Shown: in pieces, positions 1-47,204 of the stretch
Layout of the letters: the number at the start of each line of letters is the position of its first letter
How positions within the stretch are numbered: position 1 is the stretch's first letter
Source of the DNA: Lachnospiraceae bacterium
GTDB taxonomy: Bacteria; Bacillota; Clostridia; Lachnospirales; Lachnospiraceae
Length of the DNA: 47,204 nt
Direction of reading: 5' to 3'
Assembly (NCBI GenBank): GCA_017472605.1
Contig: JAFUPV010000045.1
Span: 1-47,204, forward strand
Position numbers and translations under genes: made by a program
The notes under the pieces: generated by a model
What the model was told of the DNA's origin: nothing
What the model saw: only the letters and a program-made list of their open reading frames with translations
Databases searched by the model: none

Positions 1-522
1 CTCTACATAGGTGAAGCCGTTTATACGGGAAATGATCTGTGCAGCATCCTTACCAAGACCTTTCAGGATAACACGCAGAGGCTTCTGACGAACCTTGTTT
101 GCCTTCTCAGCGATACCGATTGCACCCTCAGCTGCTGCGAAAGACTCGTGACCAGCCAGGAATGCGAAGCACTCGGTAGACTCTTCCAGAAGCATCTTAC
201 CAAGGTTACCATGTCCAAGACCTACCTTACGCTGGTCAGCAACGGAACCCGGGATACAGAATGCCTGCAGACCCTCACCGATAGCAGCTGCAGCGTCAGC
301 AGCCTTCTTGCAGCCCTTCTTGATTGCGATTGCAGCACCTACAATGTAAGCCCAGCAAGCGTTCTCGAAACAGATCGGCTGAATCTTCTTGATCTGTGCG
401 TATACATCAAGACCAGCGTCCTTTGTGATCTTCTCAGCTTCTTCGATGGAAGCAATTCCGTAGCTGTTCAGGACAGCAGTGATCTTGTCTATTCTTCTCT
501 CATATGATTCAAATAAAGCCAT
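1..522 (-). CDS. GGGtGRT-family protein (5' part; cut by window edge)
   Basis: The first 174 residues of a minus-strand gene are present; its 3' part lies beyond base 1. The start ATG at 520-522 follows a GGGAGGA ribosome site and lies 18 bp after the stop of the Fe-S scaffold gene, so the two are almost certainly cotranscribed. The product is soluble and Ala/Gly-rich, with several Cys (CFENACW, KKGCKK, AFCIPG, TECFAF) and no signal peptide. I recall a conserved clostridial pair made of a NifU-like scaffold followed by a protein named for a GGGtGRT motif; that motif is not in the visible part, so the name rests on context and overall look. A role with the scaffold in Fe-S metabolism is inference. 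Confidence 0.62.
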   Translation of the reverse strand, partial: MALFESYERRIDKITAVLNSYGIASIEEAEKITKDAGLDVYAQIKKIQPICFENACWAYIVGAAIAIKKGCKKAADAAAAIGEGLQAFCIPGSVADQRKVGLGHGNLGKMLLEESTECFAFLAGHESFAAAEGAIGIAEKANKVRQKPLRVILKGLGKDAAQIISRINGFTYVE

Positions 523-540
523 CTTTTCGTCCTCCCAGAA

Positions 541-1242
541 TTAAATCTCTTTGTCAGTTCTCGGGTCGATGATCTTCGCTGCATCAGCAACGCGGCCGTA
601 CTGACCCTTTGCCTTCTCGTAAGCAGTGTTTGCATCGTCACCCTTCTTAATGAAGTCAGTCATCTTGCCAAGGTTTACAAACTGATAACCAATAATCTGA
701 TCATCCTCGTCAAGAGCGATACCGGTTACATAGCCCTCAGCCATCTCAAGGTAACGCGGTCCCTTCTGAAGAGTACCGTACATGGTACCAACCTGAGAAC
801 GAAGACCCTTACCAAGGTCCTCAAGACCTGCACCTACCGGCAGACCTTCCTCAGAGAATGCGGACTGAGAACGTCCGTAAACGATCTGAAGGAACAGCTC
901 TCTCATAGCAGTATTGATTGCGTCACAAACAAGGTCTGTATTCAGAGCTTCCATAACGGTAAGGCCCGGAAGAACCTCAGCTGCCATTGCTGCAGAGTGA
1001 GTCATACCGGAACATCCGATGGTCTCAACCAGTGCTTCCTGGATGATTCCTTCCTTAACGTTAAGGGACAGCTTACATGCGCCCTGCTGCGGAGCACACC
1101 AGCCAATACCATGAGTAAAACCGGAAATATCCTTTACTTCCTTAACCTTTACCCACTTTGCTTCCTCCGGAATCGGTGCTGCACCGTGGTGAACGCCCTG
1201 CTTTACAACGCACATCTCTTCAACTTCACGTGAAATAATCAT
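541..1242 (-). CDS. Iron-sulfur cluster assembly scaffold (NifU N-terminal-like)
   Basis: A 233-residue cytoplasmic protein likely to build or carry an Fe-S cluster. The ATG at 1240-1242 is chosen because it follows AAAGGAG at good spacing; the frame stays open further upstream, but no ribosome site supports a longer form. Visible features are a GWCAPQQGAC motif near residue 50, an ETIGCSGMTHS motif near residue 75 resembling the Gly-Cys ligand turn of NifU/IscU proteins, and a third Cys in DLVCDAIN. The C-terminal part (residues about 130-233) is longer than in simple IscU/SufU proteins. It is followed after 18 bp by the GGGtGRT-family gene, a pairing known in Clostridia. Scaffold family is likely; the physiological client is unknown. 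Confidence 0.75.
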   Translation of the reverse strand: MIISREVEEMCVVKQGVHHGAAPIPEEAKWVKVKEVKDISGFTHGIGWCAPQQGACKLSLNVKEGIIQEALVETIGCSGMTHSAAMAAEVLPGLTVMEALNTDLVCDAINTAMRELFLQIVYGRSQSAFSEEGLPVGAGLEDLGKGLRSQVGTMYGTLQKGPRYLEMAEGYVTGIALDEDDQIIGYQFVNLGKMTDFIKKGDDANTAYEKAKGQYGRVADAAKIIDPRTDKEI

Positions 1243-1274
1243 TGCAAAAACTCCTTTCAGTTCTGTAAAATATG

Positions 1275-1348
1275 CCGCGGTTTTCCCGCAGCCGGCGGTC
1301 TGACAACAGAATCCGCATTTGTTTTCTGTCGCTTTCGCTCGCAAATGC
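1275..1348 (-). promoter_or_regulatory. Structured leader of the scaffold operon
   Basis: The 195 bp between the coiled-coil gene and the scaffold gene hold no supported ORF but fold well on the minus strand. GCATTTG (complement of 1342-1348) can pair with CAAATGC (complement of 1315-1321). A second hairpin, GCGG-GAAAA-CCGC with extra flanking pairs, covers about 1275-1297, some 35 nt before the start codon. No convincing -35/-10 pair was found here. Whether this is a regulatory leader or just intercistronic structure is open. Confidence 0.35.
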
Positions 1349-1437
1349 CCATTCGGTTTCCTCATTCTGACGGATCCGATGCACGGACGAAAAGTTCCCG
1401 CACTTAAATACATTTTCTCACAAAAACTCTGTTTCGT

Positions 1438-1653
1438 CTAGTCCTTTTTCACATTTTCCATCATATTTTTCTTCACAGCCGACTCGATCCCTTTCCCCTT
1501 CTGTTCTCTCAGTTGTCGGATCAGATCCCATGCCGTCTCATGCAGTATCTCATTCTCCCTAAGAAGCCGATCCTTCTCCTCTCTCAGTACACCAACTTCA
1601 TTCTCCAGCTCACTGATCCGTTTCTCATACTCCCATATCACATGCTCACCCAT
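1438..1653 (-). CDS. Small coiled-coil protein, unknown function
   Basis: 71 residues. The ATG at 1651-1653 follows a very strong AGGAGGAG site at 6-7 nt spacing, the main reason to believe in the gene. Residues about 8-50 form a leucine-rich heptad region with charged flanks (ISELENEV, LREEKDRLLREN, LIRQLREQ), a classic coiled coil; the tail is basic (KKNMMENVKKD). There is no signal peptide or membrane segment. I do not recognise a family. It lies upstream of the Fe-S scaffold gene on the same strand, separated by 195 bp of structured DNA. It could be an oligomerising adaptor, but no function can be assigned. Confidence 0.6.
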   Translation of the reverse strand: MGEHVIWEYEKRISELENEVGVLREEKDRLLRENEILHETAWDLIRQLREQKGKGIESAVKKNMMENVKKD

Positions 1654-1840
1654 ATCCAGTCTCCTCCTGCGTTTCCTCTAACGGGACCTCATATACTCCG
1701 CTCCCGCCCAAGCATCATGCATTAGACAGCAGCTTCGTCCTGACGCCGTCTCTTTTTCTACAAATTACACATCATATTCTATCACCTCTGCCAAAAAACG
1801 CATCCGATTCCATTCGCCCATTTCGACTCTCACGGCATGC

Positions 1841-1935
1841 AAAAAAAAGCTCCTATACAACAGGTATCCATCAGCCTCCCCACGTCTCAAAGACCATGAA
1901 GAAACCGTGTCTTACCTCTTGTATCGGAGCTTTTT
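1841..1935 (-). ncRNA. Long imperfect hairpin with T-tract: terminator or small RNA candidate
   Basis: Bases 1844-1866 and 1913-1935 are inverted repeats of 23 positions with two mismatches, enclosing a 46-nt loop. Read on the minus strand the structure begins about 35 nt after the HPr-like stop codon and ends GGAGC followed by eight T, a rho-independent terminator tail. The loop holds a possible inner hairpin (GTCT-TTG-AGAC). The outer arm also ends in T on the plus strand, so termination could work both ways. A 92-nt terminator is unusually long, so a small RNA ending in its own terminator is possible. I could not match it to 6S, SRP or a known riboswitch. The rest of 1654-1968 shows nothing further. 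Confidence 0.4.
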
Positions 1936-1968
1936 CGCGATTGTTAACGGAGTGTTCTGCGCTCTTAC

Positions 1969-2193
1969 TTACGCCACAGCGAATTCATTCAGGGCGCACT
2001 CAAACGCTTCGTCTTTTTCATTGTAGATGACAGTAAGCTTGTTACTGAGATCCAGGCTGAAGACTCCCATCAGGGATTTTGCGTTTACAGTGATCTTGTT
2101 ATAGCACAAATCCACATGAAAGTCACATTGACATGCTGCATTGACAAACTGTCTTACAGTTTCCTGTGATAAACGGATTTCTTTTTGATACAT
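1969..2193 (-). CDS. HPr-like domain protein lacking the active-site histidine
   Basis: 74 residues from the ATG at 2191-2193; GTAAGGAG sits 8 nt upstream, so this start beats an in-frame GTG three codons earlier that overlaps the ribosome site. Residues 16-60 align with the second half of HPr, including AKSLMGVFSL, which matches the regulatory Ser-46 helix (KSIMGVMSL in HPr); the serine is residue 40. The N-terminal motif carrying His-15 (G-H-A-R-P) is absent: the equivalent stretch reads RLSQETVRQF. It therefore cannot take phosphate from enzyme I in the usual way and may be a Crh-like regulatory paralogue. It has its own promoter and terminator-like hairpin, so it looks monocistronic. Confidence 0.7.
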   Translation of the reverse strand: MYQKEIRLSQETVRQFVNAACQCDFHVDLCYNKITVNAKSLMGVFSLDLSNKLTVIYNEKDEAFECALNEFAVA

Positions 2194-2274
2194 AACATTC
2201 ACTCCTTACTGCTAGTGTTGCCGAAAACAATTTACTTATTCACGGGAAAGCCTGCGCTTCAACACCGTATTTAA

Positions 2275-2303
2275 TGTATATCATACTTGAATGATTTTGT
2301 CAA
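2275..2303 (-). promoter_or_regulatory. Promoter of the HPr-like gene
   Basis: On the minus strand a perfect -35 TTGACA (2298-2303) lies 17 bp before TATACA (2275-2280). Transcription would begin near 2268, giving a leader of about 75 nt before the HPr-like start. Confidence 0.6.
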
Positions 2304-2411
2304 AACTGGCTCATTCTTCGCTTATCCGCAGAAATTTTGTACAAAATATCAAATTTATGATTGACGAAACCCTCCGTTTTCGTATTGATATCTGATTAAA
2401 TTTACTTAAAT

Positions 2412-2485
2412 AAAAACAGGGCATCTGTAAATTGGATAAATTTACCTATTATCACGGTAAATTATCTACAATATCACAGATGCCC
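2412..2485 (-). terminator. Large two-tier terminator hairpin of the glycolytic operon
   Basis: GGGCATCTGT (2419-2428) and ACAGATGCCC (2476-2485) form a perfect 10-bp outer stem. Inside, GATAATTTACC and GGTAAATTTATC form a second stem. On the minus strand the structure is followed by TGTTTTTATTT. It lies about 110 nt downstream of the gpmI stop. The rest of 2194-2595 holds the HPr-like promoter and no gene. Confidence 0.65.
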
Positions 2486-2595
2486 TTCTTTTCAGCATTT
2501 CCCAAACTTGTACGTTTCTATCATTCCGGCACGAATTTCCAGAATCAGTATCTGATTATTCGTCCAATAACATGATTACGCGCAAATGTCCGTCA

Positions 2596-4143
2596 TTACT
2601 GCACACGAACCAGCAGACTCTTACCTGTCATTTCCTTTGGCTGCTTCATGTCCATCAGCTCGATCAGTGTCGGAGCGATATCCGCCAGACAGCCGCCCTC
2701 TTTCAGGGTGTAAGCCGGATCTGCGTTTACAAGGATGAACGGAACCGGGTTTGTGGTGTGAGCGGTAAACGGCTCGCCGGTCTCGTAATCAACCAGCTGT
2801 TCTGCGTTTCCATGGTCTGCGCAGATGAACATCTGGCCGTTTACTTCCTTAATCGCTGCTACTGCCTTGCCAACACACTCGTCAACTGCCTCTACCGCCT
2901 TGATCGCAGCAGCCTCTACACCGGTATGACCAACCATATCCGGATTTGCAAAGTTGATGATGATCACATCATACTTGTCAGATTTGATTGCTTCAACCAG
3001 CTTATCGCATACGGTGTAAGCGCTCATCTCCGGCTGCAGGTCATAGGTTGCAACCTTTGGAGACTTAACAAGAATGCGGTCCTCACCCTTATTCGGTTCC
3101 TCAACGCCGCCGTTGAAGAAGAAGGTTACATGGGCATATTTTTCGGTTTCTGCGATGCGTGCCTGAGTCAGTCCATTTGCTGCCAGATACTCGCCGAAGG
3201 TGTTGGTAATCATTTCTTTCTTGAACGCAACGTCCTTGTTGGGGATGGTTGCATCGTAGTCAGTAAAGCAGACGAAGGCAACATCCGGTCTGGCCGGGCC
3301 GCGGTCAAAGCCTGCGAACTCATTGTCACAGAATACATGAGTCATCTCTCTTGCACGGTCCGGACGGAAGTTGAAGAAAATAACGGAATCCTTGTCATTG
3401 ATGGTTCCAACGGCCTTTCCGTCCTTTGCAACAACAGTCGGGATTACAAATTCATCGGTAACATTCTTGTCATAGGACGCTTGAATGCCGCATGCGCCGC
3501 AGGCTGCCTGCTCGCCCTCGCCATAGCGAAGCGCACGGTATGCCAGCTCAACGCGCTCCCAGCGGTTGTCACGGTCCATTGCATAGTAACGACCCATAAC
3601 GGAAGCAACCTGGCCGACACCGATCTCCTCGCACTTCTTCATCAGCTCTACCACATAGTCTTTGCCGGAAGCAGGCGGTGTGTCACGGCCGTCCAGGAAG
3701 CAGTGCACATAAACCTTTTCCAGGCCATGCTTCTTTGCCAGCTCAAGAAGTCCGTAGATGTGGGTGTTATGGCTGTGTACGCCGCCGTCAGACACCAGAC
3801 CCATCATATGAAGGGCGGAGTTGTTCTTTTTGCAGTTTTCAACGGCAGCCAGCAGAGCCGGGTTCTCAAAGAAATCGCCATCCTGAATGGATTTGGTGAT
3901 TCTGGTCAGCTCCTGATAAACGATGCGGCCTGCGCCCATGTTCAGATGACCTACCTCAGAGTTGCCCATCTGTCCGTCCGGAAGACCAACATCAAGTCCA
4001 CTTGCATATCCCTTTACAAACGGACAGGTTGCCTTCAGCTCATCCATCACCGGAGTCTTTGCCTCAGCAACTGCATTTCCGTCATTTCTCTCATTTAAGC
4101 CATATCCGTCAAGAATCATTAAAACGGTTGGTTTCTTGCTCAT
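2596..4143 (-). CDS. gpmI: 2,3-bisphosphoglycerate-independent phosphoglycerate mutase
   Basis: 515 residues, the usual iPGM length. It interconverts 3- and 2-phosphoglycerate through a phosphoserine intermediate with two Mn ions, in cytoplasmic glycolysis. The N-terminus has the metal-binding LMILDGYG, and the catalytic serine is Ser62 in GQMGNSEVGH. Further family motifs are SDGGVHSH, HCFLDGRDTPP, GRYYAMDRD and, near the C-terminus, FICADHGNAEQ. The ATG at 4141-4143 follows AGGAGGAAATCAA. It is the last gene of gap-pgk-tpiA-gpmI; no enolase gene follows. Codon use is strongly biased, as in its operon partners, consistent with high expression. Assignment is secure. Confidence 0.97.
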   Translation of the reverse strand: MSKKPTVLMILDGYGLNERNDGNAVAEAKTPVMDELKATCPFVKGYASGLDVGLPDGQMGNSEVGHLNMGAGRIVYQELTRITKSIQDGDFFENPALLAAVENCKKNNSALHMMGLVSDGGVHSHNTHIYGLLELAKKHGLEKVYVHCFLDGRDTPPASGKDYVVELMKKCEEIGVGQVASVMGRYYAMDRDNRWERVELAYRALRYGEGEQAACGACGIQASYDKNVTDEFVIPTVVAKDGKAVGTINDKDSVIFFNFRPDRAREMTHVFCDNEFAGFDRGPARPDVAFVCFTDYDATIPNKDVAFKKEMITNTFGEYLAANGLTQARIAETEKYAHVTFFFNGGVEEPNKGEDRILVKSPKVATYDLQPEMSAYTVCDKLVEAIKSDKYDVIIINFANPDMVGHTGVEAAAIKAVEAVDECVGKAVAAIKEVNGQMFICADHGNAEQLVDYETGEPFTAHTTNPVPFILVNADPAYTLKEGGCLADIAPTLIELMDMKQPKEMTGKSLLVRVQ

Positions 4144-4155
4144 TTGATTTCCTCC

Positions 4156-4247
4156 TAAACGATCCGATCGAACGTGTCACTGGCACGTTCGCCTGGATGT
4201 ATAAACAATCCGATCGAACATATCACTGGCATGTTCGCCTGGATGTA
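4156..4247 (-). repeat. Two tandem 46-bp repeats with conserved hairpins, tpiA-gpmI junction
   Basis: Copy 1 is 4156-4201 and copy 2 is 4202-4247, with a 7-bp start of a third copy at 4248-4254. The copies differ at only a few positions. Each contains a stem beginning CGAAC and ending GTTCG around a 7-nt loop. Copy 1 has a perfect 8-bp stem. In copy 2 one G-C pair has become A-U by changes on both sides, and another pair is G-U when read in the minus-strand RNA, so pairing survives in the transcribed strand. The repeats end about 8 bp before the gpmI ribosome site. Confidence 0.8.
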
Positions 4248-4259
4248 TAAACAACAGAA

Positions 4260-4288
4260 GCCCGAAGGCGCGACCTGCGCCTCCAGGC
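4260..4288 (-). promoter_or_regulatory. Intercistronic stem-loop after tpiA
   Basis: In the minus-strand RNA, GCCUGGAGGCGC pairs with GCGCCUUCGGGC over 12 positions (two G-U pairs) around the loop AGGUC. It starts 13 nt after the tpiA stop and is followed by a moderately T-rich stretch, not a real T-run. It may be a leaky terminator, a processing site or a 3' end stabiliser. Confidence 0.55.
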
Positions 4289-4301
4289 AGCTGTATTTGA
4301 A

Positions 4302-5048
4302 TTACTTATAGTTGACGATCTTGCCAAAATCAGGCTTCAGAGAAGCGCCGCCTACCAGACCACCGTCGATGTTAGCCTGTGCGAACAGCTCCGGAGCGCT
4401 GGAAGCACTTACGCTGCCGCCGTACTGGATGCGGATTGCAGCTGCAGTTGCCTCATCATAGATCTCACCGATGCAGACACGGATTGCTGCGCAAACCTCT
4501 TCTGCCTGCTCCGTAGTAGCAACCTTACCGGTTCCGATTGCCCAGATCGGCTCGTAAGCGATAACTGCAGTAGCAGCCTGCTCAGCGGTAACGTTCTGGA
4601 ACGCGATCTTAATCTGCTGACGGATCCAGTCGATGGTGATGCCCTGCTCTCTCTGCTTTAAGGACTCGCCGCAGCAGATGATCGGGGTAATGCCATACTC
4701 GAATGCCTTCAGAACCTTCTTGTTTACTGTCTCGTCTGTCTCTGCGAAGTACTCTCTTCTCTCAGAGTGACCGATGATTACATACTTAACGCCGATGTCG
4801 GTAAGCATTGCCGGAGAAATCTCGCCGGTATAAGCACCCTTATCCTCGTAGTACATGTTCTCAGCACCGATCTGGATGTTGGTGCCCTTTGCAGCCTCAA
4901 TTACCGGTACAAGATCGATCGCCGGTACGCAGAACACTACGTCAACCTCATCGTTTACTACCAGCGGCTTTAATGTCTCAACAAGAGCAACTGCCTCAGA
5001 CGGAGTCATGTTCATCTTCCAGTTGCCTGCAATAATCTTCTTACGCAT
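4302..5048 (-). CDS. tpiA: Triosephosphate isomerase
   Basis: 248 residues, the standard TIM length. It interconverts dihydroxyacetone phosphate and glyceraldehyde 3-phosphate in the cytoplasm. All catalytic elements are visible: Asn9 and Lys11 in AGNWKMN, the electrophile His94 in IIGHSERR, the general base Glu166 in [11 protein letters not shown] (start of the mobile loop), and the phosphate-binding QYGGSV near residue 210. The ATG at 5046-5048 has an upstream purine-rich AAGGAGA site. It lies between pgk and gpmI, with a stem-loop in both flanking junctions. No anomalies seen. Confidence 0.97.
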
Positions 5049-5085
5049 AAGAATGATCTCCTTATAATTCTTCTATTTCAGTATT

Positions 5086-5130
5086 GCCGGATTTCTGCCG
5101 CACCATCAGCTGTCGGCAGAAATCTCCGGC
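5086..5130 (-). promoter_or_regulatory. Intercistronic stem-loop between pgk and tpiA
   Basis: GCCGGATTTCTGCCG (5086-5100) pairs with CGGCAGAAATCTCCGGC (5114-5130), leaving one small asymmetric bulge. On the minus strand, the direction of transcription, the sequence after it (AATACTG) lacks a T-run, so a terminator is unlikely. RNA processing or stability is more plausible. Confidence 0.6.
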
Positions 5131-5149
5131 TTTTCTTCCCGTTTCCCGT

Positions 5150-6340
5150 TTATTTATCGTTTGCTGCAACTACGCCCGGAAGCTCCTTGCCCTCAAGGAA
5201 TTCCATGGAAGCGCCGCCGCCGGTGGAGATGTGGGTCATCTTGTCGCCGTAGCCAAGGATGTTTACAGCTGCAGCAGAATCGCCGCCGCCAATGATGGTG
5301 ATCGCATCGATCTCAGACAGAGCCTTAGCGATTGCCTCGGTACCCTTTGCGAAGTTCGGCATCTCGAATACGCCCATCGGTCCGTTCCATACAACGGTCT
5401 TTGCAGACTTCAGTGCATCAGAGAACAGAGCAACCGTCTTCGGTCCGATGTCCAGACCCATCTCGTCTGCTTCCATGCTTCCCTCAACAACACGGCTCTC
5501 TGCGTCGTTCTTGAATTCCTTTGCAACAACAGTGTCTACCGGGATCAGGAAGTTTACACCCTTCTCAGCAGCCTTGTCCATCATCTTCTGAGCGAACTCG
5601 ATGTAGTCTTCCTCAACAAGAGAGGTTCCGATCTCCTGGCCCTTCGCCTTGAAGAAGGTATATGCCATTCCGCCGCCGATGATCAGGGTATCAACCTTGT
5701 CAAGCAGGTTCTCGATGACAGAGATCTTGGAAGAAACCTTGGATCCGCCAAGGATAGCAACCAGCGGACGAACCGGGTTGTTTACTGCATTGCCCAGGAA
5801 GTCGATTTCCTTCTGCATCAGATAACCAACAACAGAAGTCTCAACAAACTTGGTCACACCAACATTGGAGCAGTGTGCTCTGTGAGCGGTACCGAACGCA
5901 TCGTTTACGAATACATCACAGATGGAAGCCAGATCCTGGGAGAAGGTCTCAATGTTCTTCTCTTCTTCCTTACGGTAACGGGTGTTCTCCAGAAGGATTA
6001 CATCGCCGTCGTTCATAGCAGCTACAGCAGCCTTTGCGTTCTCGCCTACTACCTCATCATCAGCAGCAAACTTAACTTCCTGGCCTAACAGCTCGGACAG
6101 ACGAACAGCAACCGGTGCCAGGGAATACTTCGGGTTCGGAGTTCCCTTCGGCTTTCCAAGGTGAGAGCAGAGGATGATCTTTCCGCCATCAGCGATCAGC
6201 TTCTTGATGGTCGGCAGTGCAGCTACCAGACGGTTCTCGTCGGTGATCACGCCTTCCTGGATCGGTACGTTGAAATCGCAGCGAACCAGAACACGAAGGC
6301 CTTTTACATTAATATCGTCAACAGACTTCTTATTCAGCAT
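5150..6340 (-). CDS. pgk: Phosphoglycerate kinase
   Basis: 396 residues. It transfers the acyl phosphate of 1,3-bisphosphoglycerate to ADP, the first ATP-yielding step of lower glycolysis. Diagnostic motifs in order are [12 protein letters not shown] near residue 20, SHLGKPKG near residue 62, [13 protein letters not shown] near residue 165, the Gly-rich hinge [29 protein letters not shown] and the nucleotide-binding GGGDSAAAV with [14 protein letters not shown] at the C-terminus. The ATG at 6338-6340 follows AAAGGAG. It is second in the operon; hairpins lie on both sides. Secure. Confidence 0.97.
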
Positions 6341-6384
6341 AATATGCTCCTTTCAAAACTTACGCATTTCCTGCATATAAAGAA

Positions 6385-6410
6385 GAGTCCGGTCCCTAAA
6401 GACCGGACCC
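6385..6410 (-). promoter_or_regulatory. Intercistronic stem-loop between gap and pgk
   Basis: GTCCGGTC (6387-6394) and GACCGGAC (6401-6408) form a perfect 8-bp stem around a 6-nt loop. In the minus-strand RNA two more pairs extend the base. It is followed by CTTCTTTATAT, a weak T-rich tail, so partial termination that keeps gap mRNA in excess is possible. Confidence 0.55.
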
Positions 6411-6457
6411 TACAGGTCATTTACATGATGAGACTTCTACCTGCTTCAATCCTGTGA

Positions 6458-7474
6458 TTAAGCCAGCTCAGCGAAGTACTTGATGGTGCGAACCATCTGG
6501 CTGGTGTAGGAGTTCTCGTTGTCATACCAGGATACAACCTGTACCTGATACAGATCATCACCGATCTTGGAAACCATTGTCTGAGTTGCATCAAACAGGG
6601 AACCATAACGCATTCCGATAACGTCGGAAGATACGATCTCGTCGGTGTTGTAGCCGAAGGACTCAGAAGCTGCTGCCTTCATAGCTGCGTTGATGCCTTC
6701 CTTGGTAACCTCAGCACCCTTAACTACTGCAGTCAGGATGGTGGTGGAACCTGTCGGAACCGGAACACGCTGTGCAGAACCGATCAGCTTGCCGTTCAGC
6801 TCCGGAATAACCAGACCGATTGCCTTTGCAGCACCGGTGGAGTTCGGAACGATGTTAGCTGCGCCAGCACGTGCTCTTCTTAAGTCACCCTTTCTGTGCG
6901 GTCCATCGAGGATCATCTGATCGCCGGTGTAAGCATGGATGGTGGACATGATACCGCTCTGGATCGGAGCGTAGTCGTTAAGAGCCTTAGCCATCGGAGC
7001 CAGGCAGTTTGTTGTACAGGAAGCTGCGGAAATGATGGTATCCTCAGCGGTCAGAGTCTTCTCATTTACAGAGTAAACGATGGTCTTCAGGTCGTTTCCA
7101 GCCGGAGCGGAGATAACTACCTTCTTAGCGCCTGCATCGATGTGAGCCTGGGACTTAGCCTTGGAAGTATAGAAGCCGGTGCACTCCAGAACTACGTCAA
7201 CACCGATCTCTCCCCACGGAAGCTCAGCTGCGTTAGCCATCTTGTAGATGGTGATCTTCTTACCACAAACCTCGATGTAGTCATCACCAGCTACTACGGT
7301 ATCAGCATACTGATACTTACCCTGTGCTGTATCATACTTTAACAGATGAGCCAGCATAGCCGGGCTAGTCAGATCGTTGATTGCTACTACTTCGTAACCC
7401 TCAGCGTTGAACATCTGTCTGAATGCAAGACGGCCGATACGACCAAAACCATTAATTGCAACTTTTACTGCCAT
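6458..7474 (-). CDS. gap: Glyceraldehyde-3-phosphate dehydrogenase (NAD-type)
   Basis: 338 residues. It oxidises and phosphorylates glyceraldehyde 3-phosphate with NAD. The Rossmann motif INGFGRIGR is at residues 8-16 and AINDL at 31-35, where the acidic residue fits NAD rather than NADP. The catalytic Cys153 is in SAASCTTNC and His180 in [10 protein letters not shown]. The conserved RVPVPTGS follows near residue 238. The ATG at 7472-7474 follows TAGGAGGAAAAAATC. It is the first gene of the glycolytic operon with a good promoter upstream. Codon use is highly biased, as expected for an abundant enzyme. Confidence 0.97.
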
Positions 7475-7588
7475 GATTTTTTCCTCCTAAGAAAAATTAA
7501 AAAGATTTATATTTCTGTGCCGGTCTGCCGGTCACATGCGAACAGAACGAATTTTCTGCTCTTGTTAAAATATAATCAACCATTCCTT

Positions 7589-7617
7589 ATTTTACATGAT
7601 TTACGGAAATATAGCAA
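7589..7617 (-). promoter_or_regulatory. Promoter of the gap-pgk-tpiA-gpmI operon
   Basis: On the minus strand -35 TTGCTA (7612-7617), a 17-bp spacer and -10 TAAAAT (7589-7594). The leader to the gap start would be about 110 nt. No other promoter this good was found inside the operon. Confidence 0.6.
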
Positions 7618-7695
7618 GCCTTTTTCTTCCTTTTTTTCAGTTTCTTCGCAGAATGAGCAAAAAGAATCAAGGCCTGTGATGTCTTCCATCCTTTT

Positions 7696-8964
7696 TTATT
7701 CAAAAAGCACAGCCTGATAGGACACATCTTCTCCCTGATAAAGATGGTTCAGTACGATCTGCGGATCGCTGCAGTTCAGTACCTGTTCTTCACTGAAAAT
7801 GAAATAAACGTTATCGCTCGCCAATTCTGCAGCTGCCTCTTTCTCAAAGCGGTCCGCGATGTAGAGCGGAGCAGCCAGAAGCAGCAGCCTGGCGCAGCCA
7901 TCCTCATCGGAATAGGCAACCAGATTGTGGAGTGCCTGCTTCTGTGACGCGTCATCCAGACTTAAATAAGGTGTGCGGATCTCGCCATTCTTTCGCTCAT
8001 AATAGCGGCGGTCGTCCAGGCTGTTCATCGGATAATCACGAAGAAACACGATGCTTCTGGAACCGCTGTACTCCATCACTGCAGCAGGATAGATTTTCTG
8101 TCCGCTCCGGTCATATACATTAAATGAGTATGCCACATCACGTTCATCCAGATTTCGCGTAAATCCGTCATAGCTGGAGAGTGAGCCCGCCGTATAACCG
8201 GCTTTCGTCATCACATCAGCCAGATAATCCACAATAAAGGCATTTTTCATCCAGTAAAAATCAATCAGATCCGTGATATATTCCTCATTGGCATAGGCCA
8301 GATACTCCTCGGAAACCTTCAGGCAGATCTGATTGTCTCCCAGCAGCTCCAGGTCAATCGCTTCCGGATCCGATGCAAAATCCGCAATTTCCTGAAAATC
8401 TTCTCTCAGTTCCTCATTCAGCTGCGGATCGAAATTTACCAGCTCTGAATCATCATTGCTGTAAAACAGATTGTCGTAGATTTCATAGGCAGGCGCCAGA
8501 TACAGATACCTGCTGCCGGTCTCCTGAATCTGCGCAAATGCCTCATAGAGCGCCTCATCCACCGTGATCCGCTCATTGGGATGATGATTGATGTAATACA
8601 CATTATTCACACCTTCCTGAAGCTGATCATTATTAAATAGACGATATGCCTGTACGGACGCCTCCGTGTACAGCTTTTCAAGCGCTCTGCTTTCTGTTGC
8701 TGCGGAGACACCGCTGCTTCCGATATCATATAAAAAAACAAATTCTTCTCCGTAGTTCATCTCAGCAGACGAACTCACTTCAATTTCTCTCCAGCCGGAT
8801 TCTCCTCCAAGCCAGCCCGCAACCCCATAGGCAAGCGCACCGGCGCCAAGAAGCAGCAGCAGAACGACTGCCGCCAGCCTCACCTTCACATGTTTCTCGG
8901 AAAGTGAAACCTTTTCCACCGGCTTCACATTTGGTGTATTTCGATTCTTTACTGTTCGATTCAC
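7696..8964 (-). CDS. Membrane-anchored extracytoplasmic protein; remote ApbE-like look
   Basis: 422 residues from a GTG at 8962-8964, chosen because AAGGA lies 9 nt upstream; longer in-frame starts up to 9108 have no ribosome site and would cross a hairpin. A basic tail of about 29 residues precedes one membrane helix (LAAVVLLLLLGAGALAYGVAG), so the rest faces outside. The ectodomain order, a short strand plus ESRALEKLYTEASVQAYR, then DEALYEAFAQIQE, then a segment FIVDYLADVMTKAGYTAGSLSSYDGF, recalls the order of parts in ApbE flavin transferases. The metal-binding Asp and Thr motifs of ApbE and the DLGGIAKG motif are not evident. Function unknown; the ApbE relation is a guess. Confidence 0.6.
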   Translation of the reverse strand: MNRTVKNRNTPNVKPVEKVSLSEKHVKVRLAAVVLLLLLGAGALAYGVAGWLGGESGWREIEVSSSAEMNYGEEFVFLYDIGSSGVSAATESRALEKLYTEASVQAYRLFNNDQLQEGVNNVYYINHHPNERITVDEALYEAFAQIQETGSRYLYLAPAYEIYDNLFYSNDDSELVNFDPQLNEELREDFQEIADFASDPEAIDLELLGDNQICLKVSEEYLAYANEEYITDLIDFYWMKNAFIVDYLADVMTKAGYTAGSLSSYDGFTRNLDERDVAYSFNVYDRSGQKIYPAAVMEYSGSRSIVFLRDYPMNSLDDRRYYERKNGEIRTPYLSLDDASQKQALHNLVAYSDEDGCARLLLLAAPLYIADRFEKEAAAELASDNVYFIFSEEQVLNCSDPQIVLNHLYQGEDVSYQAVLFE

Positions 8965-9086
8965 TTCATTTCTTCCTTTTTTTCGTTCCATTCGTTGGGA
9001 ACGACTCGAATTAATACGGCTGGCAACACGACTCTGCACAGAACTCCCGCGCAGAGATAAAAAATTCGTGACCGCCATGCAGGCAA

Positions 9087-9115
9087 GGCTGCCTTGAGGT
9101 TTTCTCAAAGCAGCC
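9087..9115 (-). other. Stem-loop upstream of the membrane-anchored gene
   Basis: In minus-strand RNA GGCUGCUUUGAG pairs with CUCAAGGCAGCC over 12 positions with one U-G pair and a loop of five bases. No T-run follows. It may be a leader structure of the downstream gene or a second 3' hairpin of the peptide transporter operon. Confidence 0.45.
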
Positions 9116-9182
9116 CTGTGTACATTTTATCCCGATTTCTGAATGATGGTTTCTGAACAACCAATTCTGAAATGTCTTTCAC

Positions 9183-9215
9183 GAAATGGTGCAGACAGAC
9201 TGTTTGCACCATTTC
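9183..9215 (-). terminator. 3' stem-loop of the peptide transporter operon
   Basis: GAAATGGTGCA (9183-9193) and TGCACCATTTC (9205-9215) form a perfect 11-bp stem around 11 nt. It begins only about 4 nt after the stop codon of the last ATPase gene. The tail lacks a classical T-run, so it may protect the 3' end more than terminate. Confidence 0.5.
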
Positions 9216-9218
9216 CTG

Positions 9219-10520
9219 TTATATCACTGCCAGGATCAGCAGGAAGGCAAAGATAAGAATGACAGCCAGAATGGTTACCAGACCGGCAATTGCACCTTTC
9301 TTACATGCCTTGTAGTTACGGATGTGATCGTGGCGTCTGAACAGAACAGCCGCGATCAGTCCAAATACCGGAAGGAAGAAGGACAGCAGAGAATACCAGA
9401 AGCTTCCGGTATCATGAACCGGCGGCAGCTTGTATTCATCCTCTCTGACCACACTCTCCTGCTGTTTTACTTCAGCCTGCGGGCTGTTCGGATCGTTAAT
9501 GGTAATCGGATGGAGCGGAACGCCCTTCTCACGGATTGCCTTGTACTCTTCAATCTCCTTCTCATTTCCGAATACATAGTGATCATGACCGATGTTTACC
9601 AATTTGGGCTTGTCTGTGCTGTAATCATGAACAGACGGGTCATAGGTGAAGAGAACTTTGTTCTTCTCCAGCTGCGGATCCGGGATGGGAATTGCGGAGA
9701 TCAGGGAGTGAGTATACGGATGAAGCGGATAGTCAAACAGCTCTTCCGCATCTGCAATCTCAACAATATCTCCTTTGTAGATAACACCGATACGATCGGA
9801 AATGAAACGGACGATGGACAAATCATGGGCAATGAACAGGTAAGTCAGTCCCTTGTCCTGCTGGAACTGCTTTAACAAATTCAGAACCTGTGCACGAATG
9901 GAAACGTCCAGTGCGGAAATCGGCTCGTCAGCTACAACCAGCTCCGGCTCCATGACCATTGCACGGGCCAGACCGATTCTCTGACGCTGACCGCCAGAAA
10001 ACTCGTGAGGATAACGGGTCAGGTGCTCCGGCAGAAGACCTACCTCCTCAATCATGTTTTCAACCTTCTTCACACGATCAGCTTCATTTTCAAACAGATG
10101 GAAATTGTACAGACCCTCCGAAATGATATAATCAACGGTTGCACGCTCGTTCAGAGACGCGGCCGGATCCTGGAATACCATCTGGATGTTACGGATTACT
10201 TCACGGTCCAGTGAATTGGAAATCTTTCCGGAAATCTTAACACCTTTATACTGGATCTCACCTGCTGCCAGCGGATTCACACGGATTACTGCTCTTCCGA
10301 TGGTAGTCTTACCAGATCCAGATTCACCTACAAGAGAGAATGTCTCACCTTTGTAAATATCAAAGGAAGCATTTTTTACTGCTCTGACTGCGTCGTCTCC
10401 CTTGCCGAATGTAATATCTACATTTTTCAATGACAGCAGGATCTCCCTGCCGTTTTCATCAATGGGTCCGTGCTCCGGCAGATGCTTCGCACGTACCCCT
10501 TCTTTCTCTTGCATAGACAC
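9219..10520 (-). CDS. amiF-like: Oligopeptide ABC importer ATPase, AmiF/OppF type, with membrane tail
   Basis: 433 residues. Starts at GTG 10518-10520, 9 nt after AGGAG; an ATG two codons later is too far from it. The ATPase core is complete: Walker A GESGSGKT at residues 65-72, Q-loop MVFQDP, signature FSGGQRQR, Walker B LVVADEP, H-loop IAHD, then the peptide-importer tail [14 protein letters not shown]. Streptococcal AmiF is about 308 residues, as I recall. Here a linker continues to two strongly hydrophobic helices at about 374-394 and 409-433, joined by a basic loop, so this subunit is probably tethered to the membrane. It is the last gene of the operon, 12 bp after the other ATPase. The tail is the oddity. 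Confidence 0.9.
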
Positions 10521-10532
10521 GATCGAAATCTC

Positions 10533-12281
10533 CTATATGTTAAACGCTTTCAACAGTTTCTCTGTAATATTCTGGATGCCCTCCGGTTTTTCAATCTTCG
10601 GAGCATGGGGATCCAGCAGCCATGTTTTCGCATAGTGAGTATCCGTGATTTTGAACATCGGCGGCTCAGCTACCGTATCGATCTTTAAGCAGTACGGATT
10701 TCTCGGTGCGAAAGCATCACCAGTAATGCTGTTATACAGGGACGGCGGGGTTCCTGTAATGGAATAGAGCTTTGTGTTTCTCTGTGCCAGCTGCGGCAGA
10801 GAGGAAAGCAGCGCCCAGGTATAGGGATGGCGCGGATCATAGAAGATTTCTTCTACTGTACCAAGCTCAACAATCTGTCCCGCGTAAAGAACAGCTACAC
10901 GGTCTGCCACATTGGCTACCACACCAAGGTCGTGGGTAATGAAAACAATGGTGTAGTTGAATTCCTTCTGCAGATCCTTGATCAGCTTCAGGATCTGCGC
11001 CTGAATGGTAACATCAAGAGCAGTTGTCGGCTCATCACAGATCAGAATCTTCGGCTGACAGGACAGAGCGATCGCAATTACGATACGCTGTCTCATACCG
11101 CCGGAATACTGGAACGGATAGTCATCGAAACGTGCCTCCGCGTTGGGAATTCCAACCTTTCTCATCAGTTCAAGCGCTCTTGCTCTGGCCTGTACCTCTG
11201 TACATTCCTGATGCTTCATGATGATAGAGGTAATCTGTTTGCCAATGGTAATAATCGGATTCAGAGAAGTCATCGGATCCTGGAACACAGTCGCGATTCT
11301 TGCACCGCGGATCTGATTCCAGTCCTTAGAATACTGAACCTTGGCCAGATTCAGGACACAGGTGCCATGCAGACTGTCGGAAGTCTCATCCAGATAACGA
11401 ACACGGAACGCAACGTTGTCAAACACGGCATTGCGCTCTTCGTCCTTTGACAGATCTACACCGATCTCCATCGCTTTTTTCAGCGCCTCCAGCAGCTTGC
11501 CGATCAGCTGCACACGCTTATTAAAACCATAGCGGCCAACAGAAAGGTAGATTTCCTTTGCAAGGATTTCATTTCTCTTTTTTGTATCGGAAGAGATTTC
11601 CTGATGGATCTCCTTCTCATAGGAAGCCCGAAGAGCCGTCATCTTCTCCTGATACTCCTTTAAATAGGAAGTATCGTGGGAAGCCTCGCTGTTCTTCGCC
11701 TTTGCAAGCTTCTCATAATTCTTTTTCAGTGCCTTGATCTGCGCATCCAGCTGAGCGATCTGGTGGGAAGTCTCTTTGATCTTATCTTTTTCCTTAGACG
11801 GATCAAAGGTCTGCTTCAGGTTGAAGGCTTCCGTTCTCTTCACTGTCAGCTCCCGGATCTCCTGCTCTGCTTTTTCCTTTTCTGCCTGACTCAGGCCCGT
11901 TCTCTCACGTTTTTCGGACTCCAGAGAAAGAATCTGACGATAGGTGGCTGCTCCCAGTTCAAGACGGGAATACTCATCCAGTTTATTCTTTGCATTGGCA
12001 ATCAGCTTCTGAGCAGTCGAAGTGACCTTTACAGTGGTATCTGCCAGATGCTCATCGTTAAAGAGAATCTGACCGTCACTGACAAAACCATTGGAATCCA
12101 GCATTCCGGCGAAGGTTTTGGTAAACACGGATTTACCGGAACCGGATTCACCTACGATTGCAATGGATTCATTTTCATAAATATCAAGGGAAACACCGCG
12201 GATCGCAGTCAGAATTCGTCCGCGCACACGGAATTTCACCTGCAGGTCTTTAATTGATAATAATACTTTCTTATCTTCCAT
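10533..12281 (-). CDS. amiE-like: Oligopeptide ABC importer ATPase, AmiE/OppD type, with coiled-coil insertion
   Basis: 582 residues against about 355 for AmiE. Walker A GESGSGKS is at residues 44-51 and the chain follows AmiE to about residue 83. About 230 extra residues, rich in Lys/Glu/Gln and alanine heptads (EKEKAEQEIREL, HQIAQLDAQIKALKK), then separate it from WNQIRGARIATVFQDPMTSL with the Q-loop near 334. Signature YSGGMRQR, Walker B ILICDEP and H-loop ITHD follow, and the C-terminal peptide-importer domain is intact (DPRHPYTWALLSSLPQL, TPPSLYN). The frame is open throughout the insertion with no sign of a frameshift. It should energise peptide uptake with the AmiF-like partner; the inserted helices lie near the Q-loop, which contacts the permease. 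Confidence 0.92.
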   Translation of the reverse strand: MEDKKVLLSIKDLQVKFRVRGRILTAIRGVSLDIYENESIAIVGESGSGKSVFTKTFAGMLDSNGFVSDGQILFNDEHLADTTVKVTSTAQKLIANAKNKLDEYSRLELGAATYRQILSLESEKRERTGLSQAEKEKAEQEIRELTVKRTEAFNLKQTFDPSKEKDKIKETSHQIAQLDAQIKALKKNYEKLAKAKNSEASHDTSYLKEYQEKMTALRASYEKEIHQEISSDTKKRNEILAKEIYLSVGRYGFNKRVQLIGKLLEALKKAMEIGVDLSKDEERNAVFDNVAFRVRYLDETSDSLHGTCVLNLAKVQYSKDWNQIRGARIATVFQDPMTSLNPIITIGKQITSIIMKHQECTEVQARARALELMRKVGIPNAEARFDDYPFQYSGGMRQRIVIAIALSCQPKILICDEPTTALDVTIQAQILKLIKDLQKEFNYTIVFITHDLGVVANVADRVAVLYAGQIVELGTVEEIFYDPRHPYTWALLSSLPQLAQRNTKLYSITGTPPSLYNSITGDAFAPRNPYCLKIDTVAEPPMFKITDTHYAKTWLLDPHAPKIEKPEGIQNITEKLLKAFNI

Positions 12282-12292
12282 GCCGGCTCCTC

Positions 12293-13261
12293 TTACATGT
12301 GTGTTCTCGGGTCTGACGCGTCACCAAGATTCTGACCAACAACATACAGTACAATTGTAATGATTGAAGAAACAACTACCGGGCTCCAGAACTCAAATCC
12401 CCATCCAGGAGTTACCATGGCACTCTCTGCCTCGAAGATCATTCGTCCAAGAGACATTTCCGACAGACCCATGCCAATATAGGCAAGGAACACCTCATAG
12501 GAGATGTATGACGGAATCTCTGTTGCAAGAAGAGTAACGATAACAGAAGTCATGAACGGGAGAATGTTCTTAATTGCAATCTTAATGGTAGAGGTTCCAA
12601 GACACTTGGACGCCAGATTGTACTCTCTGTCACGGATGATGATAACCTGGGTACGGATAAAGTACGCAATGCTCAGCCATCCGGTAATCGTAAGCGCAAA
12701 TACCATCGTTGCAAAGCTCGGTGTAAAGATCATGATGATAACAGAGATCAGAAGAACGTAGGGAATGTTTGCAAGTACATTGTAAACGTTCATCATTACC
12801 GCATCAACTTTCTTGGAAAATCCCCAGATGGATCCGATGACAACGCCGACTGTCATGTTGATGGCGGCACAGGCAAGAGCCAGAGAAATGGAAATTCTGG
12901 AACCAAACCAGATTGCGTCAAAGGTGGACTGACCGGCTGCACCGGAACCAAGAATCCAGTGAATATTGTAGCCCAGCTTATTCATTGCTTTTAACGGAGA
13001 CAGATGCTTTGCATCCGCATTCAGAAGGTTTCCGAATTTATCATAGTCGACAAACAGCGGATAGATATAAGCAAAAGCAATCAGAACCGCCAGAATTGAC
13101 AGAATGATGATGTTGCTCTTTTTACGAAAAAACACACGGAACACAGACTGCCAGTAGGAATATCTCGGTGCTGTAATTTTTTCAGATTCAAGGCTGCTGT
13201 GATCGACAAGGGTGAACAGCTCCTCTTCTGACATATTGAATTGCTTGAAATCATAATTCAT
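12293..13261 (-). CDS. amiD-like: Oligopeptide ABC importer permease, AmiD/OppC type
   Basis: 322 residues. A cytoplasmic N-tail of about 50 residues leads to a first membrane helix (NIIILSILAVLIAFAYIYPLF), an extracytoplasmic segment, then five further helices, as in OppC/DppC. The ATPase-contacting EAA-type loop is visible as YNLASKCLGTSTIKIAIKNI. The ATG at 13259-13261 lies 6 bp after the previous stop with a modest AGGTGATG site, suggesting translational coupling. It forms the transmembrane channel with the AmiC-like partner. Confidence 0.92.
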   Translation of the reverse strand: MNYDFKQFNMSEEELFTLVDHSSLESEKITAPRYSYWQSVFRVFFRKKSNIIILSILAVLIAFAYIYPLFVDYDKFGNLLNADAKHLSPLKAMNKLGYNIHWILGSGAAGQSTFDAIWFGSRISISLALACAAINMTVGVVIGSIWGFSKKVDAVMMNVYNVLANIPYVLLISVIIMIFTPSFATMVFALTITGWLSIAYFIRTQVIIIRDREYNLASKCLGTSTIKIAIKNILPFMTSVIVTLLATEIPSYISYEVFLAYIGMGLSEMSLGRMIFEAESAMVTPGWGFEFWSPVVVSSIITIVLYVVGQNLGDASDPRTHM

Positions 13262-13267
13262 TATTCA

Positions 13268-14839
13268 TCACCTGTCCTTCGTAGAGAATGAGATTCTCGG
13301 ATCTACCAGCGACATCAGAATATCACCAAGAATAACCGAAACCACCGTCAACAATGCGTAAAACAGTGTGACACCAACAATAACACCATTATCGTATTTA
13401 TTGATTGCCTCGGTCAGCAGATTACCTGCACCGGGAACGACATAAACACGCTCGGTAATGATCGCACCGGTCATCGCAAACAGCACGCTGCTGGGAATAC
13501 CGTGTACAACCGGAATGATCGCATTCTTCAGAATGTGCTTGGTGAAGATCTCGTTTTCAGACAGACCTCCGGATCTGGCAAACTTAACATAATCGGAATT
13601 CATCTGGTCGATCATGTAACGGCGCAGCCACTTCATCAGGTTTGCAATGGAAGGCAGTGCCAGAGAAACGATCGGCAGAATATACATTACTTTGCTGCTG
13701 GACTCCATGTCAAAGGTCGTCGGCAGACCTGCCAGACCGCCGATTGCCTTAAAGAGGAAGATGTAGGCAAGGGACGGAACCGCGATAATAAAGATAATGT
13801 AGGTCGTTCCGATTTTATCAATCAGCTTATCCTTCTTTCTTGCCATCATGATACCAATCGGCACACCGAGGAAATAGGACATGATAACTGCAAGGATACC
13901 GATTACAAAGGAATATCCGATTTTGGAAAGACCGCCTCTAACCGTATCAACCTTGGTATAGTCATCAACAAAACGATCCGCATATACCAGGCTGGAACTC
14001 TGGGATCCTGCCAGATATTTTGCAGTATGAAGATCATCCGCACTTTCTTCTACCAGTCCTGACGGATAGGTAATGGTGGATTTCACATAAGATCCCTGCG
14101 ATTTCGTCATTGTAGTGAATACATCAATTCCCTGATTTACCGAATAGGACGTTCCGAGGTTAATGGAAAGCAGATTCTGATGGATAAACGGGAACTTATT
14201 GTCAAAATAAAGCAGATACTTATTGTAAGTACCATTACCCATAATAGCCGGTGAAAATTTCTCACCGCCATATACAGGATCATATAAAGTAAAGGAAAGA
14301 CCGCGGTCTTCCAAGTCATTTTCTACGTAATTAATGTTATCAACTGTGATCAGTCCGGTAAAGTATGACCACAAACGCGAAGCCAACGGGAGATCCTTGT
14401 AGGCAAACAGCTGCTGCTGACCGCCGCTGGCCAGTTTCTTGCCGCCCATTGTTACAGCATCCATACGCTCAACCTTGTAGCCCATTGACTCGTAGTATTC
14501 TGTAAATTTTGCAACGTATTCTTTTACAAGATCGGAATCCTGCTCTTCTGTTCGTCCGAAGCCGACTGCACTTGCTCTCGTATCTTCATCAATCTCACCC
14601 TTCTGGGTAAGCTCCAACATATAGTCCGCATAGGTAACATAATCAAGATAACCGTACTCTTCCCATTTCTGGTACTTGTAGGTTACTTTCTGATTGTTGC
14701 TCTGATGGGTATAGGTGGTATCCTGTGCAAAGATCAGATTTCTGTCCAGCAGAGAATAGATCATTACCATTACAATTGCAACCACAATGACTACAGAAAA
14801 CAGTCCATACAATAAACGTTTTATTAAATATTTCGTCAT
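13268..14839 (-). CDS. amiC-like: Oligopeptide ABC importer permease, AmiC/OppB type, large ectodomain
   Basis: 523 residues from the ATG at 14837-14839. This start gives the family-typical N-terminus (MTKYLIKRLLYGLFS) and leaves the upstream hairpin outside the gene; the ribosome site (GAGAG) is weak, which fits lower expression than the binding protein. After the first helix (residues about 10-33), some 270 residues face outside, then five helices follow. Streptococcal AmiC has the same large loop, and KYLLYFDNKFPFIHQNLLSINLG closely matches what I recall of AmiC. The EAA loop is FARSGGLSENEIFTKHILKNAI. Together with gene order this places the system in the Ami subtype. Confidence 0.92.
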   Translation of the reverse strand: MTKYLIKRLLYGLFSVVIVVAIVMVMIYSLLDRNLIFAQDTTYTHQSNNQKVTYKYQKWEEYGYLDYVTYADYMLELTQKGEIDEDTRASAVGFGRTEEQDSDLVKEYVAKFTEYYESMGYKVERMDAVTMGGKKLASGGQQQLFAYKDLPLASRLWSYFTGLITVDNINYVENDLEDRGLSFTLYDPVYGGEKFSPAIMGNGTYNKYLLYFDNKFPFIHQNLLSINLGTSYSVNQGIDVFTTMTKSQGSYVKSTITYPSGLVEESADDLHTAKYLAGSQSSSLVYADRFVDDYTKVDTVRGGLSKIGYSFVIGILAVIMSYFLGVPIGIMMARKKDKLIDKIGTTYIIFIIAVPSLAYIFLFKAIGGLAGLPTTFDMESSSKVMYILPIVSLALPSIANLMKWLRRYMIDQMNSDYVKFARSGGLSENEIFTKHILKNAIIPVVHGIPSSVLFAMTGAIITERVYVVPGAGNLLTEAINKYDNGVIVGVTLFYALLTVVSVILGDILMSLVDPRISFSTKDR

Positions 14840-14862
14840 ATTTGTTCTCTCATCACATATTA

Positions 14863-14893
14863 CAGGAGAATGGCCCTGACGACCATTCTCCTG
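14863..14893 (-). promoter_or_regulatory. Intercistronic stem-loop after the peptide-binding protein gene
   Basis: CAGGAGAATGG (14863-14873) and CCATTCTCCTG (14883-14893) form a perfect 11-bp stem around 9 nt, between the binding-protein stop and the permease start. No T-run follows. Such structures commonly protect the upstream binding-protein mRNA; that role is inferred. Confidence 0.6.
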
Positions 14894-14936
14894 CAACTTC
14901 ATTTTTCCTATTTTAACAGGTAACGTGAATCAAATC

Positions 14937-17054
14937 TTAGAAGATACCGATACACTTAACCATGTATCCTGCGAAATCAGGCAGGAAGGTATCCAGATAA
15001 GTGGACGGATCACCGTAGTCCGGGCCCCAACCAGACAGATCATACATGTCATAGTTTGCCTCATAACCGTAATCGGTGTAATATCCAGCGTAGTACCACT
15101 CATTGTAGTCTACACACTCAACCAGGTTTACGATAACCTTGCCGCCAAGGGAAGCCTCTACGGACTGCTTGTAAGCGTTCTTCTGGTTTACATAAACTTC
15201 ACTGTTCATTGGTGTCGGAAGGTCGATGTAGATCGGGTTAGCCTCGTCGATAACGATTCCCTCTGCAGCCAGCTCTTCGATTGCGATCTCAAGCTCAGCA
15301 ACAGCGTTCTCAACGTTGTACCATCCGTCATAACCGTCACCGCTTCCGTTTCCGCCGTCAGCAGTCGGATCATAAGCCTTGATTGCAACGCCGTCAGCAT
15401 CGATCTGAGCCTGCATGATCACACCGTAGTTGGTGCCTGCCGGGAAGGTGGTCTCAGTTCCGTTGATATCAATGGTAACATCCTCTTCCAGAGTTACGAA
15501 GTTCCACGGAGTATAGGAGTTTCTCAGGGAGGTATACTTCAGATCCTCACCAACGGTCTGCGCATTGTAAGCACCTCTGTCAGCTGCGAAGGAGATCGCA
15601 CGGCGGAAGTGAACATTCATCAGAGCAGCGTTTGTTCTTGCAGCATCATCTTCTGTCTGCGGAGAAACAACAGTTGTCGGGTCAGCAACGTTTGCGAATG
15701 CGTTACGATTCAGGTTATAGAATCCCATGTAGGAAGTAGCGTTTGTATCGGATACATAGTGATACTGATCAAACCAGCCGTCTTCTACAGCAATCTCAAG
15801 AGTAGAGGAGTTCAGGTTGCAGCCATCGATAACGCCAGCCTTCATGTCATTGTAAGCCTTGGTAACGTCGGAACCGTCGTTGTACAGCCAGGTCAGAGTC
15901 TTAACATTTACAGCGTCCTTATTCCAGTAGGACTCATTTGCCTTGAACACGATGGTGTTCTTAGCGGTGGAGTTGGTTACCAGATACGGTCCGCAGTAAG
16001 CGATGGAGTTCGCATCCTTACCATAGGTGTAATCAGCTGCGGAAGCATCATACTCAAGACCGAACTTACCACCCTGGGACTCATAGTACTCTCTGCTCAT
16101 CGGAGCGAATACGCCATAACCGAACATGGTTGTGAAGTAAGTGCACGGAGCCTCAAGTGTGTACTCAAGGGTATAGTCGTCAACTGCCTTAACACCAACC
16201 TCAGCGAAGTCAGTGATCTCACCGTTGATGTACTCGTTTGCGTTTACGATAACGCCCTGTACCAGATACTCAAGTCCGCCCTGAGCATCCATCATGTGCT
16301 GCATACCTGCTACGAAGTCATCAGCAGTTACATCATCAACTTTTCTTCCCTGGGAATCTACCCACTCAACGCCCTCACGGATCTTCAGAGTGTAGGTCAG
16401 ACCATCCTCAGAAACCTCACAGGAAGTAGCCAGTGCCGGCTGCAGAACATTCTCATTGTCATACTCAAGCAGACCATCATAGGTATTGATGATTGCTTCA
16501 CTGTCAGCTGCACGGGAAGTAGCCAGAACGTCCCAGGTTGCCGGGTCGCTGGAGTAACCGATGCTGTAGGTATCCTTTAAGGTATAGCCCTTCTCCTCAA
16601 GATATCCCTTAGCCCACTCATTGTAGGTACCGGTTCCCTTAACCTCATACCACTTTGCCTTCATCTCAGCTCTGTCCTCAGACTTGATCGGCTCAGTAGT
16701 GATCAGGCGGCTGTAGTAACGCTCCCAGTCATTTCCCCAAAGAACAGAAGAATTGGAGAACGGAACAACTCTGGAGATTGCATACATACCACCCGGTGTG
16801 CTGGTTGGCAGCATTACTGCGGACTCCATCAGCTTTGCCTCGGCAACAGCCATCAGAGCAAACTTCTCGGAAACTGTATCAGCTTCCTTTGCGGTCATGT
16901 ACGCGTCATAGAACTCGCCCAGAACCTCATTGTAGATCTCAGTAGACTTCGCATAGTAAGCTTCAGAATCTACTTCTTCTGCGAACGCACCTGCGGACAT
17001 GGTCAGGCAGGTAGCAGCAGCCAGTGTCAGGCTCAACACTTTTCTCATCTTCAT
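14937..17054 (-). CDS. amiA-like: Peptide-binding protein (AmiA/OppA type), apparently circularly permuted
   Basis: 705 residues; ATG 17052-17054 after AAGGAGG. Signal peptide 1-25, probable cleavage AFA|EEV, no good lipobox (the only Cys is in AAATC). Residues about 26-155 (YYAKSTEIYNEV, SAVMLPTS, AISRVVPFSN, then AEMKAKWYEV) resemble the C-terminal end of AmiA, where I recall YDKLVDEA, SSLFIPAM, LSRIVPFTG and YDKAQEKWLKEK. The usual N-terminus starts only near residue 158 (TYSIGYSSDPATWDVL, then CEVSEDGLTYTLKIREGVEW) and runs in family order to GWGPDYGDPSTYLDTFLP, after which the chain stops, where relatives continue into the block found here at the N-terminus. The stop is not a frameshift artefact: only 97 bp separate it from the next gene and they contain a hairpin. 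It should capture oligopeptides for the AmiCDEF-like partners. Confidence 0.93.
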   Translation of the reverse strand: MKMRKVLSLTLAAATCLTMSAGAFAEEVDSEAYYAKSTEIYNEVLGEFYDAYMTAKEADTVSEKFALMAVAEAKLMESAVMLPTSTPGGMYAISRVVPFSNSSVLWGNDWERYYSRLITTEPIKSEDRAEMKAKWYEVKGTGTYNEWAKGYLEEKGYTLKDTYSIGYSSDPATWDVLATSRAADSEAIINTYDGLLEYDNENVLQPALATSCEVSEDGLTYTLKIREGVEWVDSQGRKVDDVTADDFVAGMQHMMDAQGGLEYLVQGVIVNANEYINGEITDFAEVGVKAVDDYTLEYTLEAPCTYFTTMFGYGVFAPMSREYYESQGGKFGLEYDASAADYTYGKDANSIAYCGPYLVTNSTAKNTIVFKANESYWNKDAVNVKTLTWLYNDGSDVTKAYNDMKAGVIDGCNLNSSTLEIAVEDGWFDQYHYVSDTNATSYMGFYNLNRNAFANVADPTTVVSPQTEDDAARTNAALMNVHFRRAISFAADRGAYNAQTVGEDLKYTSLRNSYTPWNFVTLEEDVTIDINGTETTFPAGTNYGVIMQAQIDADGVAIKAYDPTADGGNGSGDGYDGWYNVENAVAELEIAIEELAAEGIVIDEANPIYIDLPTPMNSEVYVNQKNAYKQSVEASLGGKVIVNLVECVDYNEWYYAGYYTDYGYEANYDMYDLSGWGPDYGDPSTYLDTFLPDFAGYMVKCIGIF

Positions 17055-17092
17055 ATCAATATCCTCCTTTTGATACGTTTGAATGGTTCATC

Positions 17093-17114
17093 CGGAAAGG
17101 AGCCACCCTTTCCG
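17093..17114 (-). promoter_or_regulatory. Leader stem-loop before the peptide-binding protein
   Basis: CGGAAAGG (17093-17100) and CCTTTCCG (17107-17114) form a perfect 8-bp stem with a 6-nt loop, about 30 nt upstream of the ribosome site. Confidence 0.45.
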
Positions 17115-17229
17115 TCTCTGCAACACTTTATCCTTTTAAATCATCAATGTGCAAAGACAACAGACATCTTTGTGCTGTTTTGTGCGCATTGACAACTGTG
17201 TGTCACAAACGAACAATCATACGATAGTA

Positions 17230-17260
17230 ATTATACCATAGTAACCCCCCCTTTTGTCAA
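17230..17260 (-). promoter_or_regulatory. Promoter of the peptide importer operon, with a G-run in the spacer
   Basis: On the minus strand consensus -35 TTGACA (17255-17260) and consensus -10 TATAAT (17230-17235) are 19 bp apart, two more than optimal. The spacer contains seven consecutive G. A leader of about 170 nt follows, holding several short inverted repeats. The interval 17055-17451 contains no gene, only this promoter, the leader and the divergent promoter of the AAA+ gene. Confidence 0.65.
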
Positions 17261-17384
17261 TCTTTTTCCGTTCAATCATCTTAATTTTATCATGATTTCT
17301 TGTTACGCATTTGATTTATTTTATACACAAATGCCTGCCAAAACAGACAGTTTTCCGCCGTTTTGCCACAGTAACAAGCTTCAC

Positions 17385-17413
17385 TTGACTTTTTTCGTTT
17401 CAGGCTTTATTCT
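17385..17413 (+). promoter_or_regulatory. Promoter of the AAA+ ATPase-PHP operon
   Basis: TTGACT (17385-17390), a 17-bp spacer and TATTCT (17408-17413), about 40 bp before the start codon; GGGGAGG lies 7-8 nt before the ATG. Confidence 0.55.
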
Positions 17414-17451
17414 TAGTAATAAGATTTTATCGTTTTGGGGAGGATTTTTCC

Positions 17452-18867
17452 ATGGATCCAGTGAAAAAACAGGCGCAGCAGATTCTTGCGCTGTGCGACA
17501 CCCTGCAGGCAAAAGGGGTTATCTATCAGAATCAGTCCATTTCCCTTCGGGAATGCATGACCTCCGAGCTGCTCTACTTCATGCTCTATCTCTCGGTCAA
17601 TGGGACCGTTTCCGTAAAAGAGGCTGCTTTTATCAATGAGATTCTTGATTCATCCTATACTGTGTCCCAGATGCGCCAGATTTATGCCCGCCAGCACCTT
17701 GGCGCCGATTCTTTTCCAGCAAAAACGCCCCGTGCCCTTCAGGAATTTGTCCGCATGGATCTTCTGAACCGGCTTAACGGCAAATCGACTACCTTCGGTC
17801 AGCTGGCCGCCAATTTCTACAAATATCTCGGTCAGAGCTTTGCCGCCTGTGATCTGGCTACCGATTCCTCCGCCCAGCTGACCCGGCTCACCAACTATAC
17901 CACCGGTCTCCAGCAGTTTCTCGGCCGTCACAGTGTCAACGCGGTAATTTCCCAGAAATCCGCTGACGCAGTCGAAGCAGGTGCCGCCTGTAATGTCTCT
18001 TCTGACGCATCAGACGCCCGGCAAAAGCAGGTGGAACCGGATTTCAGCAAAATTGATGAAATTCTTGAGGAGCTGAACGCGCTTGTCGGTCTGGACCAGG
18101 TAAAAAATGAGATCAACAGTCTGGTCAATCTTCTGCGCATCAATCAGATCCGCCGGGAGCGGAATCTTCCGGAAGTTTCCACTTCCCTGCACATGGTTTT
18201 CTCCGGCAATCCGGGAACGGGAAAGACAACGGTTGCACGCATGCTTTCCGAGATTTACTATAACCTTGGTGTCCTGAAAAAGGGACATCTTGTTGAAGTG
18301 GACCGTGCCGGAATGGTCAGCGGCTACATCGGTCAGACAGCCACAAAAACAAAGGAAGTGATCAATTCCGCCCTTGACGGTGTCCTGTTCATTGACGAAG
18401 CCTACACGCTCACCACAGGAAAAGGACAGAATGATTTCGGTCAGGAAGCGGTGGACACGCTCCTGAAGATGATGGAAGACAACAGAGACCGTCTGATCGT
18501 TATTGTTGCCGGCTATAAAAGCGAAATGCAGGAATTCCTGCTCTCCAATCCGGGACTGAAATCCCGCTTCAACAAGTTCATCCAGTTCGATGATTACACA
18601 CCAGATCAGCTGACCTGTATCTTCGATTCCATGTGTCAAAAGCAGCAGTTTACCCTGGCAGCAGAGGCAAGACAGGCGGTGGAAGATCACTTCACTGCCC
18701 GGATCGCATCCGCACCGGAAAATTTTGCCAATGCAAGAGAGGCCAGAAACCTCTACGAAACGGCTGTTACCAGACAGGCAAACCGCCTTTTTGCCCTGCG
18801 CCAGACCATGGACCAGGAGCTGACCAACGAACAGCTTATGCAGATTGAAAGGGAAGATATTTTATGA
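17452..18867 (+). CDS. AAA+ ATPase of the CbbX/SpoVK type with an N-terminal helical domain
   Basis: 471 residues. The AAA+ module spans about 195-460: Walker A GNPGTGKT at 252-259, the pore-loop region [12 protein letters not shown] near 291, Walker [11 protein letters not shown] around 311-320, sensor-1 [11 protein letters not shown] and the arginine-finger segment NPGLKSRFN. This layout is typical of CbbX, SpoVK and the ATPase domains of type VII EccA. The first 80 residues are helical; [22 protein letters not shown] looks like a TerB-type helix pair, followed by a Ser/Ala-rich linker near 165-195. No membrane segment. Its stop overlaps the PHP phosphatase start by 4 bp, so translation is coupled. 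The substrate is unknown; sporulation is not implied by context. Confidence 0.85.
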
Positions 18868-19664
18868 TACTGGCCGATTACCACATGCACACCGATTTTT
18901 CCACCGATTCAAACACACCGGCAGCGCTTCAGGCAGAAGCCGCTCTTGCTGCCGGACTGAACCGGATCTGCATCACGGATCACGATGATCCCGGCTATCC
19001 GGGCGGTGAATTTACGCTGGATCTGGATGCCTACTATCCGGCTATCCGGACTCTTTCTGACCGGTATCGTGACCGGCTGACCATCCACACCGGAATTGAG
19101 CTTGGTCTCTGGACCGGGGAGGCGGACCGGATCCGCGCCCATGCAGAACGTTTTCCCTGGGACTTCATCATCGGCTCCACCCACATCGTCGACGGAGATG
19201 ATCCCTACTATCCCCGCTACTGGGAAGACCGTTCTGTCCGGGAAGCGATCCGCCGATTCTACGAAGTGACTCTGGAGAACATCATGACCTTCGACTGCTT
19301 TGATGTCTACGGCCACATCGACTACATCATCCGCTATGTTCCAAAAGGCCGGGAACAGGAATTTGACAGCCGTGACTATCTGGAGATTCAGGATGAGATT
19401 CTTCGGCAGCTGATTGCCAAGGGCAAGGGAATCGAGTGCAATACAGCCGGCTTCAAGTACGGCTTAAACCACCCAAATCCCCATGAAACGCTTCTCTCCC
19501 GCTACTTTCAGCTGGGCGGAACCATCCTGACTATCGGTTCCGACGGACACAGGCCTCAGCACATCGCCTATGATTTTTCCAAACTCCCCGGTCTGCTGAA
19601 GAGCTGCGGTGCCAGAGAATATACGATCTTTGAAAACAGAAAACCAACGCAGATTCCGCTGTAA
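18864..19664 (+). CDS. PHP-domain phosphatase, histidinol-phosphatase (HisJ/HisK) family
   Basis: 266 residues starting in an ATGA overlap with the AAA+ gene. Metal ligands of the PHP barrel are visible: His7 and His9 in [17 protein letters not shown] near residue 38, Glu in [29 protein letters not shown], and SDGHRP near the C-terminus. Family members hydrolyse L-histidinol phosphate in histidine biosynthesis, but no other his gene is nearby and PHP enzymes also act on other phosphates. Coupling to an AAA+ ATPase is unusual for a biosynthetic enzyme. A strong terminator follows. Confidence 0.85.
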
Positions 19665-19669
19665 AGAAA

Positions 19670-19730
19670 AAAACGTGAAGAACCGGTTCCCTGGAAGCCA
19701 TCGCTCCCCGGAACCGGTTCTTCACGTTTT
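19670..19730. terminator. Bidirectional rho-independent terminator
   Basis: A perfect inverted repeat of about 20 bp, with arms containing GTGAAGAACCGGTTCC and its complement, encloses a 19-nt loop. T-rich tails flank both sides: TTTTCCGTTTCTTT on plus and TTTTTTTC on minus. It ends both the AAA+/PHP operon and the convergent degV gene. Confidence 0.9.
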
Positions 19731-19788
19731 CCGTTTCTTTCCATCCGGATTTACGCAGCCGGCAGGGCAGGCGCGCAATTCCATCCGA

Positions 19789-20664
19789 TCAGTATTTCAG
19801 TTTTTTACTTACTGTCAGAGCAAGTGCTCCCGGACCGATGTGGCAGGAAACACTTAAAGACAGATCATCGATGTAGATCTCATGACCCGGGAATGCCTCC
19901 AGCACTTCTTTTCTGTACTCCTCGGCTGCCTCCGGATCGTTGGCATGAACGATGCAAAGCACCACGTTGTCCGGCGTAGAATCACCGCCGAAACGTGTCT
20001 CAATGTCTTTCTTTACCGCATCCAGCATCGTCTGTTTTGCGATCTTGTAGGTGCGTGCCTTTGAGAAGGTATCCAGCTTGTCACCCTGGATCTGCAGAAT
20101 CGGCTTGATCCGCAAAATGGTTCCGATTGCCGCAACTGCCGGTGTAATGCGGCCGCCCTTTTTCAGATAGGTCAGCGTATCTACCGTTACATAGATGGAC
20201 GACTCCAGCTTTGTCTCTTCCAGGATCTTTCGGATCGTCTCTGCGTCATAACCCTTATCAGCCATTCCCCTGGCATCCAGAACAGACTGACGCTGTGTCA
20301 CGGAGATCCGCTGGTTGTCCACCACAATTACCTTCCCCTCATAGTCTTCATCCAGAGCAAGTGCCTGAGCCGTTGCGCAGCTGTTGGAAAGTCCGCTGGA
20401 CATGGGGATGTGAAGGATCTCATCGTACTCCTGAAGCAGTTTGTCCCAGAATTCCGTCAGATCTGCCGGTGAAGGCTGAGATGTTGTAATTTTCGCATTG
20501 TTCTGCTGTCTCTCATAAAATTCGCTCTTTGTCAGCGAAATTCCATCGTAATAGGTTTCATCATCAATCAGAAACGGCATCGGCAGGACATGAATGCCCA
20601 GTTCTTTTGCCTGCTCCTGGGTGATCCCGCTGTTGCTGTCTGTCATAATTGCAGTTCTTTTCAT
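19789..20664 (-). CDS. DegV-family fatty-acid-binding protein
   Basis: 291 residues. DegV/FakB proteins bind a fatty acid and present it to the FakA kinase for acyl-phosphate formation. Family hallmarks are TDSNSGIT at residues 8-15, TSQPSPADL near 60, HIPMSSGLSNSCATAQ around 90, TLTYLKKGGRI near 165 and the C-terminal CHIGPGALAL. The ATG at 20662-20664 follows AGGAGGGG. It is monocistronic between its own extended -10 promoter and the shared terminator. FakA is not in the window, so a FakB role is inferred from the family. Confidence 0.92.
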   Translation of the reverse strand: MKRTAIMTDSNSGITQEQAKELGIHVLPMPFLIDDETYYDGISLTKSEFYERQQNNAKITTSQPSPADLTEFWDKLLQEYDEILHIPMSSGLSNSCATAQALALDEDYEGKVIVVDNQRISVTQRQSVLDARGMADKGYDAETIRKILEETKLESSIYVTVDTLTYLKKGGRITPAVAAIGTILRIKPILQIQGDKLDTFSKARTYKIAKQTMLDAVKKDIETRFGGDSTPDNVVLCIVHANDPEAAEEYRKEVLEAFPGHEIYIDDLSLSVSCHIGPGALALTVSKKLKY

Positions 20665-20727
20665 CTTGCCCCTCCTGTGTCCGAACGGATCATCAATTCT
20701 GTCAATCCATTCGGATCAATTTTTCTC

Positions 20728-20756
20728 ATCATACCATAGTCAGTCAAAAATTGCAA
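20728..20756 (-). promoter_or_regulatory. Promoter of degV (extended -10)
   Basis: Minus strand: -35 TTGCAA (20751-20756), 17-bp spacer, -10 TATGAT (20728-20733) preceded by TGG, an extended -10 element. The rest of 20757-20953 is AT-rich and gave no convincing promoter for the divergent plus-strand gene. Confidence 0.6.
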
Positions 20757-20953
20757 TTGAATCATAATTTATTAACAATTGCTCGTTTTTTCAGCCCCTT
20801 TATGTAGTTTTCATTACTTTATTCCGCTGTTCTTGTCTTTTTATCCCGTAGAATTAACTGTCACATCATGTACGTCTTCCATTTCCTGTTTGCGGATTCA
20901 TATTCCTCTGCATTGACGCATATTCTGTAACAGCACTGCAAAAGGAGTCCGTC

Positions 20954-21427
20954 ATGAGTTCCAGAACAAAGATTGTTGTTTTTAAAATGAAGGAGCTGAT
21001 CTATACGGTAATCTTCATCGGTCTGGCAGTTCTTCTCATTGTCCTGCTGATCCTGATGTTCCGTCCCAAAGGAAACGATTCCTCTCCTTCTTCCCCGTCC
21101 GCCCAAACGGAAACCACCTACATACCGGGCACTTACACGACAGCCATGCGTCTTTCTGATCAGACGCTGAATCTGGTGATCTGCGTCGATGCCAATCACA
21201 TCAACAGCATTTCTCTGGAAAATCTGGAGGAGACCATTGAAACGCTCTATCCGCTGATTCCATCCGCCCTGCAGAGTCTGAGCACACAGATCCTCGCCAC
21301 CCAGTCCCTGGACGGTGTCACCTACAGTCCGTCCAGCCAGTATACCAGTGAGCTTTTGCTTGGTGTCATCAGCGAAACATTACAGAAGGCCCTGGCTGTC
21401 CAAAACGACAGCCAGAGCCCACTCTGA
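20954..21427 (+). CDS. Membrane-anchored FMN_bind-like protein lacking the flavinylation motif
   Basis: 157 residues; AGGAG lies 6 nt before the ATG. One membrane helix at about residues 14-36 (ELIYTVIFIGLAVLLIVLLILMF), a Ser/Pro linker, then an extracytoplasmic domain from residue 57. YIPGTYTTAM, LVICVDANHINSISL and ILATQSLDGVTYSPSSQYTSELLLGVISETLQKA follow the order of FMN_bind domains, whose last motif is normally QS.DVDAVSGAT.TS. The SGAT sequence carrying the flavin-accepting Thr reads YSPSSQYTS, so covalent FMN is unlikely. The last codons lie in a hairpin (21392-21415). It could be an assembly or surface protein; function unknown. A similarly degenerate ApbE-like protein lies at 7696-8964. 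Confidence 0.65.
   Translation: MSSRTKIVVFKMKELIYTVIFIGLAVLLIVLLILMFRPKGNDSSPSSPSAQTETTYIPGTYTTAMRLSDQTLNLVICVDANHINSISLENLEETIETLYPLIPSALQSLSTQILATQSLDGVTYSPSSQYTSELLLGVISETLQKALAVQNDSQSPL
21392..21415. other. Stem-loop at the 3' end of the FMN_bind-like gene
   Basis: CTGGCTGTC and GACAGCCAG (9 bp) around CAAAAC, entirely inside the last codons of the plus-strand gene and about 65 bp downstream of the convergent nadE stop. No T-run on either strand. It may slow convergent transcription or protect 3' ends. Confidence 0.4.
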
Positions 21428-21481
21428 TTCCGGTACTTGCGAATGATTCCTCCATCCGCTCCGGTCTGATTCTGTTTCCAT

Positions 21482-23425
21482 TTATTTCAGCCCGTCTTTC
21501 AGCTCTTCCAGCTCGATCATCCAGATGTTTCTGCTGGCATCGCTTGGCATGCGCAGATCACCGCGCGGCGATACTGCAACGGAACCTACCTTTGGTCCGT
21601 CCGGCAGACAGGAGCGCTTGAACTGCTGGGCAAAATAGCGGCGGTAGAAGGTGTCCAGCCATTTGAAGATTACCCGGTCCTCATAAGTTCCCTGGAACGC
21701 ATGCTTTGCGAGACGGAAGATTTTTTTCGGCATATATCCGAAACGCTGCAGGTAGTAGAGGAAGAAATCATGAAGCTCATAGGGGCCGACAATATCTTCC
21801 GTCTTCTGAGCGATCACACCGTCCTGCGGAGGAAGGAGCTCCGGACTGACCGGTGTGTCCAGCACGTCGTAGAGCACATCTGCCAGTTCTTTATCACTGC
21901 AGGTATCCGCATAGTAGCGAACCAGATGACGCACCAGCGTTTTCGGCACAGACGCATTGACGCCATACATGGACATATGATCGCCGTTATAGGTCGCCCA
22001 TCCAAGCGCCAGCTCGGACAGATCGCCGGTTCCAATGACAATTCCGTTTACCTTGTTTGCGATATCCATCAGCACCTGCGTCCGTTCTCGTGCCTGGGAA
22101 TTCTCGTAGGTAACATTTTTTATCTGCGGGTCATGGCCGATGTCCCGGAAATGGAGGCTTACGGCTTCTTTGATGTTTACTTCACTGAGGGTAGAGCCGA
22201 TCCGCTCTGCCAGTGTACATGCGTTGTTGTAGGTACGGTCTGTGGTTCCGAAGCACGGCATAGTTACGGTGTGAATTCCCCTGCGGTCATAGCCCAGATA
22301 GTCATAGGCTTTTGCCATAACAAGAAGAGCCAGCGTGGAATCCAGACCGCCGGAGAGTCCGACTACCGTCTGACGGCATCCGATATGCTCCAGACGCTTG
22401 ACCAGTCCCATGGCCTGAATGTTGAAGATTTCTTCGCAGCGCTGCACCCTGTGCTCCATGTCGTTGGGCACGAAGGGAGCCGGATCCACAAAGCGCTCCA
22501 GCTTCAGCGGCTTTTTCTCCAGGGTAAAGGGAATGTCCACATAGTCCGGCATGCTCTCATCTGCCATGAAGGTGCCCATGCGGCGGCGCTCACTTCTTAA
22601 TCGATCCAGATCCACATCACCGTAGATGATTCCGTGACCAAGAGGAATCGATTCTGCCAGCGTATTTCCGTTTTCACAAATCAGATTATGACCGGAGTAG
22701 ACCAGGTCCTGCGTGGACTCGCCTTCTCCCGCACTGGCATAGACATAGGCGCAGACGAGACGGGCAGACTGACCTTCCACCAGACTGCGGCGATATGCCT
22801 GCTTTCCGGTTACGGCATCGCTGGCGGACAGATTCATCAGCACGGTTGCGCCGGCAAGGGCATGGGAAATGCTGGGCGGATTGGGCACCCAGAGATCCTC
22901 ACAGATTTCGCAGGCAAGCACAAGCTGAGGAATGGAAGTGCAGGCAAACTTCATGCTGCTTCCAAACGGAATCCAGCTGATGCGTCCGTCGGAATGCACA
23001 TGGTCAATCACTTCACTGCCTTTTGGACCGGCGGCAAAATGACGTCCCTCATAGAACTCGGAATAGGACGGAATGTGCGTCTTTGTCACAAGACCAAGAA
23101 GCTCTCCATTGCAGATCACGGCAGCCACGTTGTAGAGCCGGCTGTTTTTCTCGTAAGGAAGGCCGACAGCAATGACCGCATTTTTCCCCTCGCTGTGAGA
23201 AATAATCAGATCCAGCGCTTCATTGGCACGGTCAATCAGCAGCGACTGTAAAAACAGATCGCCGCAGGTATAGCCGGTGATACATAACTCCGGAAAAACG
23301 ATGACGTTTGCGCCGCGGTCACAGGCCTCGTCGATCTGTTCACAGATCCGCAGGGTATTATAGACCGGATCAGCGACCCGGATTTTCGGTGTTGCCGCAG
23401 CAACCCGGATGAAATTATCGTTCAT
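21482..23425 (-). CDS. nadE: Glutamine-dependent NAD(+) synthase
   Basis: 647 residues, two-domain form. Start ATG at 23423-23425 follows GGGAGGA at 9 nt; an in-frame ATG 9 codons earlier has no such site. The N-terminal nitrilase-type glutaminase (about 1-280) has its triad: Glu in FPELCITGYT near 46, Lys in VTKTHIPSYSEF near 115 and Cys in ACEICEDLW near 173. The C-terminal synthetase has the ATP-pyrophosphatase loop VVGLSGGLDSTLALL near 358 and GTGDLSELALGW. It makes NAD from deamido-NAD using glutamine. It is the last gene of yqeY-thrE1-thrE2-nadE, 33 bp after thrE2. Secure. Confidence 0.96.
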   Translation of the reverse strand: MNDNFIRVAAATPKIRVADPVYNTLRICEQIDEACDRGANVIVFPELCITGYTCGDLFLQSLLIDRANEALDLIISHSEGKNAVIAVGLPYEKNSRLYNVAAVICNGELLGLVTKTHIPSYSEFYEGRHFAAGPKGSEVIDHVHSDGRISWIPFGSSMKFACTSIPQLVLACEICEDLWVPNPPSISHALAGATVLMNLSASDAVTGKQAYRRSLVEGQSARLVCAYVYASAGEGESTQDLVYSGHNLICENGNTLAESIPLGHGIIYGDVDLDRLRSERRRMGTFMADESMPDYVDIPFTLEKKPLKLERFVDPAPFVPNDMEHRVQRCEEIFNIQAMGLVKRLEHIGCRQTVVGLSGGLDSTLALLVMAKAYDYLGYDRRGIHTVTMPCFGTTDRTYNNACTLAERIGSTLSEVNIKEAVSLHFRDIGHDPQIKNVTYENSQARERTQVLMDIANKVNGIVIGTGDLSELALGWATYNGDHMSMYGVNASVPKTLVRHLVRYYADTCSDKELADVLYDVLDTPVSPELLPPQDGVIAQKTEDIVGPYELHDFFLYYLQRFGYMPKKIFRLAKHAFQGTYEDRVIFKWLDTFYRRYFAQQFKRSCLPDGPKVGSVAVSPRGDLRMPSDASRNIWMIELEELKDGLK

Positions 23426-23458
23426 GCTCGTATTCCTCCCTATATTTTCCATTTTTTC

Positions 23459-23923
23459 TTACATCATCCTCATCGTCCCGTCTTCTCTCTTCATCCCGAT
23501 CCGGAACCACTTCTGAGGAAACTCAAATACGATTACGATTCCCAGCACAATGGCAACAGCTGTTTTCAGGGCGGAAAAGCCGCTCTGCGCCGCCAGACTG
23601 ATCTGGTTTGTGACCAGATAGTAGGTGCTCCAGTAGATACCGGCTCCCGGTACCAGCGGAATGATTCCGGCAATCAGGAAGACGGTAACCGGGCAGCGGC
23701 ACCGCACCGCAAAAAAGCGGGACAGAAGCATGATCAGCATGGTAGCAAACAGAACGGACGTAGTTGCTCCGAATCCATTCCGATCCAACAGCAGATAAAC
23801 TACCCAGCCTGCCGCTCCGATGAATCCGCCTAACGGATAGTAATGTCTGGGGACGCCAAAGAGCAGGGAAAACGCAATTGTGGCTACCATAGCCGCAAGA
23901 AATTGAACAAGCATATCTAACAT
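23459..23923 (-). CDS. Threonine/serine exporter, ThrE C-terminal half (DUF3815/YjjB-like)
   Basis: 154 residues from the ATG at 23921-23923, which has GGAGAGA 8-9 nt upstream; an in-frame TTG earlier overlaps that site. Four to five membrane helices (MLVQFLAAMVATIAFSLLFG, FIGAAGWVVYLLL, VLFATMLIMLLS, VFLIAGIIPLVPGAGIYW, VAIVLGIVIVFEF). The PLVPGAGIYW segment is characteristic of the ThrE_2 family. It acts together with the adjacent ThrE_1-type protein 18 bp upstream. Export of threonine or serine is inferred from the family; succinate export is an alternative known for YjjPB. Confidence 0.88.
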   Translation of the reverse strand: MLDMLVQFLAAMVATIAFSLLFGVPRHYYPLGGFIGAAGWVVYLLLDRNGFGATTSVLFATMLIMLLSRFFAVRCRCPVTVFLIAGIIPLVPGAGIYWSTYYLVTNQISLAAQSGFSALKTAVAIVLGIVIVFEFPQKWFRIGMKREDGTMRMM

Positions 23924-23941
23924 ATTGTTTTCTCTCTCCAA

Positions 23942-24727
23942 TTACAGAATCATTCCGCCGAATACACGGTTGTAGATCATGAAACAGAATGCCACTCCGA
24001 TGGCGATGCAGGCGAACCCCAGGAGCGCATCCAGAACACGAACCGCGCCGGAAAGATAGTCGCTGCTGGCAATGTCACGGATTCCGTTGACAAAAGAAAC
24101 ACCTGGAATCAGAACCATCAGGGTACTGATGATCATGTTGCTCAGGTTCTGACCAGGGCCGAAGTTCTGCAGAAGCAGACAGACAAAGGTGACAAACGCG
24201 CCTCCTGCCAGCTTGCCCACAATCCTGGAAAGATACCGGTTGCTGACATAGATGACAAAAATCTGAGTAAACAGTCCCGCGAAGGCAGATGCCAGGCAAT
24301 CGGCCCAGCTTCCGCCGAACATGAGGCTGAAGGCGGCAACGGCAATGGCACTGGCTGCAATGGTGGAACCGGTTTTCTTGCCGGGCATGCGCCGGATCTG
24401 GCGCAGCGCCTCTTTCGCCTGAACGATGGTGTAACATCCGCTTTCAATCTCTCTCGACAGCTGATTGACCGCGCAGACCCAGTCCAGACGGCCGCTGTTC
24501 ACCGGAATGTAGGACACTTTTGCATAGAGAGGATCCGCATCGCTTCCGCTGGACGCCAGAATCCCGTTTGTCAGTGTGAAGAAACTTGCCGATTCCACGC
24601 CATAGTGGCGGCAGATCCGCTGCATGGTTTCTGATACACGGCTAATCTCCGCCCCGTTCTCCAAAAGCAGCTGCCCGGCTTCCATTGCCAGTTCCATCAC
24701 TGCCAGCTTTCTTTCCCGCTCATCCAT
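23942..24727 (-). CDS. Threonine/serine exporter, ThrE N-terminal half (DUF1212/YjjP-like)
   Basis: 261 residues from the ATG at 24725-24727, spaced 7 nt from GGAGG; an ATG two codons earlier is too close to it. A cytoplasmic region of about 110 residues carries the family pattern AGQLLLENGAEISRVSETM and RICRHYGV near its start, then five or so membrane helices follow (residues about 120-255), including MVLIPGVSFVNGIRDI. It is the partner of the following small membrane protein. Gene order yqeY-thrE1-thrE2-nadE with gaps under 60 bp indicates one operon. Confidence 0.9.
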   Translation of the reverse strand: MDERERKLAVMELAMEAGQLLLENGAEISRVSETMQRICRHYGVESASFFTLTNGILASSGSDADPLYAKVSYIPVNSGRLDWVCAVNQLSREIESGCYTIVQAKEALRQIRRMPGKKTGSTIAASAIAVAAFSLMFGGSWADCLASAFAGLFTQIFVIYVSNRYLSRIVGKLAGGAFVTFVCLLLQNFGPGQNLSNMIISTLMVLIPGVSFVNGIRDIASSDYLSGAVRVLDALLGFACIAIGVAFCFMIYNRVFGGMIL

Positions 24728-24781
24728 CCCCATTCCTCCGAAAACACGTCGCTGCTTACACAGTTTTGAAAGCAGTCTGCG

Positions 24782-25219
24782 TTATTTACACAGCTCCGCA
24801 ACCACCTGATTGATCACCTTACCATCTGCTTTTCCCTTCATGTCAGCCATGACAGCCTTCATGATCATGCCCTTGTTCTTTGTTGCCACGGTGTCCGCAA
24901 ATTTCTCCATGATATAGGCTTTTACTTCCTCCGCATCCATCTGAACCGGTGCATAGGTCTTAATCACGTCATAGCGGAACTGATATTCCGCCTTCAGATC
25001 CTCACGTCCTTCCGGACAGGTATCGATCTGCTCCTTTACGGTCTTTAACTCCTTTAAGATCACCTGATCCACCATGGATTCCGGAATATCCTCGCGGCAT
25101 CCGGCATCAATTCCTGCTTTCTTTACTGCGGAAATCAGAGTTGAGATCGCTTCTTTGCGCTCTTTTTCTCTTGCCTTCATTGCTGCTACCATGTCTTTTC
25201 TTAATGTCTCCAACTGCAT
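24782..25219 (-). CDS. yqeY: GatB/YqeY domain protein
   Basis: 145 residues, the normal YqeY length. It is similar to the C-terminal tRNA-binding domain of GatB. Typical features are MAVMKAREKERK-like KAREKERKEAISTLISAVKKA near the N-terminus, YAPVQMDAEEVKAYI in the middle and KNKGMIMKAVMADMKGKADGKVINQVV at the end. GGAGGG lies 8 nt before the ATG at 25217-25219. In many Firmicutes it follows rpsU; here an operator-bearing promoter and a 185-nt structured leader precede it instead. Precise function is not established. Confidence 0.93.
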   Translation of the reverse strand: MQLETLRKDMVAAMKAREKERKEAISTLISAVKKAGIDAGCREDIPESMVDQVILKELKTVKEQIDTCPEGREDLKAEYQFRYDVIKTYAPVQMDAEEVKAYIMEKFADTVATKNKGMIMKAVMADMKGKADGKVINQVVAELCK

Positions 25220-25370
25220 AATGGTTCCCTCCGCATATTCTTTTTGATTTCGCGATCACGCAGGCGAATGACAGACATCTCACGCACCTTGCGCGGCCGC
25301 GCCAGTTTATGGATTCCTTACTGCAGAAGCGCACGAAGCAGATCTCTCCTTCCGCGCGCTGCGTAAGTTC

Positions 25371-25397
25371 AGGGATACATGCCTGACATGTATCCCT
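25371..25397 (-). promoter_or_regulatory. Hairpin at the 5' end of the yqeY leader
   Basis: AGGGATACATG and CATGTATCCCT form a perfect 11-bp stem with a 5-nt loop starting within about 8 nt of the predicted transcription start. The remaining leader (25220-25370) has no supported gene but is rich in GC dyads, including the 12-bp palindrome GCGCGGCCGCGC. A minus-strand frame running through it into yqeY has no start with a ribosome site. Confidence 0.5.
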
Positions 25398-25404
25398 GGC
25401 TATG

Positions 25405-25441
25405 ATAGTCAAGTATATCACTGACTATGACCTGATTTCAA
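25405..25441 (-). promoter_or_regulatory. Promoter of the yqeY-thrE-nadE operon with an overlapping operator
   Basis: Minus strand: -35 TTGAAA (25436-25441), 18-bp spacer, -10 TATACT (25412-25417). An inverted repeat ATAGTCA / TGACTAT (25405-25411 and 25422-25428) surrounds the -10, the geometry of a repressor operator. The regulator is not identified; NAD or amino acid status would be reasonable inputs. Confidence 0.55.
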
Positions 25442-25535
25442 CTATAATTTGGAAAAGTTATCCTTTCTGCCGCCATTGCTTTTTTCAGCAGAAACCGCTT
25501 CGCCAGTGCCTGATCTGTCCTTTCAGCAAGTGTCT

Positions 25536-26561
25536 TTACACCAGTTCAATCAGCGCTTCCACATCCTCCGGTCTTGTTGCCCAGCTGGTTGCAAGACGGA
25601 TGACAGTATGTTCCTCATCATATGGTTCCCAGTAGCTGTAAACCACATGCCTGCGGAGTTCTTCCAGCTTTTTGTTTTCAAATACAAGGAACTGCTGATT
25701 GGTCGGGGACTGGCGGAAGAACTGGCATCCCCTGGCCGCAAGACCTTCCTTCAGCTTCTTTGCCATTTCGATGGCATGTCTGCCGTTTTCATAGTACAGA
25801 CCATTGGTAAACAGCGCATCAAACTGGATTCCCAGCAGACGCCCCTTTGCAAGAAGCGCCCCATGCTGCTTTGCGATGGTCAGGAAGTATTTTGGCATAT
25901 TTCCACGCGGAAATACAACCGCTTCTCCACAGAGGGCGCCTACCTTTGTTCCGCCGATGTAGAAGGCATCACAGAATTCTGCGATATCCTTCAGACTTAC
26001 GTCCGTCTCGTCACTCATCAGCCCATAGCCGAGACGGGCGCCGTCCAGGTAAAGAGGAAGCTGATACTGTCTGCAGACCGATGAAATCTCCTGCAGCTCC
26101 TTTTTGCTGTACAGCGTTCCATATTCCGTCGGATGGGAGATGTAGACCATACCAGGAAATACCATGTGTTCATGGCTCTCATCCTGCCAGAATTTTTTCA
26201 TCAGATCCTCCAGATCTCCCGCTGCAATTTTTCCGTCATGCTCCGGCAGTGCAAGGACTTTATGGCCGGTAAACTCAATGGCACCGGCTTCATGACAGTT
26301 TACATGTCCGCTGGAAGCAGACACGACACCTTCATAACTCTTCAGATACGCGTCAATTACCACCTGATTAGTCTGTGTTCCGCCAACCAGAAAGAAAACA
26401 TCCGCATTCGGACTCTCACAGGCAGCGCGGATTTTTTCCTTCGCCTGTTCGCAGTAAGGATCGTTTCCATAGCCGGAAGCTGCTTCTCTGTTTGTCTCTG
26501 CAAGGCGCTGCAGGATTTTCTCGTGTGCGCCTTCGGAATAGTCGTTTTCAAATGCAAGCAT
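25536..26561 (-). CDS. Low-specificity threonine aldolase-like PLP enzyme
   Basis: 341 residues from the ATG at 26559-26561, with GGAGAAG 8 nt upstream; longer in-frame starts lack a ribosome site. Beta-eliminating lyase family: FLVGGTQTNQVVID near residue 57 (cofactor phosphate site), HVNCHEAGA at 86-94 where His stacks on PLP, LYLDGARLGYG with Asp173 and Arg176, and the Schiff-base Lys206 in YIGGTKVGALCGE. The expected reaction is cleavage of threonine to glycine and acetaldehyde, though some members act on other beta-hydroxy amino acids. It is last in the DUF445-gpsA-gammaCA-MBL run, 134 bp after the MBL gene; nothing clear was seen in that gap. Confidence 0.88.
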   Translation of the reverse strand: MLAFENDYSEGAHEKILQRLAETNREAASGYGNDPYCEQAKEKIRAACESPNADVFFLVGGTQTNQVVIDAYLKSYEGVVSASSGHVNCHEAGAIEFTGHKVLALPEHDGKIAAGDLEDLMKKFWQDESHEHMVFPGMVYISHPTEYGTLYSKKELQEISSVCRQYQLPLYLDGARLGYGLMSDETDVSLKDIAEFCDAFYIGGTKVGALCGEAVVFPRGNMPKYFLTIAKQHGALLAKGRLLGIQFDALFTNGLYYENGRHAIEMAKKLKEGLAARGCQFFRQSPTNQQFLVFENKKLEELRRHVVYSYWEPYDEEHTVIRLATSWATRPEDVEALIELV

Positions 26562-26695
26562 ATTTTTTCTTCTCCAATTTTCTGATTTTTTCTTTCGCAT
26601 CAATTACAGCCGCACCGTAATCTTCTCGATGATGCCGCAGTGATACCATATCATTTCTTCTTCCCTTGCGATATCCGCAATCCACGTTCCTGTAC

Positions 26696-27412
26696 TTACC
26701 GGATCACCCATTCCTTCTCGGATGCAGTATCAAAAATCACAGTCTGAAATTCCCGGCTTTCTTCTCTTGCGCAGAACCGCGCCACCACACCTTTGTCCTC
26801 CCAGAAATGCATGGGGAAGGCATTGCGGATTTTCCATGTCCGCAGATACCAGTCCATTCCCTTATCATAGGAAGCGCCCTGTCTGTCATCCAGAGGAAGG
26901 AATGCCAGTTCGATTTCGATTCCCTTCCAGAGATCCAGCTCTTCCTTAAAGTTTCTGGTCATCTGTTTGTTCCAGCCATGGTCCTCCCCTTCCCAGTACC
27001 ACCAGTTCAGATCACCGGCATGGTAAATGGTTCTTCCTTCCGCCTCAACAAGAAATGCAACGCCCTCATCGGTAGACCGAAGTGTCCGGATTGTCAGATC
27101 ATCCAGAGAAATGGTTTCTCTGGCTTTCGCCGCTGTCACCTTCTCCGCAAATGATTCCTTCAAACCAAAACGCATCCCTTTTGCGCTGCTGATCCGCACA
27201 TCGTTTGCCAGGATGTAGTGAACTTTGTTACAGGCAGTCTTCAACTGAAAAATCTGCGGGTTAAAATGGTCACCGTGATGGTGACTCACGAATATGTATA
27301 GTGATTTCTCACGATTCAAAACCGGAATTGCCCCCTGATAGTAATCAAACAGAAGGTAACAATGTTCCAGTTCAACAAGAAATCCGCTGTGTCCAATGTA
27401 AGTTACTTTCAC
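26696..27412 (-). CDS. MBL-fold metallo-hydrolase
   Basis: 238 residues. It starts with GTG in a GTGA overlap with the carbonic anhydrase stop, so the two are translationally coupled. The beta-lactamase-fold signature SHHHGDHF occupies residues 43-50. A later HAGDLNWWYW supplies the next His/Asp ligands, and the C-terminal part contains the terminal ligand in FPMHFWEDKG. This variant (TYIGHSGFLVE start, UlaG/L-ascorbate-lactonase-like look) usually has small-molecule lactone or phosphoester substrates; the actual one is unknown. Confidence 0.85.
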   Translation of the reverse strand: MKVTYIGHSGFLVELEHCYLLFDYYQGAIPVLNREKSLYIFVSHHHGDHFNPQIFQLKTACNKVHYILANDVRISSAKGMRFGLKESFAEKVTAAKARETISLDDLTIRTLRSTDEGVAFLVEAEGRTIYHAGDLNWWYWEGEDHGWNKQMTRNFKEELDLWKGIEIELAFLPLDDRQGASYDKGMDWYLRTWKIRNAFPMHFWEDKGVVARFCAREESREFQTVIFDTASEKEWVIR

Positions 27413-27906
27413 AACAATGTTTCACCTGCCTCTGTCACATAGTGAGCCGCCGATTCCCGGATGGAGGCAATCTCCTCTTCCGTCAGCGGCCGCCGGATCT
27501 TCGCCGGGCTGCCAAGAACCAGCTGTCCTTCCGGTACAACCGTGTTCTGCGTTACCATTGCGCCTGCACCGATCAGACAATTATCCCCAATTACCGCTCC
27601 GTTCATGATGATTGCCCCCATTCCAATGAGACAGTTATCCCCAATGGTACAGCCATGGACAACAGCGCGGTGTCCAATGGTCACATCATCGCCGATGGTC
27701 AGCGGGAAACTGGGATCCTGATGGAGAACACAGCCATCCTGCACATTGGTGCGGGAACCGATCCGGATTGGTTCCCCTCCGTTCATCCGGCCGCGAATCA
27801 CTGCCTGATACCAGACAGAACTGTCTTCTCCGATGATTACATTACCGATCACATCAGCGCTTTCTGCTACAAATACATTTGTTCCCAACTGCGGTTTTAT
27901 TGTCAT
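27409..27906 (-). CDS. Gamma-carbonic anhydrase family hexapeptide-repeat protein
   Basis: 165 residues from ATG 27904-27906, preceded by AGGGGG; upstream in-frame codons overlap gpsA and have no site. A left-handed beta-helix of hexapeptide repeats is clear (IGNVIIGEDSSVWYQAVIRG, IGDDVTIGHRAVVHGCTIGD). Metal-ligand histidines His62, His79 and His84 occur in VLHQD and IGHRAVVHG, matching the three-His site of gamma-CA proteins. Members bind Zn or Fe; hydration of CO2 is only proven for some. Overlap with the MBL hydrolase suggests a common substrate or regulation. Confidence 0.9.
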   Translation of the reverse strand: MTIKPQLGTNVFVAESADVIGNVIIGEDSSVWYQAVIRGRMNGGEPIRIGSRTNVQDGCVLHQDPSFPLTIGDDVTIGHRAVVHGCTIGDNCLIGMGAIIMNGAVIGDNCLIGAGAMVTQNTVVPEGQLVLGSPAKIRRPLTEEEIASIRESAAHYVTEAGETLL

Positions 27907-27988
27907 GTTTTGTTCCCCCTCTCTCCGTTCCTTCCTATTCCACACTCCGTTTTCGCGCAGCCAGACTGACTTACACCTGTTATCTTCT

Positions 27989-28951
27989 TTATACTCTCCA
28001 CTCACTGGTCAGACTTCTTGCGAACAGCTGATCCAACACCTGACGGCAATCCTGCTTTCGATACAGGATCTCATACACAGCCCGGCAAATCGGCAGTTCA
28101 ACTCCGTAGTTCTTCCCAAGATTAACCAGCGCTTTTACCGTATAATAACCTTCCGCCAGCGCCTCGAATTTCTCTCCTTTTACATAGGATTCACCAAATT
28201 GACGATTGTGGCTGTATTTTGAGAAAACAGTCGCCTCATAATCGCCCAGATGACATAGTCCATAGGCAGACAATTCATTTCCTCCCATCGCTTTGATCAG
28301 GCGTGAAATTTCTCTTGTCCCCCTCGACATCAGAGCACCTTTCAGCGTGGAAAGACCAACACCATCCAACATCCCGGCAGCAATACCTACTACATTTTTT
28401 GCTGCTGCTCCAATCTCATTTCCAATCAGATCCTCTCCATAATAGAAACGAATCAGATTGCTGGAAAATTCGTTTACCAGTTTTTCTTTTACTTCTCTCT
28501 TATTGCTGTCGATAACCATGCAGTTTGGGATTCCCTGATAAAATTCCTGTACATGTCCCGGCCCAAGCCAGACTGCAACATCGTTGGAAAAATCAAGGCT
28601 GTCGCTTGCCACCTGCGAAAGTCGTCTTCCGGTAGATATTTCAATTCCCTTCATGCAGAGAACAACAATTTTATTTTGAAGCTCAAACGGCTCCAGTTCC
28701 TCCATTAATGCACCAAGCCCCTGTGAATTCACGGATATAACAATGACCTCTGTGTCTACTACACAATCCAGATTCGTGGAGAGCTGGATTGATTCCCCCA
28801 ATTCCAACAGATGATTCTTTCTTGTCGAAAGAAATTGCTGCATGTTCTGCGAAGATTCTCTTCCATAGAGCGTTACCTGATGACCAATCTGATCCAGATA
28901 CCATGCAATTAATGAACCCCAGCGTCCACAGCCAATAACTGTTATCTTCAT
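27989..28951 (-). CDS. gpsA: Glycerol-3-phosphate dehydrogenase [NAD(P)+]
   Basis: 320 residues from the ATG at 28949-28951 (AAAGGA upstream); an ATG seven codons earlier is less well placed. It reduces dihydroxyacetone phosphate to sn-glycerol 3-phosphate for phospholipid synthesis. Rossmann motif VIGCGRWGS at residues 5-13; VLCMKGIE, VAVWLGPGHVQEF where the family often has LSGPS, and the catalytic region NEIGAAAKNVVGIAAGMLDG with the invariant Lys. The LGPGH variant is a small deviation from textbook members. It follows DUF445 after 92 bp. Confidence 0.9.
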   Translation of the reverse strand: MKITVIGCGRWGSLIAWYLDQIGHQVTLYGRESSQNMQQFLSTRKNHLLELGESIQLSTNLDCVVDTEVIVISVNSQGLGALMEELEPFELQNKIVVLCMKGIEISTGRRLSQVASDSLDFSNDVAVWLGPGHVQEFYQGIPNCMVIDSNKREVKEKLVNEFSSNLIRFYYGEDLIGNEIGAAAKNVVGIAAGMLDGVGLSTLKGALMSRGTREISRLIKAMGGNELSAYGLCHLGDYEATVFSKYSHNRQFGESYVKGEKFEALAEGYYTVKALVNLGKNYGVELPICRAVYEILYRKQDCRQVLDQLFARSLTSEWRV

Positions 28952-29043
28952 TTCATTTCCTTTCAAAACCATCGCTCCATTTCTTTACTTACATCATGCG
29001 GAAATGGAACAGCTTTTTCATTTGCTTTGTCTTCTGCAGTCTC

Positions 29044-29937
29044 TTAAATAAAGCAATTCAAAATACCAATCACAAACCCGATTACTGCTCCCAGATTCAC
29101 CAGCGCCGTCAGCTCTTTCTTCATCACCGACAACAGCAGCTGCTCCAGCTGCGGCAGTTCCATCCCATTGATTTTTTCTTCTACGATCTGCGCAATGTTC
29201 AGTTTTTCCATTGCCTTCTCCAGCTGACTGTCAACGACATGATGATACGCCTTCTGAACGGCGTGCCGGATCTGGGAATCGTCAATCTGCCATGCGGTAA
29301 GCATCTCGGTAAACGGTTTTTCCGTATAGTGATCCACCTTTTCCGCCACCATCGGACCAATCAGTCCAGAACCATGCTCTTTGATATAGGTACCAACGCT
29401 TTCACCAATCGGCTCCGCCACAGAAGCAATCACCCGGTCATTTAAGAACATCTCCAGCATCGTTCCCTGGGTCTTTTCCTTCACTGCTTTTGCGCCTTCT
29501 TCCGCAATGATCCCACCGATATTCAGCTTCTCAATCTGCTGGCACAACAGTTCACTGAACTGAACGCTGAAATTGCCTTTACGCTCCTGATAGGCCTCTT
29601 CTTCCATGAAATGGACAAGCAGCCGATGGAAGCTGCTGTAGTCTTCCGATTTCACCGCCAGAACCAGGCGGTCCGCAACCTGCTCTTCCATTTCTTCCGA
29701 AAGAAGCATTCCTTTTAAGTCATCCCCGGTCAGAAGCTCATTTCCTACCACCTGTCCCAAGGCTTTTGCCAGATGCCCTCTTCGCTTGGGGATAATTCCC
29801 GGCGTAAAGGGCAGTGTAATGGAACCGATCTTCACCTCACGGTAGGGATGAAACAGCATTTTCACAGCCAGATAGTTTGTAAAATAACCGATTACGGCTC
29901 CGACAAGGGGGCCGGAAAGGATCTTCAGAAATTCCAT
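29044..29937 (-). CDS. DUF445 family membrane protein (YheB-like)
   Basis: 297 residues; AGGAGG lies 9 nt before the ATG at 29935-29937. The N-terminal membrane segment contains the family signature GAVIGYFTNYLAVKMLFHPYR, followed by LPFTPGIIPKRRGHLAKALG, then a long helical region, and the chain closes with a second hydrophobic segment (LGAVIGFVIGILNCF). YheB is spore-associated in Bacillus, but many non-sporulating Firmicutes have DUF445 proteins. Function unknown. A near-consensus promoter directly upstream makes it first in the gpsA operon. Confidence 0.9.
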   Translation of the reverse strand: MEFLKILSGPLVGAVIGYFTNYLAVKMLFHPYREVKIGSITLPFTPGIIPKRRGHLAKALGQVVGNELLTGDDLKGMLLSEEMEEQVADRLVLAVKSEDYSSFHRLLVHFMEEEAYQERKGNFSVQFSELLCQQIEKLNIGGIIAEEGAKAVKEKTQGTMLEMFLNDRVIASVAEPIGESVGTYIKEHGSGLIGPMVAEKVDHYTEKPFTEMLTAWQIDDSQIRHAVQKAYHHVVDSQLEKAMEKLNIAQIVEEKINGMELPQLEQLLLSVMKKELTALVNLGAVIGFVIGILNCFI

Positions 29938-30022
29938 GATTCGTTTCCTCCTGTATTTCAGATCTTCCGTTTATCCTTCTCCTGCGGCGAAGCATTCACC
30001 TGCCGTCTTTTTCATAATCTCC

Positions 30023-30052
30023 ATTATAACCGCCAACACTCCCCCTTGTCAA
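30023..30052 (-). promoter_or_regulatory. Promoter of the DUF445-gpsA operon
   Basis: Minus strand: perfect -35 TTGACA (30047-30052) and perfect -10 TATAAT (30023-30028), 18-bp spacer. The leader is about 80 nt. No operator-like dyad was noticed. Confidence 0.75.
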
Positions 30053-30087
30053 TCGTTCGTCATTCGGTTGAATCATCGGACACTGCC

Positions 30088-30133
30088 AAAAGAGCAGCCG
30101 TCCCTTCCTTACTGGCAGGTGACGGCCGCTCTT
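30088..30133 (-). terminator. Terminator of the Lpl-type transporter operon
   Basis: AAGAGC-A-GCCGTC (30090-30102) pairs with GACGGC-C-GCTCTT (30121-30133), one mismatch, 18-nt loop. On the minus strand it ends in TTTT; the plus strand also has a T-run (TTTTTCACTTTTT). It lies about 75 nt past the binding-protein stop. Confidence 0.75.
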
Positions 30134-30209
30134 TTTCACTTTTTCAACCCGGAACGCGTGAGTTCACCCGTTCCGGCCCAATTCGTTTCTGTCAGACAAG
30201 CATTTCCAA

Positions 30210-31919
30210 TTACTGCTGCATGCTTGCATAATAATCCGCATAGATCTTTACATAATCCTGTGCGCCGAGAGCATCCATCTGATCAAAGTAATCGTCCAGC
30301 TCGCTCAGCGGTCTTGCGCCGGTGATGAACTTTGCACTTTCCTGCTCTGCATATTCCTTTAATCCGGTTAACAGATTCAGCGCTTCTTCTGCTGTTTCTT
30401 CATCCAGATATACGGAAGCCGGATATCCTTCTACGACATACTTTGCAAGTGTCTCCTGCAAACCAAGACGGAAGCTGATTTCACCGTCAGTCATGGTCTT
30501 GTAGAACGGAACATCTCCTTCATAAGTTGCCGGATCCGGATAACCGCTGTCGATCTCTTCTTCCGGCCATCCGCACAGACTCTGATGAACAACAAGGCTG
30601 TTCTGGCTTCCAAGACCGATTGTCTGCCATCCGAACAGAGCAACCTTCTTGTATACGAAGTCATTCTTACTTGCATACAGATCCGGATTATTGATTACAT
30701 CCTGGAATACCTGATTCTTGGTTTCCTTATCCACATAGTAGCCTTCCAGGCCAAACATGTACTCATCCGGCATGCTTGTATTCGGACCGGCTGTTGCCAT
30801 CTCATAGTTTTCACGGTTATAGAAGAAGTCTGCAAACGCCATAGCCAGTTCCGGATTCTCGCAGTCTGCGCTGACTACCATACATCCGGCGCTGATGGAG
30901 CTGCTGCTCTGCGGCCAGAACTGAGTCTCATTGTATTCGCTGGTAAGCGGCAATGCGCCCCACCAGGATGCAAAGTTCGTTGTGAACACAAACGGAGCCT
31001 GTGCCATTACGCCAACTCTGTCCTCAGCAAAAATTGCATTCACAGTTGTCGCATCTGTAGTAAAGAAGTCTTCATCCATCAGACCTTCTGAATAGATCTG
31101 GTTCATCGTTGTCAGATATGCGCCATATGCTTCACGATCAGCCACAGGCAGAACCACTTCACCGTTTCTAAGACCGATGGAAAGACCCTTCGGATCTGTC
31201 GTATTATATCCGAATGCATTCAGAATTGTCAGACACGGGTTATTTGCAGAATAGCTTCCGCCAAGCGGGATGATATCTTCGCCTCTCTCCTTAAACGCAC
31301 GAAGCATGTTGATGAAATCATCCAGTGTTTCCGGTACTTCCAGTCCAGCCTCTTCCAGCCAGTCGTAATTCAGGAAGCCTCTCGGAATCTGACCGCGGTC
31401 AGCCGGATTGTTGATGTAACCAAGGGACCATACATGACCTTCGGAATCCGTCACAGCTGACTTATATCCTGGGTTCTCCGCATAGATTGCGCTCAGGTTC
31501 GGCATGTTTTCCTCATTAATGTAAGGAGCCATGTCAAGGATCATGCCTTCAGCGCCATAAGAAACCAGCTCTGCCGTTGTAATTACCTGTTTTCCGAGAA
31601 TGATATCCGGCAGATCGCCATCGGCAAACAGCAGAGACAGATACTCGCTCTGATTCTCACTGGTATACTTGTCAACGACGAGGTTAATATTCATTACCTC
31701 TTCAATATACTTGAAGAACCACATATCCTCCGGGTTGCCGGATGCAGTATCCATCAGGATTGCCATGTGCAGCGTCTGTTCCTCTCCTTCTGCAACGATT
31801 GGCATGGAACCGTCTGTGTTCAGCCACTCCGGAATGTCGGCATAGGCAAATCCGCTCATTGCCATGACAGATGCCAGTGTAAGGCCGGTGACTCTGCGCA
31901 GAATTTTCTGTTTTTTCAT
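30210..31919 (-). CDS. Extracellular sugar-binding protein of an Lpl-type ABC importer
   Basis: 569 residues; AGGAGG precedes the ATG at 31917-31919. Residues 1-27 are a signal peptide with probable cleavage AYA|DIP; there is no lipobox cysteine, unlike most Gram-positive binding proteins. The mature chain has the LplA/family-1 pattern: LLFADGDLPDIIL near residue 95, GYINNPADRGQIPRGFLNYDWLEEAGLEVPETLDDF near 160, and a long C-lobe. These large binding proteins pair with LplB/LplC permeases and take up oligosaccharides. The partner permeases are directly upstream and a GH78 gene is close, pointing to a rhamnose-containing oligosaccharide. Confidence 0.9.
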   Translation of the reverse strand: MKKQKILRRVTGLTLASVMAMSGFAYADIPEWLNTDGSMPIVAEGEEQTLHMAILMDTASGNPEDMWFFKYIEEVMNINLVVDKYTSENQSEYLSLLFADGDLPDIILGKQVITTAELVSYGAEGMILDMAPYINEENMPNLSAIYAENPGYKSAVTDSEGHVWSLGYINNPADRGQIPRGFLNYDWLEEAGLEVPETLDDFINMLRAFKERGEDIIPLGGSYSANNPCLTILNAFGYNTTDPKGLSIGLRNGEVVLPVADREAYGAYLTTMNQIYSEGLMDEDFFTTDATTVNAIFAEDRVGVMAQAPFVFTTNFASWWGALPLTSEYNETQFWPQSSSSISAGCMVVSADCENPELAMAFADFFYNRENYEMATAGPNTSMPDEYMFGLEGYYVDKETKNQVFQDVINNPDLYASKNDFVYKKVALFGWQTIGLGSQNSLVVHQSLCGWPEEEIDSGYPDPATYEGDVPFYKTMTDGEISFRLGLQETLAKYVVEGYPASVYLDEETAEEALNLLTGLKEYAEQESAKFITGARPLSELDDYFDQMDALGAQDYVKIYADYYASMQQ

Positions 31920-31977
31920 ATAGTTACCTCCTATTTATTAGTCATTTTCATGACATTATTTACGCTTCTCCAAGCAA

Positions 31978-32889
31978 TCAGCCCTTTACGGAACCGATCA
32001 TGATACCCTTTGTGAAATTTTTCTGTAAAAACGGATATGCAATCAGAAGCGGCGCGCTGGCAATGAAAACAATCGCATATTTCATTCCCTGCGCAACATT
32101 TGCCCGATGCATCAGATAGCTGACTGTATCCGCATCTGAGTTCTCCAGACTGTTAAGTGCCAGCTGATTGGAAATCAGAATACTTCGCAGCACCAGCTGA
32201 AGCGGCTGGAATTCCTTGTCACGGATATACAGCAGCGCATTGTAATAGCTGTTCCAATGAGATACGCCATAGTAAAGTGCCATTACCGCTATGATCGGTT
32301 TCGCCAGCGGAATTGCAATTTTCAGAAAACAACGAAGCTCTGATGATCCGTCAATGTAAGCTGCCTCGTAGATATCCTGAGGAATCGAGGTTGCAAAATA
32401 CTGCCTCGTTACAATCATATTATAACAGCTGACTCCGCTTCCAATGACAAGAACCAGTGGATTGTTGATCAGTCCCAGATCCTTAATCAGCATATAAGTA
32501 GGAATCATACCGCCGCTGAAATACATGGTAATGAAAAAATACCAGGAAATCGTTCCGCGAAACGGAAGATATTTTTTCGTCAGTACATAGGCTACCGGGA
32601 TGGTCAGTACCAGGTTATAGAGAGTTCCGAACAATGTATAAAAAATCGTGTTCCGGTAGCCAACCCACAGTTGACTTTCCTGAAGCACATATCGATAGGA
32701 ATCAACTGTAAACCCTTTGATCCATAACATGGTTCTTCCCTGAACAACTTCCTTGACATCGGAAAATGATGCGATGATACAGAAGTACAGCGGATAAATT
32801 ATGATAAGTGTAATCAGCACAACCAGTACCGTATTAATCAAATCAAACAGCGTATACCGTTTCCATTTTCTTTTTGTTTCTGCCCGCAT
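31978..32889 (-). CDS. ABC sugar permease, LplC/YtcP type
   Basis: 303 residues from the ATG at 32887-32889, 6 nt after AGGAGG; a TTG five codons earlier overlaps that site. Six membrane helices: LINTVLVVLITLIIIYPLYF first, then four through the middle, ending with AIVFIASAPLLIAYPFLQ. The EAA-like loop is IYEAAYIDGSSELRCFLKIAIPLAKP. It has the C-terminal FTKGIMIGSVKG typical of LplC proteins. It lies 32 bp after lplB and 58 bp before the binding-protein gene. Confidence 0.92.
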   Translation of the reverse strand: MRAETKRKWKRYTLFDLINTVLVVLITLIIIYPLYFCIIASFSDVKEVVQGRTMLWIKGFTVDSYRYVLQESQLWVGYRNTIFYTLFGTLYNLVLTIPVAYVLTKKYLPFRGTISWYFFITMYFSGGMIPTYMLIKDLGLINNPLVLVIGSGVSCYNMIVTRQYFATSIPQDIYEAAYIDGSSELRCFLKIAIPLAKPIIAVMALYYGVSHWNSYYNALLYIRDKEFQPLQLVLRSILISNQLALNSLENSDADTVSYLMHRANVAQGMKYAIVFIASAPLLIAYPFLQKNFTKGIMIGSVKG

Positions 32890-32921
32890 TCCAAGCCTCC
32901 TCAAATGTTATGTAACGTGTC

Positions 32922-33839
32922 TTACCACAAGCTGACTTCCGCAACCCGTTTTGATACAAAATTGGCAATTACGATCAGAACGATGTTGATCAGGTTATTA
33001 AACAGGCCAATCGCAGAAGAATAGCTGTATTGATGATTCTCAATTCCTACCTCATATACATAGGTGGAGATGACACTGGAAGTTTCTTTATTCAACGAAT
33101 TCTGAAGCAGGAACACTTTCTCAAAGCCGACTGAGATCAGAGAGCCCATTCGAAGAATGAACAGAGTTACAATGGTCGGTTTCAGATGCGGCAGCTGAAC
33201 ATGCCAGATAATCTGCATGCGTCCTGCACCGTCAATCTTCGCAGCTTCAATCAGTTCCATGGAAACGCCGGCAAGCGTTGCCAGATAGATGATGGTTCCC
33301 CAGCCAAGTCCGGACCAGAGATCTGTGATTGCATATACGGGAGCAAAGGCTGCAGGATTTGCGATCAGGTTTTCCGGTTCTCTTCCAAAAAACTGTGCAA
33401 TGAGATTGATGACACCGTCTTTTTCCAGAAACAGAATTGTCATCGAGCACACAACCACAGTTGACACGAAATGAGGAGCATATGTAATCATCTGTGACAC
33501 GCGGCGCACCTTGTTGCTTCTCAATTCATTCAACATGATTGAAAAGATGATCGGAGCAGGGAATGTCATCAGGGAATACAGACTGATCCGTATGGTATTG
33601 ATCATAATCTTTTCAAAATACGGATAATTTATGAATTGAATAAAATATTTTAATCCAACCCAGTCGCTTCCCCAGATTCCTTTGCTTGCCTTAAAATTAC
33701 GGAATGCCATCTGCAGCCCGCAAATCGGAATATAATGAAAGATAAAAACGGTAATCATTCCCGGAATTACCAGAAGATACAGCTGTCTGCATCGATAGAT
33801 CCGTTTCCATAAGCCCTGATGTTTCTTTTTCCTGTCCAT
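32922..33839 (-). CDS. ABC sugar permease, LplB/YteP type
   Basis: 305 residues from the ATG at 33837-33839, with AAAGGA 9 nt upstream. Upstream in-frame codons would read into the promoter and the regulator-site repeats, so they are rejected. After a basic tail, six helices: LYLLVIPGMITVFIFHYIPI first, ending NNLINIVLIVIANFVSKRV. The EAA loop is ELIEAAKIDGAGRMQIIWHVQLPHLKP. It is the first gene of lplB-lplC-lplA with an activator-type promoter. It forms the channel with the LplC-type subunit; the ATPase is not encoded here and is probably the shared MsmX/UgpC type elsewhere. Confidence 0.92.
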   Translation of the reverse strand: MDRKKKHQGLWKRIYRCRQLYLLVIPGMITVFIFHYIPICGLQMAFRNFKASKGIWGSDWVGLKYFIQFINYPYFEKIMINTIRISLYSLMTFPAPIIFSIMLNELRSNKVRRVSQMITYAPHFVSTVVVCSMTILFLEKDGVINLIAQFFGREPENLIANPAAFAPVYAITDLWSGLGWGTIIYLATLAGVSMELIEAAKIDGAGRMQIIWHVQLPHLKPTIVTLFILRMGSLISVGFEKVFLLQNSLNKETSSVISTYVYEVGIENHQYSYSSAIGLFNNLINIVLIVIANFVSKRVAEVSLW

Positions 33840-33864
33840 TTCACTCATTCCTTTCTTTTTTTTC

Positions 33865-33893
33865 ATTTTATGTTTTACCATTGTGTTTTTCAA
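33865..33893 (-). promoter_or_regulatory. Promoter of the Lpl-type operon, -35 inside a regulator repeat
   Basis: Minus strand: -35 TTGAAA (33888-33893), 17-bp spacer, -10 TAAAAT (33865-33870); the transcript would have a very short leader before the AAAGGA site. The -35 TTG is the TTG of the proximal copy of the direct repeat, as in class II AraC-type activation. Confidence 0.6.
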
Positions 33894-33996
33894 TAACGTT
33901 TTCTTGTTTTTCAATGCCGTTTTGGTCATTTTTACTAACTAACATTTTCGTTTTCCAATACCGTTTTTGTTATTTTCAATCATGTTTTCTGTCTGT
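33886..33996 (-). repeat. Four 21-bp-phased direct repeats: candidate AraC-type operator
   Basis: On the minus strand four copies of AAAACGNNATTGAAAA occur. Their ATTG cores (CAAT on plus) start at 33891, 33912, 33956 and 33977: two pairs, each at exactly 21 bp, the pairs 44 bp apart. AraC-family half-sites are typically direct repeats two helical turns apart. A weaker, off-phase copy may lie near 33937. The region sits between the divergent regulator and the transporter it likely controls. Confidence 0.6.
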
Positions 33997-33999
33997 TCC

Positions 34000-34028
34000 T
34001 TGCTTTTTTTCCTTATCTTTCATATAAT
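34000..34028 (+). promoter_or_regulatory. Promoter of the AraC-type regulator gene
   Basis: TTGCTT (34000-34005), 17-bp spacer, perfect -10 TATAAT (34023-34028). It points away from the transporter promoter; the nearest repeat core ends about 20 bp upstream of its -35, so autoregulation is possible. A leader of about 90 nt follows. Confidence 0.6.
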
Positions 34029-34125
34029 ATAAAGTACTACATCGTTTTTAGAAAAGCTCTGCACCGTTTGTCAGTTGTTGCAGAACCGAAATCCCAGCAT
34101 TTGAAAAAAGAGGGGGGCATATCAA

Positions 34126-36291
34126 ATGGGACGCATCAGAAACCAGCATCATAACAGTCTCCTTTTGCAATACATAATCCAGTACGTCAGTATCGCGCTT
34201 CTGTCCTGTGCAATCATCAGCATGGTTGTCGCATCTTCCTACGTCAGGGAGCTCCAGATCAAAGAACGCTACTATACCGAAGAGCGAATGAATTATGTCA
34301 TTGATGATTTAGAACAGCAGATGGAAGTGTTCAGTACGATCAATCTTCGCATTTCTATTTCCGGAGTCTACCGTCCCCAGGCTTTCACGCAGAATAAATA
34401 CCATGAAATTACGCTTGTCAATGATCTGGCACAGTATAAAAATTATTCTGCCCTCTGCGATTCATTCTATCTTTACTACTATGGGGACACTCGTTTATTT
34501 AATTCCCTCGCAAGCACCACCGACTGTCAGGCCTATCTTGATACATTTTCCAGAAACGACGCCGATCAGCTGTCCCACCTGTTCGCAACGCCAATCGATA
34601 CCATTCAGATTCTCGCACTGGAAAAGCAGATTGTCATCGCATTCCCGTTCCACTATGGCGCTCTAAAGGATCAGGTCATCCTCTGTTTTCCTGTTGATTA
34701 TGCCATATTAAGTAACCGTATTCAGAGTACTGGAAGCAAGCTGTCCGGTACACTGAATCTTCTCTGGAACGATGAACTGATTTTCAGTAATTCCGGTACC
34801 CGGCTCTCCTCCGATGATAATTCCGTGATCACGGCATCCCGGCTGACCAATGATTTCACCCTCCTCTATCATCCAGACTCGACGCTGTCCAGCATGGGGA
34901 ATTTCCTGATTCCAACGAACATTCTTCTTTTCTCTGCGGCAATCATTCTTCTAATCCTTCTTGCTTCGCTGCTCGCTTATCTCAGCTATTCGCCGATCCG
35001 CAGACTGGTTCAGCATCTGACGCGAAATGTAACAGCGGGCGAGAAAACAGAACCGGCTCCCTTCCGGTCCAACGAACTGAAAAAAGTGGACGAGCTGATG
35101 CAGGAACTGCTGGACATGAACCGGAATACCAGCAGAGAACTGGAGCGCAAACAGTCTCAGCTGCGCCGCCAGCTTCTGCAGCTTCTGCTCAACGGTAATT
35201 ATTCGGAGCCCATGAACGTTTACCTTCAGCAGCTGGATCTGTTCTTTCCCGGTCCCTGCTTTTTTGTCGGTTCGCTTCGTCTTCCCGACTGTCTGGAGCA
35301 GAAGGAAGCCATGCAGTTGGAGAAGCACATGGAAGCATTTTCTGACGCATCCGACAGCATTTACATCTATACCTTCCGTCAGGAAGAAAGTCACCATCTT
35401 CTGCTTCTCTGCAGCATTCCGACTGCTGATATCCAGCAGGAAATTGCGGATTGGGTCAATGATCTGCTCTCCAGTCTGAACTATGACTGTACCCTGCACT
35501 ATGGAAATGTGTACCGTTCTCTGACAAAAATGTATGCATCCTATCTGGAGGCAGGCAACCTGTCCAATAATGCGATGAAAGAACGGTCGGAAAGCGTACT
35601 GTCCCCCAGTCAGTCCTTCGTTTATGACCGTTCGTGGGTTCTTCACCTGTGTACCTCCCTGTCCCTTGGTGATGAAGAGACTGCCATCTGGCAGCTGGAA
35701 AACCATCTGACAGCCATCCATGCCGATTCGATTTCTCTGCTGATGCTTCAGTATATGATTGCAAACTTCATCAGTGAAGTTTCTGCAACTGCTTCTCAGC
35801 TGGACATCCACATCCCGGAGCAAATGATCAGCCTGATCATTTCTTCCAAAAGCAGTGATCTCTTTCGTGATGCCGCAAAATCGATGATTCACTATTGCTG
35901 TTCGCAGGTGGAACTGCAGAAACAGCTGCTTCTCAATGATAAATCGCTTCGGTGCATGCAGTTTATGAAAGAACATTTCATGGATTACAATCTGACCCTG
36001 GAGTCTGCTGCAGAGGCGCTGTGCATTTCTCCATCTGATCTGCGGACAATCATCAAAGATGCAACGGGAAGAAGCTATAAAGACTATCTGATTTATCTTC
36101 GGATTGAATACGCGAAGATCCTGTTGACGGAAAAGAATCTTTCTGTTGCAGATACCTGCCAGCAGGTTGGATACGGAAACATTTCCCACTTCATCAAATC
36201 CTTTAAAAATCAGGTTGGCCAAACACCCGCAAAGTACCGGGAATCCATGCTGACTCCCACCAATTCTGTAACGGATCAAACGGATTCATAA
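34126..36291 (+). CDS. Membrane-spanning AraC-family transcriptional regulator
   Basis: 721 residues; GAGGGGGG precedes the ATG by 8 nt. Helix 1 at about 16-38 and helix 2 at about 262-288 bracket an extracytoplasmic domain of about 220 residues, then a cytoplasmic linker with a heptad region (ELERKQSQLRRQLLQLLL), and a C-terminal AraC/XylS double HTH at about 606-705 (SAAEALCISPSDLRTIIKDATG, then VGYGNISHFIKSFKNQVGQTPAKYRE). This one-component layout is shared with regulators such as YtdP and YesS that sit beside Lpl-type importers and sense extracellular or binding-protein-bound oligosaccharide. It is divergent from lplB and probably activates it and the GH78 gene. A terminator follows. Confidence 0.92.
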   Translation: MGRIRNQHHNSLLLQYIIQYVSIALLSCAIISMVVASSYVRELQIKERYYTEERMNYVIDDLEQQMEVFSTINLRISISGVYRPQAFTQNKYHEITLVNDLAQYKNYSALCDSFYLYYYGDTRLFNSLASTTDCQAYLDTFSRNDADQLSHLFATPIDTIQILALEKQIVIAFPFHYGALKDQVILCFPVDYAILSNRIQSTGSKLSGTLNLLWNDELIFSNSGTRLSSDDNSVITASRLTNDFTLLYHPDSTLSSMGNFLIPTNILLFSAAIILLILLASLLAYLSYSPIRRLVQHLTRNVTAGEKTEPAPFRSNELKKVDELMQELLDMNRNTSRELERKQSQLRRQLLQLLLNGNYSEPMNVYLQQLDLFFPGPCFFVGSLRLPDCLEQKEAMQLEKHMEAFSDASDSIYIYTFRQEESHHLLLLCSIPTADIQQEIADWVNDLLSSLNYDCTLHYGNVYRSLTKMYASYLEAGNLSNNAMKERSESVLSPSQSFVYDRSWVLHLCTSLSLGDEETAIWQLENHLTAIHADSISLLMLQYMIANFISEVSATASQLDIHIPEQMISLIISSKSSDLFRDAAKSMIHYCCSQVELQKQLLLNDKSLRCMQFMKEHFMDYNLTLESAAEALCISPSDLRTIIKDATGRSYKDYLIYLRIEYAKILLTEKNLSVADTCQQVGYGNISHFIKSFKNQVGQTPAKYRESMLTPTNSVTDQTDS

Positions 36292-36309
36292 CGGCTACAG
36301 ACACAGAGC

Positions 36310-36357
36310 AGGATGACCATGTTTCGCACTTGAAACATGGTCATCCTGATTTTATTT
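36310..36357 (+). terminator. Terminator of the AraC-type regulator gene
   Basis: A perfect 16-bp stem (36310-36325 with 36332-36347, arms reading AGGATGACCATGTTTC and its complement) has a 6-nt loop and is followed by GATTTTATTT on the plus strand. The convergent GH78 gene stops 22 bp further on. Confidence 0.88.
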
Positions 36358-36378
36358 ACGTGAGCAATGTGTTTTTTC

Positions 36379-38994
36379 TCATTTCTTCATCGCAATGATC
36401 TCATAGGTTCCTTTGCCCAAAACAAATTCGCTTCCATCCTGCTCCATTCCATTTATCTGACAAATCTTCTGATTTTCCGGAAGACAAAATACAGCTTCCG
36501 CATCAAATGGTACGGTCAGCCGATAGAAAATCCGCTCTCCTTCCCATTCCCAGCTGCTCTCATAACGGCCGGATGCGGAATCATAGGTGCATTTCACGAA
36601 TGCAAATCGCTCATCCGGAATCGGTCGGATTTCTGCCCTCTTCCATCCATATCCGTCTTTTCCCAGCTGCAATCCGGTCATTGCCCGGTACATCCAGCCA
36701 AGGATCGCTCCATAGGCATAGTGGTTCATGGAATTCATTCCCGTATCGCTTACACTGCCGTCTGCAAGCACGGAATTCCAACGTTCCCATATCGTTGTCG
36801 CACCAAGATTTACTTCATAGAGCCAGCCCGGGTAATCTTCATTTAACAATAAGGTATATGCATATTCGCCAAGCCCGTTCTCAGACAGAGCATCACAAAG
36901 CATGCTGGTTCCTACAAAACCGGTATCCAGATGAATGTTTCTTGCGTCCAGTCTTGCTTTCAGATCGGCAATTGTGCGTTTACGATATGGTTTCGGAGCC
37001 AGTCCAAACTGCAGCGCCATTACATGGGCTGTCTGAGTCGGTACTGCCAGCCTTCCTGTCGAAGTATAGTACTCCTTCTGAAATGCCTCTCTGATTTCTT
37101 CTGCCAGTTTCCCATACCGGGCAGCATCTTCCGCTTTTCCCAGAATTTCAGCTGCTTTTGCAGTCAGCATGGACGACCAGTAGTAATAGGCTGTCGCAAC
37201 ATAGGTGTTTTCTGTTCCGCCAAAGCTGCTGGTTTTGTCTGGATTATCCAGTGCCAGCCAGTCTGCATAGTGGAACCCGCAGCTCCAGAGACGGCTGGAA
37301 TTACAAAAACTTTCATCCTGTCTGCGAACATAATCCACCCATAAATGCATGTTCTCATAGGCTTCTTCCAGAAGCTGCCTGTCACCATAATACTGATATA
37401 CGGTCCATGGGATTACGGTTGCCGCATCTGCCCATGCACAGGATCCATGCCCGGTCATCGTTTCCGTTTTGCTTTTCTTATTCTTTTCTGAGCGGACTCT
37501 GGCTGTCAGCACATCCGGTATCACAAATGGCACTGATCCACCATTGTCCTTCTGCTCCAGAAGCATATCCGTCAGGTATTTCCGGTAAAAGGCAGCTGTG
37601 TCCATATTAAAGGAAGCTGTCGGCGCAAATACCTGTGCATCCCCGGTCCAGCCCATCCGCTCATCGCGCTGCGGACAATCGGTCGGGATATCCAGAAAAT
37701 TCCCTTTCTGACTCCATACTGCATTCTTAATCAGCCGATTTACTTTTTCATTTGACGTTTCAATCGTACCGGTCTGATCCAGATCCGAATAGACTGCATA
37801 TGCGGTGAATCCAGCTCTTTGAATCTGCGCTTTCGTCATCCCCTGAACGTTTACATAACGAAATCCATAGAAAGTGAAATGCGGACGTACCAGCCGTTCG
37901 TTTCCATCTGAACGATAGATAAACTCCGCTTTTGCGGTTCTGAGATTTTCATTATAGAAGCAGCCGTTCTGGAGCAGCTCTCCATATTGCAGACGGATTT
38001 CTTCTCCTTCCGGGATCTGCGCAGTAAACTCAATCCATCCGGTCATTACCTGTCCGAAATCCAGAACCAGTTCCCCGGCAGGTGTATGAATTAATGTACA
38101 GGTATCAAATATTTCCTGTTTCTTTACCGGAAGACTGAGACGCTCCTGCAGTTTTCCTTTCGGCGCATCTGCCCAAACAGGTGCATACAGAAATCTATTG
38201 TTTTCCAGACGGGCATCATAGATTTCTCCATCATAAATACCGCTTTCCACCACCGGTGATTTCAGACAGCTCCAGTCTGTTCCCGTACCAATCACACTTA
38301 CCGTTCCATCCTCACAGGTGATATGAAGTTCCGCAATCAGCTGCATCTCGTCTCCGTAGATTTTATCTGTTTTTCCGTCGAAACCGAAGCGGCCGTGATA
38401 CCATCCCCGTCCAAGCATCACTGCAATCCTGTTTTTTCCAGCTCTCAGCTGTTTTGTCACATCATATGTCTGATATTGAATCTGATGCTGATAGCTGGTG
38501 AAGAATGGAGCAAGGTATTCCTCTCCGATTTTTCCTCCATTCAGATATGCTTCGTAAAGACCAAGTCCGCAGATATACAGGCGCGCTGACTTCACCTGTT
38601 TTGCAAGTTCAAATTCTTTTTGAAAAACCGGATGTTCCTCAAACGGTGCACGGATCCAGAGACCGCTCCATGACTCCTCCATCTTTCCCGTTTCAAACCA
38701 CGCAGGCTCCGACTGTCCACGGTCTCCATCATCCGCTTCTGCTTCCACCGTCCAATAGTATCTGGTACGCGGCTGCAGCGAAATCTCTGCAGCAAAAGCC
38801 AGCGATGAGATCGTCTGGTTCATTCCACTGTCAAAAACTATGTTCTGCATCACCTCATCCGATGCAATCCGAATCCTGGCTGCCTTCTGCTTTTTTCCAG
38901 TCGATTCCGATACCACATAGGAAAAAACCGGTTTGTTCATGCGAAACCCTATGGGATTTTCGATGTGATTCACTTTCATATTTTCAATTTTCAT
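36379..38994 (-). CDS. Alpha-L-rhamnosidase, glycoside hydrolase family 78
   Basis: 871 residues, cytoplasmic (no signal peptide). GH78 layout: N-terminal beta domain (NPIGFRMNKPVFSYVV; SSLAFAAEISLQPRTRYYWTVEAE), carbohydrate-binding-like domain (KSARLYICGLGLYEAYLNG, GRGWYHGRFGF), catalytic (alpha/alpha)6 barrel from about 420. The catalytic Glu is expected in the signature DIPTDCPQRDERMGWTGDAQ near residues 435-455, and the partner acidic region in GFVGTSMLCDALSENG and WERWNS. The start ATG at 38992-38994 has a modest AGGTAAG. It removes terminal rhamnose from imported rhamnosides, pectin fragments or flavonoid glycosides. Its promoter shares the repeat found at the transporter promoter. Confidence 0.93.
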   Translation of the reverse strand: MKIENMKVNHIENPIGFRMNKPVFSYVVSESTGKKQKAARIRIASDEVMQNIVFDSGMNQTISSLAFAAEISLQPRTRYYWTVEAEADDGDRGQSEPAWFETGKMEESWSGLWIRAPFEEHPVFQKEFELAKQVKSARLYICGLGLYEAYLNGGKIGEEYLAPFFTSYQHQIQYQTYDVTKQLRAGKNRIAVMLGRGWYHGRFGFDGKTDKIYGDEMQLIAELHITCEDGTVSVIGTGTDWSCLKSPVVESGIYDGEIYDARLENNRFLYAPVWADAPKGKLQERLSLPVKKQEIFDTCTLIHTPAGELVLDFGQVMTGWIEFTAQIPEGEEIRLQYGELLQNGCFYNENLRTAKAEFIYRSDGNERLVRPHFTFYGFRYVNVQGMTKAQIQRAGFTAYAVYSDLDQTGTIETSNEKVNRLIKNAVWSQKGNFLDIPTDCPQRDERMGWTGDAQVFAPTASFNMDTAAFYRKYLTDMLLEQKDNGGSVPFVIPDVLTARVRSEKNKKSKTETMTGHGSCAWADAATVIPWTVYQYYGDRQLLEEAYENMHLWVDYVRRQDESFCNSSRLWSCGFHYADWLALDNPDKTSSFGGTENTYVATAYYYWSSMLTAKAAEILGKAEDAARYGKLAEEIREAFQKEYYTSTGRLAVPTQTAHVMALQFGLAPKPYRKRTIADLKARLDARNIHLDTGFVGTSMLCDALSENGLGEYAYTLLLNEDYPGWLYEVNLGATTIWERWNSVLADGSVSDTGMNSMNHYAYGAILGWMYRAMTGLQLGKDGYGWKRAEIRPIPDERFAFVKCTYDSASGRYESSWEWEGERIFYRLTVPFDAEAVFCLPENQKICQINGMEQDGSEFVLGKGTYEIIAMKK

Positions 38995-39039
38995 GACACT
39001 TACCTGCCCTGTCTTTTTTCAGGTTTTTCCTGTATTTTA

Positions 39040-39068
39040 AGCATATCCAATCTTCACGTCCCACGCAA
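39040..39068 (-). promoter_or_regulatory. Promoter of the GH78 gene
   Basis: Minus strand: -35 TTGCGT (39063-39068), 17-bp spacer, -10 TATGCT (39040-39045). The -35 TTG belongs to the proximal regulator repeat in the same register as at the Lpl-type operon. Confidence 0.55.
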
Positions 39069-39100
39069 TCACGTTTTTCTTTTTCTCAATGTGTTTTTCC
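39061..39100 (-). repeat. Pair of 21-bp-phased direct repeats upstream of GH78
   Basis: Cores CAAT (plus) start at 39066 and 39087, exactly 21 bp apart; on the minus strand they read AAAACGTGATTG and AAAAACACATTGA. They match the repeat at 33886-33996 and probably bind the same AraC-type regulator. Confidence 0.55.
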
Positions 39101-39127
39101 TTCTCGTTCCGCAGTCCACCATCATCT

Positions 39128-39181
39128 GCAAAAAGGGACACCGCCCACGACCACTGGTCCTGGAACGGTGTCCCCTTTTGC
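39128..39181 (-). terminator. Terminator of gdhA
   Basis: GCAAAAAGGGACACCG (39128-39143) pairs with CGGTGTCCCCTTTTGC (39166-39181). On the minus strand the stem CGGTGTCCC runs into TTTTTGC. It lies about 95 nt beyond the gdhA stop. Confidence 0.8.
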
Positions 39182-39275
39182 AACTTATCTATTATCTTTT
39201 CTTGTTGGCAGTTTTATTGGATTTTTCAATCAGACCAATAAGTCCCAATTGCATGGATCCGTAAGCCGGAGCAAT

Positions 39276-40959
<1,684 letters not shown>

Positions 40960-42840
40960 TCAGTAGCTGCGCAGTTCATCTGCGAACCAGTTCACAGTTT
41001 CCTGAAGCTGCCACAGCTCCGATTCACGGCTGACACTGCGCCACAGCTTCTTGTACTCATAGAACCACTGTTCCAGACGGTCTGCCAGTTCTGCCGGCTT
41101 TTTGGCAGCTGCCGGGTTTTCCTTCTGATTTCTGTATTTCTCCAGCGTTGCCGCAATTTCATTGAGGATTCGCTGACCGTCGCAGGCAATCAGGTACGGT
41201 ACAAGACGGGCGCGCTGTGCCGGTGCCAGCTTTCCTCCTGCTCTGCAAAGCTCCGCTTTTGCCGACTGCAGCCGTTCGCTGTCAGCCTGTGCCTTCTCAT
41301 AGTTCTCCTGTGCCCAGAACGCTTCCTCCGAACCTTCCAGAACGCCGAAAAGACGGATTTCACGATACTGAACCAGTCTTCCCCAGGAAATGGTCTCACA
41401 GGTACAGCAGTCACGAAGAACACGGACGATGTTTTCCGTAAAGTCACCGAATTCAACGGCTGAAATCTGACGGTTGATTTCCTCTTCACTCACCGGCTTT
41501 TCGCTCCAGCTCAGTGCAGCGCCGTAGATCAGACCAGGAAGGGAGAACGCCGGATGGTTGATGTGGCCGTAATCACCCCAGTCTGTATTCAGCACGCCGA
41601 AGGCATGGAACCGGTGTGCATGAGCGCACATACGGCTTACATTGCTGTAGGCTCCGTCCAGGCGGTTCATCATGTGGTTCCAGCCGTGAACACCGGGACA
41701 AAGATACTGGGTAATTCCATTCTCAGCCATCTTTTTCGGTTTGATATCCGCTGCCAGCTCTGCATAATCCCAGTTCAGGCAGACCCCGTCCGAAGGCAGC
41801 TCCTGCATACACTCCGGATGCTCCAGAAGAATGTCGCCCCAGAACTGAGGACGCTTGCCCAGCTTTTTCGCAGTTACACATACTTTATTCAGGAAATCCA
41901 CATAGAGCTTTCCGTTTCCGACTTTTTCTGCTGCTTCCTTACTCTTTCCCTTGCCGATGTCAAAGGTCTCGTCACAGCAGATGTTGAACCACTCGGAGGA
42001 GAACAGGGATGCAAACTGGGTCAGCATTTCTTCGATCATTGCGAACGCCTCATCGCTTGTCGGATCAACCATGTGGTGAAGTTGACGCTCGATGAAGGAA
42101 AAGGCTCTGCCGTCTTCCTCCTCCAGCTCGCACAGATGCTTATAGCTCTTTGTGCGGAGCAGCTTATAGAGATGGCCAAAGCTTGCGATGGTCGGCACCA
42201 GATCAACACCGCGGTCCTGACAGTAACGGTCCAGTTCCATGATATCGTCTGCAGTCAGAGGTGTGTCATCACGCCACATCTCGTTAAACTGAGGGAACAG
42301 GAAGGTATGCTCAAAGTAAAGCTGCAGCTGATTCAGCTTGTAATTGCTGCACCAGTCAACCAGCTGTTTCATGTATTTCATGGATGGAACGCGGCTTCTT
42401 GTTACATCATGCATGAATCCGCGGTAAGCCAGTGCCGGCTCATCCCGGATCGTCAGGCACGGAAGGCTGAATCCCTCCTGACTCAGAATCTGCCGCAGTG
42501 TCTGTACCGCATAAATCCAGCCCTGCTTTCCTGCTGCACGGACATTGATTCCTTCTTCTGTGATCACAAGTTCATAGGCCTGAGAAGAAAATTCCGGATT
42601 TTCGCTGCTGCAGATTTCTTTTGCATCCACCTTCTCAAACTGAACAATCACGTTTCTGTTGGAAAATCCTGTGACAGCCAGTGTGATTCCGCAGATTTCT
42701 GCCGCGCTTTCACGAAGCAGCCCGGCCGCTGCCCATGCCTCACTTCGAATCGCAGCCGGAAGCAGGATTTCACCATTATAAGTCAGGCAGAATCTTCCCT
42801 GACGCTCTTCCAGTTTTTTTACCATTGGCAATAAGTACAT
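40960..42840 (-). CDS. Beta-N-acetylhexosaminidase, glycoside hydrolase family 20
   Basis: 626 residues from the ATG at 42838-42840, 7 nt after GGAGG; codons upstream overlap the gntR gene. No signal peptide, so it works on imported substrate. Domain order: GH20b-like N-terminal domain (1-130, ending WIYAVQTLRQIL), then the TIM barrel from about 135 (YRGFMHDVTRSRVPSMKYMKQLVDW). The catalytic Asp290-Glu291 pair lies in WFNICCDETFDIG. The C-terminal 150 residues are helical. It releases terminal GlcNAc or GalNAc by substrate-assisted catalysis. Gap to gntR is only 2 bp, so they are coexpressed; the divergent M42 peptidase and peptide importer suggest glycopeptide or muropeptide use. Confidence 0.9.
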   Translation of the reverse strand: MYLLPMVKKLEERQGRFCLTYNGEILLPAAIRSEAWAAAGLLRESAAEICGITLAVTGFSNRNVIVQFEKVDAKEICSSENPEFSSQAYELVITEEGINVRAAGKQGWIYAVQTLRQILSQEGFSLPCLTIRDEPALAYRGFMHDVTRSRVPSMKYMKQLVDWCSNYKLNQLQLYFEHTFLFPQFNEMWRDDTPLTADDIMELDRYCQDRGVDLVPTIASFGHLYKLLRTKSYKHLCELEEEDGRAFSFIERQLHHMVDPTSDEAFAMIEEMLTQFASLFSSEWFNICCDETFDIGKGKSKEAAEKVGNGKLYVDFLNKVCVTAKKLGKRPQFWGDILLEHPECMQELPSDGVCLNWDYAELAADIKPKKMAENGITQYLCPGVHGWNHMMNRLDGAYSNVSRMCAHAHRFHAFGVLNTDWGDYGHINHPAFSLPGLIYGAALSWSEKPVSEEEINRQISAVEFGDFTENIVRVLRDCCTCETISWGRLVQYREIRLFGVLEGSEEAFWAQENYEKAQADSERLQSAKAELCRAGGKLAPAQRARLVPYLIACDGQRILNEIAATLEKYRNQKENPAAAKKPAELADRLEQWFYEYKKLWRSVSRESELWQLQETVNWFADELRSY

Positions 42841-42842
42841 TC

Positions 42843-43526
42843 TTATCCCTCCCTTTTCTGCCGTTCGTCCAGACATGCTGCCGCATAGGTGAAGGATTCC
42901 TTCAGGTGCTGCTGCATCAGGCTGACGGCGGTTTCATATTCTTTTTTGTAATATGCTTCATAGATCCGCTCGTGGTACGCTTCAATCTTTTTCTGCGTTT
43001 CGAACGAAGCTTCATATTTATTGGAAAAAATGCTCAGTCTGCTTCTCAGCTTCTCGGCAGCTCTTGTCAGACAGCTGTTGCCGCAGTAATCATAAAACAT
43101 CAGATGAAACCGGTCAGAGCGGGCAATCCACTGCTTTGTTTCTTCCTCTGTAAGCGATTCCTTCCGGTCAAGTATTTTTGTATATGTAATGTTTTCTTCC
43201 AGTTCTTTCAGCAGACGTTCCTGATCCGGTGATTCCGACGCATAGCGAATCGCAAGGGCATCCATATCTCCGATAAACCGGTACATCTCACAAAGATCCT
43301 CTTTGCTCAGTTCAATGACCTTGACTCCTACATTCGAATAATAAACAACAAGCTCATCCTCTGACAGTCTTGTCAGTGCTTCACGGATCGGTGTCGAACT
43401 GACATCAAAGCGGGCCTGAAGATTTTTCAGCGTCAGCCGCTCCCCAAAGGGAATTTTCTGCATCAGGATATCTGTCCGCAGGATCTGATAGATCTGTTCG
43501 GACAGAGTACTCTTTACTAGATTCAT
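42843..43526 (-). CDS. GntR-family transcriptional regulator (FadR/FCD type)
   Basis: 227 residues from the ATG at 43524-43526, with AGAGG 7 nt upstream. Winged helix at about 1-72 (SEQIYQILRTDIL, LTLKNLQARFDVSSTPIREALTRL), followed by an all-helical ligand domain (residues about 80-220) with metal-site candidates Asp in EMYRFIGDMDALAIRYA and His in SDRFHLMFYDYCG and EAYHERIYEAY. FCD regulators usually repress catabolic operons until a small acid or sugar binds. It is transcribed with GH20 from a promoter beside the GCAAAA array, and divergent from the M42/importer genes, so it probably controls both. Confidence 0.9.
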   Translation of the reverse strand: MNLVKSTLSEQIYQILRTDILMQKIPFGERLTLKNLQARFDVSSTPIREALTRLSEDELVVYYSNVGVKVIELSKEDLCEMYRFIGDMDALAIRYASESPDQERLLKELEENITYTKILDRKESLTEEETKQWIARSDRFHLMFYDYCGNSCLTRAAEKLRSRLSIFSNKYEASFETQKKIEAYHERIYEAYYKKEYETAVSLMQQHLKESFTYAAACLDERQKREG

Positions 43527-43553
43527 ATTGCTACCTCTTCTTTCCATAGAAGT

Positions 43554-43582
43554 ATCTTATCGCAAATCATAAAAAAGGTCAA
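43554..43582 (-). promoter_or_regulatory. Promoter of the gntR-GH20 operon
   Basis: Minus strand: -35 TTGACC (43577-43582), 17-bp spacer, -10 TAAGAT (43554-43559). The GCAAAA array begins 11 bp upstream of its -35. Confidence 0.65.
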
Positions 43583-43592
43583 TTGTTTTCCC

Positions 43593-43627
43593 ATTTTGCA
43601 TTTTGCAAAATATTAGTTGCAAAATAT
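43593..43627. promoter_or_regulatory. Candidate GntR operator array between divergent promoters
   Basis: An 11-bp sequence TTGCAAAATAT is repeated exactly at 43603-43613 and 43617-43627, and an inverted ATTTTGCA is at 43593-43600. TTTTGCAAAA at 43601-43610 is a perfect palindrome. The -35 of the plus-strand promoter lies inside the last copy. Position and symmetry fit an operator shared by both directions. Confidence 0.5.
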
Positions 43628-43645
43628 GCCATTTCATGATACAAT
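43617..43645 (+). promoter_or_regulatory. Promoter of the M42 peptidase-importer operon
   Basis: TTGCAA (43617-43622), 17-bp spacer, TACAAT (43640-43645). The leader is about 120 nt and contains a near repeat of GCAGCGTACC as GCAACGTACC about 30 bp apart. Confidence 0.6.
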
Positions 43646-43774
43646 GCAGAAAACCGCTTCTTGTCGCTTTAAAGCATTAAAGAAGTTACAGTGTCTGATT
43701 TCGCAGCGTACCGGCTCCAATCGGTTTTTCGACAGCAACGTACCAGGCACCAGTATCAAAGGAGGATTGTACAA

Positions 43775-44788
43775 ATGAGAAACGAAGCTCTGCTGAAGAA
43801 ACTGACCCAGGCGCAGGGCATTGCCGGTTATGAGAAGGAAGTCCGCGATCTGATTCTTGAAGAGGTCAAGCCCTATGCGGATGAAATTCTGATTGATGCA
43901 ATCGGCAGTCTGATTGTGAAGAAAAACGGAACCGGCGGACCGAACTCCAAAAAGATCATGTTTGCCGCTCACATGGACGAAATCGGCTTCATGGTGAAAA
44001 AGATTGAACCGGACGGCATGCTTCGCGTCTGCAACATTGGCTGGAACTGGGCTGCTTCCGCTTACAACGGCAGGATTCGGTTCCGTAACGGTGTAAACGG
44101 CGTTGTCGGCTGTAGGGGAACCATTGAAGACGCCCACAACGATGTGGGAAAGCTTTACATCGACATTGGTGCCAGGTCAAAGGAAGATGCGGAGAACTAT
44201 GTGAAAGTCGGTTCTGTCTGCGGATACTATGGTGAGTATCTGGAGCTGCAGAACGGTCTGATCTGTTCCAAAACCTTTGATGACCGCGTCGGCTGCTTCC
44301 AGCTGATCGAAGCCCTGAGGGAAAACGACGGTACCTATCCCAATGACATCTACTATGTGTTCACCGTCCAGGAAGAAGTCGGCTGCCGCGGTTCCAAACC
44401 GACTGCCGAGCGGATCCGTCCTGACATCGGCATTGCGGTCGATATCACACCGGCTCACGACTATCCCTGCGATCTGGAGGGAAGCAACACAGTCGGCAAA
44501 GGTATCGGCATTAAATACGCGGATCCGTCCGTAATCTGTGATGAGGAAGTTGTCTCTGCCATGGAAGCCTGCTGCAAGGCCGAAGACATTCCGTTCCAGC
44601 CGGAAGTGATTGACAAAGGAGGCTGCGACGCTTCCAGCATGAACCTTTCCGGATTTGGCGTTCGCGCCGGCGGAATTTCCGTTGTAACCCGGTATCCGCA
44701 CTGCCAGAGCAGCGTTGTTTCAAAGGATGATGTGGAAGCGGGAATCCGCCTCTGCACTGCAATTTCCAAATATACCTTTTCCTTTTAG
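43775..44788 (+). CDS. M42-family metallo-aminopeptidase (glutamyl aminopeptidase/FrvX type)
   Basis: 337 residues from the ATG at 43775, preceded by AAAGGAGG; a longer in-frame start has no ribosome site. M42 dinuclear-metal ligands are present: His in AAHMDEIGF near 69, Asp in KTFDDRVGC near 172, the catalytic Glu pair in VQEEVGCRG near 204, Asp in AVDITPAHD near 227, and the terminal His in RYPHCQSS near 311. The enzyme forms large self-compartmentalised particles and trims peptides in the cytoplasm. It is first in the operon with a binding protein and a permease, consistent with processing imported peptides. A cellulase-type annotation is often attached to this family but is not supported by the motifs. 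Confidence 0.93.
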   Translation: MRNEALLKKLTQAQGIAGYEKEVRDLILEEVKPYADEILIDAIGSLIVKKNGTGGPNSKKIMFAAHMDEIGFMVKKIEPDGMLRVCNIGWNWAASAYNGRIRFRNGVNGVVGCRGTIEDAHNDVGKLYIDIGARSKEDAENYVKVGSVCGYYGEYLELQNGLICSKTFDDRVGCFQLIEALRENDGTYPNDIYYVFTVQEEVGCRGSKPTAERIRPDIGIAVDITPAHDYPCDLEGSNTVGKGIGIKYADPSVICDEEVVSAMEACCKAEDIPFQPEVIDKGGCDASSMNLSGFGVRAGGISVVTRYPHCQSSVVSKDDVEAGIRLCTAISKYTFSF

Positions 44789-44873
44789 TCAGTAAGGCGT
44801 GTACCAGCCTTTCGCTTTTTGCCTCCAAACCACTCCGGTGAGGGGCATTCCATATCAAACAGGAGGATTTTGA

Positions 44874-46367
44874 ATGATGAAAAAGTTTACCGCACTTGCA
44901 CTTGCCGCATGTATGACCGCATCCCTGACATCCGGTGTCTGGGCCGACGAAGAAAAGACCGATCTGGTGATCGCTGTTGACGCTGATGTAGATACCCTGC
45001 ACCCGTCAGACTATTCCACCACAGTTGAGCTGAACATCCTGAATCAGATCTATGACACACTGATGTACATGAATCCGGACGGAACTCATGAGCCAGAACC
45101 GCGAATCGCAGAATCCTATGAAGTCAGCGAGGACGGACTGGAGTATACCTTCCATTTAAGAGAGGATGCCACGTTCCACGATGGTACTCCAATTACTGCC
45201 GATGATGTTGTTTTCTCCTTAAACCTTTACCTGGAATCTGAGTATCAGAACACGCAGGTAACCGGTCTTTCCGAGGCTGAAGCCGTTGACGATTACACAG
45301 TTGTCTGTCATCTGGATACACCATATGCTCCGTTCATGCTTGGTGTCTGCACTGCACACATCGCTTCCAAAGATTACTATGAGGCATCCGAGGAAGATTT
45401 TGTCAGCAAACCAATCGGAAGCGGTGCTTACCAATTCGTTGACCGCAATACCGGAAGCAGCATTGTTCTGGAAGCTTATGATGAGTATTACCGCGGCGAA
45501 GCAGCTATTGAGAACGTTACCTTTGAGGTGATCCCGGATCAGTCAACCATGGCAATCGCTCTTCAGACCGGTGACATTAATTTCGCTGAGATTGACTCCG
45601 CAAGCCTGATTCAGCTGGAGTCCGATCCGTCGATTTCCGTTGCCAAGGTAAGCACCTCTTCCTTCGCCTACGTTACCATGAACACAGAACAGGCTCCGTT
45701 TGATGATGTAAAAGTCCGTCAGGCAGTCAACTATGCGATTGACCGTGAAAACATTGTTTTTGTCTGCTTTGAAGGCGAGGCAACGGCAAACTCCAACCTC
45801 TGCTCCACAGACCGTTTCGGCTATTCTGAAGAGCAGCCGGTTTATGACTATAATCCGGAGAAGGCAAAGGAACTCCTTGCAGAAGCAGGAATTACCACAC
45901 CTTATGATCTCGGTGAGATCCTTGTTGCGGAAAAGTATTCCAACCTTGCAGCCGTGATCCAGAATGATCTGAAACAGGTTGGCCTGGAAACCACCATTTC
46001 CGTTAAGGAATTCAACGCGTACATTGAAGACCTGACCAGCGGCAACTATGCACTCAGTGCCCTGAACATGACACTGGAAGGCGACACCCAGATGATGGAG
46101 ATGGCTTTCACCACAGACTACATCGGCACTGCTAACAACGCAAGATATTCGGATGAGGAGATGGATGAGCTGTTCAATCAGACCCGAATCACCGCCGATA
46201 AGGAAGAACGTGCCAAGCTGTTTGATCAGATCTTTACCAAGGCTCAGGAAGAAGCAATCTATGCTCCGCTTTGCAATCCGCTGATCCTGTTCGCATACAA
46301 CGCAGATCTGAAATGTCCGGAAATCGCATATGAAGGCAGCTACTTCCTCTACGATTTTGAATGGTAA
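44874..46367 (+). CDS. Family-5 ABC substrate-binding protein (Dpp/Opp type), canonical order
   Basis: 497 residues; AGGAGG lies 7 nt before the ATG at 44874. Signal peptide about 1-24 with possible SPase I site VWA|DEE; alternatively LAAC at 10-13 could act as a lipobox, though the hydrophobic stretch before it is short. Family-5 hallmarks are NILNQIYDTLMYMNPDG, ESYEVSEDGLEYTFHLREDATFHDG, VRQAVNYAIDRENIV, and a full C-lobe with YSDEEMDELFNQTRITADKEERAKLFDQIFTKAQEEAIYAPL. Unlike the permuted protein at 14937-17054 its segments are in the usual order. Substrate is probably a peptide or glycopeptide, given the neighbouring peptidase and hexosaminidase. Confidence 0.93.
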   Translation: MMKKFTALALAACMTASLTSGVWADEEKTDLVIAVDADVDTLHPSDYSTTVELNILNQIYDTLMYMNPDGTHEPEPRIAESYEVSEDGLEYTFHLREDATFHDGTPITADDVVFSLNLYLESEYQNTQVTGLSEAEAVDDYTVVCHLDTPYAPFMLGVCTAHIASKDYYEASEEDFVSKPIGSGAYQFVDRNTGSSIVLEAYDEYYRGEAAIENVTFEVIPDQSTMAIALQTGDINFAEIDSASLIQLESDPSISVAKVSTSSFAYVTMNTEQAPFDDVKVRQAVNYAIDRENIVFVCFEGEATANSNLCSTDRFGYSEEQPVYDYNPEKAKELLAEAGITTPYDLGEILVAEKYSNLAAVIQNDLKQVGLETTISVKEFNAYIEDLTSGNYALSALNMTLEGDTQMMEMAFTTDYIGTANNARYSDEEMDELFNQTRITADKEERAKLFDQIFTKAQEEAIYAPLCNPLILFAYNADLKCPEIAYEGSYFLYDFEW

Positions 46368-46402
46368 GGCAAACACGCTTGTTCTGCCACATCATACCCT
46401 CT

Positions 46403-46434
46403 CCGCAGCCTGCTTTTGGCGGGCTGCGGTTTTT
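46403..46434 (+). promoter_or_regulatory. Intercistronic terminator-like hairpin between binding protein and permease
   Basis: CCGCAGCC (46403-46410) and GGCTGCGG (46422-46429) form an 8-bp GC-rich stem followed by TTTTT. Placed between two genes of one operon, it probably attenuates transcription so the binding protein is made in excess of the permease. Confidence 0.6.
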
Positions 46435-46503
46435 GCTTACTAACCTTTGACCGGATCAATCCGCAGCATTATCCGGCAAAACGTTCAGAAAGGATTCTTC
46501 GCT

Positions 46504-47204
46504 ATGACAAAGTTTGTTGCCAAAAGGCTTCTCTACATGATTCCTGTCCTGCTTGGAGTTGCCTTTCTTGTTTTCTTTATTCTGTCTCTGACACCGGGCA
46601 GTCCCGGCTCTATCATACTCGGTATCACCGCTTCCAAAGAGGACATTGCGGCACTGAACGCCGAGTTTGGCTATGACAGGCCGCTGCTTGTTCGCTTTTT
46701 TAATTACATTGGCGACATTATTTTTCATTTTGACCTCGGTACCTCCTACCAGACGAGGGAACCGGTAATTGACAGCATCATCAGCCGTTTTCCCAACACA
46801 CTGCTTCTGACGATTCTGTCTCTGTCCCTTTCCTCTGTCATTGGAATATCCCTTGGCATTTTGTCTGCGGTTCGTCAGTACTCGATTCTTGACCATACCT
46901 GCGTTGTCGTTGCACTGATCTTCGCTTCCATTCCCGGATTCTGGATGGGGCTGATGCTGATGCTCCTGTTTTCTCTCCATATGCGGCTGCTTCCCGCTTA
47001 CGGCGCGTCTTCCCTGAAGCATTTCATCCTGCCCACACTGACAACCTCACTGAGTTCGGCTGCCAGTCTTCTTCGAATGACGCGTTCCGCCATGCTGGAA
47101 ACAGTCCGTCAGGAATACATCCGCACTGCAAAGGCAAAAGGCGCATCGGAAAAGCGCATCATCTGGAAACATGCGCTGCGCAATGCTCTTCTCCCTGTTG
47201 TCAC
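46504..47204 (+). CDS. Dpp/Opp-type ABC permease, DppB family (3' end beyond the window)
   Basis: The first 233 codons are present and the frame is open to the last base. AAAGGA lies 9 nt before the ATG. The family N-terminus TKFVAKRLLYMIPVLLGVAFLVFFILSLTPGSPG is unmistakable, followed by the short extracytoplasmic loop with YDRPLLVRFFNYIGDI and FDLGTSY, helices 2-4, and the EAA loop REYIRTAKAKGASEKRIIWKHALRNALLPVV, where the window ends. Unlike the AmiC-like permease it has no large ectodomain, so the window contains two distinct importer subtypes. DppC and ATPase genes probably follow outside. Confidence 0.93.
   Translation, partial: MTKFVAKRLLYMIPVLLGVAFLVFFILSLTPGSPGSIILGITASKEDIAALNAEFGYDRPLLVRFFNYIGDIIFHFDLGTSYQTREPVIDSIISRFPNTLLLTILSLSLSSVIGISLGILSAVRQYSILDHTCVVVALIFASIPGFWMGLMLMLLFSLHMRLLPAYGASSLKHFILPTLTTSLSSAASLLRMTRSAMLETVRQEYIRTAKAKGASEKRIIWKHALRNALLPVV

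Follow-up and report, generated by a model that had tools for sequence, protein, structure and literature searches.

The closest described relatives of the protein studied here are the oligopeptide-binding proteins AmiA, AliA, AliB, AliC and AliD of Streptococcus pneumoniae (PDB 8a42, 8qlj, 8qlh, 8qlc; PMC11192437). In the structural account of that family, AliD consists of Domain I (residues 29-63, 191-296 and 583-617), Domain II (64-190) and Domain III, or lobe 2 (297-582), with helix alpha19 at 622-652; its Asp501 binds the amino end of the peptide, and AmiA residues 524 and 528 line pocket P2 (PMC11192437). In another class of binding proteins a natural circular permutant has been described, the glucose-binding TpMglB-2 (Tp0684) of cluster B, designated 'Type Ic / Cluster Bc', whose class occurs in spirochaetes and in Gram-positive bacteria, many of them from the gut, and is probably tethered (PMC4990184). 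The counterparts of the N-terminal strands of E. coli MglB are found close to the C-terminus of TpMglB-2, whose chain needed a fourth crossing of the hinge, and the authors of that study raise anchoring as a possible driver of the permutation (PMC4990184). In our full-text search of a limited literature collection, permuted binding proteins were mostly engineered sensors, TpMglB-2 was the only fixed natural case, and no natural case was found among OppA/AmiA-type proteins.

The gene described here lies in a stretch of 47,204 nucleotides that was analysed as a whole, hereafter the window, and its reading frame runs from an ATG through 705 residues uninterrupted by stops (Table 1). Family-5 membership is indicated by Pfam SBP_bac_5 (PF00496; residues 204-692, 142.5 bits against a gathering cut-off of 32.4), the sole Pfam match up to E 1, so that the cluster B sugar-binding homology of the TpMglB-2 class was not found and no model covers the N-terminal block. 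The family, the body fold (by prediction), the GWxxDY motif with its Trp and its amine-binding Asp, and an operon that encodes AmiD, AmiE, AmiF and an AmiC whose extracellular part is large are common to this protein and the pneumococcal ones. Unlike them, it carries its last ~125 residues first, its termini would lie in lobe 2 rather than lobe 1, its alpha19 counterpart is shorter and runs into the joint, its AmiE has an insert of ~225 aa, and the window copy lacks a standard lipobox. It resembles TpMglB-2 in being a natural permuted binding protein and differs in that the C-terminal block has moved forward, in being a family-5 peptide binder and in that two hinge crossings would be kept. A natural permuted binding protein was already known from another class; by the literature searched, one of the OppA/AmiA type would be new. 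The best NCBIfam model, NF043077 (MMSYN1_0169, Mycoplasma-type OppA; 132 bits, E 2.7e-38, far under its cut-off of 650), was also considered as a link; of its 896 positions, 48-135 and then 260-497 are matched in normal order, the block is unmatched, and these stretches give no hint of permutation.

Table 1. Parts of the permuted binding protein and of its operon in the window
Feature	Coordinates	Strand	Basis or detail
Circularly permuted AmiA/AliA-type oligopeptide-binding protein, 705 aa	14937..17054	-	sequence, alignments, model
Signal peptide, residues 1-25, AGAFA at end	16980..17054	-	sequence; pLDDT <50 over 1-25
Displaced block, residues 30-138, homologue of canonical C-terminal segment (AliD about 525-635)	16641..16967	-	alignments
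Block part assigned to lobe 2 / Domain III, residues 30-87 (AliD to 582)	16794..16967	-	phmmer alignment and PMC11192437 limits; putative mapping
Block part assigned to lobe 1 / Domain I third piece, residues 88-124 (AliD 583-617)	16683..16793	-	alignment and PMC11192437; putative mapping
Helix 125-138, probably equivalent to the first part of Ami C-terminal helix alpha19	16641..16682	-	alignment, model, PMC11192437
Joint of old C- and N-termini, residues 139-160, helix 144-154	16575..16640	-	alignment, model
Body, residues 161-705, canonical mature N-terminus to break in Domain III	14940..16574	-	Pfam, alignments, model overlay
GWGPDYGDP, residues 675-683	15006..15032	-	phmmer alignment
New C-terminus, residues 698-705, by AmiA pocket P2 equivalents E524/T528	14940..14963	-	putative adjacency, from numbering
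Stem-loop, 17 bp, between binding-protein and permease genes	14859..14897	-	-28.8 kcal/mol, z -7.85
AmiC-type permease, large extracellular part	13268..14902	-	likely start 14839, MTKYLIK
AmiD/OppC-type permease	12293..13261	-
AmiE/OppD-type ATPase, 582 aa, split by insert	10533..12281	-
Charged ATPase insert, about 225 aa, between Walker A part and remainder	11367..12041	-
AmiF/OppF-type ATPase	9219..10520	-

Segment order in the binding protein

By alignment, the 705-residue protein is a natural circular permutant of the AmiA/AliA-type oligopeptide-binding proteins (SBP_bac_5), as the original prediction had proposed, and permuted and canonical chains share three pieces that they carry in different orders. 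When the alignment of permuted proteins was compared by profile with 22 canonical proteins, the signal peptide (residues 1-19) paired with canonical positions 8-26 (E 0.0013), residues 43-156 with the canonical C-terminal positions 553-667 (E 2.3e-11) and residues 159-694 with positions 42-531 (E 1.6e-99). A phmmer search of all PDB sequences gave the same exchanged pairing for the four pneumococcal proteins with solved structures, AmiA, AliB, AliC and AliD, with the block falling on their C-terminus and the body on the rest. For AmiA, query residues 162-690 correspond to chain positions 15-497 and residues 54-141 to positions 534-624; AliB and AliD pair in the same way, and AliC likewise in three stretches. 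Taken alone, the block stretch is weak in this search (11-18 bits), yet it falls at the same location in all four. The two segments homologous to the parent family thus stand exchanged, each present once, in an open frame, and the arrangement is conserved.

For a wider comparison, an HMM of the block was derived from residues 36-150 in 59 permuted proteins and run against 690 ORFs of at least 300 aa from 129 loci. It matched 106 of them at E<=1e-3, every one of which also matches the family-5 body; none of the remaining ORFs was matched at E values up to 10, nor was any of 22 canonical sequences after reversal. The 106 matches comprise 23 canonical proteins and 83 permuted rows (81 distinct, L001 and L094 both being the window gene and L067 being identical to L109). 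In all 23 canonical proteins the match stops 2-15 residues from the C-terminus (E 5.6e-14 to 6.3e-4), whereas at least 371 residues remain after it in the permuted rows. Another 20 family-5 frames, mostly shorter OppA-type proteins and a few cut frames, match the body alone.

The stretches SAVMLPTS, AISRVVPFSN and AEMKAKWYEV lie at the residues given in the original prediction, and its statement that the ordinary mature N-terminus begins only near residue 158 agrees with the structural model, in which the first strand of that end is formed by residues 162-167. It had also noted an early stop compared with some 120 further residues in relatives. The window chain ends 18 residues past DPSTYL (13 past ...TYLDTFLP), whereas canonical chains run 124-145 residues beyond the DPxTYL-like motif in the 17 proteins in which it was found. 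Permuted chains end 16-20 residues past this motif in 75 of the 80 rows in which it was found, the other five ending similarly, and the final residue is Y, F or W in 68/75; the nearly fixed length suggests a constraint on the new C-terminus. The proposed internal control, the second family-5 protein of the window (44874-46367, plus strand), does belong to family 5, but it is NikA/DppA-like rather than of the Ami type, and it has an AxA-type signal peptide. The same genome carries, on a different contig, a canonical paralogue of the AmiA type (G000:C9; L002/L139) that serves better as a control, although among the 23 canonical proteins it gives the weakest block match (E 6.3e-4). This paralogue shares the family and the operon order A-C-D-E-F, and differs in having the normal segment order, a permease frame of 317 aa with no match to the extracellular part and an insert-free ATPase frame of 357 aa.

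Predicted fold, lobes and anchoring

The AlphaFold2 model of the whole chain is confident (pLDDT 92.7, pTM 0.89), and its residues 159-705 overlay AmiA 33-533 and AliD 29-526. The matched ranges of block and body are complementary; the overlay covers the body, and the block alone gave no convincing match when compared with structures. The Ami-specific C-terminal segment is present in the window protein, but at its N-terminal side, and helix 125-138 is shorter than the 30-aa alpha19. The joint that follows reads KGTGTYxEWAKxYLxEKGYTLKD-like, with G156 and Y157 invariant across 59 permuted rows. In the body, D679 pairs with AliD Asp501 in the phmmer alignment and is kept in 98% of the same 59 rows, and the equivalents of AmiA 524 and 528 sit 5-9 residues ahead of the new C-terminus (model residue 705 = AmiA 533).

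With the AliD domain limits transferred through the phmmer alignment (chain position + 25 = residue number), lobe 2 would comprise residues 30-87 and about 442-705, and lobe 1 residues 88 to about 441, including the joint. Lobe 1 would then be unbroken and inserted into a split lobe 2 holding both termini, whereas in the canonical chain lobe 2 is inserted into lobe 1, where both termini lie; two hinge crossings are expected either way. Because the alignment places the new N- and C-termini in lobe 2, an N-terminal anchor should shift there from lobe 1. The window copy has an AGAFA-EE signal without a standard lipobox, with only a weak AATC. In the permuted relatives a lipobox was counted in 56/83 rows with one pattern, which misses some owing to wrong starts, and in 66/80 with a looser one that also counts the AATC of the window copy; both are simple patterns that disagree at the edges. 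Many relatives have the lipobox followed by an A/E/T/D/S-rich stretch ahead of the block. Reading of the sequences also gave signal-peptidase-I-like ends in the window copy, L012, L013, L025 and L074 and an N-terminal hydrophobic helix in L055. Since signal types differ within the clade, the mode of holding varies, and the window protein may be released or otherwise held. A Tat-like RRDFLK stands in place of the lipobox in four near relatives (L015, L016, L017, L038).

A longer tether was considered as proof of the new anchoring place. In 56 permuted lipoproteins, 15-89 residues separate the Cys from the fold, measured to the start of the block match, slightly inside the first helix; in 15 canonical Ami-type lipoproteins the distance is 8-42 residues, measured to the body start. 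Tether length is no proof, however, because canonical lipoproteins of the same bacterial family are also long in three of four cases (28-34 residues), which makes lineage a confounder.

Operon, clade and distribution

The window protein is encoded with AmiC, D, E and F types downstream. An AmiC-like gene comes next in 56 of the 60 permuted loci that extend downstream for at least 1.8 kb (exceptions L024, L056, L060 and L071), and relatives of all four Ami genes follow on the same strand in 49 of the 52 loci with at least 5.2 kb. The ATPase reaches 582 aa because a charged stretch of ~225 aa separates the Walker A part from the rest. A matching insert sequence, mostly of ~225 aa and in some cases about 150-165 aa, occurs in 51 of the 54 permuted loci in which both ATPase parts were found (absent from L028, L036 and L058), whereas in the canonical operons L136, L137, L139 and L140 the two parts are contiguous; insert and permutation thus largely travel together. 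The basal locus L141 has AmiC, D, E and F relatives downstream and an ATPase of the same length, its insert being too divergent for a match at E 1e-3. By eye, the window insert looks like a coiled coil.

In a quick tree of 109 rows, with the bodies alone for permuted proteins, all 69 permuted rows lie beyond one branch (SH-aLRT 99), and in a careful tree of 49 rows that included the block the permuted clade received 100/100. Rooted on OppA-type proteins, the careful tree nests this clade within the canonical Ami proteins, with L099, L122 and L129 as the nearest canonical rows (96/76, a branch without full support) and L116/L141 as the basal branch of the clade. One clade with a near-identical break point fits a single event, and because the protein departs from the canonical order, it is placed in a permuted clade derived from the AmiA/AliA family and not among its ordinary members. 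The regions of L099 and L122 (L136 and L137) carry AmiC frames of 498-500 residues that match the large extracellular part of the window AmiC; no AmiC match was found within the stretch read for L138, which holds L129, and the OppB frames of L139 and L140 (317-338 residues) do not match that part. Given the large AmiC of neighbours L136 and L137, the most likely source of the permuted lineage is an AmiC-type system with a large extracellular part. The closely related loci L017 and L038 each carry a second, cut permuted copy upstream of the first, giving tandem copies.

One contig scan yielded 67 loci with 45-75% identity to the window protein, and the block precedes the body in 66 of them, the remaining one (L069) being cut at residue 214 and uninformative. 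Two of the record titles name Roseburia inulinivorans DSM 16841 and Butyrivibrio sp. INlla14, the others being by bin label mainly Lachnospiraceae, Oscillospiraceae and other Clostridia, with single bins labelled Spirochaetaceae (L057), Acholeplasmatales (L068) and Bacillales (L063), known by these labels only. In whole-genome samples searched at E<=1e-60, permuted genes were found in 14/397 genomes of the same family (one, G485, split across two contigs), 5/391 of the class and 2/398 of the phylum, the three samples overlapping. The two further genomes of the same genus that the search covered, G001 (98% complete) and G002 (84% complete), gave non-permuted matches only. This sparse occurrence makes the distribution patchy, via transfer or loss.

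Competing explanations and neighbouring features

With the segment order, clade, operon and predicted fold observed, we put at about 0.87 the probability that this protein captures substrates for an oligopeptide importer of the Ami type, that it is naturally circularly permuted and most likely of single origin, and that it should still bind peptides and would be tethered by lobe 2. The chain runs from the signal peptide through the former C-terminal block (by mapping, the rest of lobe 2, the third piece of Domain I and the start of alpha19) and a joint of ~22 residues into a body that begins at the normal first strand and would end in lobe 2, just past the peptide-amine-binding motif. With one copy of every canonical segment and a predicted clamp of the usual two-lobed kind, the protein should still bind peptides and feed the adjacent AmiC-D-E-F. 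Tethering through the N-terminus, by a lipid in many relatives, would then fix lobe 2, with lobe 1 as a free lid.

That a broken or decaying amiA gene, or an assembly error, joined the end in front of the body might be suspected because most of the scan relatives come from metagenome bins; for practical purposes it is refuted by the 66/67 loci with the same order, a near-identical break and an open frame, the titled Roseburia and Butyrivibrio records among them, a conserved joint and a C-terminus nearly fixed in length. It is also highly improbable that the block is an unrelated added domain resembling an Ami tail, in front of a truncated binding protein. This idea could draw on the lack of a Pfam model over the block and of a convincing structural match for it alone, but in the profile comparison the block falls on the canonical C-terminus (E 2.3e-11 and 3e-14), the block HMM matches 23 canonical proteins there and misses the remaining ORFs of the 690 and the reversed controls, and by blastp residues 47-135 match residues 644-730 of a canonical protein of the same genus (L088; E 2e-7). 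A role as sensor or peptide buffer, no longer in transport, is improbable to a lesser degree: four loci have no adjacent permease, the operon's ATPase carries an extra insert and the genome has a second, canonical Ami operon, whereas AmiC, D, E and F relatives follow in 49/52 loci and in the most basal L141, and the amine-binding Asp is retained.

As to origin, circular permutants usually arise through duplication, fusion and trimming, and most likely the present one arose once in this way, from an amiA gene that was duplicated in tandem, fused in frame and trimmed. It is rather unlikely that the C-terminal segment was instead cut and pasted behind the signal peptide. No double-block intermediate was found among the 690 ORFs, and the signal peptide still stands in front, which duplication alone needs a further deletion to explain; against this stand the usual route and the existence of tandem permuted copies (L017, L038).

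If the permuted importer protein is as described, it is, on the literature searched, a second, independent natural permuted binding protein, now in a large peptide-binding family, in gut Clostridia and with the operon retained. It would offer a natural comparison for the question of whether the choice of the membrane-tied lobe matters. To comparison tools with a fixed segment order, such chains look like binding proteins that lack their tail and start with an unexplained stretch. We tentatively envisage, as a possibility well short of an even chance, that the permutation was selected for swapping the tethered lobe, with lobe 2, which recognises the peptide amino end, pinned and lobe 1 as a free lid; that the aromatic C-terminus of nearly fixed length by P2 tunes peptide choice; and that, with the ATPase insert of nearly the same operons, these proteins form a separate class of Ami transporters in gut Clostridia. 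If so, this would be an independent solution parallel to TpMglB-2 in a similar ecological setting.

The stem-loop between the binding-protein and permease genes may keep the binding-protein mRNA in excess. Over the whole window, no Rfam match reached its gathering score, and a promoter scan showed no excess (3 found against 4.7 expected from shuffles). After the operon lies a gene (7696-9108, minus strand) whose 470-aa product has a hydrophobic segment at its N-terminus and matches no Pfam model at E 1e-4; relatives of this protein also follow the operon in L143 (41%) and in the basal L141 (28%).
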